From Chloroflexus aurantiacus J-10-fl (GTDB lineage: Bacteria > Chloroflexota > Chloroflexia > Chloroflexales > Chloroflexaceae), in assembly GCF_000018865.1 (NCBI RefSeq), contig NC_010175.1, positions 3,286,001 to 3,350,000 of the forward strand: a stretch of 64,000 nucleotides of DNA, read 5' to 3'. The position numbers were made by a program, and so were the translations under genes. Positions 1 through 64,000 of this stretch are shown one piece after another (positions within the stretch are counted from its first letter, which is position 1; each line of letters begins with the position of its first letter). The notes beneath the pieces were generated by a model. It did no database searches. It was given only the letters and a program-made list of their open reading frames with translations, and was not told the origin of the DNA.

Positions 1-390
1 GCATGAGCCGCTACCGCAGTTTCGGATTGACAGAGTGCTTGCAAGCCCTACTGCGACGCACCTGCGCTATGTTCGTCTGTGAAAGGGAGGGCTATGCCGG
101 TTAATCGTGGTACACCAGGACTATTTGTTTGACTAAAGGGTAGCAGTGAGCCGGGTAAGTTAACCCATCTCGAAACAGCCAGAAAATTTGCAGATACTGC
201 TGGAGACAGTTCATGAGGGTAAGCCTGCCTGGTAGCTCCAGCAGAAGTAGGGTTTGCTCATATAGCCTGTTCATCTTTGAATGTGGCGTAGGAGAGGGGA
301 GAGCAGAAGACTGAGATAATGTCTCCTGATACGACAGAAGGTGCGTTAGTCGGTAAATTGTTGTCTTCCCCGAATGTTGGTTCTGTTGCG
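1..390. other. Window-edge stretch with no supported gene
   Basis: Frame 3 of the + strand is open from the window edge to a TAA at 102-104. That could be the last ~34 codons of a gene starting upstream, but the residues match no family I know. From there to the repeat array I see no ribosome binding site with a plausible coding frame. Long frames across this region on both strands read through GC-rich repeats and are treated as non-coding. Confidence 0.3.
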
Positions 391-674
391 TTGCAGTGGT
401 GGGAGATGAACCACAGAGACACAGAGGGAGAGAGGCTTGCGTGAGGTGATAAGCGAGGCGGCGCGCGCTCCCAGGGGGAGAGGCTTGCGTGAGGTGATAA
501 GGGAGGCAGCGGTGTGTGCTCCCAGGGAGAGAGGCTTGCGTGAGGTGATAAGCGAGGCGGCGCGCGCTCCCAGGGGGAGAGGCTTGCGTGAGGTGATAAG
601 CGAGGCGGCGCGCGCTCCCAGGAGGATGCTCTTTCGTGAGGTGATAAGCGAGCCGGCGGCGCGCGCTCCCAGGG
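391..674. repeat. Degenerate tandem array, left half (~48-51 bp units)
   Basis: Units beginning near 432, 481, 532, 580 and 625 share the core GGCTTGCGTGAGGTGATAAG and end in GCGCGCTCCCAGGG. Period is 48-51 bp with substitutions between units. The segment just before (391-427, GTTGCAGTGGTGGGAGATG...) recurs at about 1480-1510, so the array belongs to a larger repeated block. It is interrupted exactly after CTCCCAGGG at 674 by an inserted element and resumes at 1299. The frames running through it are artefacts of the repeat. Confidence 0.85.
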
Positions 675-1298
675 CTATGCATTACCCACATGTCGCGCTG
701 CGTTAGGCCGGACTGCCAGCGCTCCCCGTGGCGCGGGCTGGAAGCCCGCGTGCCGGCATCATCGCCACCACCGTCAGGTGCTGGCCGTGGCCGTTGGTGC
801 GCAGGCACGAATCTCTTGCAACATAACCGTCTACGGGCAGGAATCGCATGCATGCCTGACGGACGCGATGATCGGCACGATCCCATCCAGCACCCCCGTG
901 ACCAGGATGGGGGCACAGTACGCCACGCGCCGGATCGTGAGCACGGCTGGCGCGGCAGCATGGCTGCCGCACTCCATACGAGGGCAATCCGGGCTGGAAG
1001 CGGTATTCCTGCCGGTGGGCGGGATGAGAACGAGATACAGCTATTTGTTCGTGCTGTGACCATCCGGGGCACCGCTCCACCACGCGCCGGATCGTGAGCA
1101 CGACTGGCGCGGCAGCATGGCTGCCGCACTCCAAACCACGCGACACGCGCATAACGAGCGGGTACGGCAATCCATCCAGCACGTGCCGGCACGGCTGGAG
1201 CAGCGCACTGCCACCGGGCCAGTCGTTCAAAACAACACCAATAGCGATCATCCCCGCTGATACGCACGTGGTTGACACCAGTTGTGGGTAATGCATAG
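675..1298. mobile_element. Non-autonomous transposable element, 624 bp, 16-bp perfect inverted ends
   Basis: The left end CTATGCATTACCCACA (675-690) and right end TGTGGGTAATGCATAG (1283-1298) are perfect inverted complements. CTCCCAGGG flanks both sides (666-674 and 1299-1307), a 9-bp target duplication. Removing the element and one copy of the 9-mer restores a normal tandem-array unit, so this is a real insertion. No transposase is encoded. Inside are two copies of a ~49-bp module with the hairpin GCGGCAGC-ATG-GCTGCCGC (about 927-976 and 1084-1133). A diverged copy lies at 25518-26290. Nine-bp duplications occur with several IS families (IS4- and IS1-type), so the mobilising family is not assigned. 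Confidence 0.85.
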
Positions 1299-1595
1299 CT
1301 CCCAGGGGTGGATGCTTGCGTGAGGTGACGAGCGAGTAGGAGGCTCGTGCTTCCAGGGGTGGATGCTTGCGTGAGGTGATGAGTGAAGCGGCGTGCGCTC
1401 CCAGGGGGAGAGGCTTGCGTGAGGTGATGAGCGAGGCGGAGGCGCGCACTCCCAGGGGATAACCCAGTGCTGGGGTTGTGATGTTGCAGTGGTGGGAGAT
1501 GCACTACAGCGCCACGGAGGATAAAGAGAGGGGAGACGCTTGCTTAAGATGATGAGCGAGCCGGAGGCTCGCGCTCCCAGGGGATAGCCCAGCGC
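1299..1595. repeat. Degenerate tandem array, right half
   Basis: Continuation of the 391-674 array after the inserted element, with about four more units (GATGCTTGCGTGAGGTGA..., AGGCTTGCGTGAGGTGATG...). The last unit, near 1540-1590, carries GAGCCGGAGGCTCGCGCTCCC. A similar GAGCCGGAGGCTCGCG fragment appears at 53927-53942, so pieces of this repeat are dispersed. Confidence 0.75.
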
Positions 1596-1729
1596 CAGTA
1601 CACAGCGGTGCAGCGCTATCACAATGAGCCAGAGGTCGCAATCGTGCTTCTGATGCGTATCCTCAAAACGCTGATCGTCTCATGCCATCACATCGTCTGA
1701 TCGTGTTGCAGAAACTGCTGCTTCTACTT

Positions 1730-1815
1730 GCTCCCTTCTCCTATTTGCTCTCTTCTATCTCCTATTTGCTCTCTTCTACCTCCTATTTGCTCTCTTCTAT
1801 CTCCTATTTCCTCCC
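1730..1815 (+). repeat. Pyrimidine-rich heptamer/21-bp tandem repeat
   Basis: About four copies of a 21-bp unit built from CTCCTATTTGCTCTCTTCTA, almost purely C and T with scattered A/G. A related run of CTCCTAT and CTTCTAC heptamers lies at 10981-11085, also just upstream of a gene. In one frame the repeat is open and joins the downstream gene, giving a spurious leucine/serine-rich extension; the promoter at 1839-1867 lies after it. Confidence 0.8.
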
Positions 1816-1838
1816 CAACTACGCCTCACCGCTCCTGC

Positions 1839-1867
1839 TTGACATCAGACATCTGCTCGACTATACT
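1839..1867 (+). promoter_or_regulatory. Consensus sigma-70-type promoter for the GH-ligase gene
   Basis: TTGACA (1839-1844), a 17-bp spacer and TATACT (1862-1867). Initiation about 7 nt downstream would fall near 1874, only a few bases before the ATG at 1877, so the message is probably leaderless or nearly so. This argues for the 1877 start. Confidence 0.75.
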
Positions 1868-1876
1868 CTCCGCGCT

Positions 1877-4800
1877 ATGTGGCGCAACACCGTTCTTCGC
1901 ATGTTCTTGCTCTGTAGTCTGGGAGTGCTGCTGACTGCTGCACTCGGTGTTGTCGTCTGGCTTGATAATGCTGCGCTGCGCGGAATTGCTTCCCGGTCGC
2001 CAATTTCCTCTCCCTTCCCGTACACCGATGGCCCGGCATTGGGGGTCAATGTTTTTAATCTTCACCTTGAACCTGATCCAACGGCTGCCGACCGTACCTT
2101 TGCTCTGGTGCGTGCGCTGGGTGCGCGCTACGTGCGCATGCAGGTGCCCTGGGAAGATATTGAGATTCACGGGCGGGGTGATTTCACCGACCGGCGAAAC
2201 GAGGCAACGATTGGGGTTGTTTCGAGTTGGGCCAAGTACGACCGCATTGTAGATGCAGCGGTAGCGCACGGGATCGAGTTGATTATGCGCGTGGATCGGC
2301 CACCCGATTGGGCGCGCGAGCAGGGACGATCAACGCCGGAATTTGTGGCCGGGCTAGCAGTTGATGGCAACTCAACCGGGCCGCCTGATGATCTGGCGGA
2401 TTATGGTCGCTTTCTGACCGAGCTGGTAACGCGCTATCGGGGGAAGGTAACCTACTTTCAAATCTGGAACGAACCGAACCTTAAGAATGAATGGGGCTGG
2501 CAAGAGCCGAAACCGGCAGATTTTCTTGCCCTGCTGCGGGTTGGTTATGAAGCGGTGAAGTCTGCCAACCCTGATGCCGTTGTCCTCTTCCCCGGTCTGG
2601 CGCCGACGGATGGGCTTGATCCGCGTGCGCCAATGACTGAGCTTGAATATCTCGATGCAATCTATCGTCTGGGAGGAGCTGCTTACTTCGATATTATGGC
2701 AGCTCAGAATTACGGTCTTGGTCAACCACCCACCGAACATCGCTACGTTTTCTTGCGAGGACGTGATAACTGGAACTGGCACCGGCCTATTGATACGCGC
2801 AACGACGTCAGCCGTGTCGTCTTGCTGCGTGAGGTAATGGAGCGTCACGGTGATGTCGCGACGCCGGTGTGGGTAACTGAGTTCGGCTACAATGCTGCGC
2901 CAGATACGATTCCGGCAGAACGTCGTTTCGTGTGGGGGCCGCCGGTTGATGAACAGACGAAGGGGGCATATCTGGTTGCCCAGATTGAGCGCGCCCGTCG
3001 CGAGTGGCCCTGGATGGGGGTGATGAATATCTGGATGCTGCGTTATGGCGGCTATGCCGAACCCGACCCCGCCGATCCGACCCCCTATTTCGCACTGGTC
3101 AGCCGTGACTGGCAGCTTTTGTCATCGTACCAGATCGTGCAAGCGTATATGCAAGCGCCGCCTGTCGCTCACGTTGGCGTTCACGACTGGAGCCATCCGG
3201 CAGTTGAGCGAACAGTTGATGGCTGGCGTGTTCGGTTTGCCGGTACCGGTCTGGAGTTCTACGGTGGATCGCCGACAACGGTGCTTCTCGATGGCGATGC
3301 GATCACGCTGAAGGCAAATGCTGTGCATGGGTTGGCCGATACTACTCACGTTATCGAGCTGCGCGGTGGATCGGCACCGACCGGCTTTGCGGTTGTGCGC
3401 GATCTTCCCTGGCAATTTCCGGCTGACTACGGGCCACTGCTCTTATTTGCCGGTATTGCGGTCATTGGCGCACTTACCATGCGCACAGCGCTCGCGCTGC
3501 TCGATCACCTGATCGCTCGCTGGTCACAGATCGCTGCTAGTCGCCGCGAGTGGATCATCTTTGCCTTGCAGGGGATCACTCTTGCGATTGCGTATCGTGC
3601 CTCAGCTCAACTCCCGTTGACGATGATCGGTCTGTTGCCCTTTATCGGCCTCAGCATTGCCCGGCCTGATCTGGCGCTGCGTTGGGTAGTGATCACGGTA
3701 CCGTTGTACTTCCTGCCCAAGGGTCTGTTCGATTCCCGTTTCGGTATCCGCGACAGTGGCATTTATCTCCCGTTGCACGAAGTTACACTGATCATCGCAG
3801 CAGTCGCAACGCTCATCCGCGATTGGCGGCGTATGCGCTGGCCGGCATTGCCCGCACTGCCGGTAGCAGTGTGGGCAATGATGCCGGCAGTGCTGGTGTT
3901 GATCGGTGGTATCTGGGGCGTGATCATCGCCGACATGCGCGGCCCTGCGTTGCGTGAGCTGCGTTGGATGATCATTGAGCCGCTGCTCTTCGCGGCCTTG
4001 ATCTGGTGGCACGAGCGGCAGGGGCGGGCAGTGGTCTATCCTGCCCTGATCGGCTGGCTGGCGGCTGGTGCCGTCTCGGCGTTAGTGGCGCTGGCGCAGG
4101 TTGGCGGTGTCAATCTGGTGCCACTCTTCGGCACGAAGATCGGTCATGGTACTGACCTGGTTGCAACTGAGGGCGTTGTGCGGGCGACCGGTTTGTACGG
4201 TCATCCCAACAATCTTGGTCTGGCAATGGGGCGAGTGTGGCCGTTAGCCGCAGCGCTGGCATGGGCAGCATGGCAGCAACGCAGGCAGTGGCTTGCGTTG
4301 ACGTTTGCCGGGATTGCGTTGCTGGCATTAGCGGCGTTGACCGTCTCCTTCTCGCGGGGCGCCTACCTGGGAGCACTGGTTGCCGGTGGGTGTTTGATCT
4401 TCTTTGCTGCTACCCCCCGGCTCCGTTATCGATTGATCATCGGGGCTGGTGTGGGTGTTCTGCTGATGGCGATTATGCTGTCTGCGCTCGGTATCGAGCG
4501 CTTGAGTCTGCTCACCGGCAGCAGCACTATTCGCCTATCCACCTGGCGCGCGGCCCTGGCAATGCTGGCCGACCATCCATTGGGGATCGGTCTCGACCAG
4601 TTTCTGGTTGTCTATCAGCAATACATTGACCCGGCGCTCCGTGATACCAACGAGGTGTATACTGCGCATCCCCATAATCTGATCCTCGATCTCCTGCTCC
4701 GTGGCGGGCCGTTGCTGTTGCTGGGGCTGGGGTGGGCAACCTGGCGCATGGTGCGTGTACCAATGCACGCACCCTCGCTGGCGCTGGCAGTTGGGGTTGC

Positions 4801-4933
4801 GGCGACGATGGCCGGTGCGCTGACGCATGGTCTGGTTGACGCTTTCTACTTCTGGCCTGATCTGGCGTTTAGCTTTTGGTTGCTGGTGGTGGTGAGGGAG
4901 TGGTCTATACCCGCTTCAACAATACCGGAGTGA
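1877..4933 (+). CDS. Glycoside hydrolase (GH39-like) fused to O-antigen ligase-like membrane domain
   Basis: A 1018-residue protein from ATG 1877, chosen because a consensus promoter lies immediately upstream. Residues ~8-30 form a membrane anchor. Residues ~55-440 look like a TIM-barrel glycoside hydrolase of the GH39/GH5 type: IWNEPN gives the acid/base glutamate near residue 199 and WVTEFGY the nucleophile near 335. A short beta-rich linker follows. From ~518 to the end there are about ten hydrophobic segments with Wzy_C-type features (GLYGHPNNLG, SFSRGAYLGA, HPHNLILDLL). The family joins or polymerises lipid-linked glycans at the outer membrane face, so the protein may trim and ligate a surface polysaccharide. 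The fusion is unusual. Its 3' end overlaps the convergent TIR-CHAT gene by 29 bp. Confidence 0.75.
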   Translation: MWRNTVLRMFLLCSLGVLLTAALGVVVWLDNAALRGIASRSPISSPFPYTDGPALGVNVFNLHLEPDPTAADRTFALVRALGARYVRMQVPWEDIEIHGRGDFTDRRNEATIGVVSSWAKYDRIVDAAVAHGIELIMRVDRPPDWAREQGRSTPEFVAGLAVDGNSTGPPDDLADYGRFLTELVTRYRGKVTYFQIWNEPNLKNEWGWQEPKPADFLALLRVGYEAVKSANPDAVVLFPGLAPTDGLDPRAPMTELEYLDAIYRLGGAAYFDIMAAQNYGLGQPPTEHRYVFLRGRDNWNWHRPIDTRNDVSRVVLLREVMERHGDVATPVWVTEFGYNAAPDTIPAERRFVWGPPVDEQTKGAYLVAQIERARREWPWMGVMNIWMLRYGGYAEPDPADPTPYFALVSRDWQLLSSYQIVQAYMQAPPVAHVGVHDWSHPAVERTVDGWRVRFAGTGLEFYGGSPTTVLLDGDAITLKANAVHGLADTTHVIELRGGSAPTGFAVVRDLPWQFPADYGPLLLFAGIAVIGALTMRTALALLDHLIARWSQIAASRREWIIFALQGITLAIAYRASAQLPLTMIGLLPFIGLSIARPDLALRWVVITVPLYFLPKGLFDSRFGIRDSGIYLPLHEVTLIIAAVATLIRDWRRMRWPALPALPVAVWAMMPAVLVLIGGIWGVIIADMRGPALRELRWMIIEPLLFAALIWWHERQGRAVVYPALIGWLAAGAVSALVALAQVGGVNLVPLFGTKIGHGTDLVATEGVVRATGLYGHPNNLGLAMGRVWPLAAALAWAAWQQRRQWLALTFAGIALLALAALTVSFSRGAYLGALVAGGCLIFFAATPRLRYRLIIGAGVGVLLMAIMLSALGIERLSLLTGSSTIRLSTWRAALAMLADHPLGIGLDQFLVVYQQYIDPALRDTNEVYTAHPHNLILDLLLRGGPLLLLGLGWATWRMVRVPMHAPSLALAVGVAATMAGALTHGLVDAFYFWPDLAFSFWLLVVVREWSIPASTIPE

Positions 4934-6641
4934 GATGTTCTGGTAGTCCATGTAGATGGATATGAACACAGCCAAGGTGGTAGGACTCTTCAATGGTTCG
5001 ACCACTTCCCAGTCCCTGATAGAAACCGACAGAAAATGCAATCGCAGCCTCATCGCTGATGGTATGATCCATGCCAATCACATATTCGATGTGTTGCGAG
5101 ATTGCTTTTGCTTGTGTTTCAGAATAACACGCATTCAAGATGACACAACGTACTTGATTAGAGAATTGTTTAAAGAGAGCTGCAAGCGCTTCCGGTTCAA
5201 CAGGTAGTGCTTTTCCTTGTCGATCTTCTAAGTATAATGCTCCACGAGCGTTACCATGTCCAGAAAAATGTACAATTTGTGGTTCTAGATCAAGGAGTGC
5301 TTGAATGATATCGATTGGTCGAACAGCCATGCGCTGATGTAGTATAAAACAATCTCGCAATTTAGACAATTGTAATCGCTCCTGTAGTTCACGAATTTCG
5401 GCACCTAGTCGAAGTCTATCCGTGTCTGTTGGATCACTAGATATGAATAAAATTGAAATAACAGGATTATTAGTATGTTTTAATGTTTTTCCCTGAAGAG
5501 TTGCTAACGTTTCTCTTGCTAATCTCATAGTAGGTGTTTTTTCGGCCGTTTTGCCGTCTGAGCATATCTGCAACAGAATCTGTTCGGCAATCTGTCTATC
5601 ATCAGCATTTAAGTCTCCTCGTTGAATCCGCTCACGAATGTATTCAACGATTGTTCGCCGTGCCTTCCAATAACTCATTGTGGAAAATGGTAGTAAAACT
5701 CGTAGCGTTTCTTTATCATTAACTCGGATAATTGATCGAATACAGTCATATTTAACTTCCCAGGATGGATGTTTTGCCGCTGGCAAAAATACTTCGGAGG
5801 AGTAGGTCGTATCTTGCTGAATAATTCGTCGGATTATTGATCCAAGACCAGTTGTAGAGCGAGGAAGGTGGGGATTGCTCAGAAGAATGTGAATTTGCTC
5901 TTTCGACAGCATTATGTTAGTGCTCGATAGGATGGTGATAATTTCTTTGAGTAAGGATGTGTTTGTACTTGCCAATATTTCATTAATGATTTCGGTTCTG
6001 CTGATTTGATGTTTGCATAGTATTGAAAACGCTTTCGCACGAACTGTAGATCGTAAATCGTTTTTACGTAAAAGTGCCTCAAGTGCTTGCTGGATAAGAT
6101 GGAGAGGATACATTGCAAGTATACGTTTTATTTCTTCATCAATATCTTCGTGGTGAAGGGTATTGTAAACCTCTGATAATACTCTGATGTATTGTTGATC
6201 TGGATTTGCAACACGGCCTGCATTGATTACGGAAAGTATCTTTTGAACAACGATTTCAATGCCACTGTCCCATGGGATTGCGATGATATTGCTAAGGAGC
6301 GGAGAGTATCTTGCTATTTCAGATACATTGAGTTGATACCATATTGGTATAATAAAAGGTTTTTGACCTTCCTGGATAGATCGTGTATACAGTCCTGCCA
6401 GTTCACGCAGAGGCCATTCTTTTGCGAAAAAATGGGGTGATAATACAACTATTCCAAATCGCGACTCTCGCAACCCTTCGTCAATGGATTGTAATAATTG
6501 CTTCCCTGGAGTGAGTTCAAACTGGTCGTACCAAACTCGCAATCCATTAACGCGTAATGCCTCAGCGAGTGGCGCTGCAACCGTTTCTCTATCTTCGCTA
6601 GCGTATGATATAAATACATCCCAGGCATTGGTATTGATCAT
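4905..6641 (-). CDS. TIR-HEAT-like-CHAT protein, putative immune effector
   Basis: A 578-residue cytosolic protein. Residues ~7-140 are a TIR domain (DVFISYASED, then VLSPHFFAKEWPLREL, whose Glu sits where TIR NADases have their catalytic Glu). Residues ~150-375 are helical and HEAT-like. Residues ~390-578 are a CHAT (caspase-fold) domain with the His in HFSGHG and the Cys in NACYS, so the protease dyad looks intact. TIR domains cleave NAD+ or make nucleotide signals in bacterial immunity, and CHAT proteases execute in several abortive systems; having both in one chain suggests a self-contained sensor/effector, which is inference. The gene is clearly more AT-rich than its neighbours and sits beside an IS and a toxin-antitoxin pair, suggesting transfer. 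No partner gene reads in the same operon. Confidence 0.8.
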   Translation of the reverse strand: MINTNAWDVFISYASEDRETVAAPLAEALRVNGLRVWYDQFELTPGKQLLQSIDEGLRESRFGIVVLSPHFFAKEWPLRELAGLYTRSIQEGQKPFIIPIWYQLNVSEIARYSPLLSNIIAIPWDSGIEIVVQKILSVINAGRVANPDQQYIRVLSEVYNTLHHEDIDEEIKRILAMYPLHLIQQALEALLRKNDLRSTVRAKAFSILCKHQISRTEIINEILASTNTSLLKEIITILSSTNIMLSKEQIHILLSNPHLPRSTTGLGSIIRRIIQQDTTYSSEVFLPAAKHPSWEVKYDCIRSIIRVNDKETLRVLLPFSTMSYWKARRTIVEYIRERIQRGDLNADDRQIAEQILLQICSDGKTAEKTPTMRLARETLATLQGKTLKHTNNPVISILFISSDPTDTDRLRLGAEIRELQERLQLSKLRDCFILHQRMAVRPIDIIQALLDLEPQIVHFSGHGNARGALYLEDRQGKALPVEPEALAALFKQFSNQVRCVILNACYSETQAKAISQHIEYVIGMDHTISDEAAIAFSVGFYQGLGSGRTIEESYHLGCVHIHLHGLPEHLTPVLLKRV

Positions 6642-6703
6642 AGCATTCCTCTACAACTACATAAGTCTTGCTCTACATTCTACGTGATGAGTATATTTTA
6701 TCT

Positions 6704-7558
6704 AGAACTCATTTCAAAATTCGGTCAATACACCACAGAATGATAGCGACGAGACAAAACGCACGATAGATATGCAGATGACAGTCATAGCGCACTACCA
6801 ACCGACGGCAATTGTCCATCCAACCGAAGCAACGCTCGACCTTCCAGTGTTGCCGGTAGCGTGTGCCGGCACGAATCGGATGCCCGCGCTTGGGGTACGT
6901 GCGGTTGGGCCGCCCAATAGGTGAAATGGTGGGTGTGATCCCTCGCCGACGCAGGGTCCGGCGAACCTCGGCGCTATCGTAGGCTTTATCTGCTACCAAT
7001 GCTTTCGGTCGCGTGGTGGGCCGACCGCGTCTGCGTAGAACACGAATGCTCTGCACCGTCGGTTCAGCCAGGGTGCGTTCGTGCGGTTGTGCGCTGTCCA
7101 TGTGCAGGCCGATGGGCACGCCGTTGCCATCGACCACGATCATCACCTTCGAGCCGTTGCCAACCTTCGTTTTGCCTCCGCCATGGCCCCCTTGTTCGCC
7201 GGAACGACGCTGCCGTCCAGCAACGCCTGTGCCCACGCCAGCTTGCCGTCGGCATCGCGGTGGCTCAAGCGGGTGCGCCAGCTGCGCTCCCACGTCTCGT
7301 CCTGCGACCACTCGTGCAATCGTCGCCAGCAGGTGCTGGGTGCCCCGTACTCCTTTGGCAGGTCTGCCCAGGCACAGCCCGTGTGCATCACAGACAGCGT
7401 GTCGTTCAGAGTGTCCGTCGGTCGTTGGTGCATGGACGACCCCGTGTGCTTTTTTTCTTGGGGATGAGCGGTTCGATCACCGCCTATTGGTCGTCGGTGA
7501 GGTCATGTCTGCTCATACCGCCATTCTAGCGTAAGCAGACATTTTTGAAATAGGTTCT
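6704..7558. mobile_element. IS5-family-like insertion sequence, inactivated
   Basis: The left end AGAACTCATTTCAAAAT (6704-6720) and the complement of the right end, AGAACCTATTTCAAAAAT (7541-7558), form imperfect terminal inverted repeats around a leftward transposase. The transposase stop overlaps the left inverted repeat. Flanks are CTA-GAAC on the left and GTTC-TG on the right, so a TA or 3-bp duplication is possible but not clear. The same ends occur on non-autonomous elements at 10065-10432 and 10574-10855, making this a candidate parent. Confidence 0.75.
6709..7516 (-). pseudogene. IS5-type DDE transposase, disrupted
   Basis: Reading from ATG 7516, the protein starts MSRHDLTDDQ and meets TAG at codon 11; the frame then continues as AVIEPLIPKKKS. 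Near 7405 it shifts frame (into LNDTLSVMHTGCAWADLPKEYG). Near 7185 it shifts again into GGHGGGKTKVGNGSK. The last shift could be the programmed frameshift known in some IS5 subgroups, but the first two are lesions. Catalytic signatures remain: DGSVV (first Asp), ADKAYDS (second Asp) and VERCFGWM (Glu). The element should not move by itself. Confidence 0.8.
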
Positions 7559-7682
7559 GGCCTTGGAGTAGAGCTTTGCTCTACGCAACGCGGCATAATA
7601 CGCTTTAAGTATACTGGCTAACATCCGGTTTCGTTACAACGACTCCAGATAGATGTCTTACTGGTCAGGCTCATTCTTCACC
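7559..7682. other. Short intergenic stretch with hairpin
   Basis: The only feature is a perfect inverted repeat GTAGAGC-TTT-GCTCTAC at 7568-7584, directly after the IS right end. It has no following T-run in either direction. Confidence 0.4.
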
Positions 7683-8069
7683 CTACCAGAGCCGACTCAT
7701 GCCATACATATCGAAAATACTATCGGCACTAATGATTGGAATTCCTTCAACCAGACCTTACGCAATCAGCAGACGATCAAACGGATCGCGATGATGAAAT
7801 GGTAACGTTGCAATCTTCAGAGTGTGATTGAGAGTGATGTCGAGCAGAGTAATATCGTTCAGTAGCAGTTGATGGGGTATAAACAGCTCGAAGGGCTGGC
7901 TCAATTGAAGCCGCCCCAGGCTGACTTTGATAGCCATCTCCCAAACGCTCGCCACACTGAGAAGCACTTCACTGGTTGGCTCCTCAATCAATGTACGAGC
8001 ACGGAGACTGAGGGACAGGTTATCTTCTATGAACCAAATGAAACTGTGAGTGTCGAGCAGTAGTTTCAC
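7683..8069 (-). pseudogene. vapC: PIN-domain (VapC-type) toxin, nonsense-truncated
   Basis: From ATG 8069 the frame encodes a PIN-domain RNase toxin: MKLLLDTHSFIWFIED supplies the first Asp, SVASVWEMAIKVSLG the Glu, and HHRDPFDRLLIA the third acidic motif. A TAA at 7758-7760 stops it after 103 residues. Past that codon the same frame continues for 24 residues (GLVEGIPIISADSIFDMYG...) to TAG at 7683-7685. This restores a normal ~128-residue toxin and includes the SAD aspartate missing from the truncated form. CAA in place of TAA would repair the gene. It overlaps the antitoxin gene by 4 bp. The toxin is probably inactive, which would relieve the need for the antitoxin. Confidence 0.75.
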
Positions 8070-8293
8070 ACTGTATATTCCTGAAAATCTTCCAGCGGCG
8101 CATCGAAGTCATCCGTCATACGGATCATACCTCTGGCACTACCAGGACGACGTGGCTGTCTGACCTGTTTGACCGGAACCAATCGAACGACATGGTGATC
8201 GTCGGTCGTTATCAAGATGACTTCGCCGCGTACCGCAGCATCGATCAGACTGGCCAGTTGCCCGGCTGCCTCGTCTACGCTGATTTGCTGCAT
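8066..8293 (-). CDS. Phd/YefM-type antitoxin
   Basis: A 75-residue protein (MQQISVDEAAGQLASLIDAA... EVILITTDDHHVVRLVPV) matching the Phd/YefM fold: an N-terminal DNA-binding/dimerisation half and a C-terminal acidic tail (MTDDFDAPLEDFQEY) that would bind the toxin. It is the first gene of a leftward two-gene operon, with an ATGA overlap to the PIN toxin. Antitoxins of this class neutralise the toxin and repress their own promoter. An AGTATA element at 8341-8346 could serve as the minus-strand -10, though no good -35 is visible. Confidence 0.75.
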   Translation of the reverse strand: MQQISVDEAAGQLASLIDAAVRGEVILITTDDHHVVRLVPVKQVRQPRRPGSARGMIRMTDDFDAPLEDFQEYTV

Positions 8294-8444
8294 CCCATGC
8301 CTCCTCTGACGTTAAAGTTGTTATCTTCCATATAACACGTAGTATAGCATGGCAAAACTGAAAGTGACTTCAGCGTAGCCAGACCATTACGACAGGGGAT
8401 ATTTGCCTGCTGAGAGTGCTCATCAATGTCGTGCTTGCCAATGG

Positions 8445-8784
8445 CTCTTTTCAACAGATGTAGAAGCTACAGACTACATGAGCGTGACGAGGACACACAG
8501 CATACCCGTGATGAGCAGGCCAACGGCACGCCACGCACCGGATCGTGAGCACGGCTGCTGCGGCAGCATGAATATCGCACACACGATGCAATACGCGCAT
8601 GATGTGCGGGCAAGGCGATTAGCCAGGCGGGTGATGGCACCATTGCATTGATGGTCGCTAGCGCTGCTCGCTGCCACACCGAGGTGTTGGGAGCAGGATA
8701 GGCAGGCTGTGGTGATTGGCAAGCGTTCGTGAGTCTGGGTGACAGTCTGGATGCATGACAGCACAGCTTTTATGCAATAAGCCT
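8445..8784. mobile_element. Decayed non-autonomous element sharing IS5-like ends (copy 1)
   Basis: It aligns by eye with elements at 10065-10432, 10574-10855 and ~41300-41622. The left end has CTTTTCAACAGATGTAGAAGC; the interior has GACGAGGACACACAGCAT and a degenerate form of the ~49-bp module (GCACCGGATCGTGAGCACGG..., about 8534-8581); the right end has CAGCTTTTATGCAATAAG. Terminal repeats are eroded and no protein is encoded. The rest of the 8294-9004 gap shows nothing I recognise. Confidence 0.55.
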
Positions 8785-9004
8785 GATTGGCGGTTATAGT
8801 TGTAAGATATTTTTAAGATAAGCTATATGCCCCCAATGTACACGAAAAACCCCACCTTCAGATCGGGAAATATTCCAATTCCCTGCTCGTCATACGAGAT
8901 GCAATGATTGATTACACACGCTAAAGTGTTATGGGGGCGGATAATACTTCTCTTTATGCCACAATCGCCCATGGTTACCTCTTTATTATAAAATGGGGGG
9001 TCTG

Positions 9005-9733
9005 ATGAATATCAATCGTCAGCAGTGGGATGCGTTGGGTAAGCTCAATCCCTTTTGGGCAATGACCGGTAAAAGCGACTGGGATTTGCCAGCTTTCTGG
9101 CAGACTGGCTATGTTCAGGTCGAGGATTTGCGTCGGGAAATTTCTCAACTCGGTTATCCGCAGCAGTTTCACCGGGTGCTTGATTTTGGGTGTGGAATCG
9201 GACGGCTGGCACCTGCGTTCTGCGCGTGGTTTGATGAATACGTTGGGTACGATGTCTCGGAAGCGCTAATACAGAAAGCGCGAAATTTACACAAAGACCT
9301 CGACCGGGCACAGTTTTTCGTTACACAGCGAGATCGCATTGATCTACCGGATAACAGTATCGATCTTGTCTTTTCATTTGGGGTTTTCCAGCATATTCCA
9401 GACCGCTACGCTCTATTTCAGATCGTTTCTGAATTCACTCGTGTGCTCAAACCAGGTGGTCTGATCTTTTTCAATGTTTGTCACCATATACGCTGGATGT
9501 ATCGTATACAGTTGCGTCGACGCTTATACTGGCTTGGCAAGCGGCTTGGTATCCTTGATTACCATCTGTTTTACCGGTTTAGGTTGTATCCGCAGTCAGT
9601 TCATGCGCTCTCACGTGAAGCATTGCAGCGCCATTTGCACACTCTCCCTGTGCACATCCTCTTCAGTCGATCCACATCGCCTCATGTTGCACCACATCAG
9701 CTGTGGGAGTATGCGCTGACAAAGCATGGCTAG
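9005..9733 (+). CDS. Class I SAM-dependent methyltransferase
   Basis: A 242-residue protein from ATG 9005, preferred over ATG 8993 because GGGGGG (8995-9000) sits at ribosome-binding distance. Motif I (VLDFGCGIGRLAP, ~residues 57-69) binds S-adenosylmethionine; VGYDVS is motif II; the SFGVFQHIPD and LKPGGLIFFN regions are motifs typical of Methyltransf_11/25. The substrate cannot be told. It stands alone between transposable-element remnants, and its base composition is slightly AT-richer than the flanking core genes, so it may be acquired cargo. Confidence 0.8.
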   Translation: MNINRQQWDALGKLNPFWAMTGKSDWDLPAFWQTGYVQVEDLRREISQLGYPQQFHRVLDFGCGIGRLAPAFCAWFDEYVGYDVSEALIQKARNLHKDLDRAQFFVTQRDRIDLPDNSIDLVFSFGVFQHIPDRYALFQIVSEFTRVLKPGGLIFFNVCHHIRWMYRIQLRRRLYWLGKRLGILDYHLFYRFRLYPQSVHALSREALQRHLHTLPVHILFSRSTSPHVAPHQLWEYALTKHG

Positions 9734-9804
9734 CAGTTGAGCGTGCGTGGGTCAGATGTACCGAATTGCTGACGGAACGCTGTGTTGATCATGGTGGCTA
9801 TGTC

Positions 9805-10060
9805 AAATCTTGACTAACAAGATGCACCGTCACCAGGCTCACGTACCGATCCCGACCCGCGCTACGACCTGTACCCGCCAGTGCGTGCAGTGGATGCGAA
9901 AGCGTGACTTCCGCACGGCCAAACGTGCGCCACGAGCAACCCGGCCTGGAAACTGTGTCCTCGTCGGTGTGTGATCTCACTGCGTGCGCAGCGGAAACTC
10001 TGTTCTCCGTATCCGCGCTCATGTCACTGTCAGCATGATGGTGCGATTATGGGCGATGAA
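9805..10060. repeat. Degenerate dispersed repeat (copy 1)
   Basis: It shares blocks with 24915-25290: TCAAATCTTGA, ACCAGGCTCACGTACCG, and ATCCGCGCTCA followed by GTGCGAT...GAGCGATGA (ATGGGCGATGA here). Order and direction are the same but the spacing differs. No inverted ends or coding capacity are visible. Nature unknown; possibly another element family. Confidence 0.5.
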
Positions 10061-10064
10061 TTTT

Positions 10065-10432
10065 AGCACTTATTTCAAAAAATATCTACATAGAAGCTAT
10101 CTCAACTCATTACTGACAGACTCTATGGTTGTGGCGAGCACACACAGTATCCGCAATTCCGGCAGGGTCAACGGCATGCCACGCACCGGATCGTGAGTAC
10201 GGCTGCTGCGGCAGCCATGGTGCCGCACTCCAAACGTCGCGACACGTGCATGACAAGCGGGTAAGGCAACCAATCCAGCGTGTGATAGAACCGTCGATGG
10301 TTGTCAGCCCTCCTTATTACCATACCGGCAGCCTGGGAGCAGGATATGCTGTCGTGGGTGATTGACAAGAGTTCATTCGCCTGTGTGACAGGCAAAGAGC
10401 ACGACAGCATGGGTTTTTATGAAACAAGCTCT
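10065..10432. mobile_element. Non-autonomous element with IS5-like ends (copy 2), 368 bp
   Basis: Left end AGCACTTATTTCAAAAAATA, right end (complement) AGAGCTTGTTTCATAAAAA. The interior shares CTCATTACTGACAGACTC, ACACACAGTATC, the ~49-bp hairpin module (10182-10232) and GGCAACCAATCCAG with its relatives at 10574-10855 and ~41300-41622. There is no transposase frame. Confidence 0.65.
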
Positions 10433-10573
10433 TGTAAACCGGATTTGACGTCAGATAATTATTCTGCGCCTGGTTTGCAACTGCGTGCTGTACCGGTCTC
10501 TACAACCGCTCGTGTCCACCCTTGTCAGACCTGCCGCTATGCCAAACCTCACCGCTGTACTCAGAAGTGGACT

Positions 10574-10855
10574 AGAACCTATTTCAAAAAACATCTACGA
10601 GAAGGCATCTTATTCATTGCCACTCGATTCGATGTTCATGACGAGCACACCCGGCATCCGCGTGACCAGCCGGGTCAACGACGTTACACGCGCCAGATCG
10701 TGAGCACGGCTGGCGCGGCAGCATGGCTGCCGCACTCCAAACTACGCCACACGTGGATGATGAGCGAGCAAGGCAACCAATCCAGTACGTGATGGCACCG
10801 GAGATAGTTATAGTTATTAGAGCGCGACAGTACAACTTTTTATGAAATAAGTTCT
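10574..10855. mobile_element. Non-autonomous element with IS5-like ends (copy 3), 282 bp, best preserved
   Basis: Left end AGAACCTATTTCAAAAAAC (10574-10592), right end complement AGAACTTATTTCATAAAAAG, flanked by ACT on both sides (10571-10573 and 10856-10858); read as TA around GAAC...GTTC, a 2-bp duplication fits as well. The left end matches the terminal repeat of the IS at 6704-7558 over 18 bases (AGAACCTATTTCAAAAA). The interior carries the ~49-bp module (10689-10740). This is a typical MITE-like arrangement: IS ends without a transposase. Confidence 0.75.
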
Positions 10856-10980
10856 ACTTATAGCATCACACGACAGGTGACAGGTGTTGTGCGCGATATA
10901 TGTATCACATTAGCTGGTCCATCGTTATCTGTGAGTGGGTGAATGATGGATGGCCCAAAACCCAACCCACAATCTCCCTG

Positions 10981-11085
10981 CACTCTCTTCTTCTACACTC
11001 TTATCTCCTACCTCCTATCTTCTACCTCCTACCTCCTATCTCCTATCTCCTATCTTCTACCTCCTATCTCCTGTCTTCTCATAGA
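10981..11085 (+). repeat. Pyrimidine-rich heptamer repeat upstream of the NEW3 gene
   Basis: Roughly a dozen alternating heptamers CTCCTAT / CTCCTAC / CTTCTAC in near-perfect register. The same motif family occurs at 1730-1815, again within ~150 bp upstream of a gene for an exported or membrane protein. Such short-unit runs can change length by slippage, though no expression role is shown here. Confidence 0.8.
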
Positions 11086-11194
11086 CAACACTAACACTCC
11101 GCTAATCTTCTTCTAATCATCATTCTCTATGTTCTCACAATTGAGCGGGTCACCGCGACAGATGATCAGGTGTCAGTAGTAAGAGAGGTGAACG

Positions 11195-12364
11195 ATGCGC
11201 ACGCTTCGCATCATTAGCGTACTTGTGATGCTGGCGCTTCTGATTGTTGCTGGTGCAGCGCCGGCGATGGCACAGGAAGGCCAGCGGAATCTCTTCTTTT
11301 ATACTCGTTATCCTTCACAAGAAGCTACAGTTGGTGATACGGTGACGTTCAAGCTGACGCTTGGTACGGAGACGACTCCCCAAATCGTGCGGCTTGGTCT
11401 GCGGAATGTGCCCAATGGCTGGACGGCAACGTTCCGCGGTGATGGCCGGGTGATCCAGTCGGCGTATGTTGAGCCGAACAACAATGCGACGTTTGATCTG
11501 CGGATTGAACCCCCTGCCGATGTGAAGGCCGGTGAGTACCAGATGCTGGCGGTTGCCACCGGTGTCTCGCAAGAGGTAACGCTTCCGATTGCCCTGACCC
11601 TCAAGGAGAAGACGACCAATCCAGCCGGTCTGTCGTTCAACGTTGATCTGCCCACACTGCGTGGTTCGCCGAGCACAACCTTCCGCTACAATGTGACCCT
11701 CAAGAATGAGAGCACTGAGGAGGTGCCAGTCAGTCTGCTCGCCGAAGCACCGCGCGGTTTCCAGGTCGATTTCAAACTCTCCGGTCAGAGCATTACCAGT
11801 GTGCCATTCGGCCCCAATGAGTCGAAGAATTTGAGTGTTGAGGTTCGTGCGCTGACTGATGTTCCTGCCGGTACCTATGAGATCGGTATTCTGGCCCGTG
11901 GTGGTGATTTGCAGGCAACCACACGCCTGGTCGCCGATATTACCGGTCAACCACAACTGCTCCTGACGACCCCTGATGGTCGGTTGTCGGGTGAAGCGCG
12001 CATTGGCGAACAGACTGAGGTGAAGCTGGTGGTAAGCAATAATGGTAGTGCGCCGGCCCGGAACATTGAGTTGAGCGCTTCGCCACCTGTTGGCTGGACG
12101 GTTGAGTTTGAGCCGAAGCAGATTCCAGAACTGGCTACCGATCAGGTAGTTGAAGTCACGGCGAAGGTGCAGCCCTCGAACCAGGCAATTGCCGGCGACT
12201 ATCTGGTGACCTTTACCGCTCGCCCGGCTGATGCCGCTGCCGCAACCAGTGAGTTCCGCTTCACTGTGCTGACCTCGACGCTGTGGGGGCTGGTTGGCAT
12301 TGCCCTGATCGCTGTTGCTGTGGTTGGGGTTGGCGTGGCAGTGATGCGGTTCGGACGGCGCTAG
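11195..12364 (+). CDS. Exported NEW3-domain (COG1470-type) surface protein with C-terminal anchor
   Basis: A 389-residue protein. Residues 1-26 are a signal peptide ending APAMAQ. Three Ig-like beta-sandwich repeats of ~110 residues follow (TVGDTVTFKL, STTFRYNVTLKNES, IGEQTEVKLVVSNNGSAPA), typical of NPCBM-associated NEW3 domains. The C-terminus is one transmembrane helix (LVGIALIAVAVVGVGVAVM) followed by FGRR. The protein would sit outside the membrane, anchored at its C-terminus. An AGAGAGGTG ribosome site precedes the ATG. It leads a cluster with an ABC ATPase and ABC-2 permease, and may be the substrate-binding or accessory part of that exporter, though a terminator-like hairpin lies between them. 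Confidence 0.75.
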   Translation: MRTLRIISVLVMLALLIVAGAAPAMAQEGQRNLFFYTRYPSQEATVGDTVTFKLTLGTETTPQIVRLGLRNVPNGWTATFRGDGRVIQSAYVEPNNNATFDLRIEPPADVKAGEYQMLAVATGVSQEVTLPIALTLKEKTTNPAGLSFNVDLPTLRGSPSTTFRYNVTLKNESTEEVPVSLLAEAPRGFQVDFKLSGQSITSVPFGPNESKNLSVEVRALTDVPAGTYEIGILARGGDLQATTRLVADITGQPQLLLTTPDGRLSGEARIGEQTEVKLVVSNNGSAPARNIELSASPPVGWTVEFEPKQIPELATDQVVEVTAKVQPSNQAIAGDYLVTFTARPADAAAATSEFRFTVLTSTLWGLVGIALIAVAVVGVGVAVMRFGRR

Positions 12365-12370
12365 CAGGTG

Positions 12371-12403
12371 GGGATGGTGACGGCTCACCGTTGCCATCCC
12401 TTT
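12371..12403 (+). terminator. Hairpin terminator after the NEW3 gene
   Basis: GGGATGGTGACGG-CTCA-CCGTTGCCATCCC followed by TTT. The stem carries an internal mismatch. It would reduce readthrough into the ABC genes. Confidence 0.5.
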
Positions 12404-12450
12404 GTTGCTGCACGAGACGACCAGTGCAAATCTAGCCGGGAGGTGGTGTT

Positions 12451-13401
12451 ATGGCAGAGGTTGTGGTTGAGTGCCGTGATCTGACCAAACAGTACGGTAC
12501 ATTCACTGCCGTTGACGGCCTCAATCTGACTGTGCGTAAAGGTGAAATTTTTGGTCTGCTCGGCCCGAATGGTGCCGGTAAGACCACCACGATTCTGATG
12601 CTGCTCGGCTTGACTGAGCCAACCAGCGGTAGTGTGCGGGTGTTGGGCTTAGACCCGGCCCGGCAACCGTTGAGTGTCAAGGCGCGGGTTGGCTATCTGC
12701 CCGACCAGGTTGGCTTTTACGATAACCTGACAGCACGCGAAAATCTGAACTACATCGCAAAGCTGAATGGCATGCGTGAGCCGGAGATGAGCAAGCGTAT
12801 TGCCACAGCGCTTGAGCAGGTTGGTCTGAGCAATGTTGCTGATCGGCGGGTGAAGACCTTCTCGCGAGGTATGCGCCAGCGTTTAGGGGTGGCAGAGGTG
12901 CTGATCAAGCAACCACAACTGATCATTATGGACGAGCCGACACTGGCGCTCGACCCGGAGGCAGTGCGCGAATTCCTCGACCTGATCCGGAAATTGAAGG
13001 AGAGTGGGATTACGATGCTGCTCTCATCCCACTTGCTGCAACAGGTACAGGCGGTATGTGATCGGGTTGGCCTGTTCCACAAAGGCCGGATGGTGTTGGA
13101 AGGGACAGTCAGTGAGCTGGCGCAGCGCGTGCTTGGTGGAGCCTACCGCATTCACCTGGAGGTAGAGGGCGGTGAGGCGGTGGCGCCGGCTCTGCGTGAA
13201 CTCCCTGATGTGTTGAACGTGGCCCAGGACGGTACGCGCTTTTACAATGTCGAAGCCCGTACTGATGTGCGGGCAGAGATTGCCCGTAAAGTGGTGGAGG
13301 CCGGTGGACGCTTACTCGGTTTAAGCATCGACACACCGGGTCTTGATGAGGTCTATGCCCGCTACTTCCAGAAAGGAGCAGCCTATGCAGCGACAGCTTA
13401 G
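12451..13401 (+). CDS. ABC transporter ATP-binding protein (NosF/CcmA-like)
   Basis: A 316-residue ATPase. Walker A is GPNGAGKTT (~residues 39-47), the signature [10 protein letters not shown], Walker B LIIMDEP with ALDP D-loop, and the switch histidine is in LSSHLL. After residue ~220 comes the ~90-residue C-terminal regulatory extension usual in the DrrA/NosF group. It partners the ABC-2 permease that starts 17 bp before its stop. The transported substrate is not evident; the NEW3 protein upstream suggests export of, or assembly at, the cell surface. A GGGAGGTGG ribosome site precedes the ATG. Confidence 0.88.
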
Positions 13402-14374
13402 CATGGCAACGGCCCGGCAGCAACGTGAGGGTTCACCGTGGACGGGGCTGTGGGCGGTGGTAGCGAAAGAGATGGCCGACTACCTGACCAGTGTGCGGAT
13501 GCTGATTCTGGAGGCGTTAATCTTACTCACCGCCTTTGGCACTGTCTACGCAGCAGCGCAAAACTTGCGTGCCGGTACCGGTAGTGGTGATGAGTTCCTG
13601 TTCTTGCGCCTCTTCACAACGGCGCGTGATCCTTTGCCGGCGTTTGTCGGCTTTCTGGGTCTGCTGGTGCCACTGCTCGCGATTGCGCTGGCCTTTGACT
13701 CGGTGAATGGTGAGTTCAACCAGCGCACGTTGTCGAAGGTTCTGGCGCAACCGATCTACCGTGATGCGCTTCTGCTGGGTAAGTTTCTGGCCGGTTTAGG
13801 CACCCTGGCCCTGGCATTGTCAGCGATCTGGTTGTTGATCATCGGGATGGGCTTGCTCCAGTTGGGGGTACCGCCAACCGGTGAAGAGACGCTGCGTATC
13901 TTCTGGTTTTTGCTGGTGACCATCTTTTACGGTGGTATCTGGTTGGCGCTGGCAATGCTCTTCTCGATCATCTTTCGCCAGCCGGCCACCGCAGCGTTGG
14001 CCGCGATTGCGGTCTGGCTGTTCTTCACCGTATTCTGGGGGATTCTGTCGAGTCTGCTGGCGCGCACCTTGCAACCGGTACCTCCCGGTGATACACAGGC
14101 GCTGATCAACCAGATTCAGCTCGAACTGATGCTGACCCGTATCTCGCCCAACACCCTCTTCTCGGAGGTGGCGCTGGCGATGCTCAATCCGACTGTGCGG
14201 GCGTTGGGCTTGATCTTGCCGATCCAGTTGCACAATGCCATTCCTGGCACACCATTGCCGGCCATGCAAAGCATTCTGCTCACGTGGCCGCACGCGACTG
14301 GCCTCATTGCAGCGACGATTGTGTTGTTTGCGGTCGGTTACATTCTGTTTCAGCGCCAGGAGGTGCGGGCGTAA
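13385..14374 (+). CDS. ABC-2 type permease (NosY-like)
   Basis: A 329-residue membrane protein. ATG 13385 is chosen because AAAGGAG (13373-13379) precedes it, giving a 17-bp overlap with the ATPase gene and implying translational coupling. A first membrane span at ~40-60 is followed by an extracytoplasmic loop and about five further spans, with the conserved [30 protein letters not shown] segment of the ABC-2_2 family split by my reading into its recognisable parts ([16 protein letters not shown]). It forms the channel of an exporter with the preceding ATPase. A strong hairpin terminator follows. Confidence 0.82.
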
Positions 14375-14387
14375 GCCTGCGCTGTTC

Positions 14388-14427
14388 GTGCGGGGAGGGA
14401 TGAGAGGATTTCCCTTCCCGCACTTTT
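14388..14427 (+). terminator. Rho-independent terminator after ABC permease
   Basis: GTGCGGGGAGGG, a ~12-nt loop, then CCCTTCCCGCAC and TTTT. Well placed 14 bp after the permease stop. Confidence 0.7.
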
Positions 14428-14574
14428 AGCGAGTTGCGCGCATAGGTTGGGTTTGGCGTAAGGCACGGTCTTTGGAGGCGATGATCGGGTGTTCGGGAAC
14501 CGGTTTTGTGTACACACGAACATAGTGCCTGGTGAGACGATACGTCACTCGTCGTGATGCGGATAGACGGATTC

Positions 14575-14870
14575 CGTAGGGGCGGGTTTTGTAGGGGCGG
14601 GTTCCAAACCCGCCCCTACAGTCGATCTGGTCGGGAAGCCGTATCCACGGCGGTGGGGAGGGTTGGGCGGGTTGGGAACCCGTCCTTGCGCCGAACCGTG
14701 GGTTATGGGTAATCCGGTCGGGAAGTTGTATTCAGGTCGGGGGGAGGGTTGGGCGGGTTGGGAACCCGCCCCTACGCCGAACCGTGGGTTATGGGCCATC
14801 CGGTCGGGAAGTTGTATCCACGGCGGTGGGGGAGATCATAGGGGGCGGGTTGGGAACCCGCCCCTACTGC
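14575..14870. repeat. Cluster of GGGCGGGTT/AACCCGCCC palindromes in ~85-95-bp tandem units
   Basis: Four palindromes: a perfect one, GTAGGGGCGGGTT-CCA-AACCCGCCCCTAC (14591-14619), and variants near 14666-14688, 14751-14775 and 14841-14866. The last three lie in a repeated unit that also contains GCCGAACCGTGGGTTATGGG and CCGGTCGGGAAG(T/C)(T/C)GTAT. Related palindromes occur at 25935-25963, 26722-26749, 36067-36096 and 53822-53846, always between genes, so this is a dispersed REP-like family. The rest of the 14428-14954 gap shows no gene. Confidence 0.85.
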
Positions 14871-14954
14871 GTGTTTGGCATAGTCGTAGTTGACAAATCG
14901 GCGTACAATACAAGTAGCTTTGTTGGGTTCTGCTTTGAGAAAAGAACTGGACTG

Positions 14955-15335
14955 ATGAACAACATATTGGCGATTGCCCTGGGGGCAGCTATCGGTGCCA
15001 ACCTGCGCTACGGCATCGGTCTGTGGGCTGCTCAGCGGTTTGGTACGGCATGGCCTTACGGTACCTTCATCATCAATCTGCTCGGTTGTCTGGGGATCGG
15101 ATTATTGTTAACGCTCATCTCCACGCGATTGACGCTGAGTGAGCCGGTACGTTTGATGCTGGTTACCGGTCTCTTGGGCGGTTTTACTACCTTCTCAACC
15201 TTTGGCTATGAGAGTTTCAGTCTGTTGAGCAGTGGGAACTGGCTGCCCGCAATAGGCTACATGGTAGGAAGCGTTGTCGGCGGCCTGATTGCCGTTATCA
15301 TCGGCGTCGGCTTAGGTCGGTGGTTTGGTGGCTAG
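14955..15335 (+). CDS. crcB: Fluoride channel CrcB/Fluc
   Basis: A 126-residue protein with four membrane spans; residues 1-57 of the longest frame are repeat sequence, so ATG 14955 is used. Family marks are GANLRYGIG near the N-terminus, the polar NLLGC segment in helix 2, and GLLGGFTTFSTFGYES in helix 3, where paired phenylalanines line the fluoride pore. CrcB dimers passively export fluoride. The next gene starts 18 bp later and carries a DUF190 domain, a known crcB companion. I looked for a fluoride riboswitch upstream and did not see one. Confidence 0.9.
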   Translation: MNNILAIALGAAIGANLRYGIGLWAAQRFGTAWPYGTFIINLLGCLGIGLLLTLISTRLTLSEPVRLMLVTGLLGGFTTFSTFGYESFSLLSSGNWLPAIGYMVGSVVGGLIAVIIGVGLGRWFGG

Positions 15336-15352
15336 CAGAGAGGAGGTCTCCA

Positions 15353-16660
15353 ATGGAGCAGACCGTGACTCAACAACTCTGGATTTACATCGATGAGGGA
15401 GATAGCTTGCAAGGCCGTACCGTCGCTTCCCGTATTGTCGATACGCTGCGGGCTGCCGGTGCACCGGGGGTGACCGTGTTTCGTGGGGCTGGGGGGTACG
15501 GTACCCACGGGGTCTTTCACAGCGATCTCCTGGTTGATATTCCAAGCCGGTTGCCGTTGGTGATCACCTGCATTGATCGGAGTGACCGCTTACAACGGTT
15601 GTTGCCCAAACTTAGCGAGCTGGTGCAAGAGGGTTTGATCGTGCTTTCGCCGGTGCAGGTCGTGAAGGTAGCGAGGCGGACTGGAAGTGCTCTTCCTGCT
15701 CATCTCAGGGTAGCCGATGTGATGAATCACGACGTTATCTCCGTCACATCCGAAACATCGGTAGGCGAGCTGGTACGTCTGCTACTCGAACGCGGTTTGC
15801 GGGCAATGCCGGTGGTTGATGCCGAACGTCGTGTGATCGGTATTGTTACTGATGCCGATCTGCTCCAGCGTGGGGTGAGCCAGTTGCCACTGCATTTGCA
15901 GCAGTTACTACCCGGCGCCGAGCGTGCGGCTCATCTGGCAGCAGTGGCTGCTCGTCCCGAACGGGCCGCTGATGTAATGACCCCCAACCCTACTACCATT
16001 CCTGCGACAGCTTCGCTTACCCAGGCTGCCCTGCTCATGACAGAGCATGATCACAAGCGCTTACCGGTAGTTGATGAAGCCGGACGCCTGGTTGGGATGT
16101 TGAGCCGATCCGATCTGTTGCAGACGGTGGCGAATACGTTCGCCTCAAGCAGTGAGGTTCTGCCGGGTTCAATACTCACCACTGCCAAAACCGTTGGAGA
16201 GGTCATGATTCGCGATGTACCGACAGTTACACCGGAAACGCCCCTCGCTGAGACACTCGACCGTATTCTTTCGACACCCCGACGGCGGGTGGTTGTTGTC
16301 GATCAGAATCGGCGTGTCGTCGGTATCATCAGCGACGGTGATATTCTCCGCCGGGCGGCTCGTCCGGTAGCACCGGGATTGTTACAGCGCTTTGCGGTCT
16401 GGATCGGTGGCGGTGCCCGTCCGCCAGAGCTGGAGCTGGCGCTCAAGAATCTGACGGCGGCAGCAGTGATGACCAGCCCGGTGCTGACGGTGAATCCCGA
16501 CACGCCGATTATCAGTGCCGTTGAGCTGATGATCGAACGGCGTATCAAGCGTTTGCCGGTGGTTGATGAAGAAGGCAGGCTGGTGGGAATGGTCGGGCGA
16601 GCGGCGCTGTTGGGGGCGTTGTTGGGTTCTGGTGGTGAGGGGGGGCAGGAACGGGAGTAG
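15353..16660 (+). CDS. DUF190 and multi-CBS domain protein
   Basis: A 436-residue soluble protein from ATG 15353, with AGAGGAGG at 15338-15345. Residues ~1-105 are DUF190, a GlnB-like ferredoxin fold (LWIYIDEGD, GVTVFRGAGGYG, LVITCIDR). Then come four CBS motifs as two Bateman modules: VADVMNHDVISV, AADVMTPNPTTI, VGEVMIRDVPTV and AAAVMTSPVLTV, with the usual LPVVDEEGRLVGM ends. CBS pairs bind adenine nucleotides. DUF190 genes are often beside crcB, so this may be a nucleotide-sensing regulator of fluoride export; the function is inferred from context. Confidence 0.82.
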   Translation: MEQTVTQQLWIYIDEGDSLQGRTVASRIVDTLRAAGAPGVTVFRGAGGYGTHGVFHSDLLVDIPSRLPLVITCIDRSDRLQRLLPKLSELVQEGLIVLSPVQVVKVARRTGSALPAHLRVADVMNHDVISVTSETSVGELVRLLLERGLRAMPVVDAERRVIGIVTDADLLQRGVSQLPLHLQQLLPGAERAAHLAAVAARPERAADVMTPNPTTIPATASLTQAALLMTEHDHKRLPVVDEAGRLVGMLSRSDLLQTVANTFASSSEVLPGSILTTAKTVGEVMIRDVPTVTPETPLAETLDRILSTPRRRVVVVDQNRRVVGIISDGDILRRAARPVAPGLLQRFAVWIGGGARPPELELALKNLTAAAVMTSPVLTVNPDTPIISAVELMIERRIKRLPVVDEEGRLVGMVGRAALLGALLGSGGEGGQERE

Positions 16661-16731
16661 GGATGGCCTGGCACATTTTGCGGTGCAAGCGCGCCAGGCC
16701 AGCCGTGAAAAGCAAGAGTTCACCAAACCCA

Positions 16732-16760
16732 AAGCGAGGAGCCTCTACGGCTCCTCGCTT
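16732..16760. terminator. Bidirectional hairpin between convergent genes
   Basis: AAGCGAGGAGCC-TCTAC-GGCTCCTCGCTT, a perfect 12-bp stem between the DUF190-CBS gene and clpC. No strong T-run follows on either strand. Confidence 0.6.
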
Positions 16761-16777
16761 CGTCTCTACCTTACCGC

Positions 16778-19279
16778 TCAGGCAAGTGCCGGGCTTTCCT
16801 CGACGTGTTCCTGGTCGATCTCGCGTTGTGAACGGAGGCGCAACTGATCCTCAAAGGTATCGACGATAACTGTATCGCCGTCGCGGAACTGACCAGAGAG
16901 CAGCCCCTCCGCCAGCGGGTCTTCGATCAGGTTGGTGATCACCCGGCGCAAGGGGCGGGCACCGAACGCCGGATCGTAGCCGCGGCGGGCCAGGAATTCG
17001 AGGGCGTCGGGTTGCACCTCCAGCTTGATCTGGTGCTCGTCGAGCTGGGTCTGGACACGCTTGAGCATGAGCCGGGTGATCGATTGAATCTCCTCGGTGG
17101 TGAGCGGGTGGAAGATGATGGTCGCGTCGATCCGGTTGAGGAACTCTGGCCGGAAGAGCATTCTGAGCGCTTCATCCACCTTGCGCCGCATATCGTTCTG
17201 ATCGATCTCGGCGGCGTTGCTACCAAACCCAATCCGCGATGCGCGGCGAATGTGTTCGGTGCCGACGTTGCTGGTCATGATGATGATGGTATTGCGGAAG
17301 TCGACCCGTCGCCCTTTACCATCGGTCAGATGACCATCCTCCAGCACCTGGAGCAGCAGGTTGAAGGCATCGGGGTGCGCCTTTTCGATTTCATCAAACA
17401 GCACGACACTGTACGGCTTCCGGCGCACGGCATCGGTCAGTTGACCACCTTCGCCGTAGCCGATGTAGCCGGGCGGCGAGCCAACCAGGCGCGAGGTCGT
17501 GTGGCGCTCCTGGAACTCTGACATGTCGATCTTGATCAGCGCCTCTTCGGTGCCGAACATAAACTCGGCCAGTGCCTTGGCCAGCTCGGTCTTGCCGACA
17601 CCGGTTGGGCCGAGGAAGATGAAGCTTCCGATTGGGCGCTTCGGGTCTTTCAGGCCGGCACGGGCGCGACGCACGGCTTTCGAGATGGTGACGATGGCTT
17701 CGTGCTGACCGACGATCCGGCTATGGAGGAACTCCTCCATCTGCATCAGGCGCTGGGTTTCATTACCGGTCAGCCGGGTCACGGGCACGCCCGTCCACAT
17801 GCCAACGACCTCGGCAATGTCTTCTTCGGTGACGTATGGGCGCTCGTAGCGTTCGTCGCTGCGGGTACCCAGCTCGGCCTCGATCTCCTGGATGCGGCTG
17901 AGCATACGCTCTTCGCGCTCGCGCAGATCGTTGGCAAGTTCAAACTGCTGATCTTCGAGGGCGGCTTCGCGCTCTTTGCGCAGCGCCTCCAGGCCACGCA
18001 GGGCATCGCGCAGGCGCGGCGGTGTCGCCGAGCGGTACATGCGTACCCGTGACGCCGCTTCGTCAATCAGGTCAATCGCCTTATCGGGGAGCTGGCGGTC
18101 AGGGACGTAGCGTGCCGAGAGTACTGCCGCTGCCCGGATCGCCTCGTCACTGATCTGCAACTGATGGAAATCCTCGTAGCGCGACTTGATCCCGCGCAAA
18201 ATCTGGATGGTATCTTCAATCGACGGCTCATCAACCATCACCGGCTGGAAGCGGCGTTCCAGAGCGGCGTCACGCTCGATATACTTGCGGTACTCATCGA
18301 GGGTTGTGGCCCCGATGGTTTGCAACTCTCCACGCGACAGAGCGGGCTTGAGGATGTTGGCCGCATCGAGCGTCCCTTCTGCGCCACCGGCACCGATGAT
18401 GGTGTGGAACTCATCGATAAAGAGAATACAGCGCGACTCCTTGATCTCGTCGATCACGCGCTTCAACCGCTCTTCAAATTGACCACGGTACTTGGTACCG
18501 GCAACCAGCGCACCCATGTCGAGCGTAACAACTCGCTTGCCCTTAATGCTATCTGGCACATCACCCTGAACGATGCGCTGGGCGAGGCCCTCGACGATGG
18601 CTGTCTTACCGACACCCGGTTCACCAATCAGGGCCGGATTGTTCTTCGTGCGGCGTGAGAGAATCTGAATGACGCGCTCGATCTCGTGTTGGCGGCCAAT
18701 GATGGGGTCGAGACGACCCTGCTCGGCCATCTCGGTCAAATCGGTACCCAGTGCGTCGAGATACGGGGTCTTCGACTGCCGCTGCGTCGGCGTCGTACCG
18801 GGAGCAGTCCGTCCTTCAGCAGTTGCGCCGGCTGTGCCGTGGCGCAAGACACGCATTACCTGATTGCGCACCTGTTCGAGGGAGACACCGAGAATATCGA
18901 GGACACCGGTTGCCACCCCCTCACCGTTGCGCACCAACCCCAGCAGCAGATGCTCGGTGCCGATGTAGTGATGGTTGAGGCGATTCGCCTCTTCGATAGC
19001 ATACTTAATCACCTTCTGCGCCCGTGCCGTCAGCTCCTGGTCGGTAACCATTGTGCTTTCGCCAGGGCCAACGATAAACTCGACCGCACTACGGGCCTGG
19101 GGCAATTTCACACCCAGCTCATCGAGGACGCGCGCAGCAATCCCTTCACTTTCGCGGATCAAGCCCAGCAAAATATGCTCGGTACCAATGTATGGGTGAT
19201 TGAACGCACGTGCTTCCTCGGCTGCCAGTTGCAGCACTTGCTTGGCGCGCTTGGTAAATTTGCTGTAGAGGTCAGACAT
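16778..19279 (-). CDS. clpC: ATP-dependent Clp protease ATPase subunit ClpC
   Basis: 833 residues. Two Clp N-repeats occupy ~1-145 (GTEHILLGL and GTEHLLLGL). The first AAA+ module has Walker A GEPGVGKT and Walker [11 protein letters not shown] coiled M-domain with a UVR motif ([15 protein letters not shown], ~residues 425-440) separates it from the second module ([30 protein letters not shown]). The short M-domain with UVR identifies ClpC rather than ClpB. It unfolds substrates for ClpP, which is not in the window. It is read leftwards, downstream of rpsA, with a 130-bp gap; its own promoter is not obvious. Confidence 0.93.
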
Positions 19280-19409
19280 ATGATTCTCCGCTCACTCAAT
19301 AGGAGGAAACGATTATCAGGCTTTGACAGACCGGGGATAGCGAACAACACCCGTTGTTTTATCTGAAACACCGACCAGGAGCGCCATCCTGATCGGTTCG
19401 TTATAGCCG

Positions 19410-20609
19410 TTAATCGGGATTTTCCTCTTTCTCGCTACTCTCAGTTGGTTCGGCGTGCAGGCGCAGACTTAACCCCATCCGTTTACGGGCGGGATCAATC
19501 CGAATAATGCGCGCCTGTACGACCTGACCTTCACTCAACACCTCACGTGGATGCTGAATCCGTTCATCTCCCATTTCAGAGATATGGATCAGCCCCTCGA
19601 CCCCGTCTTCAATGCGAGCAAAAGCTCCGAACGAAGCCAGTTGGGTGATTGTGCCTTCCACAATCTGACCAAGCTGATAGCGTTCGGCTACTCGCGTCCA
19701 CGGCTCACTCTGCGTGCGTTTGATCGACAGCGCAATCCGTTTCCGCTCGTGGTCGATGTTGAGAATAGCGACCTTGACTTTATCGCCGACTTTCAACACT
19801 TCGCCAGGATGTTTGACCCGTGACCACGAGATTTCCGAGAGATGAACCAGGCCATCAGCGCCGCCAATGTCAACGAAGACACCAAAGTCGCACACCGAAG
19901 AGACGACACCGTCGCGCACATCACCTTCACGCAGCGATGTGAGCAACTCATCCTTCTTCGACTCCCGCGTTTCGACCAGGGCCTGGCGTTCCGACAGGAT
20001 GAGCCGGTTGCGGTTGCGATTAATCTCGATCACCTTCAGCGGCAGCTCCACGTTCACCAGTCGTGCCATCTCGGATTGTTTTTGCGTCTCCGAGACGCGA
20101 CTAATGCTCGACACCTGGGATGCCGGTACAAAGCCGCGCACACCGTCGAGATCGACGAGGAGACCACCTTTATTGTAGTTTTTCACGCGGGCATAGATAA
20201 TATCGCCGCGCTCGTAACACTCTTGCAATGCACGCCAGCTCTTTTCCTGACGGGCCTTGTCAATCGAGAGAATTGCCCGACCTTCCTTATCTTCCGATTG
20301 CACCACAAAGACCAGGATTGTGTCGCCTACTTTAAGTGCAGCGCGATCCTCCTCGCTGAGGGTCTGCATCTCTCGACTTGGAATGACGCCTTCGGCCTTG
20401 GCACCGATGTCAACCAGAATCTCGTCGCGATTAATCTGCATAATACGACCGTCGACCGTGTCGCCGTGTTTGAGGTTGCGATAGGCGTGAGTCGGATCGC
20501 GTAGAATCTGTTCCATCAGTGCCTGATCGCCACGGTCGAGCAGGTCGTTTAGATCAGGTTGGCGAATGTCTTCGTTTGTGTTGTTGCCGGCATGATTAAG
20601 CTCTTCCAT
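19410..20609 (-). CDS. rpsA: 30S ribosomal protein S1 (four S1 domains)
   Basis: A 399-residue RNA-binding protein. After a ~45-residue acidic N-terminus come four S1 beta-barrels, beginning near residues 48 (GDTVDGRIMQI), 133 (GDIIYARVKNYNKGG), 219 (GDVRDGVVSSVCDFGVFVDIGG) and 304 (GQIVEGTITQLASFGAFARIEDG). The last two are the canonical FGVFV/FGAFA type. Four-domain S1 is usual outside proteobacteria. It tethers mRNA on the small subunit. A strong minus-strand promoter lies at 20678-20706. clpC follows in the same direction. Confidence 0.9.
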   Translation of the reverse strand: MEELNHAGNNTNEDIRQPDLNDLLDRGDQALMEQILRDPTHAYRNLKHGDTVDGRIMQINRDEILVDIGAKAEGVIPSREMQTLSEEDRAALKVGDTILVFVVQSEDKEGRAILSIDKARQEKSWRALQECYERGDIIYARVKNYNKGGLLVDLDGVRGFVPASQVSSISRVSETQKQSEMARLVNVELPLKVIEINRNRNRLILSERQALVETRESKKDELLTSLREGDVRDGVVSSVCDFGVFVDIGGADGLVHLSEISWSRVKHPGEVLKVGDKVKVAILNIDHERKRIALSIKRTQSEPWTRVAERYQLGQIVEGTITQLASFGAFARIEDGVEGLIHISEMGDERIQHPREVLSEGQVVQARIIRIDPARKRMGLSLRLHAEPTESSEKEENPD

Positions 20610-20677
20610 GAAAAATCCCTGCGCAGAAGCGGCGGCGCGCCATTCGACGGGGCTTGGTCGGAGTGATACGTAGAAAT

Positions 20678-20706
20678 ATTATACGTCGGGCTGTTGTAAA
20701 ACGCAA
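20678..20706 (-). promoter_or_regulatory. Promoter for rpsA
   Basis: On the minus strand TTGCGT (20706-20701), a 17-bp spacer and TATAAT (20683-20678). Transcription would start about 60 nt before the rpsA ATG at 20609. Confidence 0.7.
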
Positions 20707-20714
20707 GGATGCGA

Positions 20715-21575
20715 TCACGATTCTGCGTTTCGTTGCCCGGCGAGTTCAGTGACAGTCAGGGCGTATCCACGACCGATGGTCGTTGATTGAAAGGTGCTCA
20801 GTGGGAGCAGGCCGAGGCGACGCAAGTGGAAATAGGCTTCATCGTTACAGGTTATCATTCCCGGCGGAGTCTGGCGGATCAGCACGCTTACCTGCTCCAG
20901 TGGTTCGCCGCTGAAATGCAGCCCCAGAACGGGCACGACGCCGATCCGGCCCAGGCCACTGCTCAGGCTGAGTGGTGGGAGTGATAGACCGACAGTTTGC
21001 GCGGCGTGGACAGTAGCCGAGATGAACGAGATCGCCTGTTTCATCGGGTCGGTATCGGCGTGTAAAATCCCGAAGATCAGGAGGAGGTGATCGTGACGCC
21101 ACTCGATCAGCGCCTGATGTGGCGCGATCTGTTCGCGGATCAGTGCGAAGCGCGCCTGTGCTTCGGTGAGGGGATCGGTGATGGTAAGGCGTCCAATCGC
21201 CAGTACTGCAACAGGTGTGATCATGCCGGAGACCGGTGGATGGAGGCTGAGCGGATCGATCTGTCGCAGTGCCGGCTGGGTGAGCTGGAGCCGTTGCAGG
21301 TGCTGTTCGGTACGCCATTGTTGCAAGAGGCGATTCAGCGTATGACACAATTCGCCCCATACACCGGTGCCTACTTCCAGTTTCGTTTCAATTGGATTGC
21401 GGCGCAGGTGGGTGATGAGGGTACGGGTAGCCTTGACAAAATGATACCGTTCCCAAAGCAGCATGGCGATACAGACCACCAACGCCAGGATGGTGATTGG
21501 TGGTGCAACGAAGATGCCAGCGAGTGCAATGATGCACGTTCCAATGACGATAGTTGACGAATCTATCCAACGCAT
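20715..21575 (-). CDS. Membrane protein with degenerate class III cyclase-like domain
   Basis: 286 residues. Two membrane spans at ~8-45 are followed by a HAMP-like helical segment (~50-105). The C-terminal ~120-275 resembles a class III nucleotidyl cyclase fold: PVAVLAIGRL where active enzymes have a metal-binding Asp after the first strand, a LSSGLGRIGVVPVLG strand-turn in the place of the GIHxG element, then FSGEPLEQVSVLIRQTPPGMITCNDEAYFHL matching the G-x-VNxAxRL region, here quoted only by position (residues ~222-252). The metal-binding aspartates and the Asn/Arg pair are missing, so it is probably not catalytic. The assignment is my pattern reading and moderately uncertain. It stands alone, read toward the rpsA promoter side. 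Confidence 0.45.
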   Translation of the reverse strand: MRWIDSSTIVIGTCIIALAGIFVAPPITILALVVCIAMLLWERYHFVKATRTLITHLRRNPIETKLEVGTGVWGELCHTLNRLLQQWRTEQHLQRLQLTQPALRQIDPLSLHPPVSGMITPVAVLAIGRLTITDPLTEAQARFALIREQIAPHQALIEWRHDHLLLIFGILHADTDPMKQAISFISATVHAAQTVGLSLPPLSLSSGLGRIGVVPVLGLHFSGEPLEQVSVLIRQTPPGMITCNDEAYFHLRRLGLLPLSTFQSTTIGRGYALTVTELAGQRNAES

Positions 21576-21679
21576 AGGGGCGCCTTGCCGATAGCCATCA
21601 TTCTGAATGGCATGTGCAGGGTACCATATGCGTTGAGGTACGCTTAACGAGCGTAGATTACAGATTGGCGAACGTGGTC

Positions 21680-22645
21680 TTACAGTGTGTACCGTACCAG
21701 TTCGTCGTCATGGCGTTGCAGTAAACCATCGACAACCATCATTTCGAGGTGGGCAATGGTTTCAGCGATGGCAAAGCGAGCTTCGTGTGGGGTGAAGCGC
21801 TCAACATCGAATACCCGTTGCGCCACGGCAAAGGCAGTGTCGGCACCGTTACGCACTGCGGCGAGCATAGCGGCTAATCGCTCGTGGTGATGCACCTGTA
21901 ATTCACTAATGCGCGTCTTCCACTCTGTGATCGGTTTGCCATGACCGGGAAGGGCCAGATCGACCTTCAGCGTCGCCAGTTCAGCCAGCGAGGCCAGATA
22001 TTTCCGTAACGGATCGGGTTCACTTTCCGGCCAGACGCCAATATGAGGCGTGATTTTGAGTAGCACCTGATCACCAACCAGAGCCAGCCGCTCATCGGCT
22101 GCGTAGAAGATTAACTGCCCATCACTATGGCCAGGGGCATGAATAGCGACAAAAGAACGCCCCCCCATCGTTACCTGGCTACCGGGTGGCAGGGGGGTCA
22201 GGGGTGGGTGCGGTCGGGTCGCAGCCCGCAATCCGGCAATGGCACCGACGACTTTATCGACCAGATCGGCGGGCATACCATGACGGAGAAAATGGCGTAA
22301 ACTGGGGTCGTCGTGATCGGCTCGCTGTACCCAGACTTCCTGGGCCAGTTCGATTTCCCGTGGGGCCAGCAGTACCCGGGCACCGGAATGGTGATGGAGC
22401 CAGCCGGCCATCCCAAAGTGATCAGGGTGGAAATGGGTCAAGACAATTGTATGAATCTGAGCCGGGTCGAGGTTGAGCGCAGTCCATGCCTCTTGCCAGG
22501 CAGCTTCGCCGGCGGGTGTATGTAAGCCGGTATCGACGACCGTCCATCCCTGTGGATCGCGGAGCAGATATACATTAACATGGTTGAGGGCAAAGGGGAG
22601 TGGCAGACGTAGCTGGTACACATCGGGTAAAATTGTTGTGAGCAT
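21680..22645 (-). CDS. Metallo-beta-lactamase-fold hydrolase
   Basis: 321 residues. THFHPDHFG (~residues 71-79) is the HxHxDH metal site; HAPGHSDGQ gives the next histidine, LVGDQVL the bridging aspartate and LPGHGKPI the last histidine, so a two-metal centre is complete. The C-terminal helical part (~230-321) resembles the BLACT winged-helix tail seen in glyoxalase II and LACTB2-like enzymes. Likely a thioester, phosphoester or RNA hydrolase; the substrate cannot be named. It is divergent from the rhodanese-like gene to its right. Confidence 0.82.
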   Translation of the reverse strand: MLTTILPDVYQLRLPLPFALNHVNVYLLRDPQGWTVVDTGLHTPAGEAAWQEAWTALNLDPAQIHTIVLTHFHPDHFGMAGWLHHHSGARVLLAPREIELAQEVWVQRADHDDPSLRHFLRHGMPADLVDKVVGAIAGLRAATRPHPPLTPLPPGSQVTMGGRSFVAIHAPGHSDGQLIFYAADERLALVGDQVLLKITPHIGVWPESEPDPLRKYLASLAELATLKVDLALPGHGKPITEWKTRISELQVHHHERLAAMLAAVRNGADTAFAVAQRVFDVERFTPHEARFAIAETIAHLEMMVVDGLLQRHDDELVRYTL

Positions 22646-22673
22646 ACATAATCCTGCTGAATGACGCAGCGCG

Positions 22674-22700
22674 TTGGCGGTATCCTGCTTGCATTATAAT
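22674..22700 (+). promoter_or_regulatory. Candidate promoter for the rhodanese-PHP-Nudix operon
   Basis: TTGGCG (22674-22679), a 15-bp spacer and a perfect TATAAT (22695-22700), 34 bp before the ATG at 22734. The -10 is convincing; the -35 and short spacing are weak. Confidence 0.5.
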
Positions 22701-22733
22701 ACGACAAGAACTAGACAAGGCGATGTTTGACGT

Positions 22734-23252
22734 ATGGATAATTTTGAATCACCAGTAACCAGGCAGGCACCGGCCTGGCAATTACCACTCGTGATTGGTG
22801 GTATTGTGTTGCTGGCCGGTATCCTGGCTTTTGTTATCACCGGAAACAGTGCTTCAACGCCAGCAGCCGTGCCAACTGTTGTTCCAACGGTGGAGACAGC
22901 CCCTGGACACGGCGATCCGGCCAATAGTCCTCCAGCGCCAACGATTTCAGTTGCCGAGGCGTACCAGCGATGGCAGGCCGGCCAGGTCATCTTCGTCGAT
23001 ATGCGGGCCGGTGAGGCATACCAGGCCGGTCATCTGCCCGGTGCATTGAGTCTGGCAACTCCTGATCTCAATCAGCGGCTGGCTGCATTGACTCCTGGAG
23101 GGATTATTGTTACCTATGGCGATGCCAGCCGCCCAACAGCCGGTCAGCGGGGGGCGCAAATCTTTCGCGATCTCGGTTACGGGCCGGTAGCAGCGCTCGA
23201 CGGTGGGATTGAAGCGTGGCAGGCGGCTAATCTGCCATTGGAGCAACCATGA
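22734..23252 (+). CDS. Membrane-anchored rhodanese-like protein lacking the catalytic cysteine
   Basis: 172 residues: one N-terminal membrane span (~20-42), a Pro/Thr-rich linker, then a rhodanese domain (~75-172) with VIFVDMRAGEAYQAGHLPGA and AALDGGIEAWQAANLPL read in parts. In active rhodaneses the loop after the central strand begins with Cys (as in VYCxxGxRS). Here it reads VTYGDASRPTAG, so the persulfide cysteine is absent and sulfurtransferase activity is unlikely. The domain faces outside if the span is a simple anchor. Its stop overlaps the PHP gene start (ATGA), so the two are translationally coupled. Confidence 0.78.
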   Translation: MDNFESPVTRQAPAWQLPLVIGGIVLLAGILAFVITGNSASTPAAVPTVVPTVETAPGHGDPANSPPAPTISVAEAYQRWQAGQVIFVDMRAGEAYQAGHLPGALSLATPDLNQRLAALTPGGIIVTYGDASRPTAGQRGAQIFRDLGYGPVAALDGGIEAWQAANLPLEQP

Positions 23253-24070
23253 TCGATTTACACATTCACACAAATGCAACACCTCATCACGCAACCTGGA
23301 CACCGGTAGCATTGGCGGTTGCAGCGGCAGCCCAGGGTCTGACCATGATCGCGGTGACCGACCATAACACGACAGCCAATGTGATTACCACGGCCATGGC
23401 CGGCATGCATTACGGGGTTCAGGTGGTGAGTGGGGTTGAAATTGATAGTGCCTTCAATGGTAAATTGTGGCATACGCTTGTCTACGCGGTTGATCCGGAG
23501 GCACCGTTACTGCTCGACCTGTGCGCCGAGGTGGTTCATCGCAATGCTGCCGATGCTGCGCAGTTGTTGCGTGATCTGGCGGCTGCCGGTTTTGTCATGC
23601 CCGGTCTGAGTGATCGTGATCGACCGCCAACCGTCGCCGATGTGGCATTGGTGTTGGCCCGCCACAATGAATTACCGGGCCGGGTGGCCGGTGAAGGCGA
23701 TGAAGAGGCCGGTATGCGCTTTATCCTGACCCATTTCGCTGCTGCCTACCGACCACTCAGCGTCCAAGAGGTGATCGGGGTGGCACATGATCTGGGGGGG
23801 CTGGCAGTACTGGCGCATCCCGGACGGAGCAAAGGCATCTATGCAATACCGGCGACTGATGAAGATATTGCAGCTATGGCCGCGGTTGGTTTGGATGGGA
23901 TCGAAGTCTTCTATCCAACGCACGACGCAGCCACCCGTGAGCGCCTGCTGGCTGCGGCGGCACGTCACGGCTTGCTGGTTTCTGGGGGGAGTGACTCGCA
24001 TCATCCCCATCAGACGCTGGCTAGCTGGCCGCGAACTGATGTAACGATCATCGACTATCTCAGCAGGTAA
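23249..24070 (+). CDS. PHP-domain phosphoesterase
   Basis: 273 residues of the PHP family (TrpH/RNase AM-type). Metal motifs are DLHIHTNAT at the N-terminus, VTDHNTT (~residues 35-41), GVEIDS, LAHPGRSKG (~190) and the C-terminal SGGSDSHH. The order and length match the small stand-alone PHP phosphoesterases that act on nucleotides or short RNA ends, rather than the polymerase-linked form. A 4-bp overlap with the rhodanese-like gene and a 2-bp gap to the Nudix gene make a three-gene operon, perhaps nucleotide housekeeping. Confidence 0.85.
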   Translation: MIDLHIHTNATPHHATWTPVALAVAAAAQGLTMIAVTDHNTTANVITTAMAGMHYGVQVVSGVEIDSAFNGKLWHTLVYAVDPEAPLLLDLCAEVVHRNAADAAQLLRDLAAAGFVMPGLSDRDRPPTVADVALVLARHNELPGRVAGEGDEEAGMRFILTHFAAAYRPLSVQEVIGVAHDLGGLAVLAHPGRSKGIYAIPATDEDIAAMAAVGLDGIEVFYPTHDAATRERLLAAAARHGLLVSGGSDSHHPHQTLASWPRTDVTIIDYLSR

Positions 24071-24072
24071 TC

Positions 24073-24717
24073 ATGAAACACCATCGCAAAGACACAATGG
24101 ATTGGCGAGAAGCTTTGTCTCGCCTTCCAGCGCATCATCAAGCCGAAGTTGTCGATCTCGTTGCGGCGTATGGTGCGCCTCGTTACTGCCATGTATACCT
24201 CGATGATGGCAGATTCGATCCGTTGCGCAAAACAGATCGGGTTGGCGAAGTGGGGATGGTTATTCGCCGTCCTGATGGCAGCCTGATTGTGGCGCGTAAA
24301 ACCTATTACCCACCCAATGTGTTTCGTTTGCTCACCGGTGGGATTGGGCCGGATGAGAGCATCAGCACAGCGCTGGCCCGTGAGGTTGCAGAAGAGACGA
24401 GTCTCACGGTGCGCATCAATCGATTTCTGAATATTATTACCTATCAAAGTAATGTTGAGATACCGTACTATTTTGTCAGCTATGTCTTCTTACTGGATGA
24501 GCTGGCCGGTACGTTGCAGGCGAGCGATCCCAATGAGCAGGTTGACGAATTCCGTACAATACCGCCTGCGGAGTTGGTGAATCTGGCACAGCAGTTGCGA
24601 CAGCTTTCTGATACGTCCGATCCGGCAATCAGGGGCAAGTGGGCAAGCTGGGGCCGGTTTCGGGCAGTAATGCACGAAGAGTGTGCAGCCTGGATGAATA
24701 ATGGAATGATTGGGTAA
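24073..24717 (+). CDS. Nudix hydrolase
   Basis: 214 residues. The Nudix box GGIGPDESISTALAREVAEE (~residues 90-109) is followed by TSL; it keeps every catalytic glutamate, with Ser instead of Gly in the last part of the motif. Nudix enzymes cleave nucleoside diphosphates linked to another group. The N-terminal ~50 residues are extra. The start at 24073 is the first ATG after the PHP stop; ATG 24100 is an alternative. It is the last gene of the rhodanese-PHP-Nudix operon; a gene-free repeat zone follows. Confidence 0.85.
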   Translation: MKHHRKDTMDWREALSRLPAHHQAEVVDLVAAYGAPRYCHVYLDDGRFDPLRKTDRVGEVGMVIRRPDGSLIVARKTYYPPNVFRLLTGGIGPDESISTALAREVAEETSLTVRINRFLNIITYQSNVEIPYYFVSYVFLLDELAGTLQASDPNEQVDEFRTIPPAELVNLAQQLRQLSDTSDPAIRGKWASWGRFRAVMHEECAAWMNNGMIG

Positions 24718-24899
24718 TTGCCCGGTGTGCAGCAGCTCTTGCCGGTGAGATGCACCGTGTCTGACTGTGGGCCAGAGAGTTACGTTACCGGGCCGAGTGG
24801 AAGGCTGGTTGGTGACGTGCTTTTGGGTGGACCACAGTCGATACGAGCGTGATCGTGATGGCGGTACAGGGCATCGCGCTACTGCTGCCTATTGCTGAA

Positions 24900-25300
24900 G
24901 AGATACGCTCTGTTTTGTGATGTAACATCAAATCTTGAAAAGTACTGCGCACCATTGTTGAGGATACCTTCGCGTCCAGCGCCCTGCGGCGTGATCAGCG
25001 TGGTACTGATGCCGCGCCGTGTGGTTCGGGCTTCTAGCCTGAGCTTAAGAATCCCTGGTACCAGGCTCACGTACCGGCACGGGGAAACCACTCTGACTCA
25101 CACCTGAGCGAAAATGTGGCTGCTGCGGCAGCCACGCTGCCGCACTTCATACCACGCGACACGGGGAATCTGGTCTGGGAAGAGTATCCCCTGCGGAGCG
25201 TAAGATGACTCCGTGGGAAGGCTGGTTGGCGTATCCGCGCTCAGGTCGCTGGCGTGATAGTGCGATCCTGAGCGATGATCTCCGTTGAAGCAGACTTGAT
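24900..25300. repeat. Degenerate dispersed repeat (copy 2) with partial hairpin module
   Basis: It shares ordered blocks with 9805-10060 (TCAAATCTTGA near 24930, ACCAGGCTCACGTACCG near 25058, ATCCGCGCTCAGG and GTGCGATCCTGAGCGATGA near 25230-25280). It also contains a partial form of the ~49-bp hairpin module (GCTGCGGCAGCCACGCTGCCGCAC, 25120-25143, given here in position only). No coding capacity recognised. Confidence 0.5.
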
Positions 25301-25517
25301 ATGATGGGTAATAGCACCATCCCCGCTCCCGGCCTTTTCATTACCCATAACGCTATAGTTACCATCTGCGCTTCTCATCAGGGGCTATCGCAGCATGCGC
25401 TTCCCCGGGCATCACTGCTCGGCACCAGCCCTGTCGTGATGCCGAAGCTATCCGGTTCATCCGTCCGTCGCCGCAGGGATCACCGACGGCAGCCGGATGG
25501 ACACCGTGGTGGCGGAC

Positions 25518-26290
25518 CTATGCATTACCCACATGTCGCGCTGCGTTAGGTCGGGCTGCAAGCGCTCCCTGTGGAGGCATTCCATCCACCGCCGGCAGGG
25601 GCTGGCCATGGCCGCTGGTGCGCAGGCTGGACATCTTCCCCGTGGTCTGATCCAACGGCTACCTTCGCTGCTATCATCCGCTTTCCGTTCGTGACGTAAG
25701 ACCCACGCGACAGCAGGGCAACGCGATAGTGCCCAGGATCGCGCACGATGAGATAGGTTCGACTGATGAGCGAAGCGGTTGACAACCTGGGTATGGGTGA
25801 GGCATAGCGCTGCGCGGGAACGGGGAACGTAGCGGCTGCGATCACCTCTGAACAACCATCCATGGCACGCGATGCAAGACATTCCCATCCACCGCATCCC
25901 GTGGATGGTCAGGTGAACGGTACAGGCACCGTCCGTAGGGGCGGGTTCTCAACCCGCCCCTACCGAACCCACCCCTCCACACTACCGGCACCAGCACGCT
26001 GTGGGGTAGGCTACCGGCCTGCGCTCAGCCATCCCCATCAGCAGGGGTACGTACTGGCACGGGAGCCCGCTGCAATCCGCGCCGGATCGTGAGCACGGCT
26101 GGCGCGGCAGCATGGCTGCCGCACTCCACACTGCGCGCCACGCACATGATGCGCGTGTAAGGCACCCCATTCAGCACGTGATACCACGGCTGGAGCGGCG
26201 CACTGCCACCGGGTCAGTCGTCCACAACAGCACCTATGGCGATCATAGCCGCTGATACGCACGTGGTTAACACCAGTTGTGAATGCATAG
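25518..26290. mobile_element. Non-autonomous element, second copy of the 675-1298 family
   Basis: It begins CTATGCATTACCCACA (25518-25533), identical to the other copy, and ends TTGTGAATGCATAG, where GGT of the expected TTGTGGGTAATGCATAG is missing. The first ~120 bp and last ~220 bp align well with the 675-1298 element, including one ~49-bp hairpin module (26079-26128). The middle differs and holds a GTAGGGGC-type palindrome (25935-25963). No clear 9-bp duplication remains. A further end-like sequence, GGGTAATGCATAG at 26544-26556, followed by GGTGGTGGA, resembles GGTGGCGGA before the left end, so a larger original element is possible. Confidence 0.7.
25935..25963. repeat. GTAGGGGC-type palindrome
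   Basis: GTAGGGGCGGGTT-CTC-AACCCGCCCCTAC, perfect 13-bp arms, lying within the non-autonomous element. Same family as 14591-14619. Confidence 0.85.
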
Positions 26291-27095
26291 CGGGGGCGGG
26301 AGAGGGGAGGGCAGACGTGTGAGCCAGGGCTTCCTGATAGGGTAGACGTTGTGTTCGATCATCTGTCCTGGTCGTCCGTGAATACCGTCAGGGCCGGGAG
26401 CTTGCTTTTGGCTCCTCCCTCCAGCACTGGTACCAGCACCATGCGCGCCGGAGGCGCGCGCTCCTGGCTCCCGGCTGGGGAGCACGTTCGTCATCACTCC
26501 CCCGACCCGCTCCGGCACGCGGGCAATGCAGTATGCGAGGTATGGGTAATGCATAGGGTGGTGGACGGGGGTGTCTTGCTGGATAGGGTAGGACCAGGTG
26601 CTTCCCAAACGGGCGCTCATCCCCGCCATGGGTGCTGCTGCACCCTGATCGGACATCATCGGGTTTCAGCCGGTGACGATTATCGTCCCGTGGATGGCGG
26701 CAGCATCCCGTACCGGCAGTGGTAGGGGCGCACGGCCGTGCGCCCTTACCGGGCACGGTCAGAACATCCCTGGCGGCCTGTGAAACGACCGATACCTCAT
26801 ACCGGCTACCTGCGACATGTAGGTCATGCATATCCCGCTGGGAGCGGGCATCTATGAGATAACCTCATACCTTTTTGATGGGATTGTTATACCTTGGCAG
26901 TATCATATCGATGCAAACTCTTGCAGATTATTTGTGAAAAAACGCACTGCAATCACAAAAGACCCCTCTCCGCATTTAGTGTGATGGAAAGTTTCGTTCG
27001 GGCAACCCCGTCATTTGCTTCGCTTGACATGGCGCATCTTCCATGGGATACTGCTGAAGATTACTAAGATTTGTGTAGATTTGTGAGGGAATGAC
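26291..27095. other. Gene-free stretch with element remnants
   Basis: Contains an end-like GGGTAATGCATAG (26544-26556), a GTAGGGGCGCACGG/CCGTGCGCCCTTAC palindrome (26722-26749) and a GCGCCGGAGGCGCGCGCTCC fragment near 26447-26466 that recalls the 391-1595 array. From 26860 to 27095 the DNA turns AT-rich and probably holds the promoter of the DUF4491 pair. I see no convincing gene. Confidence 0.5.
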
Positions 27096-27509
27096 ATGCT
27101 GCAAACGAGTGGTCTCTGGTTAGCAATTGCAACATTTCTCAGCATCTGGTGGGGGCACGTTGGGGTGCGTTGGTTGGAAGCGAAATGTGCCGATATTCGT
27201 CCGCCAATGGTCGTCTTGATTATTGCCGGCCTGCTGCTCAACCTGGTGGCCCTCTTCAGCGCGAATGTCACCATCGGTGGTGTATGTAGTGTTGTCGGCA
27301 TTTCGCTGTGGTGGGATGCGTTCGAGCTAGTGCGTCAGGATCGCCGGGTACGCCACGGCCACGCGCCTGCCAATCCTCACAATCCACGCCATGCCCGGTA
27401 CCTGGCCGAAGGTCGGGCAACTATCCACGATCCACTCGACCGTGAACCGGGTGAGGCACTGATTCTTCCGCAACAACCGGTGCGCGAGCGTGAACCGGAG
27501 ACTGTTTAG
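27096..27509 (+). CDS. DUF4491-like small membrane protein (first of a tandem pair)
   Basis: 137 residues with three hydrophobic segments (~5-25, 40-62, 62-80). The stretch GGVCSVVGISLWWDAFELVRQDRRVRHGHAPANPHN follows the same plan as the end of DUF4491 proteins, where a helix leads into ELxEQxxRVxxGWFPxNP; I cite it by position, ~residues 61-96. A hydrophilic tail of ~40 residues is extra. The downstream gene is a clearer DUF4491 member, so the two look like diverged tandem duplicates. Function unknown. Confidence 0.6.
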   Translation: MLQTSGLWLAIATFLSIWWGHVGVRWLEAKCADIRPPMVVLIIAGLLLNLVALFSANVTIGGVCSVVGISLWWDAFELVRQDRRVRHGHAPANPHNPRHARYLAEGRATIHDPLDREPGEALILPQQPVREREPETV

Positions 27510-27542
27510 CCGGCACCATGTGAATGCGACGAGGAGCAAGCT

Positions 27543-27878
27543 ATGTACTGGGAAGGTCTGGCCATCGGTCTGTTTAGTCTAGGTATCATCGGTTTCGGTT
27601 TCTTCTGGGTTATCAGAATGGAATATTATCTCGGCTATCTCTGGTGGCCGTATCCGTTGTTGTTCGGGATCGGGATTATCGTGTTATCACTGTTTGTCGC
27701 TGATGCCGGCTGGTCGGCCTTACTGGGTGTTACCGGCGCTTCGTTCATCTGGGGCGCTACTGAGTTGAAAGAACAGGCAGTGCGTGCCGAATTGGGCTGG
27801 TTTCCGCGTAACCCGAATCCCAAACCACAGCCGCCTTTCGTTGAGATTATCCGGCGGATTAAGGCTCCACACCTGTAG
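27543..27878 (+). CDS. DUF4491-family small membrane protein
   Basis: 111 residues, three hydrophobic segments. The pattern FFWVIRMEYYLGYLWWP, then ASFIWGATELKEQAVR and GWFPRNPNPK matches the DUF4491 family (about 100 residues, unknown function). AGGAGCAAGCT precedes the ATG. It starts 33 bp after the upstream paralog and ends ahead of a strong terminator, so the pair forms one operon. Confidence 0.7.
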   Translation: MYWEGLAIGLFSLGIIGFGFFWVIRMEYYLGYLWWPYPLLFGIGIIVLSLFVADAGWSALLGVTGASFIWGATELKEQAVRAELGWFPRNPNPKPQPPFVEIIRRIKAPHL

Positions 27879-27941
27879 ATGAGGTGGATGGTACGATGGA
27901 GTCTGCTCTCCGACGTGCGTGCTCTTGAACAGTGCCGTTGT

Positions 27942-27980
27942 CTGGCGTGCGGAAGTATGTTGCTTCCGCACGCCAGTTTT
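27942..27980 (+). terminator. Rho-independent terminator after DUF4491 pair
   Basis: CTGGCGTGCGGAAG, 7-nt loop, CTTCCGCACGCCAG and TTTT: a perfect 14-bp stem. Confidence 0.9.
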
Positions 27981-28209
27981 GCCGACGGCCAGGGTGAGGG
28001 ATGTGGCAGGCAATGATATAATCCATCGGTAGCGGATAACTTCAGGGTGTAGGCTGAAGCCAGGGTGTTAATCAGGTGTCGCATATTCTGGCTGTGCGAC
28101 GGGAGAACAGCGGTTAGCTGTTTGTCACTTGCGGCCACTTCAATGAACCGGCTCGTTGCCCGGCACAACAAGCCGGTGGTTGCGAAGATGCCATTGCGCA
28201 GGAGTAATC

Positions 28210-28791
28210 ATGACCGACGTTGCCGATCAGAAAGCAGCTCTGCGTGCTCTGATGCAAGCGCGTCGTGATGCGTTAGCTGATCGCGATCAGCGAAGTGTCC
28301 GCATTTGTGCACTGGTGCAGTCGCTGCCCGTATTTACGGCGGCCCGGGCAATTCACTGCTACGTTCCAATGCGCTCGGAAGTGGATACCCGGCCTCTCAT
28401 CGTGGCTGCTTTGGCGGCAGGAAAGGCTGTGGCAGTGCCGGTTGTCGGGGGACAACGAGAGCTTCGTCATAGCTGGATCGCCAGTCTGTCTGAAGAGGAT
28501 TGGGTGCCTGGCCGGTTTGGTACTCGCCGGCCACGTCGCCTCATGCCTGCGTACCCGGGTGAATGGTCGCTAACGATTGTGCCTTTGCTGGCATTTGATC
28601 GCGATCTGTACCGCCTGGGGTATGGTGGTGGCTACTACGATGCGCTGTTGGCAACTGCATCGACCGTCGCTGTTGGTGTGGCCTTTGCCGATCAGGAGGT
28701 CGCTGAACTTCCCCGTGAAGCCCACGATTACCCGCTTGATCTGGTCGTCTGCGAGGATGGCATTCGTCGCCGACATGAGCATTACCGGTAG
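28210..28791 (+). CDS. 5-formyltetrahydrofolate cyclo-ligase
   Basis: 193 residues from ATG 28210 (GCAGGAG at 28198-28204). It converts 5-formyl-THF to 5,10-methenyl-THF using ATP. Family marks are YVPMRSEVDT near residue 55, then the C-terminal nucleotide/folate loop VPLLAFDRDLYRLGYGGGYYD split here as VPLLAFD and RLGYGGGYYD (~residues 125-145), then the DYPLD segment. Length is normal. Its neighbours are unrelated; it lies 190 bp before the nitronate monooxygenase-like gene. Confidence 0.88.
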   Translation: MTDVADQKAALRALMQARRDALADRDQRSVRICALVQSLPVFTAARAIHCYVPMRSEVDTRPLIVAALAAGKAVAVPVVGGQRELRHSWIASLSEEDWVPGRFGTRRPRRLMPAYPGEWSLTIVPLLAFDRDLYRLGYGGGYYDALLATASTVAVGVAFADQEVAELPREAHDYPLDLVVCEDGIRRRHEHYR

Positions 28792-28981
28792 CGATTTCTT
28801 ATCTGGCATCGTAAGCTGCTCTGCGGTATCATACATCAGAGAGGGCCTGATTTCCGTTGCCGACCGATGAACAGTTCGTTAACCCCGCTTGTTGCTACAC
28901 GGAAGCAGTTGCTGCCTCTGGGTCGTATCTGGCAGCGATAGTGTTCGTTTGCCTGTTGAAATGTATAAGGAGTGGAGATCG

Positions 28982-30463
28982 ATGCGCGCCAGCGATTTGC
29001 CGATGATTATTCAGGGTGGTATGGGTGCCGCCGTTTCCGATTGGCGACTGGCACGGGCGGTTGCAGCCTGTGGTCAGCTCGGTGTTGTCTCTGGTACCGG
29101 TATCGATACCATTCTGATTCGGCGTTTGCAGGATGGCGATCCTGATGGCGCTATGCGACGAGCAATGGCGCATTTTCCGATTCCTGGCGTGGCCGAACGT
29201 GTGTTAACCGCCTATTTCCGGCCTGATGGTCGTGCCCCAGGTGAGCCTTACGATCTGTTGCCGATGTACAACTTGAAGGTGAGTAAGGAACGGCAGCAGA
29301 TAGCCATCCTGGCGGCATTTGTTGAGGTGTGGCTGGCGAAAGAGGGTCATGATCGCCCAATTGGCATGAATCTGTTGACCAAGATTCAATTGCCCAACCT
29401 TGCGCTGCTCTACGGTGCACTGCTGGCAGGAGTCGATGTGATCATTATGGGAGCGGGTATTCCGCGCGAGATTCCGGCTGCACTCGATGCGCTGGCTGCG
29501 CATCTTCCTGCTCGCCTGACTGCCGAGATCGAAGGCGATGAAGGTGCACCTCCTACATACATAACGTTTGATCCGCGTGAACACTGGGCTGGTGAACCAC
29601 CGCCACTGCGTCGTCCGCTCTTTCTTCCCATCGTCGCCAGTGTTACGCTGGCAACCATGTTCGCACGCAAGATCGCTGGTGTTGATGGATTGGTCATCGA
29701 GGGGCCAACCGCAGGCGGTCATAATGCGCCGCCGCGTGGCGAATTGCAGCTAAACGAACGTGGCGAGCCGTTGTATGGGCCGCGTGATCTGGTTGATCCG
29801 ACAAAGGTTGCAGCCCTTGGCCTACCCTTCTGGCTGGCTGGTGGTACCGCTTCGCCGGAAGGGCTGGCCGCAGCACGGGCTGCCGGGGCGATGGGTATTC
29901 AGGTTGGGACGCTGTTTGCCTTCTGTAACGACTCTGGACTGGCCGAACCGCTGCGGCGTTCGGTGCTCGACGCAGCAGCGCGTGGTACGGTTGATGTCTT
30001 TACCGATCCGCGCGCATCGCCGACCGGCTACCCGTTCAAGGTGGTACGCTGGGATAACGATCCCGCCCAGGGAGTCCCGCGCCAGCGGATTTGTGACCTG
30101 GGTTATTTGCGAACAATGTATCGCACACCAAAAGGGACGATTGGCTATCGCTGTGCCAGTGAACCGATTGCCACCTTTGTGAAGAAGGGTGGTAATCTGT
30201 GCGATACCGAGGGTCGGCGGTGCCTGTGCAATGCGTTGATGTCGAATATTGGCGTTGGTCAGGCCCGCGCCGATATTGGTGTCGAACCGCCGTTGCTTAC
30301 GAGCGGTGATGATTTGCGGCGTCTACCCACCATCTTTGATGTGACGCAGGGCTATTCGGCTGCCGATGTGATAGCGTATCTGCTCGGTCAACGTCCACCG
30401 GTTGCGGCCATATCGCTGGCAACGAAGCCGGCTGCGACGGTAGCCGATCAGGTTGGTATCTAG
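28982..30463 (+). CDS. Nitronate monooxygenase / 2-nitropropane dioxygenase-family flavoprotein
   Basis: 493 residues from ATG 28982 (AAGGAG at 28968-28973). A TIM-barrel FMN enzyme: MIIQGGMGAAVSDWRLARAV at the N-terminus, VDVIIMGAGIPREIP, the EGPTAGGHNAPPRG flavin/substrate loop and LAGGTASPEGL phosphate-binding loop. The ~100-residue C-terminal part with RRCLCNALMSNIG goes beyond the ~330-residue bacterial NMO and resembles the longer subgroup. Family members oxidise nitronates or act as enoyl reductases, so the substrate is open. Its TAG stop shares the palindrome CTAG with the stop of the convergent gene. Confidence 0.8.
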   Translation: MRASDLPMIIQGGMGAAVSDWRLARAVAACGQLGVVSGTGIDTILIRRLQDGDPDGAMRRAMAHFPIPGVAERVLTAYFRPDGRAPGEPYDLLPMYNLKVSKERQQIAILAAFVEVWLAKEGHDRPIGMNLLTKIQLPNLALLYGALLAGVDVIIMGAGIPREIPAALDALAAHLPARLTAEIEGDEGAPPTYITFDPREHWAGEPPPLRRPLFLPIVASVTLATMFARKIAGVDGLVIEGPTAGGHNAPPRGELQLNERGEPLYGPRDLVDPTKVAALGLPFWLAGGTASPEGLAAARAAGAMGIQVGTLFAFCNDSGLAEPLRRSVLDAAARGTVDVFTDPRASPTGYPFKVVRWDNDPAQGVPRQRICDLGYLRTMYRTPKGTIGYRCASEPIATFVKKGGNLCDTEGRRCLCNALMSNIGVGQARADIGVEPPLLTSGDDLRRLPTIFDVTQGYSAADVIAYLLGQRPPVAAISLATKPAATVADQVGI

Positions 30464-31449
30464 CGCGCCCAGGTCAGCCCACCATCGGCATTGATGGCAA
30501 AGTCGGTCGAAAGCCGGCGGGGCGGACTGAGTTGCAGAGTGTCGCCAGCGATGGCTACTTCGGCGAGGTAGAGATCAAACCCACGCCCGCCGGGTGGGAT
30601 TGCCAGAAATGCCAGTGTTTTACCGTCGGGCGCAAAAGCCGGTGATCGCGCAGAACCGATGTCGGTGAGGCGAATCGGCGAACCGCCGTTGGCCGGCATT
30701 GCGTATAGATCGCTACCGCCATTAATGCCAACGGCAAAAACCAGCCAGGTACCATCGGGACTGAGAGCCGGATCGTATGCTGGTGTTGGTGCTCCTGGTA
30801 ATGGCGTAGCCTGATTGTTGCTAATGCGGAAGAGTTGCTGCTGACCATCGCTGCCGAGCGGGGTACGCACAACGATAAAATCGCCGGAGGGCAGCACGAC
30901 ACTTTTGCCCAGATGAGCGTTGGCGTCACTAAACACAACCTGCTGCCGGCCATTCACATCGTAGCGCACAATGGCGAGGGGCGCATCGGCTGGCGGATCG
31001 CCAACGGGGGGCGCTATTTGGGCGGATACCAGGACGCCACTTCCGTCAGGGAGCCAGGTCGGATAAAATGCCCATTTCGCACTGTACACTCTCTCGATGC
31101 TACCGGGCGGTGCTGCCGGCTCGTTGCGGGTCAGTTGCGCGAGCATTGCCCCCGCGGTATCAGTAATTACCAGATCACTTGCACCAGCATGCAAGACGAT
31201 GCAGGCTATCTGGTTGCCGGTTGGATTGAAAGCCGGTTGGGTTACCGGTGGATTGATTAAGCGACGCGCTGTGCGACCTTCCCACAACCAGATACCATCG
31301 TCACGACTAAAGAGCAGACGACCGCTCAAGGTGTCGCCTTGCAGGGCTGGAGGGGGCGTTGGGGTGCTGGGGCTGGAAGGTGTCGCACACGCGGCAAGCA
31401 GGCAAACCAGCAATACAAGGACATAATGAACTGGTAGTCGTCGTTGCAT
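30460..31449 (-). CDS. TolB-like beta-propeller lipoprotein
   Basis: 329 residues. Residues 1-21 form a lipoprotein signal with lipobox LLAAC, so Cys21 would be lipidated and the protein sits outside the membrane. Then a Ser/Pro/Thr-rich linker and WD40-like (PD40) repeats: GDTLSGRLLFSRDDGIWLWEG, FNPTGNQIACI, YPTWLPDGSGVLVS, DPALSPDGTWLVFA and SPAFAPDGKTLAFLA, cited in pieces. The propeller suggests protein binding rather than catalysis. It is followed leftwards by a 4-bp overlap with the convergent NMO-like gene and preceded by a lipid kinase gene in the same direction. Confidence 0.8.
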   Translation of the reverse strand: MQRRLPVHYVLVLLVCLLAACATPSSPSTPTPPPALQGDTLSGRLLFSRDDGIWLWEGRTARRLINPPVTQPAFNPTGNQIACIVLHAGASDLVITDTAGAMLAQLTRNEPAAPPGSIERVYSAKWAFYPTWLPDGSGVLVSAQIAPPVGDPPADAPLAIVRYDVNGRQQVVFSDANAHLGKSVVLPSGDFIVVRTPLGSDGQQQLFRISNNQATPLPGAPTPAYDPALSPDGTWLVFAVGINGGSDLYAMPANGGSPIRLTDIGSARSPAFAPDGKTLAFLAIPPGGRGFDLYLAEVAIAGDTLQLSPPRRLSTDFAINADGGLTWAR

Positions 31450-31478
31450 AGTTCTGTCTATTTTGGTGAATGTAGTGC

Positions 31479-32450
31479 TCAGATATCAATCCGACGACGC
31501 AGCCAGGCCAGTAATCGTTGTGGCCAGCGTTTGGCCCCAGGCGGTGGCTGCTGAATCAGATCATCGGGCAGATCGGGTGGGAGGAGGGCGCGCAACGCTG
31601 ATGGGACGACGGTGAAGCGCAGCGGTGTAACCCCAATCGGATCACCATCGACCTGCACCGGTAACGGGCGCTGGGTGATGACCTCAATGGTATGAGCGCG
31701 ATAATAGGCAATATCGGGATTCAGGCTAAACCGACGGCGCAAGATTGCAATCAGGTGACCAATCGCGTTAATTCCGTTATCCCCTTTAATCACGCAGACA
31801 TCCAGTAACCCGTCGTCAATGCTGGCACGATGCGTGATTTTCACCAACCCGCCGTACAATTGGGAATTACCGATCACAATCATCAACACTCGCGCTTTAA
31901 TCTGACGACCATCGAGCCAGATACGGGCACGAGTGCCACGAATGCGCATCACCTCTTCAATCCCACGCATCACATACGCCAATGCGCCAAATCGTCGCTT
32001 CTCGTCGGGCCGGACATTCGCGGTGATGGCGGCGTCAAACCCAATACCGGCCATCAGCAGAAAATAGCGATCACCGGCACGTCCCAGATCAATCGGACGC
32101 GGTGACCACGAGCAGAGTTTCTGGGCTGCGGCGCGTGGCTGAAGCGGTAACCCCAACTCGCGTGCCCACACGTTCATCGTACCTAGTGGCAGCGTAGCCA
32201 GAATTGTCTGGCTGCCTGCCAGACCATTAACTACTTCATTGATGGTGCCGTCACCACCGGCAGCAACCACCAGATCGTAACCGTTGTTGGCTGCCAGGCT
32301 GGCTAATCGTCGACCATCACCAGGGCCATTGGTCGGTTGTAATTCAACTGTCCAACCTTGTTCGCGCCAGACCTGTGCTGCTGCTTCCAGTTCAGCCTCC
32401 AGTTGTTCAGCGTGGCCGGCTGTCGGGTTGAAGACAATCAATGTACGCAT
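31479..32450 (-). CDS. Diacylglycerol kinase-family lipid kinase
   Basis: 323 residues of the DagK catalytic family (DgkB/YegS-type). FNPTAGHAEQ near the N-terminus and VVAAGGDGTINEVVNGL (~residues 57-73) form the ATP-binding site; PLGTMNVWARELGLP is the usual PxGTxNxxA block, and MAGIGFDAAITANV follows. The C-terminal beta-sandwich ends with VQVDGDPIGVTPLRFTVVP. These enzymes phosphorylate diacylglycerol or related lipids at the membrane. It is in line with the propeller lipoprotein gene, 29 bp upstream of it. Confidence 0.87.
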   Translation of the reverse strand: MRTLIVFNPTAGHAEQLEAELEAAAQVWREQGWTVELQPTNGPGDGRRLASLAANNGYDLVVAAGGDGTINEVVNGLAGSQTILATLPLGTMNVWARELGLPLQPRAAAQKLCSWSPRPIDLGRAGDRYFLLMAGIGFDAAITANVRPDEKRRFGALAYVMRGIEEVMRIRGTRARIWLDGRQIKARVLMIVIGNSQLYGGLVKITHRASIDDGLLDVCVIKGDNGINAIGHLIAILRRRFSLNPDIAYYRAHTIEVITQRPLPVQVDGDPIGVTPLRFTVVPSALRALLPPDLPDDLIQQPPPGAKRWPQRLLAWLRRRIDI

Positions 32451-32583
32451 GGACTGTTTCTCTCTCTGTTCAACAAGCTATGGTCAGTATATCAGAATCT
32501 GGTATGGTACCATCGTCCTGGATGACGCCTGGATAACGCATGGTACAATAGGTGGGCAACGTGAAAGGTATAGGAGGTCACTG

Positions 32584-32769
32584 ATGAGTCAATCGCCGTC
32601 GGTACAACCTCGGCTTCAGCAAGAGCGGGTGTCACAGCAGCAGATCTGCCGTCCACAACCTGCCGATGATGATGAACGCGAGTGCCCTGCCTGCCAGGCG
32701 CAGATGCAGCGCTGGGCCGGATTTTATCGCTGTCAGCGCTGTGGGTTCAAAGAGAGCTGCTGCTTTTGA
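32584..32769 (+). CDS. Small zinc-ribbon protein
   Basis: 61 residues from ATG 32584, chosen for AGGAGGTCACTG just upstream; longer readings extend into the divergent kinase gene. The C-terminal half has two CxxC pairs (ECPACQAQM and RCQRCGFKESCC), a zinc ribbon, after a Gln-rich N-terminal half. The role is unknown; such tiny ribbons often bind nucleic acid or protein. It stands alone between the lipid kinase and the Xer recombinase. Confidence 0.65.
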   Translation: MSQSPSVQPRLQQERVSQQQICRPQPADDDERECPACQAQMQRWAGFYRCQRCGFKESCCF

Positions 32770-32849
32770 ATTGACACACCGTCAGCTTTCCATTACCATA
32801 CACGGTACTCTAAGACCTTCCATTAGCCTTCAATGAGCAGGCAAGACTC

Positions 32850-33710
32850 ATGAACCAGTATGTAGCGCAATTCCTTGCTTATATAGCCGACGAACGCAAG
32901 ATGTCGGCCAACACGACCATCGCCTATCGTACCGATCTTGATCAGCTTTGTGCGTTTCTCCACGAGCGCGGGATTGAACACTGGTCAGACGTCGACAGTG
33001 AGACGATGATGGCGTTCGTGATCAATCTCAAAGAGAAGCGGTACGCCAACTCAACGATGGCGCGTCGTTTGGCGGCGATCAAGTCGTTCTTCTCATTTCT
33101 GAAAGAGCGTAACGTTATTCATCATGATCCTACCGATCAACTCGATGCACCGCGGGTTGATCGGTTCCCGCCACGTGCTATTTCTCAGCATCAGGTTGAT
33201 GAATTGCTGGAGGTGCCGCTACAAAACGGTACACCCGAAGGGATCCGCGACAAGGCAATGCTTGAAGTCTTGTACGCTACCGGTATGCGGGTAAGCGAGT
33301 TGGTTGCATTAAATGTTGATGATGTCGCTTTTGATCACAGAACGGTGCGTTGTCGGGGGCGCCAGGGGCGGGAACGGACAATCCCGCTGAGTGATCCGGC
33401 ATTGACTGCGCTGGAGGAGTATCTTGACATTGCCCGTCCACAACTGGCGCGCCAGGCTCCTGATGATCCGGAAGCACTGTTTTTAAATCATCGTGGTAAA
33501 CGGTTGACCCGTCAGGGCTTCTGGTTGATTCTTAAGACGTATGCCGAACAGGTTGGTATGCACGATTTGACGCCGCATATGTTGCGTCATTCGTTCGCGG
33601 CCCATCAATTGCGGAACGGTGTTGATCTGCGCGAATTGCAAGAGCGCCTGGGCCACGCTTCGATTGCTACGACGCAGATGTATGCACACCTTGCCGAGGA
33701 GTCGTCTTGA
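32850..33710 (+). CDS. Tyrosine recombinase of the XerC/XerD type
   Basis: 286 residues. The N-terminal SAM-like domain (~1-90: AQFLAYIADERKMSANT, YANSTMARRLAAIKSFFSFL) binds DNA. The catalytic domain has Arg in ATGMRVSELVAL, HMLRHSFAAH (His-x-x-Arg), LGHAS and the nucleophile Tyr in TTQMYAHL. Size and order match the chromosomal dimer-resolution recombinases rather than phage integrases. No phage genes or dif site were recognised nearby. It is followed by the glyS T-box leader. Confidence 0.85.
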   Translation: MNQYVAQFLAYIADERKMSANTTIAYRTDLDQLCAFLHERGIEHWSDVDSETMMAFVINLKEKRYANSTMARRLAAIKSFFSFLKERNVIHHDPTDQLDAPRVDRFPPRAISQHQVDELLEVPLQNGTPEGIRDKAMLEVLYATGMRVSELVALNVDDVAFDHRTVRCRGRQGRERTIPLSDPALTALEEYLDIARPQLARQAPDDPEALFLNHRGKRLTRQGFWLILKTYAEQVGMHDLTPHMLRHSFAAHQLRNGVDLRELQERLGHASIATTQMYAHLAEESS

Positions 33711-33718
33711 TATAATGG

Positions 33719-33747
33719 TTGCGAGTTGCTACTGCGTGTGCTATACT
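33719..33747 (+). promoter_or_regulatory. Promoter of the glyS T-box leader
   Basis: TTGCGA (33719-33724), 17-bp spacer, TATACT (33742-33747), placed directly after the recombinase stop and before the T-box. Confidence 0.65.
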
Positions 33748-33753
33748 CGCAGC

Positions 33754-33950
33754 ACATCGGCGATGATCCGGAGGAGTACGTCGCGACGGGCGCACAGCGA
33801 ACTAGGGACGGTGCGAGCCTGGTGGCCCTGAATGGCGGAACGGCGCCGGGGAGCTGAATCGTGATTGAGGTGAGCGACTACGGTCGCTAACCGGGGTGGA
33901 ACCGCGCGTCAGAGTGATGCGTCCCCGGGCGCTTCGGCGCCCGGTTTTTT
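33754..33950 (+). promoter_or_regulatory. T-box riboswitch, glycyl-tRNA responsive
   Basis: The near-invariant T-box bulge sequence GGGGTGGAACCGCG lies at 33893-33906, followed by a terminator. The Stem I features GGAGGAGTACG (AGTA type, 33770-33780) and CAGCGAACTAGGGACGGTGCG (AG-bulge/distal-loop type, 33794-33814) are present upstream. GGC at 33824-33826, followed shortly by TGAAT, is a candidate glycine specifier, though its pairing was not folded. Uncharged tRNA-Gly would stabilise the antiterminator and allow glyS transcription. Confidence 0.88.
33925..33950 (+). terminator. Regulated terminator of the T-box
   Basis: CCGGGCGC-TTCG-GCGCCCGG then TTTTTT: an 8-bp stem closed by a UUCG tetraloop, mutually exclusive with the antiterminator. 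Confidence 0.9.
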
Positions 33951-33981
33951 GTTGTCAGACGTTGCGCAAAGGAGGAATATC

Positions 33982-35601
33982 GTGCCGGCTACATCACTTG
34001 ATCAGATCGTGGCGCTGGCCAAGCGTCGTGGTTTTATCTTCCCCAGCAGCGAGATTTATGGTGGGTTACAGGGTGTGTACGATTACGGCCCCCTTGGCGT
34101 GGAGTTGAAGAATAATATCATTGCTGATTGGTGGCGAACAAACGTCTACGAACGCGATGACATGGAAGGTCTTGATGCGGCCATTCTGATGAATCGGCTG
34201 GTCTGGAAATATTCCGGTCATGAAGAGACTTTCAACGATCCCCTGGTTGATTGCCGGAACTGTAAAATGCGCTGGCGGGCCGACCATATTCAGGGTGTTT
34301 GTCCCAACTGTGGCTCACGCGATCTGACCGAACCGCGCCCCTTCAATATGATGTTTCGGACCCAGATCGGGCCGGTGGCTGACAGCGGCTCGTTTGCCTA
34401 TTTGCGCCCGGAAACGGCGCAGGGGATTTTCGTCAACTTTGCCAATGTCCTGACGACCTCGGCGCGGAAGTTGCCGTTTGGGATTGCGCAGGTTGGGAAA
34501 GCCTTCCGCAATGAGATCAATCCACGCAATTTTCTCTTCCGGGTTCGCGAATTTGAGCAGATGGAGATCGAGTATTTCGTGATGCCCGGTACCGATGAAG
34601 AGTGGCATCAACGCTGGCTTGAAGCCCGCCTGGCCTGGTGGGAGCAGATCGGTATTCCGCGTAGTCGGATTACTATCTACGATGTGCCGACTGCTGAGCT
34701 GGCCCATTACTCGAAGCGGACGTTCGATTTGATGTATGAGTATCCCAACATCGGCGTGCAAGAGATTGAGGGGATTGCGAATCGAACTGACTACGATCTC
34801 GGCTCCCACAGCAAAGATCAGGCGCAGCTCAATCTGACCGCACGTGTGAATCACAACGAAGATAGCATTGCCCGCCTGACCTACTTCGATCAGGCCAGTG
34901 GTCGCCATGTGGTGCCTTACGTCATCGAGCCGTCGGCTGGGGTTGGCCGGTGTATGCTGGCTGTGATGTGCGAGGGGTATGCAGAGGAGCTGACGAAAGC
35001 GATTCCCGGCGAGAAACTGGCCGCGGTCGGTGAGGCGCTCAATGCGTTTCTCAAGTCGGTTGGTCGCAGCGAGAAGTTGAGCGGCGAAGCCCGCGATGCG
35101 ATTCTGGCCCGTGGCGAAGAGCTTACCCAGGCGCTGGCCGAACGCTTACCTGAAGTTGAGCAGTTACTGGCGATGCCCGGTGCCGATCAGATCGAACTGG
35201 GTAAGAAATTACGTGGCCAGGCGCAGCCATTGATCGACGAGCACTATCGCACAGTTCTGCGCCTCAAGCCACGCCTGGCGCCGATCAAGGTTGCCGTCTT
35301 TCCGTTGAAGCGCAACCACGAAGAGATTGTCGCTACCGCCAAAGCGGTGCGCCGACAGTTGCAGGCCGGCGGTAGGATGCGCACGATCTACGATGATACC
35401 GGTGCGATTGGCAAACTCTACCGTCGTCAGGACGAAATCGGGACACCGTTCTGTATCACGGTTGACTTCGATACGATTGGTCAGGGTAAAGACCCGGCCC
35501 TGGCCGGTACCGTTACCGTCCGTGACCGCGACACTATGGCGCAGGAACGGGTACCAATTGCCGAATTAGAGGCGTATCTGCGTGATAGAGTAAGCGCGTG
35601 A
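33982..35601 (+). CDS. glyS: Glycyl-tRNA synthetase, class II alpha2 type
   Basis: 539 residues from GTG 33982, taken because AAAGGAGG (33968-33975) is at the right distance. Charges tRNA-Gly. Features: [20 protein letters not shown] at the N-terminus, a zinc-type knuckle (CRNCKMRW...CPNCGS, ~residues 93-116), motif 2 with [17 protein letters not shown], motif 3 EPSAGVGR, and a C-terminal anticodon-binding domain (~440-539). It is the single-chain archaeal/eukaryotic-like form. Expression is set by the T-box leader. Its last ~115 bp plus the stop are repeated in tandem right after the gene. Confidence 0.93.
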
Positions 35602-35731
35602 CCGTTCGTAAAGACCCGACCCTGGCCGGTACCGTTACCGTCCGTGATCGCGACACTATGGCGCAGGAACGGGTACCAATTGCCGAATTAGAGGCGTATC
35701 TGCGTGATAGAGTAAGCGCGTGACCGTTCGT
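35487..35731 (+). repeat. Tandem duplication (122-bp period) of the glyS 3' end
   Basis: The segment from ~35487 to 35609 (last ~38 codons, TGA stop and a few bases after it) is repeated at ~35609-35731 with only two visible substitutions (CGGCC to CGACC, GTGACC to GTGATC). Because the first copy keeps its stop, glyS itself is intact and the second copy is untranslated. Confidence 0.92.
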
Positions 35732-36239
35732 ATGCCGTCAGCCAATTTTGGGTGAAGGTACTCCCCCGGCTTGCAGGTATTCGCGAGCCGGGGGAGTGGT
35801 GAGAGGCCGATCAGCCTACCCCCTTGTCGCACGGACGGCAGCCCGTGTTCCAACTACGTGGATACGGGGCTTCTGTTCAGTGATAGGCGCAAGAATCACC
35901 ACCTGAATGTTACCACTCAGCTTAGACCGAATTGTATCAACTCTTGCTCAACGATGAGCATCGTTCAAGTGTCATACCTGTGTTGAGGTGTCACTAAACG
36001 TGCCGCCAGCGATCAACAGGTGGGTCATTGTGGGTATAGACTCAGAACAACCTGATGCGGCGACAAGGTAGGGGCACAGCATGCCGTGCCCCTACCTCCT
36101 AATCATCAATCATGACAGCTCTTGTTCATAGACGTGCATCGTGCAGGTGCGACACCAGGGTGATGATTGGATAGCGCGTGCTTTCTCTGCTACCAGATGT
36201 GGTGTTAATTCGTGAATAATGCCATCACCCCGTTGCTTC
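35732..36239. other. Intergenic stretch with two hairpins
   Basis: A 12-bp stem ACTCCCCCGGCT / AGCCGGGGGAGT with a 14-nt loop (35760-35797), which may end glyS transcription despite lacking a T-run, and a GTAGGGGC-family palindrome GGTAGGGGCAC...GTGCCCCTACC (36067-36096). I see no gene in the rest. Confidence 0.6.
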
Positions 36240-37172
36240 TCACGAACTCCTCACGTCAATCTGCCAGCGTCGCACTGCACTCTGACCACTATTGTCACTG
36301 ACACGAACAGCAAGCAGATGCGTTCCACTCGAAGCTGACCAGCGAAATGAGAAACGTCGCCAGGCGCGTGGCCCCAGGTTTTGGTCGAGGGTGGCTGTCT
36401 GCCAGGGACCTTCGTCGATGGAAATGTCTACCTGGGCAACACCACGTGCGGCCGACCATGCCGCGCCGCGCAGGGTGGTATATCTGGCAGGCCTGAGCAC
36501 ACCATTAGGGAGATTGAAGAGGCAACAATCAATTGCCAGTGATCCATCGACATGGGCTGCTGCCGGTGCCCTTTCTGGTGAAAGGAGCGTAATCTGCGCA
36601 ATCCATTTCAGCCAGTAAGCGCTGCTCCATCCCGGTACAATCAGTCGTACCGGGCCGCCGTGCAGGGGTGGTAGTGGCTGACCATTGATCGCATACGCCA
36701 GCATGCCATCTTGCCAGAGTTTGCTGAGTGGCAAATAACGCACCATCGGTTGGGGGCCGTAGCTCCAACAGGCGGCGAACCCGGCCTGGGGCTTCATGCC
36801 TGCTGCTTCGAGAAACAGTGCTACCGGTGCACCGATCCATTCGACATTCGCAATCGAGGCGTAACCTTCAGCAATCTGCGACCTGCCAATGAGTGCGGCG
36901 AAGAAGCTACTGGTTGGTTCCCTGAACAAATCGCTAAAACCAATAGTCAACGGATGCCGTACCAGACCATCGATTGTCAGTTCCCAATGCTTCCTGGATA
37001 GAGAGGGAATGGGCTGGTGATTGCATACAAATAACCGCTCTACCGGCGTCACCGCCTCGTCAAGAATTGCAAGTGGTGGCAAGAGGTTTGGCGGCTCTTC
37101 GCAGGTGACCTGCATCCGATAGTCTTTGGAAAGCGTGCCTTCCTTTGGTAAGGGAATCGTGTCAAGTGACAT
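36240..37172 (-). CDS. Sulfite-oxidase-fold molybdopterin protein lacking the Mo-ligand cysteine
   Basis: 310 residues without a signal peptide. Residues ~40-210 are the oxidoreductase molybdopterin domain (FVCNHQPIP, WELTIDGLV, VEWIGAPVALFLEAAG, GGPVRLIVPGW, LKWIAQI). Residues ~215-310 are the Mo-co dimerisation beta-sandwich (ARYTTLRGAAWS, VDISIDEGPWQTA, RRFSFRW). Active family members carry the Mo-binding cysteine in a CxGNxR-type motif; here the equivalent position reads FAALIGRSQ, so that cysteine is Ala. It may bind the cofactor without the normal ligand, or be inactive. The gene is divergent from padR-modABC, which supports a molybdenum link. Confidence 0.72.
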   Translation of the reverse strand: MSLDTIPLPKEGTLSKDYRMQVTCEEPPNLLPPLAILDEAVTPVERLFVCNHQPIPSLSRKHWELTIDGLVRHPLTIGFSDLFREPTSSFFAALIGRSQIAEGYASIANVEWIGAPVALFLEAAGMKPQAGFAACWSYGPQPMVRYLPLSKLWQDGMLAYAINGQPLPPLHGGPVRLIVPGWSSAYWLKWIAQITLLSPERAPAAAHVDGSLAIDCCLFNLPNGVLRPARYTTLRGAAWSAARGVAQVDISIDEGPWQTATLDQNLGPRAWRRFSFRWSASSGTHLLAVRVSDNSGQSAVRRWQIDVRSS

Positions 37173-37317
37173 AGCGTATGTCCAGACATTTATGGAAATT
37201 ACTTCGGCTGTGCGTAGTATAGTGGCTCAGGGTGGATAAATGATGACAGTTGCGTCCAATCAGACTACAAAACGTTCAGATAGGTATCAGGTTGCCGGTG
37301 ATTGCTGATTGTGGTAC

Positions 37318-37338
37318 AGTATTCACATTGTGAATACT
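37318..37338. promoter_or_regulatory. Perfect 10-bp inverted repeat, candidate PadR operator
   Basis: AGTATTCACA, one T, then TGTGAATACT, between the divergent sulfite-oxidase-like and padR genes. Its symmetry and position ~80 bp before padR fit an autoregulatory operator of the dimeric PadR protein; a ModE-like molybdate site is an alternative. Confidence 0.65.
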
Positions 37339-37419
37339 CAACACGAGAAGTATCGATGAGCGGATGCCGGTAATTCCCTTGGCAACTTGAACACCGGTAG
37401 GGCCGATATACGCACAGAT

Positions 37420-37989
37420 ATGGCTTCTCAGAAACAGTCACTCACAATTGAACCGGCACTGCTTGGTTTGCTGCGTCAACAGCCGATGCACCCGTATGAG
37501 CTGTTCCAGCAATTACAGCAGAAAAAGGCCCTTGGTTTTATCTGGCGGGTCAAGCAGAGTCATCTGTACGCATTGCTTGACCGGCTGGAAGCTGATGGAT
37601 ATCTGACGCATCAGCTTGAACTACAGGGGAGCCGGCCACCGCGCAAGATTCTCTCGCTCACGCCTGCGGGTGAAGCGCTCTTTGTTGCCTGGGTGACAAC
37701 GCCGGTGGCGCATGGACGGGATATCCGGCTTGAATTTATGGCGAAGCTCTATTTTGCCTGCCACGAGGGGGCAGCGCAGGCCGGCCAACTGCTTGACCGT
37801 CAGTTAGCCTGTTGTCGGCAGTGGCTGGCAGAGAATGAGCAGCGGATCGCCAGCTTACCTGTCAATTCGTTTGAGCGGCTCGTGCTACGCTATCGCTCCG
37901 GGCAGTTACAGGCAACCGTGCTTTGGCTGGAAGAATGCCGGTATGAGTTGAACCAGCGGTGGAACCGGCAAGCGCAGGGAGGCGTCTGA
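37420..37989 (+). CDS. PadR-family transcriptional regulator
   Basis: 189 residues from ATG 37420. Residues ~8-90 are a winged helix (ALLGLLRQQPMHPYEL, QSHLYALLDRLEADGYL, RKILSLTPAGEALF). The C-terminal ~95-185 is the helical Vir_C-like dimerisation domain of the longer PadR subgroup. PadR proteins are ligand-responsive repressors. Its TGA overlaps the modA ATG (TGATG), so it heads the molybdate operon and probably controls it. A perfect palindrome lies at 37318-37338. Confidence 0.83.
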   Translation: MASQKQSLTIEPALLGLLRQQPMHPYELFQQLQQKKALGFIWRVKQSHLYALLDRLEADGYLTHQLELQGSRPPRKILSLTPAGEALFVAWVTTPVAHGRDIRLEFMAKLYFACHEGAAQAGQLLDRQLACCRQWLAENEQRIASLPVNSFERLVLRYRSGQLQATVLWLEECRYELNQRWNRQAQGGV

Positions 37990-38768
37990 TGGCACGCGGG
38001 TGGTGTGTGTTTCTGATGACGATACTCTTGTTGAGCAGTTGCAATGCCGAACAACCTGATACTGCCAGCCTGACGATAGCCGCAGCCGCCGACCTTATGC
38101 CGGCTTTCAATGAAATCGGGCCACTCTTTACCGCGCAAACCGGGATTCCGGTAGTCTTCAATTTCGGCTCAACCGGTCAACTGGCCCAGCAGATTGAACG
38201 CGGCGCCCCGGTTGATCTCTTCTACGCTGCCAATCGCAGTTTTATCGAAGACCTGGCAGCGCAGCAGATTGTTGATCCGTCCTCGTTGACGGTGTATGCG
38301 CAGGGCCGGATTACCATTTGGACGCGCACAGATAGTGGTCTTCGCCCGCAACAGATGAGCGATCTGATCGATCCGGCTTACCAGCGGATTGCGATTGCTA
38401 ATCCTGAACACGCACCATACGGGCAGGCGGCACGCGAAGCACTCGAGCGATCCGGTATTTGGGCCGAGGTGCAGGATCGTCTGGTATTCGGGGAAAATGT
38501 GGCACAGACGCTAACCTTTGCCGATACCGGTAATGTTGAGGTGGCGATTGTCGCGCTCTCGTTAAGTGTGCAGAGTAATGGCTATTGGGTGCTTATTCCA
38601 ACTGAGTTGCATCCCGACCATCCTCTGATCCAGGCGGCGGGAATCGTGCGTAGCAGTCGTTACCCGGCAGCGGCCCGCCAGTTTATGGAGTTCGTGAATG
38701 GCCCGCAAGGGCGACCGGTGATGGAAAAATACGGCTTTGTTTTACCCGCTACCTCGCAAACTCCATGA
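37989..38768 (+). CDS. modA: Molybdate ABC transporter substrate-binding lipoprotein
   Basis: 259 residues from ATG 37989. The signal ends LLLSSC, a lipobox, so Cys18 anchors the protein outside the membrane. The ModA signature follows: LTIAAAADLMPAFNEI, VVFNFGSTGQLAQQIERGAP, VDLFYAANRSF and FGENVAQTLTFADTGNVEVA, quoted in parts. These line the oxyanion pocket for molybdate or tungstate. It overlaps padR by 1 bp and modB by 4 bp. Confidence 0.9.
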   Translation: MARGWCVFLMTILLLSSCNAEQPDTASLTIAAAADLMPAFNEIGPLFTAQTGIPVVFNFGSTGQLAQQIERGAPVDLFYAANRSFIEDLAAQQIVDPSSLTVYAQGRITIWTRTDSGLRPQQMSDLIDPAYQRIAIANPEHAPYGQAAREALERSGIWAEVQDRLVFGENVAQTLTFADTGNVEVAIVALSLSVQSNGYWVLIPTELHPDHPLIQAAGIVRSSRYPAAARQFMEFVNGPQGRPVMEKYGFVLPATSQTP

Positions 38769-39472
38769 GAGGGTGTATGTCCTGGTCGGCGTTCTGGTTA
38801 TCGTTACAGGTTACAACCATTGCTACGTTGTGTATTGTTCTGATCGGTTTGCCATTGGCACTGGTACTGGCACGCCGGACATTTCCCGGTCAGATCGTGG
38901 TTGAGACGATGCTGATGTTACCGTTGGTGCTACCCCCCAGTGTGGTTGGCTACTATCTGCTGCTGGCGCTGGGCAGTGGTAGTCCGCTGGTAGAATGGTT
39001 TCAGATACGCCTGCTCTTCTCATGGCCGGCGGCAGTGATTGCTGCGGTGGTGGTTGGTTTGCCCCTGATGTTTCAGAGTAGCCGGGCGGCGCTAAGCAAT
39101 GTAGACCCCCAACTGGAGCAGGCAGCGCGCACACTGGGACTGAGTGAGTGGCGCATCCTCTGGCGAATCACATTACCCCTGGCCCGGCGCGGGATTATTG
39201 CCGGCGTGATCCTCGGCAGTGCCCGTGCGTTGGGCGAGTTTGGGGCGACCTTAATGGTGACCGGCAACATTCCTGGTCGCACGCAAACGTTGCCGGTTGC
39301 GATCTATGATGCAGTGCAGGCGCAGCGCTACGCCGATGCGCATCTGATGGTGCTGGTGATGACCGGCATTGCCTTCGCCGGCCTGTGGCTGGTGCGGCGT
39401 TTGGAGCAGAGACCCAAATCACAAACGATGATTGTCCACGAGGATCTGTATGGCATCCACGTTGAGCGTTGA
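38765..39472 (+). CDS. modB: Molybdate ABC transporter permease
   Basis: 235 residues, five to six membrane spans. The binding-protein-dependent permease loop is at ~140-170 (EQAARTLGLSEWRILWRITLPLA, cited as residues ~118-140) with the G of LGxSEW, followed by ARALGEFGATLMVTGNIPG, typical of ModB/CysT. ATG 38765 overlaps the modA stop (ATGA); ATG 38777 is an alternative. Its 3' end overlaps modC by 23 bp. Works with ModA and ModC to import molybdate. Confidence 0.88.
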   Translation: MRGCMSWSAFWLSLQVTTIATLCIVLIGLPLALVLARRTFPGQIVVETMLMLPLVLPPSVVGYYLLLALGSGSPLVEWFQIRLLFSWPAAVIAAVVVGLPLMFQSSRAALSNVDPQLEQAARTLGLSEWRILWRITLPLARRGIIAGVILGSARALGEFGATLMVTGNIPGRTQTLPVAIYDAVQAQRYADAHLMVLVMTGIAFAGLWLVRRLEQRPKSQTMIVHEDLYGIHVER

Positions 39473-40593
39473 CATTCAGCGTCGGCTTGAGTCGTTTACG
39501 CTGCGCGTGCAATTCACGATTGGCGCCGAGATTCTGGTGTTGTTTGGGCCATCAGGTGCCGGCAAAACCCAGACGCTCCAGGCCATCGCCGGGTTGATGA
39601 AACCTGATGCCGGTCGGATTACGCTTGATGAGACGGTCTTCTTCCAGCGCTACCCGGGTCAACCGCAGATCAACCTGCCGCCACAGCGCCGACGGATTGG
39701 CTACGTCTTCCAGCAGTATGCGCTGTTTCCGCATATGACCGGCACTCGATAATGTGGCGTTGCCGATGGGGCGTGGGCGCGAAGCACGGCGGCGTGCATA
39801 CGAGCTACTGGATCAGATGAAGCTTGTCCATCTCGCCCAGCGCATGCCGCATGAGCTGTCAGGTGGACAACAGCAACGAGTAGCGATTGCTCGTGCACTG
39901 GCTGCACAGCCCAATGTGCTGCTCTTCGATGAGTCGTTCTCTGCCCTTGATCATGCAGTACGTACTCAATTGCACGCCGATTTACGCGCCCTTCAGGCCG
40001 AGCGTGGTCTGATTGTGGTGTACGTCACCCACAATCTTGATGATGCATTTGCCGTTGGTCAGCGCATTGCTATTCTGCAGGAAGGGAAAATCGCGCAGAT
40101 CGGTGCGCTGGCCGAGGTCTGTCGTTTTCCGGCTACCCTTCGGGTTGCGCAGATGCTCGGTTTGAGTAATATCATTAAGGGGCGAGTCGTGGCGGTAGAA
40201 CTTGACCGTTTGTGGCTGGAATGGGAAGGGTACCGGATTGAAGCCGTCTGCCCATCACCACCGCCTGCCCCTGGTTCGTGGGTGACGGCGTTTATCCGCC
40301 CCGAAGAGATTCGGCTCGTCTACCCTGACCGACCACTAACCCGCTTTGCCGGCCATAACCTGCTGGCAGCCCGTATCATCGAGCAGCGGCCTGGCCGCCG
40401 ACTCAACCATTTGTGGGTTGCAGTTGGGGCGATGACTATCGAGATTGCCCATCCCTATACTGCGTATATCGGCATGGACATAAGTGCCGGCCAGGATGTC
40501 CAGATCGGCTTTCGGCCTGAAAGTGTTGTGATCATTCCGGATCATAGTCCGCAATCAGTGCCGGTGTATTCACAGGTATCGCATCACCTATGA
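39450..40593 (+). pseudogene. modC: Molybdate ABC transporter ATPase, interrupted by a 1-bp frameshift
   Basis: From ATG 39450 the frame encodes Walker A GPSGAGKTQT and the Q-loop VFQQYALFPHMT, then ends at a TAA (39750-39752) after about 100 residues. The next frame continues at once with LDNVALPMGRG, the signature LSGGQQQRVAIARAL, Walker B VLLFDES and a C-terminal TOBE/Mop part (~residues 290-380). One extra G in ACCGGCACTC (about 39737-39740) explains it: deleting one base gives TALDNVALPM and an intact ~380-residue ModC. As read, the two nucleotide-binding halves are separated, which should abolish ATPase function unless it is a sequencing error or recoded. Confidence 0.85.
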
Positions 40594-41231
40594 GCGCATT
40601 ATCGACAGTCTATGATCTTACCCGCCCAATCAGTTCGGGCATGCCGGTCTACCCGGGCGATCCGCCGGTGAAAATTACACCAATGCTTAGCCCGCCCTGG
40701 CAGGTCAGCTCACTTGCGTTGGGTAGCCATAGCGGGACACACCTCGATGCGCCGCGCCACCGGTTTGCGCACGGCCCTGGCATCGATGACTTCCCACCTG
40801 AACGCTTCATTGGTCAGGGTGAGGTGATCGATGTGCGTGGCTATCCGGCGAATACGCCGATTGAGCCGACGGTGTTGGACGGGTATCAGATCTGGCCGGG
40901 TATGATGGTATTCTTCCGTACAGGTTGGGATGATTTTTGGGGCAGCGATCACTATTTCCGCCATCCCTACCTCAGTGCTGCGCTGGCTAACACCCTGGTG
41001 CAGCAGCAGGTTGGATTGGTCGGAATCGATGCGTTGAGTGTTGACTCAACGGTTGATGGCAGCGATGCGGCGCATGTACGCTTGTTGGGGGCAGAGTGTT
41101 TGATCGTCGAAAATCTCTGTAATCTCGCCGTGCTGACCTGTGGCGCACGTTATACCTTTGCCTGTTTGCCCTTAAAACTGGCCGGGGCCGATGGTGCGCC
41201 GGCCCGCGTTCTGGCCTGGGCAGATGTTTAA
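40590..41231 (+). CDS. Cyclase-family hydrolase (kynurenine formamidase-like)
   Basis: 213 residues of the Cyclase/KynB family (COG1878). The metal-binding motif HSGTHLDAPRHR (~residues 47-58) is complete, and VDLT-like VYDLTRPISSGMPVYPGD opens the protein; a second conserved region is GLVGIDALSVDS near 145. Family members are metal-dependent amidases such as N-formylkynurenine formamidase. It overlaps the modC stop by 4 bp, so it is co-transcribed with the molybdate genes, but no functional link is evident. Confidence 0.83.
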   Translation: MSALSTVYDLTRPISSGMPVYPGDPPVKITPMLSPPWQVSSLALGSHSGTHLDAPRHRFAHGPGIDDFPPERFIGQGEVIDVRGYPANTPIEPTVLDGYQIWPGMMVFFRTGWDDFWGSDHYFRHPYLSAALANTLVQQQVGLVGIDALSVDSTVDGSDAAHVRLLGAECLIVENLCNLAVLTCGARYTFACLPLKLAGADGAPARVLAWADV

Positions 41232-41299
41232 GGACGGACAAGCACATACAGGCTCACGTATCTTCTGCCGCAGCAGGATGCCCCGGAGGGAGCTGCTAA

Positions 41300-41622
41300 T
41301 CTCGAAGTTCTCTCATTCATTACTGACAGACTCCATGATCGTGACGAGTACACACAGTATCACCGTGGCCAGCAGGGTGAACGGCGTGAGACGTGCCTGG
41401 CACGAAGGCTGGTACGACAGCTACGCTGCCGCACTCCAAGTGAGCGATACGCGCATAACGAGCGGGCAAGGTAATCAATTCAGTGGGTGATGGCACTGGA
41501 GATGGTCGTCAGCCCTCTTCGCTTCCGTCCCGTCAGACTGGAAGCAATATGTGATTGGCAAGCGTTTATGAGCCTGTGTGACAGCCTGTTAGCGCGACGG
41601 CACAGCTTTATGAGATGAATTC
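41300..41622. mobile_element. Decayed non-autonomous element sharing IS5-like ends (copy 4)
   Basis: Aligns with copies at 8445, 10065 and 10574: TTCATTACTGACAGACTCC, GAGTACACACAGTATC, a degenerate ~49-bp module (about 41390-41440), GGCAAGGTAATCAATTCAG, and near the right end CACAGCTTTATGAGATGAATTCT. Ends are eroded. The remaining gap up to 41738 holds only a promoter. Confidence 0.55.
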
Positions 41623-41697
41623 TGCTGCGAGTAGGCGATAGCATTTTCTCGTGAAGAAATCACCACCTGATTGATGATCGTCGCGGCGGTAGCTTTT

Positions 41698-41706
41698 TGC
41701 TATAAT
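41698..41706 (+). promoter_or_regulatory. Extended -10 promoter for the translin-family gene
   Basis: TGCTATAAT, an extended -10 with perfect TATAAT (41701-41706), 32 bp before the ATG. No consensus -35 at the usual distance. Confidence 0.5.
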
Positions 41707-41738
41707 ACCTTCTACACATAAGAGGCAAGAGGTTGGCT

Positions 41739-42371
41739 ATGAGTATAGAGCAGATAGTTGCTGGCTGTGTGGTGCAGCTTGAAAGCATTCATGCCGCACG
41801 TGAACGGGCAATTGCCGCCACGCGAATACTGGTACGGCAGAGTGCTAACAGCATTCGGGCTGCGCATCGTGGCGATTTTGCCACTGCCCGCCACTTGCTG
41901 GAGATGGCCGGTGAAGTTGTGGCTGAGCTGTACGACGCTACTGCCGGCGCGCCAGAGGTTCGTTATGCAGGGTATACCCAGGATGCCCTGAAAGAATTTG
42001 CCGAAGCGCATCTGGTCGTGGCATTCCTTGCCGGCGATGCGCCACCGACCGGCGAGATGATAGGTGTGGAACCGGCAGCCTATCTCAACGGTTTGGCTGA
42101 AGCTGCCAGTGAGCTGCGACGGGCAATTCTTGACGACTTGCGACGGGGAGATGTGTCGCGCGTTGAACAGTTGCTGACCGTCATGGACGATATCTACAGT
42201 GCGTTGATCACGGTGGATTACCCGGAAGCAATTACCGGGGGATTGCGTCGTTCAACTGATGCCTTACGTGCGGTGCTTGAACGGACTCGTGGTGATGTGA
42301 CGGCTGCCCTGCGCCAGGAACAGTTGACCGCTGCTATGCAGGCGCTTGAAGCACGTTTGAATGTTGATTGA
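41739..42371 (+). CDS. Translin-family RNA-binding protein (COG2178)
   Basis: 210 residues from ATG 41739 (AAGAGG at 41720-41725 region). All-helical. The family pattern is clear: ANSIRAAHRGDFATARHLLE (~35-54), AGYTQDALKEFAEAHLV, AYLNGLAEAASELRRAILDDLRRGD and the C-terminal DYPEAITGGLRRSTDALRAVLERTRGDVT, cited in parts. Eukaryotic translin/TRAX form octameric RNA/DNA-binding shells with RNase activity in TRAX; bacterial and archaeal members are poorly studied. The acidic catalytic residues of TRAX cannot be confirmed by eye. It is monocistronic. Confidence 0.78.
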   Translation: MSIEQIVAGCVVQLESIHAARERAIAATRILVRQSANSIRAAHRGDFATARHLLEMAGEVVAELYDATAGAPEVRYAGYTQDALKEFAEAHLVVAFLAGDAPPTGEMIGVEPAAYLNGLAEAASELRRAILDDLRRGDVSRVEQLLTVMDDIYSALITVDYPEAITGGLRRSTDALRAVLERTRGDVTAALRQEQLTAAMQALEARLNVD

Positions 42372-42447
42372 ACGGGTAATTATTGTCTCGTTCCACCGCT
42401 GTCATTCAGGCAACGCGATAGGATAGATGGTACCGTTACTCCTTCCC

Positions 42448-43590
42448 CTACTCCAGGCGATTCGCCGGTACTCGAATCGTAACCGTTGTTCCCTGATCGG
42501 ACACAATATCCAGCGTTGCCCCGAGTTGCCGGCATAGCCCATGCACCAGTTGCATACCCAGGCTACCACTGCTGGCGGCCTGGGCCGGCATACCGGTACC
42601 GTTATCGGCAACCTCGACCTGAAGTGCGTCTGCGTCTCTGACCACTCTCAGTTTGATAATGCCGCCCTGCATACCCTCTGGGAAGGCATGCTTGACACAA
42701 TTTGAAACCAGCTCGGTGACGATCAGACCAAGTGAAATAGCCTGGTCGATATTGATGCTGATACTTTGTCCAATCTCACTCACCAGACGTAATGAACTGC
42801 CGCGCATACTGAGCGAGCGCCAGACACTGGTCGCGATATTTTGCAGATATTCCCCAATATCGATATGCGCCAGACTTTCGGAGCGATACAGTTGCTCGTG
42901 GACGAGAGCCAATGCCCGAATGCGATTTTGACTGTCGTGGACGGCGGCGCTGACTCGCTCATCGCTAATATTTTCGGCTTGCAGGCGCAAGAGGCTGGAG
43001 ACGATCTGCAAATTATTTTTGACCCGATGGTGCACTTCGCGCAACAGCAAATCTTTCTCGGCCAGGGCAGCCCGCAGTTGGGCAGCGACTGCTTGTGGCC
43101 CGGAGAGATCGGTGACAACGGCACACATATCGGCTTCAGTCTCGTTTTGCAGTGCACGTAGTGAGATTTGGGCTGGACGCTGAACGCCATTCACCGCCTG
43201 TAACGTAATTGGCCCTTTGCTCGAACCGGTAGCACCGGTTGCCAGCAACTCGGCGCACAGCAAGCGATCTGTTGGCGTCACCAGGTCGAGGAGCGACCGC
43301 CCGGTAAGCTGATCCTGCGCTAAACCGACCATCTCGGCAAACTTACTGTTGCAGTACAAAATCGTGCCATCGCTGAGCAAGGTTAGGGCGCCTTCGTTCA
43401 TTGTCTCAACCAGGACACGGTATGGATGTTCAGCGCCACGCAGCGTATATACCAACGGCCCACGTGGCCCATCAATGACCAATGCATCGGCTTCGCCCAT
43501 CTGCAATGCACGAACCAGTTCCTCAAGCTCGGCTAAGCGAGCCTGGAGTCGGGCAATGTCAGGCTGACTCATCTGTGGCTCGTTTTCCAT
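42448..43590 (-). CDS. PAS-domain histidine kinase, HisKA_2 type
   Basis: 380 residues from ATG 43590, preferred over 43611 because AGGAAC precedes it. No membrane spans. A short coiled segment is followed by a PAS domain (~residues 50-170, EGALTLLSDGTILYCNSKFAEM) and then HisKA_2 with the phosphoacceptor His in LREVHHRVKNNLQIV (~190). The HATPase domain has NxxxHAF (VSNCVKHAFPEG) and DNGTGMP. HisKA_2 kinases usually signal to stand-alone regulators. It lies 10 bp after kaiB and downstream of a REC-PAS-GAF gene read the same way, so all three probably work together. Confidence 0.85.
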   Translation of the reverse strand: MENEPQMSQPDIARLQARLAELEELVRALQMGEADALVIDGPRGPLVYTLRGAEHPYRVLVETMNEGALTLLSDGTILYCNSKFAEMVGLAQDQLTGRSLLDLVTPTDRLLCAELLATGATGSSKGPITLQAVNGVQRPAQISLRALQNETEADMCAVVTDLSGPQAVAAQLRAALAEKDLLLREVHHRVKNNLQIVSSLLRLQAENISDERVSAAVHDSQNRIRALALVHEQLYRSESLAHIDIGEYLQNIATSVWRSLSMRGSSLRLVSEIGQSISINIDQAISLGLIVTELVSNCVKHAFPEGMQGGIIKLRVVRDADALQVEVADNGTGMPAQAASSGSLGMQLVHGLCRQLGATLDIVSDQGTTVTIRVPANRLE

Positions 43591-43600
43591 ACGACAGTTC

Positions 43601-43906
43601 CTATTCGTCATTGGGAAACAAGTTCAATGCTGCTGCCACTCGCGGCCAATCGGATGAACGTAGTTCGCCAATAAATGCCGTTGGCGGTCCCGGCTCGACG
43701 ATCAGCAGGGTCGGTGTGGCGATAATGTGATCCTCGCGTGCGCGATCTGGTTGCTGGTATACATCTATGATCTCAAGCCGGTAATGACCGGCGAGGTGGC
43801 GCTCACAAAATCGCCGTACTGTCGTGATAGCACGGGTCGAGCGACTGGTTGCACCGGCAACGTACAACCGCAGCAGTGGTACAACTGACTGATTCGTGCT
43901 ATCCAT
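43601..43906 (-). CDS. KaiB-domain protein
   Basis: 101 residues from ATG 43906 (GGGAG 8 nt upstream). The thioredoxin-like KaiB fold is recognised by LLRLYVAGATSRSTRAI, a middle LEIIDVYQQPDRA and IATPTLLIVEPGPP, ending in WPRVAAALNL. In cyanobacteria KaiB binds phosphorylated KaiC to set the circadian period; many bacteria instead have KaiB next to sensor kinases. No kaiA or kaiC is in the window. It directly precedes the HisKA_2 kinase, so a signalling role outside a full clock is likely. Confidence 0.82.
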   Translation of the reverse strand: MDSTNQSVVPLLRLYVAGATSRSTRAITTVRRFCERHLAGHYRLEIIDVYQQPDRAREDHIIATPTLLIVEPGPPTAFIGELRSSDWPRVAAALNLFPNDE

Positions 43907-44073
43907 CAATACAACTCCCTGCTGCACGCTGAGGTGCCGATTCGAAATGCGGTTGGTACGAAATGATCACCTCTCATATATGGCGACAAGCGTGGTACAG
44001 GTAGGGCAATGCCTGCATGTACCCCATTCCGGGTCGAACAGTATGACACATCCTTCACCAAAACAGTGCGTCA

Positions 44074-45348
44074 TCATGGTGTGTCGGATGTGAAACGTTG
44101 GGCAAAGGCACTTAGCCCCAGACTGGCCAGATCGCTCAGGGCGACGGCTACCTGATAACCATTACCATTGTCCGGCTGTTGATGGTACAGACTCAGGAGA
44201 CCAACGACAGTATGTTGCTGTTGAATTGGCAAACACATACGCTCACCGAGTAACCCTTGCGGGATAAAATGGCACATATGGTCGTCGTGGGTGCGACTGA
44301 GTACCCAGCGGCGCTCGCCCCAGCAGGTACATCGGCGTACAGGACGGTGTACCAGAGGTTCGCCCCAGTGGCCGACGGGGTGAACGAGGTCTGTTTCGGG
44401 ATTGTAGATAAGGAGCGTACCGCGATAGTCAGGCAGAAGGGTCGCACCTGCATTCACAATTGCAGTGTAGAGTTCCGGTAACGATGCTACTTCGCGCAAG
44501 GTGCGGGCAAGTATGCCGAGTGTATTGATCGACTGTCGTTGCTGTTCAAGTTGCAGTTGAACCTGATGCAACTGCCGTTTCGCCTCTTGTAACTGATTGA
44601 TCGCCCGTTGTCGTTCGCTGACATTACGAAAGACTATCACGACCCCTTCATTGGTACCATCATCGGCAGTAATTTGGGTGATGGTATGTTCCACTAACAA
44701 CTGCTCGCCGTTCCGGGTAAGCAGGGTAACCGGTGCCGGCAGGCCATTCACTGTCTGATTTGATGTTGTGCTATCGGTTGGTAAACCGGTATGGGTAACG
44801 ACCAGGGTATAGATGCGAGCCAGTGGCCAGCCGATTGCTTCATCCGGGGTAATGCCGAGCATGCGGGCAGCGACCGGATTGACAAAGGTAATGCGACTTT
44901 GCGGATCGGTAACAATCACACCATCGCCGATACTGGTCAATGTGGTACGTAGATGGCGTTCACTCGATCTGAGGCGTCGTTCCAACCGATGTTTATAGGC
45001 GGCAACGGCGATGGCCACTTCAAGCTCACGCTCGTCAAACGGCTTCAGCAGGTAAGCCCATGGCTCGGCCAGTAACGCTTCGCGTACTGTCTGATCATCG
45101 GCGTGGGCGGTCAGAAAGACGACCGGAATCCCCCACCGACTGTGAATATGACGGGCGGCCTCAATCCCATCAACAGCACCACTTAAGCGAATATCCATTA
45201 ATACCAGGTCGGGTGTATGCTTGCTCACAGATTGGAGAGCTTCTTCACCGCTGGTAACAACATCAATCACTGAGTGGCCAATTCGTCGCAAGGTGTGACT
45301 AAGGTCTTGGGCAATAATCAGTTCATCTTCGACGATCAGGACTCGCAT
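44074..45348 (-). CDS. Response regulator with PAS and GAF domains
   Basis: 424 residues from ATG 45348. The receiver domain (1-120) has the acidic pair in VEDE, phosphoacceptor Asp52 (LVLMDIRLSG), Thr in FLTAHAD and Lys in LLKPFDE. A PAS domain follows at ~140-250 (LTSIGDGVIVTDPQSRITFVNPVAARMLG in parts), then a coiled linker and a GAF-like domain to the end with clustered Cys (RCTCWGERRW). There is no DNA-binding or kinase domain, so it probably signals by protein contact. It lies ~170 bp upstream of kaiB in the same direction; a TATACT at 45389-45394 (minus strand) may be its -10. Confidence 0.82.
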   Translation of the reverse strand: MRVLIVEDELIIAQDLSHTLRRIGHSVIDVVTSGEEALQSVSKHTPDLVLMDIRLSGAVDGIEAARHIHSRWGIPVVFLTAHADDQTVREALLAEPWAYLLKPFDERELEVAIAVAAYKHRLERRLRSSERHLRTTLTSIGDGVIVTDPQSRITFVNPVAARMLGITPDEAIGWPLARIYTLVVTHTGLPTDSTTSNQTVNGLPAPVTLLTRNGEQLLVEHTITQITADDGTNEGVVIVFRNVSERQRAINQLQEAKRQLHQVQLQLEQQRQSINTLGILARTLREVASLPELYTAIVNAGATLLPDYRGTLLIYNPETDLVHPVGHWGEPLVHRPVRRCTCWGERRWVLSRTHDDHMCHFIPQGLLGERMCLPIQQQHTVVGLLSLYHQQPDNGNGYQVAVALSDLASLGLSAFAQRFTSDTP

Positions 45349-45399
45349 GTATTTTCTCACAATAGACTGAGAAGACAATATTACTTTTAGTATACCGCG

Positions 45400-46134
45400 T
45401 TATTGCATATTATGTTGCAACGTTAATTTGGGCCAGATTCGTACAATTATGATGAAAACAATCAACGCAACAACTTGTGAAAAGCGAATATTACCCGGCA
45501 AAAGTAAACCGGTGGCTCGAAACCCGTCGCCGATTAACGTACCGGCTGCCAGTACCCCGCAGATGGTGAGAAACAACACGCCGGGAGTCTGAATGCGACG
45601 GTAGGATTGTCGCCAGACGATCAGGGCAAGCAGGGCGACGCATGCAGCGTAGAGCTGAGTTGGATGACGTGGTTCACCCCAGAGGTGAATTGCCCAGGGG
45701 AGATTGGTCGGCAAGCCATAACCGTCACCACTCGCGAACTGAGCCAGTGCGTAGGTGAGGGCTGCCAGCGCTATACCCGGTGCCAACGCATCAAGCGTGA
45801 CCCACAGCGGCCAGCGCTGCCGCCAGATCTGCCAGCCGCCGACGAGTATGGTGGTCAGTACACCTGCCGGCAAGGAAAATGCCTGGAGATCGCGAGCTAC
45901 CAGGGCCAGGGGATCGCGGAGATAGTAGGGCCACGACATGAGTGCATATCCCAGCCGGGCACCGACAATGCCGGCAAGTAGGGCGAGGGCAACGATTATC
46001 TCCATACGGTCACCGGACAGTCTGTAGACACCGGCAGCGCGACCCACCACCTGTACAATCAGCCAGCCGCCCAACAGAAAGATCAGTCCAGGGGTATAAA
46101 GAGCAAATGGGCCAATGTTAATTGCTGGAAGCAT
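45400..46134 (-). CDS. Lgt-like (prolipoprotein diacylglyceryl transferase family) membrane protein
   Basis: 244 residues, seven membrane spans. Lgt-like features are INIGPFALYTPGLIF at the start, the LLAGIVGARLGYAL segment with the conserved Arg, FASGDGYGLPTNLPW in place of the HGG-GLP region, and RHPTQLYAA. Lgt adds diacylglycerol to the lipobox Cys; this window encodes lipoproteins that need it. The canonical RxGNFxNxE signature is changed, so it could be a paralog with another acceptor. It lies beside a TlpA-type thioredoxin gene read the same way, 57 bp apart. Confidence 0.7.
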   Translation of the reverse strand: MLPAINIGPFALYTPGLIFLLGGWLIVQVVGRAAGVYRLSGDRMEIIVALALLAGIVGARLGYALMSWPYYLRDPLALVARDLQAFSLPAGVLTTILVGGWQIWRQRWPLWVTLDALAPGIALAALTYALAQFASGDGYGLPTNLPWAIHLWGEPRHPTQLYAACVALLALIVWRQSYRRIQTPGVLFLTICGVLAAGTLIGDGFRATGLLLPGNIRFSQVVALIVFIIIVRIWPKLTLQHNMQ

Positions 46135-46191
46135 ATACAGTTATTACCAGTGATGTTAATCTGACAGGAAGACGATGTTGGTAAACCACCG

Positions 46192-46737
46192 TTATTCTGT
46201 TTCAGCTAACAGCGGCTCGATCACATTGCGCAGGTTCGCTTCGCTTAACGGTCCACCAAACAGTACCCGACGCACCACCCCTTTGCGATCTATGATAAAG
46301 GTGGTAGGCAACATCCGCACCCCGTAGCGATTACCGACAGAACCATCGTAATCGAGCACGATTGGGAAACTAAGCCCAAAATCGCGCTGCATATTCGACA
46401 CATCCGCCGGATTGTCCTGGACAGTACTGTTGACTGCCAGCACCGTTAACCCACGTCTCCGCTCGGCCTGGTATAATTGTTCAAGCATAGGCATTTCAGC
46501 CCGACACGGGCCACACCAACTGGCCCAGAAATTAACAATTACCACCTGCCCCTGCAATTCACTCAGGGACAGCGTCTGACCGTCAAGCTGCGGGAGAACA
46601 ATAGCCGGTGCTACGAAACCCGGTTGCGGCACCGGCACAGTAGGGTTCATATCCGGCGGGCGACTGATCACAATCCAGGCTACACCGACGATAATGAGTA
46701 TGGTGCTGAGCCAGTTGTGGCTCTGTGCATTCATCAT
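46192..46737 (-). CDS. Membrane-anchored thioredoxin-like protein (TlpA/ResA type)
   Basis: 181 residues. A single N-terminal span (~8-26) anchors a thioredoxin domain outside the membrane. The redox motif is WCGPC in VNFWASWCGPCRAEMP (~residues 72-87), with the cis-proline loop in MLPTTFIIDRKG. Such proteins reduce disulfides in apocytochromes or other exported proteins; phototrophic Chloroflexota need these for cytochrome c. No ccm genes are near. Length is usual. Confidence 0.87.
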   Translation of the reverse strand: MMNAQSHNWLSTILIIVGVAWIVISRPPDMNPTVPVPQPGFVAPAIVLPQLDGQTLSLSELQGQVVIVNFWASWCGPCRAEMPMLEQLYQAERRRGLTVLAVNSTVQDNPADVSNMQRDFGLSFPIVLDYDGSVGNRYGVRMLPTTFIIDRKGVVRRVLFGGPLSEANLRNVIEPLLAETE

Positions 46738-47051
46738 AACAATTCCTTTTGTCTCCCACGCTTTTTGTGACTTATGGTATTATATAAGGAGTCTGTGACC
46801 GACACAGCGTGTAACTCTCACCAGTATAGTAAGGTCACGCGCAACACGTGGTAGTTCTAAGCTGCCACCAACTGCGCTACAGCGCCGCCGAAAAGGCGCT
46901 CTGTAAGCACAGCTTCCGCTCTCGCTACTGTGGTTGAGTTGATGGAGTCGAAACGCCGTGGGCCGGCGAAACGCACCATGCGTTGGATGTGCGGATTGAG
47001 CACAAACGCCACGGGTGCGATCAGAGTTTCGGAGTGTTTTGGAACAGGAAT
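46738..47051 (+). other. Long leader region upstream of rpoA
   Basis: A TATTATATAAGG stretch at 46778-46789 could be the start of transcription, giving a ~260-nt leader. Small frames in it (for example from 46930) do not resemble known proteins. The hairpin-prone GC-rich part at 46860-47020 may be structured, but I recognise no riboswitch class. Confidence 0.35.
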
Positions 47052-48059
47052 ATGGAAACACTTGAATTGTCGTTTATTACCCCTCGCATTACTCTTGTCG
47101 CTGCGGCTGAGAATTACGGTCGGTTTGCAATTGCTCCCTTACAGCGTGGTCATGGCTCATCACTAGGGAATGCGCTTCGTCGGGTGTTGCTCTCGTCTAT
47201 TCCCGGTGCTGCTGTAACCCGGATCAAGGTGTCAGGAGTCATTCATGAATTCAGCAGCATTCCCGGTGTGGTTGAAGATGGCACGCAACTCGTCCTCAAT
47301 ATCAAAGGGATTCGTCTCCGTTCCTACAGTGACCGTGCGGTAGCACTACAGTTGATCAAACAGGGTCCTGGGCCGGTGTTCGCGCGCGACATTGATGCCC
47401 CCAGCACGGTAGAAATTGTGAATCCTCAGCACTACATCTGCACCATCGACGACGAGCATACAACGTTTGAAATGCAACTGACCGTGGAGCGTGGGCGGGG
47501 AGTGCAATTGGCCGATACGGTGAGTGGCATGCCAATTGGCGAAATCGCGGTGGATGCCCTCTTCAGCCCAATTCCCCGTGTCAACTTTCTGGTTGAAGAG
47601 ATGGGGGATGATCCGCTGACCGGCTATGATCGGCTGATCCTCGAAATCTGGACGGATGGCACCATCAAACCGGGTGATGCATTGAGCCACGCGGCGCAGA
47701 TTCTGGCCCAATATTTTGGGCGGATCGTGAATCTGAACCAACCGGAAGAGCCAGAACCATCGGCACATCTACCACCGCCTATCCCCGAAGAGATTGCCAG
47801 TCGGACAATTGACGAACTTGGTTTGAGCACACGTACCTACAATAGCCTGCGACGGGCAGAGATTCACACGATTGGCCAGTTGTTGCGGCTTGATGACCGC
47901 GGATTGATGAGTATCCGAAACCTGGGTGCGAAGGGTATTGAAGAGATTCATCAGCGTCTGGAGGCGCTTGGCTATCGTTCTGGCTCATCGAGCCGCTTAC
48001 CGGCAGCTCCATCCGGTGAAACAGCGCATCCCGGCGAATCATCTCACAAAGAGGAGTAA
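47052..48059 (+). CDS. rpoA: DNA-directed RNA polymerase alpha subunit
   Basis: 335 residues from ATG 47052 (ACAGGAAT upstream). The N-terminal assembly domain shows NYGRFAIAPLQRGHGSSLGNALRRVLLSSIPGAAV (residues ~19-53, cited by position) and FSSIPGVVEDGTQLV; the C-terminal domain (~255-325) has IDELGLSTRTYNSLRRA and SIRNLGAKGIEEI. Alpha dimerises to nucleate the polymerase, and the C-terminal domain binds regulators and UP elements. Normally it lies in the rpsM-rpsK-rpsD-rpoA-rplQ operon; here it is next to a thioredoxin gene and rho. It may be the only copy relocated, or a second alpha. It is 11 bp upstream of rho, so the two transcription genes are co-expressed. Confidence 0.9.
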   Translation: METLELSFITPRITLVAAAENYGRFAIAPLQRGHGSSLGNALRRVLLSSIPGAAVTRIKVSGVIHEFSSIPGVVEDGTQLVLNIKGIRLRSYSDRAVALQLIKQGPGPVFARDIDAPSTVEIVNPQHYICTIDDEHTTFEMQLTVERGRGVQLADTVSGMPIGEIAVDALFSPIPRVNFLVEEMGDDPLTGYDRLILEIWTDGTIKPGDALSHAAQILAQYFGRIVNLNQPEEPEPSAHLPPPIPEEIASRTIDELGLSTRTYNSLRRAEIHTIGQLLRLDDRGLMSIRNLGAKGIEEIHQRLEALGYRSGSSSRLPAAPSGETAHPGESSHKEE

Positions 48060-48070
48060 AAAACTACACA

Positions 48071-49333
48071 ATGGAAGAAAAACGTATGACAACAGGAACC
48101 AGTGAAACTACAGAGCGAACTCGTCGCCGTCGCCGTCGGGTGAATGGAGATGGCGGAGCACCTGCTGATGGTGAGGCTTTGTCCGCACCGGTTGTAACGA
48201 CCACAGTTGTTGAAGAACCGGTCACAACGCAGGGTGCTGGTTTACTGGAAATTGTGCCTGATGGCCATGGCTTCCTGCGCAATGCGCGCCTCAGCCCCAG
48301 CAACGATGACGTCTATGTTGCTCAGTCGCAGATTCGTCGCTTCAATCTGCGTACCGGTGATATGATTGAAGGTCGGGTGCGCCCACCCAAAGAGGTTGAG
48401 CGTTATCCATCACTGCTCTATGTCGAACGGATCAACGGTCTGCCGGCTGAAATGGCGCAGAAGCGCCCCCTCTTCGAGCAGTTAACCCCCATTCATCCGA
48501 ATGTGCAGATTGTCCTCTCGACCGAGCCAAATATTCTGCCAACCCGCATTGTTGACGTGATCGCTCCGATTGGGCGTGGGCAGCGCGGGTTGATTGTCGC
48601 TCCCCCCAAAGCCGGCAAGACGATGCTGCTGAAGGCGATTGCCAATGGTGTGACGACCAACGCGCCCGATATTCAGCTCATTGTGTTGTTGATCGGCGAG
48701 CGCCCGGAGGAAGTTACCGACATGCGACGGTCGGTGAAGGGTGAGGTGGTGGCGGCTACCTTCGATGAGCCGGTCGAGCAGCATATCAAGGTCGCGGAAC
48801 TGGTATTGGAAAAGGCCAAGCGTCAGGTTGAGCACGGGCGCCATGTGGTGATCCTGATGGATTCGCTGACTCGTCTTACCCGTGCCTATAACATCGCCAT
48901 GCCACCGAGTGGGCGCACCCTCTCCGGTGGTGTTGATCCGGCAGCCCTCTACCCGCCCAAACGCTTTTTCGGCTCGGCGCGGAATATCGAGGATGGCGGT
49001 TCACTGACCATCATTGCCACCTGTTTGGTAGATACCGGTTCGCGCATGGACGATGTTATCTACGAAGAGTTCAAGGGCACCGGGAACATGGAACTGCACC
49101 TCGACCGCAAACTGGCCGAGAAGCGCATCTTCCCCGCCGTGGATATCCAGCGTTCGGGAACCCGCCGCGAAGACCTCTTGCTCGATCCGGTGACCCTGCG
49201 CCAGAGCTGGATGTTGCGCCGGATGGTTAGCATGGTCGGCGAAAACGAGGGTGCAGAGCTGATGCTGACCCGTATGGCCAAGACGAAGAGCAATGCCGAG
49301 TTTCTCGCCTCACTCGGTAAGGTTGGCTCGTAA
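48071..49333 (+). CDS. rho: Transcription termination factor Rho
   Basis: 420 residues. An Arg-rich N-terminal tail ([13 protein letters not shown]) replaces the usual helical start, then the cold-shock-like RNA-binding domain (~55-125, [13 protein letters not shown]) and the RecA-like motor: Walker A APPKAGKT (~178-185), Walker [12 protein letters not shown], the Q-loop and the ribbon [13 protein letters not shown] hexameric helicase that releases transcripts. It lies directly after rpoA, with only 11 bp between. Start 48071 is used; ATG 48086 is an alternative. Confidence 0.93.
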
Positions 49334-49365
49334 ATACCAACTGCTCCTATCAATAATGTCTTGTT

Positions 49366-49983
49366 ATGTCCAGGCATCCGTTAAGCGGTATTGTGATTGC
49401 TGGTGGACGTAGTCGGCGTTTTGGTGCCGATAAACGGCGTTTGCGGCTATGGGGCGATCACGGGCCGCATCTGTTGGGGCATGCCATCGCGTTGCTGCAA
49501 CCACTGTGTGTTGATATTATCGTGGTCATGAACGATGGTGTGGCCTGGCCCGATCTGCCGGCACGCATTGTCGCCGATGAACAGCCGGGAAGCGGTGCTC
49601 TGGGTGGTGTCATCAGTGGTCTGCAAGCAATGCACACCGCTGCTGCATTGGTGATTGCGGCGGATATGCCATTGATCGTGCCTGAATTACTCGCGGCGCT
49701 GGCAGACTGGTCTTTTACCGGTGATGTGCTGGCGCCGACTGCTCCCTCTTCGCCCGATCTGCCTCAACCACTCCTCGCAGTGTATCGCCAAAGCGCATTG
49801 GCGCCACTGCGGCAGGTGTTTGCTACCGGTGAACGCCGGCTTCAGGTTGCGCTCACGTCACTGCGTTGGGTTGATCCCGGCCCTGAGCTGTGGCAACGGT
49901 ATGATCCGGCAGCACGTTCGCTGGTGAATATTAATACGCCAGATGATCTCGCACAAATCCAGCACTGGTTAAAAAAATCTTAA
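49366..49983 (+). CDS. mobA: Molybdenum cofactor guanylyltransferase-like protein
   Basis: 205 residues with the nucleotidyltransferase fold. IVIAGGRSRRFGADKRRL (~residues 9-26) is the MobA GTP-binding loop, DEQPGSGALGGVISGL the next conserved block, and VIAADMPLI carries the metal-binding Asp. MobA links GMP to molybdopterin for DMSO-reductase-type enzymes. A distinction from MobA-like CTP transferases (MocA) is not fully possible by eye. It follows rho by 32 bp. Its presence, with the mod genes ~10 kb away, indicates active Mo-cofactor use in this organism. Confidence 0.8.
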   Translation: MSRHPLSGIVIAGGRSRRFGADKRRLRLWGDHGPHLLGHAIALLQPLCVDIIVVMNDGVAWPDLPARIVADEQPGSGALGGVISGLQAMHTAAALVIAADMPLIVPELLAALADWSFTGDVLAPTAPSSPDLPQPLLAVYRQSALAPLRQVFATGERRLQVALTSLRWVDPGPELWQRYDPAARSLVNINTPDDLAQIQHWLKKS

Positions 49984-50490
49984 ACCGGCACTGAATAACG
50001 ATCTCATCCAGGCCGTTCTGCACGAACAGGGCTGTGTGTGGTGCAGAGGCATCCCTTCCTCATCATCTTCACTCGTCACTGCCGGCACATGGTGCGCACC
50101 AGCCTGGTGCATGCCCGGTAGCTGCCAGGCTGGTGCTCTGAAGCGCGATGGCCCGTATACATCGTGCCTTGGCGGGAGACAGGGCGATACGTTCGGTGTC
50201 TGACACTCTGTGCTACCTGATTATAACCTGTGCATAGTACTATATAATGTAGTACAACAGCGGGTTGGCGCGATAGTGTTTGGCCGTTTGGCAGGTGGTG
50301 AGGTCATCTGGAGCGATCATCACTACCCTCTGTAGCTGATATAGATGTCGGTGGGTCGCCGCTGCGATTGTCACCCATTTGAAAGAAATGTTATCTTGTC
50401 AAACCGCCATACACAGGATTAGTTTATCTACAGGCTCTATCCTGTGATCACCACGTGGTTGTTGTTCGCGCGTAACAATTGGGTTTAACA
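49984..50490. other. Intergenic stretch with operator-like palindrome
   Basis: The only structured site is GTACTA-TATAATG-TAGTAC (50237-50255), where a perfect TATAAT -10 (50243-50248) lies between 6-bp inverted arms. It could be a repressor-controlled promoter for the HNH-WD40 gene, with a ~235-nt leader. No gene is seen here. Confidence 0.45.
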
Positions 50491-51807
50491 ATGCAGCAGC
50501 GTTCTTCCTCTCATAGTTCGTTTGAGCCACCTGCCGACCCCGTACCGTCGGCACTAGATAGCCTGTGGCAAACATTGTTTGTAGCGTATGATGGAGCCTG
50601 CGCCATTAGTGGCTGTCAGGTCGGCGCTGTATTGCGACCGGTGTTGATCGACCCGCAGGGGCCGGCTGAACCCCACAATGCTCTGTTGTTACGTGCCGAT
50701 TTGCAGCTCCTTTTCCAGTCTGGTCTACTTACAATTGATGCAATGACGCTCGAAGTGTTGATTGCACCGGAACTGCGTGATAGTGAGTACGGTGCGCTGG
50801 CCGGGCGACGCTTGCGTCAGCCATCGCGTCTCGCGTTACGGCCGAGCCGACAGACTCTGGCCGCCCATCATCGCTTTTTCCGACTCGAGCAGCCTCCTCT
50901 GTCCTCGTTAGCGGTTCAGCGTCCCCTGCTGCGCCAGATGATCGCAGTGCAAAGCTGGGTGAATAGCCTGACATTCAGTCCAGACCGGCAGATGCTGGCC
51001 ATTGGTTCATGGGATGGTGCTATCCGGTTGTGGCGTCTGCCCGATTATCAGATGATTCGCGTCATTAGCGGTAATATTGGCGAAATTAATGCTATTGACT
51101 TCAGCCCTGATAGTCAGCTCATTGCAGCAGCCGGTCGTCAACACGGCGTGCGGGTCTGGCGGATCGAAGATGGTGAACTACTGTTTCATCTCGGTGATGA
51201 ACAGCGTCATGGTGCGTTCTTCAGCGTAGCATTCCAGCCCAATGGCCGGTTCATTGCTACCGCTGGTTGGGACCCGGTGGTGTATCTCTGGGACGCGCAA
51301 AACGGCCAGCCGGTTGCTGAATTACCCGGCCACGAAGGGTTGATCAATAGTGTCACCTTTAGCCCGGATAGCTCACTTCTCTTTTCTGCCGGCTATGACC
51401 GGGTGATTCGGGTCTGGGATGTGGACAGTCGGACATTGGTGCAGACATTGCGTGGTCATAGCGATGCAATCTTTAGCATGACGGTGAGTCCCGACGGTCG
51501 TTTGCTGGCCAGTGCTGGCAGCGATGGTGCTATTTTTGTCTGGCGAGTGGCCGATGGGCAACCGCTACAAATTCTGGCTACCCCTTCAGGGGCGTGTTTC
51601 GACGTGGCATTTAGTCCTGATGGCCGTTACCTTGCCAGTGCGCATTATGGTCGGATTGTACGTGTCTGGCACGTCAGTGATGGTGGGTTACGCTGGGAGT
51701 TGTCTGGACATAACGAGAGCGTTACCTGTGTCGCGTTTACTCCAGATGGCGACATGCTGGCCAGTGGTAGCTACGACGCAACCGTGCGTATCTGGTCATT
51801 TCAATAA
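50491..51807 (+). CDS. Degenerate HNH domain fused to a seven-repeat WD40 propeller
   Basis: 438 residues from ATG 50491. Residues ~20-125 match the plan of the HNH_2 nuclease domain: CAISGCQVGAVL, HNALLLRADLQLLFQSGLL and LRDSEYGALAGRRL. The catalytic AAHI is changed to RPVLI and the DIHxLFD histidine is Gln, so nuclease activity is unlikely. Residues ~150-438 hold seven WD40 repeats (VNSLTFSPDRQMLAIGSWDGAIRLW through VTCVAFTPDGDMLASGSYDATVRIW, cited as endpoints). The propeller would bind a protein partner, and the dead HNH fold may keep nucleic-acid binding. The methyltransferase gene follows 2 bp later, implying an operon. Confidence 0.72.
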   Translation: MQQRSSSHSSFEPPADPVPSALDSLWQTLFVAYDGACAISGCQVGAVLRPVLIDPQGPAEPHNALLLRADLQLLFQSGLLTIDAMTLEVLIAPELRDSEYGALAGRRLRQPSRLALRPSRQTLAAHHRFFRLEQPPLSSLAVQRPLLRQMIAVQSWVNSLTFSPDRQMLAIGSWDGAIRLWRLPDYQMIRVISGNIGEINAIDFSPDSQLIAAAGRQHGVRVWRIEDGELLFHLGDEQRHGAFFSVAFQPNGRFIATAGWDPVVYLWDAQNGQPVAELPGHEGLINSVTFSPDSSLLFSAGYDRVIRVWDVDSRTLVQTLRGHSDAIFSMTVSPDGRLLASAGSDGAIFVWRVADGQPLQILATPSGACFDVAFSPDGRYLASAHYGRIVRVWHVSDGGLRWELSGHNESVTCVAFTPDGDMLASGSYDATVRIWSFQ

Positions 51808-51809
51808 CT

Positions 51810-52646
51810 ATGCTTGCTCAGCAGGATGCAGTGCGCTCCTTCTATCGGCAGACCGACTGGATGTTCCGTGTTTTGGGCTGGATTCGCGGATCGCAGGCGA
51901 TGCATGCGGGGTTGTGGCAGCAGGTACGCAGTCACCGCTCTGCGCTCCGTTCTATCGATGAGACCCTGCTGGCCGTTGCCGGTCTGTCGCCTGGTGAGTG
52001 TCTGCTCGATGCCGGTTGTGGGGCCGGTGCCAGCGCCAATCGGATCGCTGCTATTCACCAGGGAACGGTGATCGGTTTGACGATTGTGCCTGAACAGGCC
52101 AAACGGGCCAGACGAGGCGGGAAAGCTACCTTTCTCTGTGCTGATTACGCAGTAGCGCCACTCCGTAGTCACTGTTGTGATGTGGTGTGGATGCTGGAGA
52201 GCATCTGTCACGCGCCCGATAAACCGGCGTTGCTGGCCGAGATTGTTCGTCTGCTGCGTCCCGGTGGTCGGTTGGTTATTGCCGACCGGTTTGCGGCCCG
52301 GCGTGATCTGTCACCTGCTGAGCGGAATCGATTACGGGCCTGGCTGCGACCCTGGGCTATGCCTGATCTCCTCACTGCCGATGAGCTGGTGGAACTGGCA
52401 GTGAAATCAGGTTTGCTTCTTCTCCGCCACGATGATCTGACCTTGAGCACCAGTCCTTCGCTCCAGTTTCTCGGTGATTTTGCCCGCCTGACACTACCGG
52501 CAGCACTGCTTCTCCGCGCCCTTCGCTTGCAAAGTGCAGAACAAATTGCTGCGATGCGTGGTTGTATTGCCCAGAAGAAGACCCTCAATGCCGGTCTCTG
52601 GCGCTACCATATGTTACTTTTTGTGAAACCCGGTGATGATCGATAG
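51810..52646 (+). CDS. Class I SAM-dependent methyltransferase (sterol/tocopherol C-methyltransferase-like)
   Basis: 278 residues. Motif I is CLLDAGCGAGASANRIA (~residues 63-79), followed by VIGLTIVPEQAKRA, DVVWMLESICHAPDK and LLRPGGRLVIADRF. The N-terminal YRQTDWMFRVLGW and the acidic ESICHAPDK are typical of the sterol/gamma-tocopherol methyltransferase group, so a lipid or quinone acceptor is plausible, but the substrate is unknown. It starts 2 bp after the HNH-WD40 gene stop, so both are likely made together. Confidence 0.78.
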   Translation: MLAQQDAVRSFYRQTDWMFRVLGWIRGSQAMHAGLWQQVRSHRSALRSIDETLLAVAGLSPGECLLDAGCGAGASANRIAAIHQGTVIGLTIVPEQAKRARRGGKATFLCADYAVAPLRSHCCDVVWMLESICHAPDKPALLAEIVRLLRPGGRLVIADRFAARRDLSPAERNRLRAWLRPWAMPDLLTADELVELAVKSGLLLLRHDDLTLSTSPSLQFLGDFARLTLPAALLLRALRLQSAEQIAAMRGCIAQKKTLNAGLWRYHMLLFVKPGDDR

Positions 52647-53005
52647 CGATCAAGGAGCAGGTAACCCAGGTTGCTACCTTTATCACCACAGAGGCACGGA
52701 GGGCATAGAGGATAGGCATAACCCGAAGTGCTACCGTAAGGCGTGAAGGTGCGTGTCGATGGGAACTGGCTGCTACCCGCATGGTTTATACAGTTCAGTT
52801 ACGCGGCACGGTATTGTGCGCAGCGTCGTGCTGTTCATCATGGCAGTCAGCCTCACGTGGCCTACTCACAGCGTAAGTGGCAGCCTGGGTTAGGTAAGTA
52901 AGGAACGAGAAGTGATCTATATTAATGCCGTTGCCGGGAAGTATCTCAGGTACGTATACTTGAAAAACAGGAAAAAACTTTGGTACCTGGAATACGGAGC
53001 GATGT
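52647..53005. other. Intergenic stretch, nothing recognised
   Basis: Contains an ATCACCACAGAGGCACGGAGG fragment (about 52681-52701) that resembles the ACCACAGAGACACAGAGGG at 411-430, a minor dispersed repeat. No gene, hairpin terminator or strong promoter seen. Confidence 0.4.
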
Positions 53006-53548
53006 ATGCAGCCCTCTCATGAGCAGCCACAGCCGGAACAGTTCCGTACCCTACAGATGACGGTGTTGATGACTCCTGATATGGCTAATTTTGCCGGTAA
53101 CGTGCATGGCGGCCATATTCTGAAGCTGCTCGATCAGGTAGCGTATGCCTGCGCCTCACGGTATTCTGGTCGCTACGTGGTTACGGTGTCGGTCGACCAG
53201 GTGATCTTTCGCGCCCGGATTCACGTTGGCGAGCTGGTGACGTTTCTGGCGTCGATCAACTACACCGGCAATACCTCGATGGAGGTTGGGATTCGCGTCG
53301 TCGCCGAAAATATTACCGCCCGTACTCAACGTCACGTTATGACCTGCTATTTTACGATGGTGGCGGTTGATGAGAATTTCCGCCCCTGCCCCGTCCCACC
53401 TGTGCGTATCGAAACCGCCGAGCAACGGCGGCGCTGGATGGCCGCTCGCCTGCGCAGAGAGTTGCGCCGCGAGATCGAACAGCGCAGCCTGGAGATTCGT
53501 CAACATCCAGAAGATTTTCTCAATGAGCTGGATAGTGAGCCGCATTAG
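53006..53548 (+). CDS. Acyl-CoA thioesterase, hotdog fold (YciA/BACH-like)
   Basis: 180 residues. The single hotdog domain (~12-130) shows ANFAGNVHGGHILKLLDQVAYACASRY (by position ~28-54), with the catalytic Asp in LLDQVAY, and VTVSVDQVIFRARIHVGELV typical of BACH/YciA. The ~45-residue C-terminal tail is charged (RRRWMAARLRRELRREIEQ) and coiled. Hydrolyses medium- or long-chain acyl-CoA in the cytoplasm. GGAGCG precedes the ATG. Alone in its transcription unit. Confidence 0.87.
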   Translation: MQPSHEQPQPEQFRTLQMTVLMTPDMANFAGNVHGGHILKLLDQVAYACASRYSGRYVVTVSVDQVIFRARIHVGELVTFLASINYTGNTSMEVGIRVVAENITARTQRHVMTCYFTMVAVDENFRPCPVPPVRIETAEQRRRWMAARLRRELRREIEQRSLEIRQHPEDFLNELDSEPH

Positions 53549-54081
53549 CAGCCATCCCTGGCGCAATCACGCGCTGGACTGGCTACCTGCCACGCCCGGT
53601 TATGCACAGTTTGTGTCGTTTAGCATAGGTGGTGTTCGCTACCCCACTCGTCTCGCATCGGTTGGCCTGTCTCACGGGTGCGATGTGCGTTCACGATAGA
53701 CCTGATCTGACAGTGATGGGTGAGATCGTATCCGAAATATATGATGCATGGCAAGCGATCCAGGGCGCACCCTTTCGCCACCGCTCGGATGGCAATGTGA
53801 ACGGAAACATACACCGTCTGGAGGGGCGGGTTCTGAACCCGCCCCTACCCGTCCACGGGAAATCCGCTGCGACACGCCCCCACCCCAACCCGCCCACGCC
53901 GGGGTAGGTGTACCTTCTCAGGGCGAGCCGGAGGCTCGCGTTCCCCGGAGCGTATCAGCACTTGCGTATCGTGGTGTCGTGCTCAAGGTTGCGATGTTGT
54001 ATTTCACGACGACTATACCAGATATGATATGAGCCAGTATGCAAAATTGACGGTTGCGCTTCCTGTTCGTATACTAAAGGC
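53549..54081. other. Intergenic stretch with REP-like palindrome and array fragment
   Basis: AGGGGCGGGTT-CTG-AACCCGCCCCT at 53822-53846 belongs to the GTAGGGGC family. GAGCCGGAGGCTCGCG at 53927-53942 matches part of the tandem array near 1559-1574. No gene is evident. The regulator promoter should lie near 54000-54075; TACTAAAGG is seen just before the ATG. Confidence 0.65.
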
Positions 54082-54759
54082 ATGACACGTATCTTGGTGA
54101 TTGAAGACGAAACTGAAATAGCCTCGTTTCTACGCCGTGGTCTGAGCCTGGAAGGCTATCAGGTTGATGTGGCCTTCGATGGGACACGCGGGCTTGAGCT
54201 GGCATCGACGGGCACGTATGATCTGATTGTCCTTGACCTCATGTTGCCGGGGATCGATGGTCTCGAAGTCGCTCGTCGTCTCCGTGCCGACTCGAACGTA
54301 CCGATCATTATGCTCACGGCGCGTGATGCCGTGCGTGATCGGGTGGCCGGTCTGGAAGCCGGCGCCGATGATTATCTGGTGAAGCCGTTTGCCTTTGAAG
54401 AGCTGCTCGCCCGCATTCGGGCACAGTTGCGGCGTCGGCAGTCCGGGCAGGCGCAGGATGTGCTGCGTTTCGCCAATTTAACTCTCGATACGCGCTCGCG
54501 TGAGTTGCGGGTAGGAGACCGGCGTGTCGAGCTGACGGCGAAAGAGTACGATCTGCTCGAACTCTTTATGCGTCATCCCAATCAGGTGCTGACTCGCGAT
54601 ATTATTTACGACCGGGTCTGGAATTACGACTTCGGCGGCGAGAGTAATATTCTGGAAGTGTACGTGCGCTATTTGCGGCAGAAGCTTGAGGCGAATGGTG
54701 AGCCGCGCCTGATCCATACTGTTCGCAGTGTGGGGTACATTCTCCGCGAAGATACCTGA
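54082..54759 (+). CDS. OmpR/PhoB-family response regulator
   Basis: 225 residues. The receiver domain has the EDE acidic pocket (residues 8-10), phosphoacceptor Asp52 (IVLDLMLPG), Thr in MLTARDA and Lys in [14 protein letters not shown]. The winged-helix domain (~128-225) carries [22 protein letters not shown] and [11 protein letters not shown], with [12 protein letters not shown] at the end. Binds DNA as a phosphorylated dimer. No histidine kinase gene adjoins; it is an orphan regulator followed by a terminator and the convergent meaB. Confidence 0.9.
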
Positions 54760-54767
54760 TCGTTTAG

Positions 54768-54800
54768 GAGACGCGAAGGGCCATTCGCCCTTCGCGTCTC
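54768..54800. terminator. Bidirectional hairpin terminator
   Basis: GAGACGCGAAGGG, 7-nt loop, CCCTTCGCGTCTC: a perfect 13-bp stem between the convergent response regulator and meaB genes. T-runs are weak on both sides. Confidence 0.75.
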
Positions 54801-54802
54801 TG

Positions 54803-55939
54803 TTACGGTGTTGGTTGGGGTTGGGTTTCGCCAAGTGCCGCGAAGAGCTGCTGAACGGCACTGACGACCGGCACTGTTCCTTCGACTACTGCCTGTTCGA
54901 GGGCCGGTAGTCGGTCACGTACCGCGGGATGCGCAAAGAAGAGGGTGCGCAACTGTTCGTCGATCAGGGTGTAGAGCCAGTCGCGAGCCTGTTCCCGACG
55001 GCGTGCCGCAAAGACACCACTCGCCGTCATCTCAGCGCGAAAACGCTCGATCTCCTGCCAGATTTCGGCAATGCCACTGCCGGTAAGCGCCGAGCAGGTG
55101 CGTACCGGCGGTTTCCAGCCCGGTGTGGCCGGGGTCAGGTAACGCAATGCATGCCGGTACTCGGCCTGGGCTGCCATTGCGCGTGCCCGGTTATCGCCAT
55201 CGGCCTTGGTGATCACCAGCGCATCGGCCAGCTCGATCACCCCCTTCTTGATCCCTTGCAGTTCATCGCCGGCACCGGCCAGCATCAGCAATAGAAAGAA
55301 ATCAACCATCCCACGTACAGCGGTTTCACTCTGACCAACTCCAACCGTCTCGACCAGCACGATATCGAAACCGGCTGCCTCGCAGAGCAGCAACGTTTCC
55401 CGACTCTTGCGGGCCACGCCACCCAGGCTACCACCGCTGGGGGAAGGTCGGATGTAGGCGTTGGGATGGCGGGCCAGCCGCTCCATACGGGTTTTATCAC
55501 CGAGGATACTGCCACGTGAGATGCTGCTGGAAGGGTCGATAGCCAGTACCGCCACCCGATGCCCACGCTCGCAGAGCATGGTGCCGAGGGCTTCGATGAA
55601 GGTGCTTTTGCCGACGCCGGGCACGCCGGTGATACCAACGCGCAGCGAACCACCGGTGTACGGTAGCAGCGCAGCCAATACTGCCTGCGCCTGGGCCATA
55701 TGCGCCGGAGCGTTACTTTCGATGAGGGTGATCGCACGGGCCAGAATAGCCCGGTCGCCATTGCGAACACCGGCTACGTACTCCTCGACCGTCAACTGGC
55801 GACGGGCTACTCCGGCAGGTGCCGATGGTACCGTCGGAGCGCTACCGGGCAGGCCGTCGTGACGGCTGGCAATCCCGGCCAGTACCGATAGCGCAAATGG
55901 TAGTTCGCCAGAAGATGAAGGCTGCTGCTTATCGGTCAT
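54803..55939 (-). CDS. meaB: Methylmalonyl-CoA mutase-associated GTPase (MeaB/ArgK)
   Basis: 378 residues from ATG 55939 (GAGAGGG upstream). G3E-type P-loop GTPase: GITGVPGVGKSTFIEALG holds the P-loop (~116-133), VLAIDPSSSISRGSILGDKTRM the switch region, VETVGVGQSE the Walker B, and ITKADGDN the base-specificity motif. It protects and reloads methylmalonyl-CoA mutase with adenosylcobalamin. It follows mutB by 19 bp in the leftward mutA-mutB-meaB operon. An N-terminal ~60-residue extension is Pro/Ala-rich. Confidence 0.9.
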   Translation of the reverse strand: MTDKQQPSSSGELPFALSVLAGIASRHDGLPGSAPTVPSAPAGVARRQLTVEEYVAGVRNGDRAILARAITLIESNAPAHMAQAQAVLAALLPYTGGSLRVGITGVPGVGKSTFIEALGTMLCERGHRVAVLAIDPSSSISRGSILGDKTRMERLARHPNAYIRPSPSGGSLGGVARKSRETLLLCEAAGFDIVLVETVGVGQSETAVRGMVDFFLLLMLAGAGDELQGIKKGVIELADALVITKADGDNRARAMAAQAEYRHALRYLTPATPGWKPPVRTCSALTGSGIAEIWQEIERFRAEMTASGVFAARRREQARDWLYTLIDEQLRTLFFAHPAVRDRLPALEQAVVEGTVPVVSAVQQLFAALGETQPQPTP

Positions 55940-55958
55940 GATCCCTCTCACCCTCGTT

Positions 55959-58160
55959 TCACGATGCCGGTGCAGCGACGCTATCACCGTGGAGACGCCG
56001 TTGCAACTCGCGCAACAGCTTCTCGGCAGCGACCGGAATGATGGTTCCGGGGCCGAAGATCAGGGCTGCACCGTGGGCGCGGAGAAAGTCGTAGTCTTGT
56101 GGTGGGATGATACCACCGATCACGACCATGATGTCTTCGCGGCCCAGTTTGCGCAACTCCTCGACCAGTTGGGGCAAGAGAGTCTTGTGACCGCCGGCCA
56201 GTGAGCTGATCCCCACCACGTGTACGTCATTTTCTACCGCCTGACGCGCCACTTCTTCCGGTGTCTGGAAGAGTGAACCAATATCCACATCGAAGCCGAG
56301 ATCGGCAAATGCGGTAGCGACCACCTTGGCCCCCCGGTCGTGACCGTCCTGGCCGATTTTGGCGACCAGTATGCGCGGTCGGCGCCCTTCCAGAGCGGCG
56401 AAGGCGTCGGCCATTGCCCGCACGTGGTGAATCTGTTCTACATCGCTGTATTCGCTGCTGTAGACACCAGAAATGGAGCGAATTTCAGCCTTGAACCGCC
56501 CAAACACCTTTTCCATTGCCAGCGAAATCTCGCCAAGTGTGGCGCGAGCGCGGGCCGCTTCGATGGCCGCAGCGAGCAGGTTGCCTTCACCAGAGGCCGC
56601 CACGCGGGTCAATTCGTTGAGCGTGGCTTGAACACGGACTTCGTCACGTTCGGTACGCAGGCGTTGCAGGCGTTCGATCTGCTTCTGGCGCACAGCGGTG
56701 TTATCGACTTCCAGAATCTCGATGGGTTCTTCGTAATCGAGACGATATTTGTTCACCCCGACAATCGTCTCTCGCCCAGAGTCGATGTGGGCTTGCCGAC
56801 GGGCCGCTGCTTCTTCGATCCGTAATTTGGGCAAGCCGGCCTCTATCGCTTTGGCCATCCCACCGAGGGCCTCGACTTCCTGGATATGCGTCCAGGCCCG
56901 GCGGGCCAATGCGTCGGTGAGCCATTCGAGGTAGTACGAACCGCCCCACGGATCGACGATCTTGCAGATGCCGGTCTCCTCTTGCAGGTACAACTGGGTG
57001 TTGCGGGCGATGCGGGCCGAAAAATCGGTCGGCAAGGCAATCGCTTCGTCGAGTGAATTGGTGTGCAGCGATTGGGTGTGACCGAGCGCCGCCGCCATCG
57101 CCTCAATGCAGGTGCGTGCCACATTGTTGAAGGGGTCTTGCTCGGTCAGGCTCCAGCCGGAGGTCTGACAATGGGTGCGGAGCGCCAGCGAGCGCGGGTC
57201 TTGCGGGTTGAACTGTTTGATGATTTTTGCCCACAGCAGACGTGCTGCCCGCATCTTGGCAATCTCCATGAAGTAGTTCATGCCGATGGCCCAGAAGAAG
57301 GAGAGGCGCGGCGCAAAGCTGTCGATTGCCAGGCCGGCTTTCAGGCCGGCGCGCACGTATTCCAGCCCGTCGGCCAGCGTGTAGGCCAGTTCAAGGTCGG
57401 CGCTGGCACCAGCCTCTTGCATATGGTAGCCGGAGATGCTGATGCTGTTGAATTTGGGCATGTGCTGCGCCGTGTAGGCGAAGATGTCGGCAATGATGCG
57501 CATTGACGGTTCGGGTGGGTAGATGTAGGTGTTGCGCACCATGTACTCTTTCAGAATGTCGTTTTGGATTGTGCCGGTGAGTTGTTCCGGGCGCACCCCT
57601 TGCTCTTCAGCGGCGACGATGAAGAAGGCCATGATCGGGATCACAGCACCGTTCATCGTCATCGAAACCGACATCTGATCGAGCGGAATGCCGTCGAAGA
57701 GTATTTTCATGTCGAGCACGGAGTCGATGGCGACACCCGCTTTACCAACGTCACCCACCACCCGCGGATGGTCGGAGTCATAGCCGCGGTGGGTCGCCAG
57801 GTCGAAGGCGACTGATAAGCCCTTTTGACCGGCAGCCAGATTTCGCCGGTAGAAGGCATTGCTGGCTTCGGCGGTCGAGAAACCGGCGTACTGGCGGATT
57901 GTCCAGGGTTGGGTGACGTACATGGTAGGATACGGCCCGCGCAGGTACGGGGGGATACCGGCGGTAAAGCCAAGGTGCTCCAGGCCGGCCAGATCGGCTG
58001 CGGTGTAGAGCGGTCTCACCTCGATCTGTTCCATCGTCCGCCAGACCAGATCGGCCAGAGGTTGGCCGGCCTCCTGCTCAGCGCGTTCCTGCCACTGGCC
58101 AAGATCGGATGTAGGCCATGGATCACGGTACGATAGGGTAGTAAAGTCGGGGTTCTTCAC
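55959..58160 (-). CDS. mutB: Methylmalonyl-CoA mutase, large (catalytic) subunit
   Basis: 733 residues from GTG 58160, whose GTGA overlaps the mutA stop, with AAAGGAG upstream. It isomerises (R)-methylmalonyl-CoA and succinyl-CoA with adenosylcobalamin. The TIM barrel (~1-560) shows [20 protein letters not shown] (by position), with [10 protein letters not shown] of the substrate site. The C-terminal B12 domain (~600-733) has [13 protein letters not shown] with the cobalt-ligating His, [10 protein letters not shown] and VVIGGIIP. In Chloroflexus this reaction belongs to the 3-hydroxypropionate CO2-fixation bicycle. Partners are mutA before it and meaB after it. Confidence 0.95.
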
Positions 58161-60310
58161 GCGGCCACTCCTTTCAAGCGTTGCAGCCGGGCCAGGATGT
58201 CGTAGCAATTGGCGCGTAGATGGATGAATTCATCGATCCCGGCAGCGCGGTACGTGTCAATCAGATCGGTAGGATAGCCGGCCAGAATGACAGTGGTTGT
58301 CGGGCGTTGGGTTTTAATCGCATGGGTCAGGGCCGGTACTACTGCGGGGTAGGTGTCATCGGTAGAGCAAATTGTGACGATGTCGGCATCAGCGGCGAGG
58401 GCAGCATTGGCCGCTTCCTCAACGCTGGCGAAACCATCGTTGTTGATAACGGCAAATCCACCTGCCTGGAAGAAACCGGTGGCGAAATCAGAGCGGGCTT
58501 TGTGTTGGGCAAGGGGGCCGATATTGGCAAGAAAGACTGCTGGGCGGCGACCGGTGCGGGCCGTATAGGCATCAGCCGCATCCCGTAATTGTTCAAATTG
58601 CTCAGCCGCCCGGTGGGTCGGGAGTGGCGTGACCTGGGGAGCTGGGGTATCAGCAGCGGTGAGCGTACAGCTCAGTTCTCCCAGAGTTGCGCCAGCGCGT
58701 ACTGCTGCCAGCACTGCCGCCACCGACCGTTGAGTGGCCAGGTTGCTGAGCGCGGTGCGGCACGCTTCGTCGGAACGGTTATCCCGGCTATGGCGGAGAT
58801 CGGCGGCACGAGCGGCGTGCAGCTGAAGATGATCGATCTGGCGGAACTCCGGTCGTTTTTCGTCGAGATTGGGGTACATGTTAATCCCGATGATCACATC
58901 GCGACGCTGAGCAATGGCGGCGAAGCGTTCATTGCGGGTCGCGGCAATGGCCTCTTGTGGCATACCAGCCGCCAGGGCCGCAGCCATCCCGCCGTGTCGT
59001 TCAATCTCCTGGAAGAAAGCCCATGCCTGAGCGGCGATCTCATCGGTTAGCTTCTCGACCGCCCACGATCCACCCGGCGGATCGATCAGCCGGAAGAAGT
59101 TACATTCCTCTTGCAGAATGATGTGGAGGTTACGGGCAATCCGGCGCGAGAATTCATCGGGCAGACCCCAGGCTTCATCGAAGTGGCTGATATGCAAACT
59201 GTGCGCACCACCCATCACGGCAGCCATCGCTTCGCCGGTGGCACGGAGCATATTGTTATAGACATCGTAGCGGGTCTTCGTCCACGCCGAAGTGCGCACG
59301 TGCAAATGGATGCGTTGGGCCTGTTCATTCCCATCGAAGGCAGCGACAATCCGTGCCCAGAGCATGCGCATCGCCCGGAGTCGGGCTACTTCCAGAAAGA
59401 AGTTTGCGCCAACCGAGCAGGCGAACTGCATGCGAGGCGCGACCTCGTTGACATCCAGGCCGCGCTCCTGCATGGCCCGCAGATACGCCACCCCGGTCGC
59501 CAGGGCACAACCCATCTCTTGCCCGATACTGGCACCGCTGTTGTGGTAGACATAAGAGCTGACCATGATAGTGCGCAGGTGAGGCGCATTTGTCATTGCC
59601 CAGCGCGTCCACTCGGCCAGCAGGTCGTAGCACCGTTCGAGCGATGCCGGTAGCGATCCCTCAGCAGCCAGATTGCCCAGCGGGTCAGCAGCGAGCGTTC
59701 CCTGCCACCGGTCAGATGACAATCCACGCTCAGCAGCCGCGGCCAGCAGCAAGCCCGCCACCGGCAGGCTCAAGGCACCGGTCTGAATCAGCAGCGGTAT
59801 CCGGGCAAGATCAAGCTGATCAAACAGTCGGCGAGCGTCATCGAGGGTTGCCAGCGACATTCCACCAGCACCAACCTGAGCGGGTGCGGCGGCATCGGGA
59901 TCAATGCCCTGCCGGGTCGCCTGATCGAGGGGGACATTCAGTGTAGTCAGGCCACGGGGCAGATCGGCCTGAGCGGCCTGATTCACCTCGGTCGCGGTCG
60001 GATAGGGCAATTCTTGCGCTACCTGCCAGCGTTCGCGCACCGGCCCCAGGATGCGGGTATCGCGCACAAACGGTGCAAAGCCGGGGAGCGACCCGAGATG
60101 AGGTAGATCGGCAATATCCGAGGCGTTGTAGATGGGTTGGAGCAGGATGTTTTCAAAGGTTTTGCTAACGAGGCGTTTCTCGAACGGTACACCCTTCAAC
60201 GTCTTTTCGGCGGCGGCACGCCATTCAGCGTAGCTCGCCGGCGTGAACATATCAAACAAGCGTTCCGGTACCGCTGACTCCGTTGTCGTTTCCTGCGCAT
60301 CGTGCGTCAT
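58157..60310 (-). CDS. mutA: Methylmalonyl-CoA mutase, small subunit
   Basis: 717 residues from ATG 60310; AAGGAG lies 6 nt upstream of it and abuts the in-frame ATG at 60316. It has the same two-domain layout as MutB but is the non-catalytic partner: its C-terminal flavodoxin-like domain has [20 protein letters not shown] in place of the DxHxxG cobalamin motif, as known for MutA subunits, and the barrel ATP/CoA region is diverged. It is the first gene of the mutA-mutB-meaB operon (4-bp overlap with mutB). A TATACT on the minus strand at 60361-60356 could be its -10. Confidence 0.92.
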
Positions 60311-60355
60311 AGCCATCTCCTTGCCGACAGCATGGTAGCGGGTGTTGCTGTCGTT

Positions 60356-60361
60356 AGTATA
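60356..60361 (-). promoter_or_regulatory. Candidate -10 for the mutA-mutB-meaB operon
   Basis: TATACT on the minus strand, 46-51 nt before the mutA ATG. No consensus -35 at 16-18 bp, so this is tentative. On the + strand, TATACT at 60551-60556 is a similar candidate for the M20 peptidase gene. Confidence 0.35.
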
Positions 60362-60594
60362 CCGTAGATGGGGACTGATCCAGTGCAAGATTGATCTACC
60401 TGGATAGGATGAGTGTATGCTGAGCTATCGGTGATTTCAAGAGTTCATCATACGGGGGCGGGTTACAGGGTGATAACCTGGGCTGAGCAGGAACATGTAA
60501 ACGGTATATGATTCATACTACCGACGCATAAGTTTCCAGTCGCTTTACGCTATACTATCCCCCATAACCGCCATCGCCATTTTGAGAGGGAATT

Positions 60595-61731
60595 ATGCTT
60601 GACCGTGCGACCATTGCAGCCCACGAAGGCCGTTTGCTCGATCTGATTGCCCATCTCGTCCATATCGAATCGCCCAGTACCGATAAACCACTGCTCGACA
60701 GGCTGGCCGATGAGCTGATGACGCTGTTCGCGCGGGTGGGAACTGTTGAACGAATTGCCAATCCGTCAGGGGGTGATCATGTACGAGTGATGGTTACCAA
60801 TGCGAATGAACCATCGCTGCCGCCGACGCTGGTGCTCTGCCATTACGATACCGTCTGGCCGGCAGGGACGGTCGCGCAACGTCCGTTTACTGTCACCGAT
60901 GATCGGGCTTTTGGGCCGGGTGCCTACGATATGAAGGCCAGTATTGCGATGATCTACGCGGCACTGGGTGGGTTTGGGCAACCGGCACCGGTGCTGCGGC
61001 GGCCTGTCGTGTTGTTGTTGACGTCTGATGAGGAGATCGGTAGCCCGACCTCACGGGCGTTGATTGAAGCCACAGCAGCGCAGGCGGCGCATGTGCTCGT
61101 GCTTGAACCACCGACCGAGCCGGATGGTGCCTTGAAGACGGCCCGCAAAGGTGGCGGTGCCTTTCGCGTGACCATAACTGGACGGGCAGCGCACGCCGGG
61201 GTCGAACCTGAAAAGGGGGCGAGTGCCTTAACCGAGCTGGCCCACCAGATTTTAGCCGTGAATGCACTGGCCAATCCGGCGCTGGGGACGACGGTTAATG
61301 TGGGGGTAGCCGGTGGTGGTACCCGCCCGAATGTGGTACCGGCTGAAGCCTGGATGGATGTTGATGTGCGGGTCTGGACGCAGGCAGAGGCTGCCCGGAT
61401 CGAAGCCGGGATGGCTGCATTGCAGCCGGTGACTCCAGGGGTTCACCTCACGGTGCGCGGCAGCGTCCGGCGTCCACCGATGGAACGAACACCGGCCAGT
61501 ATCGCGCTCTTCGCGAAGGCTCAGGAACTCGGTGCTGCGCTCGGTTTGACGATCCAGGAAGGCAGTACTGGTGGGGGCAGTGATGGCAATTTCACCGCTG
61601 CGCTCGGTATTCCTACTCTCGACGGTTTGGGATGCCCCGGTGCCGGAGCGCACGCTGAACACGAGCAGATCAGCCGTCAGGGTCTGATTGATCGCACGGC
61701 ATTGCTCTGTGCGCTGCTTGAGACGTTGTAG
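60595..61731 (+). CDS. M20-family metallopeptidase (glutamate carboxypeptidase-like)
   Basis: 378 residues of the CPG2/ArgE group. Metal and catalytic positions: LVLCHYDTVWPAG (first His and catalytic Asp, ~81-93), FGPGAYDMKA (bridging Asp), TSDEEIGS (catalytic and metal Glu), and a C-terminal GCPGAGAHAEHEQIS (last His). A dimerisation lid lies at ~180-290 (FRVTITGRAAHAGVEPEKG in parts). Cleaves C-terminal glutamate or related amide bonds. No signal peptide, so cytoplasmic. GAGAGGGA precedes the ATG. Confidence 0.88.
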   Translation: MLDRATIAAHEGRLLDLIAHLVHIESPSTDKPLLDRLADELMTLFARVGTVERIANPSGGDHVRVMVTNANEPSLPPTLVLCHYDTVWPAGTVAQRPFTVTDDRAFGPGAYDMKASIAMIYAALGGFGQPAPVLRRPVVLLLTSDEEIGSPTSRALIEATAAQAAHVLVLEPPTEPDGALKTARKGGGAFRVTITGRAAHAGVEPEKGASALTELAHQILAVNALANPALGTTVNVGVAGGGTRPNVVPAEAWMDVDVRVWTQAEAARIEAGMAALQPVTPGVHLTVRGSVRRPPMERTPASIALFAKAQELGAALGLTIQEGSTGGGSDGNFTAALGIPTLDGLGCPGAGAHAEHEQISRQGLIDRTALLCALLETL

Positions 61732-61739
61732 GTTGGATG

Positions 61740-62160
61740 TCGGGGGAATGGGCGTGCTCCGGGTGGCTCCCGTAGAGGTTATTCCCGCCCCCCCTCCCGG
61801 CCTCCCCCCGCTGGGGAGAGGAGACGAGCGGGTTGCTCCCGCTGGGGGGAGGAGACGAGAGTGTTGTTCCCGCTGGGGGGAGGCGACGAGCGGGTGCTTC
61901 TCCCAGCGGGGGAGTGGGGAGATGGGCGTGCTCCGGGTGGCTCCCGTAGAGGTTATTCCCGCCCCCCTCCCGGCCTCCCCCCGCTGGGGGGAGGAGACGA
62001 GAGTGTTGTTCCCGCTGGGGGGAGGAGACGAGCGGATGCCCCCGCTGGGGGGAGGAGACGAGCGGGTTGCCCCCGCTGGGGGGAGGAGACGAGCGGATGC
62101 CCCCGCTGGGGGGAGGAGACGAGAGCATACCCCCGCCCCCAGCGGGGGCGGGTTGGGGTG
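61740..62160. repeat. GC-rich tandem repeats (30-31 bp within ~175-bp higher-order units)
   Basis: The basic unit CCCGCTGGGGGGAGGAGACG plus AGCGG(A/G)T(T)GCC repeats at 30-31 bp (for example 62011, 62041, 62071, 62101). A larger block, GGGCGTGCTCCGGGTGGCTC... to ...CGGCCTCCCCCCGCTGG, occurs at about 61747-61813 and again at 61923-61988. The frames on both strands are open only because of the repeat and are not genes. It lies right after the M20 peptidase stop. Confidence 0.9.
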
Positions 62161-62187
62161 GGGGTGTCAGTCAATCGCATCGGCTCT

Positions 62188-62463
62188 TCGACATTGACAT
62201 AAAACTCTCTGGAGAGGGATGGCCGGCGATAAGCTACCAGAGGGTCGGGATAGGCAGGGAGTGACGAGTCGCCCGGATGCAGGATCGGCCATATCAAGGT
62301 GGTTGTTGGGTCTGGTAGGTTAACTGGTGCGATATGCACCTGGTGTCGGTGAATGAGGCTCGACATTGACATAAAACTCTCTGGAGAGGGATGGCCGGCG
62401 ATAAGCTACCAGAGGGTCGGGATAGGCAGGGAGTGACGAGTCGCCCGGATGCAGGATCGGCCA
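62188..62463. repeat. Perfect 104-bp direct repeat with 68-bp spacer
   Basis: 62188-62291 and 62360-62463 are identical by reading, starting TCGACATTGACATAAAACTC and ending GATGCAGGATCGGCCA. The text after the second copy (GGTCTGGTAGGAATGAATGAGG) partly repeats the spacer (GGTCTGGTAGG...GAATGAGG). Identity implies recent duplication. It ends just before the phosphotransferase gene and may carry two copies of its promoter region. Confidence 0.92.
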
Positions 62464-62504
62464 ATGTCTGTTTCAGATGGTCTGGTAGGAATGAATGAGG
62501 TCGT

Positions 62505-63290
62505 ATGGTGCGCAGTCACGAACTTCCCGTAGCTGTTCAGCGGCTCTTGCAGGGTAGCAGTGTTGAACTGATGACAGATGGTTGTACAGCGGCGCAGGTC
62601 TATCGTATCGAGCAGGATGGTCGTTGTATGTACCTGAAGATGCAGTCGCTTGCCGATACGCCGTCGCTGCACGTGGAAGCCCGTATCCTCGATTGGTTGC
62701 AGGGTAAACTGCCGGTGCCGGAGGTGCTGGTGTATGTGGCCGATGACCGGTATGAATATCTGGTTTCGACCGAGGTGGCCGGTCAGAATGGGGTCAGGGC
62801 GATGGCGACGCTGCGAGCGGAAGCGCTGGTTGAGCTGATGGCGAGTGGCCTGCGCATGATCCACGCGCTCGATCCTGCTACCTGCCCGTTCGATGCCGGT
62901 CTTGAGTTGCGGTTGATGCAGGCGCGTGCCAATGTGTTGAACGGTCTGGTTGATGAGACCGATTTTGATCCGGAGCGGCTCGGTAGCACGACCGCTCAGG
63001 ATATTCTGGCCGCTCTGGAACGCGAGCGCCCGGCGACAGATGATCTGGTGTTCACCCATGGCGATTACTGTCTGCCTAATATCATTGTGCGCGATGGTAT
63101 GATCGGTGGCTTTATTGACTGGGGGCGGGCAGGAGTTGCCGACCGTTACAACGATCTGGCGATTGCCTCACGGAGTATTCGTTATAATCTAGGTCCCCAG
63201 TACGAGCAGTACTTTTTTGCGTGTTACGGCCTTGAACAGGTTGATGCCGGTAAAATCGCGTATTACCGCATGCTGGACGAATTATTCTAG
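62505..63290 (+). CDS. Aminoglycoside phosphotransferase (APH(3')-like) family kinase
   Basis: 261 residues, the normal APH(3') length. CMYLKMQ has the ATP-binding lysine and VEARILDWL the paired glutamate. The catalytic loop is VFTHGDYCLPNIIV (Asp in HGD, ~186-190) and the metal Asp is in GFIDWGRAG; DRYNDLAIASRSIRYNLG completes the APH(3') pattern. The family phosphorylates the 3'-OH of aminoglycosides, but chromosomal homologues may act on other small molecules, so resistance is not established. It converges with the fumarylacetoacetase-family gene and overlaps its 3' end by 9 bp. Confidence 0.82.
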   Translation: MVRSHELPVAVQRLLQGSSVELMTDGCTAAQVYRIEQDGRCMYLKMQSLADTPSLHVEARILDWLQGKLPVPEVLVYVADDRYEYLVSTEVAGQNGVRAMATLRAEALVELMASGLRMIHALDPATCPFDAGLELRLMQARANVLNGLVDETDFDPERLGSTTAQDILAALERERPATDDLVFTHGDYCLPNIIVRDGMIGGFIDWGRAGVADRYNDLAIASRSIRYNLGPQYEQYFFACYGLEQVDAGKIAYYRMLDELF

Positions 63291-64000
63291 CGTGGCTCTG
63301 CGGATCGTACCGCTGACCGCACCAAAGCCGATGCGATAGCCGTCACCCTGTGCCCAGCCGCGCATTGTGACGGTATCACCATCTTCGAGCCATCGCCGTT
63401 GCGAGCCATCGCGCAGGGTCAATGGTTCGCTGCCACGCCAGGTGAGTTCGAGCAGGCAACCGCGAGTGTGTTTGTCCGGCCCGCTGATCGTACCGGAGGC
63501 CAGCAGGTCACCCGGTCGCAGGCGGCAGCCGTTTACAGTGTGGTGGGCAATTTGTTGCGCACAGCTCCAGTAGAGATAACGGCTGTCGCTTTGACAAATG
63601 CGGGTGTCGTTCAGCCAGACTTCCAGGGTGATGGCAAAATGGCCGGGCCGCACGGGTTGCAGATACGGCAGTGGTGGTGGGTCTTGCGGTTCGCCCTGAC
63701 AACGGAACGGTTCCAGCGCTGCCAGTGGCACTACCCAGGGGCTGATTGAGGTGGCGAAGTTTTTGGCCAGGAATGGGCCGAGCGGCTGGTATTCCCACCC
63801 CTGAATATCGCGGGCACTCCAGTCATTGACCAGCACAAAGCCGAAGATATGGTCTTCAGCCTGGTCGATGGGAATTGGACTGCCCAGATCGTTGCCCGGC
63901 CCAATGAACATACCCAGCTCTAGCTCAAAATCGAGTGCTCGCGTCGGGCCATAGACTGGTGCCGGGCTATCAGCCGGTTTGGTCTGACCATATGGACGAT
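63282..64000 (-). CDS. Fumarylacetoacetase-family hydrolase (partial, 5' end outside window)
   Basis: About 239 C-terminal residues; the frame stays open to the window edge, so the start is missing. Marks are RPYGQTKPADS, ALDFELELGMFIGPGND, the metal/active-site region FVLVNDWSARDIQGWEY, LGPFLAKNFATSISPWVV and a C-terminal SGTISGPDKHTRGCLLEL (cited in parts). This pattern belongs to true fumarylacetoacetase (tyrosine/homogentisate degradation), which cuts fumarylacetoacetate to fumarate and acetoacetate, rather than the shorter FAH-like hydrolases. Upstream genes of the pathway would lie beyond 64000. Confidence 0.85.
   Translation of the reverse strand, partial: RPYGQTKPADSPAPVYGPTRALDFELELGMFIGPGNDLGSPIPIDQAEDHIFGFVLVNDWSARDIQGWEYQPLGPFLAKNFATSISPWVVPLAALEPFRCQGEPQDPPPLPYLQPVRPGHFAITLEVWLNDTRICQSDSRYLYWSCAQQIAHHTVNGCRLRPGDLLASGTISGPDKHTRGCLLELTWRGSEPLTLRDGSQRRWLEDGDTVTMRGWAQGDGYRIGFGAVSGTIRRATLE

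Follow-up and report, generated by a model that had tools for sequence, protein, structure and literature searches.

The genome of the hot-spring bacterium Chloroflexus aurantiacus J-10-fl (5,258,541 bp, single contig) harbours a family of MITEs that, judging from sequence comparisons, was very probably mobilised in trans by an insertion sequence (IS) of the IS5 family (IS427-like) whose ends the elements bear, with a captured REP module as the passenger that forms their body. The transposase of an intact IS copy elsewhere in the genome would bind the 15-17-nt MITE ends in trans, excise the element and insert it at TA, most often in CTA, duplicating the TA. A REP-bearing module of ~190 bp, with the hairpin of the genome's RAYT/REP system, would have become enclosed by IS-type ends and would then have multiplied as a passenger of the MITE. 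The preliminary description of the window (i.e., the whole 64,000-nt stretch analysed here) had proposed non-autonomous elements with the ends of the local IS, and this interpretation is supported, since the elements share the ends and TA flanks of the IS, they are too short to encode its transposase, the IS copy of the window is dead and five of the six IS copies in the genome look intact. It needs two corrections, one on the ends of two window copies (below) and one on the body, which did not arise from the IS and instead represents a REP-bearing module with a history of its own.

The window copies were placed with a profile built from 16 long-form copies, and positions 6500-11200 and 41000-42000 were in addition inspected directly as sequence. 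The mapped features are as follows:

675..1298, plus strand: family-B element whose 16-bp inverted ends (CTATGCATTACCCACA) match perfectly; it holds two REPs at a distance of 157 bp and has its REP core in common with the MITE
6704..7558, minus strand: dead copy of the IS5-family IS (IS427-like orfA/orfB layout), with orfA ending after 10 aa
8469..8781, plus strand: long-form MITE without left end and with a decayed REP (profile positions 53-364, E 6.7e-69; no REP match there)
10065..10432, plus strand: almost full-length MITE of the long form, with left end AGCACTTATTTCAAAAAA and a right flank other than TA (profile positions 5-368, matched at 10069-10432, E 1.2e-108)
10208..10232, minus strand: REP palindrome within the long-form MITE 10065-10432, its tag reading ACTCCA on the plus strand
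10574..10855, plus strand: short-form MITE with both ends intact and TA on each side (from sequence and genome search; profile positions 3-239, matched at 10576-10809)
10715..10739, minus strand: REP palindrome within the short-form MITE 10574-10855 (REP search)
25086..25182, plus strand: REP-core fragment
26055..26290, plus strand: right-hand half of a family-B element, containing a single REP
41300..41623, plus strand: long-form MITE without intact left end (profile positions 27-368, E 5.9e-80)
41414..41438, minus strand: partly decayed REP palindrome within the MITE 41300-41623 (REP search)

The short-form copy, 10574-10855, starts with GAACCTATTTCAAAAAACATCT directly after a TA (whose A is base 10574) and stops with TTTTTATGAAATAAGTTC directly before a TA; the ends initially quoted for it were exact. 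The left end of 10065-10432 reads AGCACTTATTTC, and this copy is 76% identical to 10574-10855 over 184 nt. Sequences at 8445-8784, 10065-10432 and 41300-41622 had been described as further copies with the same order of internal blocks; the block order holds, but in neither 8469-8781 nor 41300-41623, as delimited here, are both ends still present, the intact left end being absent from each. An Rfam search of the window and four loci gave no family at gathering score, and therefore no family of that library explains the MITE body. We also noticed a CTCCTAYCTYC-like tract at 10998-11081, next to the MITE, and similar tracts lie beside other MITE copies (e.g., at loci L013 and L024).

On the genome scale, searches with the element and with the IS recovered both the MITE family and six IS copies. 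The 282-bp query (10574-10855) gave at least 63 matches in its own genome at E<=1e-3 (40 of 383 first-look candidates scored), and the 368-bp query (10065-10432) gave at least 54 (40 of 332 scored). The 15-nt end pattern GAACNTNTTTCANAA, with one mismatch allowed, occurred 105+109 times, far above the 7+7 occurrences of its reversed control, which suggests about 100 element equivalents in the genome; these counts rule out chance and confirm the family. A second estimate, of ~90 MITEs per genome, came from a 400-kb sample, taken at even spacing from the rest of the genome, in which seven profile matches were read from the hit table as MITE copies that approach a model end to within 30 positions; five shorter matches beginning near the left end (two of family B, three short or weak) were left out. 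The family exists in two forms, a short one of ~277 bp and a long one of ~365 bp, the former being without about 90 bp of the latter. These sizes, too short for the IS transposase gene, reappear among the 52 facing end pairs found in own-genome loci, where 18 pairs were 260-299 bp apart, 15 were 340-399 bp apart and six, corresponding to the IS, were 840-859 bp apart. Moreover, the terminal inverted repeats stand at consistent termini: all 14 TIR-bounded elements of 230-420 bp, taken from loci that were not picked by the hairpin, belong to the MITE family, and no competing set of ends emerged among them. Mean pairwise identity was 84% among 21 short-form copies and 66% among 14 long-form copies, a divergence indicating that most movement is old.

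The insertion sites agree with an IS427-like transposition. In this group of the IS5 family, the target duplication is TA or of the CTAG type. Here, TA flanked both sides in 19 of the 28 MITE copies checked and, by reading of the alignment, in four of the six IS copies. When exact ends of MITE and IS were pooled, with overlapping loci counted more than once, 89 of 108 were preceded by TA (47 CTA, 23 GTA, 16 TTA and 3 ATA). In addition, element-free paralogous sites were found for two MITE copies. For the copy at 700967 (locus L011), the cleaner case, the joined flanks can be aligned through the junction with the adjacent tandem unit (89% identity), and the junction reads GGGCATCGCT/AGTGTGAC against GGGCATCGCC/AGTGTGAC in the element-free unit. 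The copy at 4329026 (locus L050) is inserted in a ~200-bp dispersed repeat of which other copies are without the MITE, these alignments having 73-79% identity and small gaps near the junction. One of the members aligned in this way lies in the window, at 52663-52879; the repeat has copies in more than 10 further places, one of them split by a MITE.

The putative source of the transposase is an IS of ~853 bp, with ends GAACCTATTTCAAAAATGTCT and GAACTCATTTCAAAATTCGGTCA, present in six near full-length genome copies including 6704-7558, the other copies being 83-85% identical to that of the window. As first described, the ends of 10574-10855 are nearly those of this IS: the left ends are identical over 16 nt (GAACCTATTTCAAAAA, with one A/G change in many MITE copies), and the right ends (GAACTTATTTCATAA in the MITE and GAACTCATTTCAAAA in the IS) are alike at 13 of 15 positions. 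The two differing positions leave room for a lost or unseen sibling IS as the true source. In its stronger form, this alternative states that the MITE ends belong functionally to an extinct relative and that the present IS copies cannot move the MITEs, and both the right-end difference and the high divergence of the MITE copies would fit it. However, the identity of the left ends over 16 nt, the same TA flanks and the clean ends of several MITE and IS copies make such a scenario unlikely, and we favour this IS as the probable supplier of the transposase.

The coding capacity of the IS copies is compatible with this role. The window copy had been called dead, with amplification ascribed to another copy; indeed, its orfA is broken after 10 aa, and the copies still present make such amplification possible, five of the six being structurally intact-looking. 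In these five, both frames are open and overlap, orfA having 123 aa, and orfB is open over 263 aa in four copies and over 166 aa in one. In the copy at G000:C1:3277414, orfA matches PF13340 (107 bits) and orfB matches PF01609 (53 bits), both being domains of IS5-type transposases. In the IS427-like group, a programmed frameshift yields OrfAB. A fused product of the present copies would need a frameshift in the orfA/orfB overlap, where no conserved slippery heptamer was seen.

Many MITEs are internal-deletion derivatives of an IS, and an origin of this kind from the local IS would account for the common ends and the TA flanks. The composition of the body makes it highly improbable here. Indeed, the whole-IS query found, in its own genome, the six IS copies and one 24-nt end but no MITE body (40 of 61 candidates scored), and the copies seen contain no IS sequence inside their ends, apart from at most some bases inside the left end. 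Furthermore, the body holds a REP and is common to a second family: a core of ~190 bp is shared by the MITE and by an inverted-repeat family (B) with other ends, the members of which often have two hairpins 157 or 144 bp apart. The family-B element at 675-1298 may represent the MITE of a different transposon; its right half occurs again at 26055-26290. We also considered a late addition of the left IS-type end on the outer side of an older MITE terminus (AGAAGTTATCTCATT), at which several old copies start; this idea was dropped because a sequence recognisably related to the outer one (GAACCTGGTGCAACAAAACGTCTACG) occupies the corresponding position in family B.

At the centre of the MITE lies a hairpin, TGGAGTGCGGCAGC-CAT-GCTGCCGC, which with up to three mismatches has 304+280 strand matches in the genome, versus 1+1 for the reversed pattern (a single site can count on both strands). 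It carries a one-sided tag, TGG(A/C)GT, that is GGAG or GGCG and not GTAG or GTGG, and we therefore class it as a REP-like repeat with a tag of its own, apart from the canonical GTAG REPs. Relative to this tag, the loop is found in either orientation (GGCAGC-CAT-GCTGCC and GGCAGC-ATG-GCTGCC), as though recombination had taken place between hairpin arms. A 464-kb sample (the window and 20 stretches) contained 32 distinct REP sites, and among 30 sample palindromes, with the tag ignored, seven lay in end-reaching MITEs, 16 in sequence homologous to the MITE core and seven elsewhere.

The genome also has a RAYT gene of 184 aa (G000:C1:3878420-3878974, minus strand; locus L155, 2921-3475). The gene is intact, its product matches NF047646 (REP-associated tyrosine transposase) with 110.8 bits against a cut-off of 80 and has the motifs HYH and YVHNNP, and REP hairpin arrays flank it on both sides. 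In two congeners, a RAYT orthologue of 60-61% identity likewise stands between hairpins, with a diverged stem (GCGGCAGT...ACTGCCGC).

An intact and REP-flanked RAYT invites the view that the REP core is active, i.e., that the RAYT acts on the MITE hairpin, two transposases serve one element and each system helps the other to spread. The presence of the REP in 11 of the 14 TIR-bounded elements chosen independently of the hairpin (three are without it), and that of the core in tandem arrays as well as in two families that differ in their ends, could be read in the same way. Against this, in the 14-element set, which was not chosen by REP, the conservation of the REP window ranks just 45 of 345; the higher ranks it reached elsewhere (5 of 253, 3 of 315) stem from similarity-selected sets, which favour copies that keep the REP. 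Selection on the REP inside the MITE is accordingly not claimed here, the strong ranks having failed to hold in the set not chosen by similarity. Tandem arrays do not help this alternative either: REP-holding arrays exist, with periods of 59 to 384, but they were picked through REP matches, and in the 464-kb sample two of the 23 long-period arrays (>=60) hold a REP, so that the idea of REPs driving tandem arrays was also discarded. We saw no sign of a benefit of the REP to the MITE and no support for a role inside it; joint mobilisation by both systems is improbable in our view, and the REP would play no part in MITE movement. Three near-perfect tandem arrays were also observed: a 374-bp unit in 10 copies with one REP each (G000:C1:3832200-3836000), a 384-bp unit in about five copies with one REP each (G000:C1:3001700-3003500) and a 286-bp unit in six copies, each with the MITE right end and one REP (G000:C1:4983950-4985670).

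The distribution of the parts outside C. aurantiacus bears on the direction of the capture. In 40 relatives, for each of which up to 18 candidates were scored, the MITE query matched by its hairpin alone, in stretches of 23-39 nt and in eight genomes, and nothing of the MITE beyond the hairpin was found. The 22-nt MITE left end had no exact match in a collection of 84,980 species, which may leave out the own genome, and the IS was not found in 15 other genomes, the best-scoring orfB relative being 39% identical. As far as searched, the MITE and the IS thus appear to share one host and the REP to be far wider. At one mismatch, REP strand matches numbered 420, 354 and 481 in three Chloroflexus genomes with a close RAYT and 74, 86, 22, 1 and 0 in five others. 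For four of these five, the Chloroflexota search gave no RAYT match, and the genome with 86 REP matches (82% complete, outside the listing of the RAYT search) gave no Y1_Tnp match. RAYT was detected at E<=1e-20 in seven of 301 Chloroflexota genomes; four of these RAYTs, from outside the genus Chloroflexus (38-53% identity), come from genomes with no match of the REP pattern, so within Chloroflexota the pairing holds for close RAYTs only.

Beyond these relatives, the tagged hairpin with any loop was found exactly in at least 120 stretches of other genomes, most of the records being MAG contigs, and the matches listed include Sumerlaeota, bacterium HR30, Hydrogenedentota, Acidobacteria, Planctomycetota, WOR-3, Verrucomicrobia, Bacteroidetes, Latescibacterota and other Chloroflexi. 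Three of the 120 listed loci, all selected for holding the hairpin, encode a RAYT of 55-65% identity to the Chloroflexus protein and have the hairpin nearby on either side; they come from HR30 (L330), a member of the Bacteroidetes (L357) and a Latescibacterota MAG (L361). In the listed loci, neighbouring hairpins less than 300 bp from each other form 95 pairs, of which 76 are inverted, with spacings of 108-123 bp in many of them and a REPIN-like layout, whereas the hairpins of the C. aurantiacus arrays mostly point the same way. As far as searched, the MITE is confined to the host of the IS, and both REP and RAYT have a broader distribution; capture of the REP module by IS-type ends is therefore likelier than the reverse.

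The unusual tag may have a counterpart in the RAYT protein. E. coli TnpAREP (4er8) aligns with the Chloroflexus RAYT at E 7e-7, and PMC6006769 discusses residues W94, Q95, E100, H101 and R104 of the former for the GTAG-contact region. According to this alignment, the Chloroflexus RAYT has W, F, D, T and T at these positions, four of the five being different. As the same source also reports the E-to-D change in RAYTs with GTAG REPs, the telling changes are those at Q95, H101 and R104. The stretch WFQYWDTCLTYE occupies the place of the tag-contact region, and RAYTs that are at least 53% identical have WFQYWDT in common, with WQNYWDT or WYSYWDT in more distant ones. One could speculate, although we consider it doubtful, that a RAYT branch with a changed tag-contact region uses GGAG REPs over several phyla, and that in C. 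aurantiacus this REP became the MITE core, so that a DDE transposase would act on the ends of a single element and a HuH transposase on its middle.

Our literature search retrieved no paper on MITEs or REPs of Chloroflexus. When compared with known systems, as they are presented in the parts of the cited sources available to us, the MITE family itself is of the ordinary IS5 type. Bacterial MITEs such as RUP, NEMIS and Nezha (PMC3733652) are likewise short, noncoding and present in many copies with IS-type inverted ends, and trans-mobilisation is assumed for them; unlike these, the C. aurantiacus body is a module with the REP of a separate RAYT system and not the remains of an IS. Similarly, the hairpin in hundreds of copies, the intact REP-flanked RAYT and the HuH and Y---NP motifs resemble described REP/RAYT systems (NF047646; PMC3733652, PMC6006769). 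Those systems, however, have GTAG or GTGG as tag instead of GGAG/GGCG, and their REPs stand alone or as inverted pairs, whereas 23 of the 30 sampled C. aurantiacus REPs lie in larger homologous modules. REPs regularly embedded in another repeat are known as GTAG-15 of A. variabilis and CGTC-1 of H. neapolitanus, but the hosts there are short palindromes for which the part of PMC3733652 at hand names no transposase, while the C. aurantiacus host is a MITE with IS5-type ends. BrickBuilt of Porphyromonas gingivalis (PMC4596501) is also a MITE containing another kind of repeat, in that case a 23-nt minisatellite rather than a REP.

The combination of an IS5-type MITE with an inner REP is therefore the unusual feature, and it points to a route by which a REP can be dispersed independently of its own transposase, carried within a MITE. 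A GGAG-tagged REP with its RAYT would extend the tags (GTAG, GTGG and CGTC) described in the available parts of the sources cited above. Finally, this REP occurs alone as well as in MITEs, family B and tandem arrays, and sister species differ in whether they have the RAYT, which together provides a natural set for testing what copies REPs.
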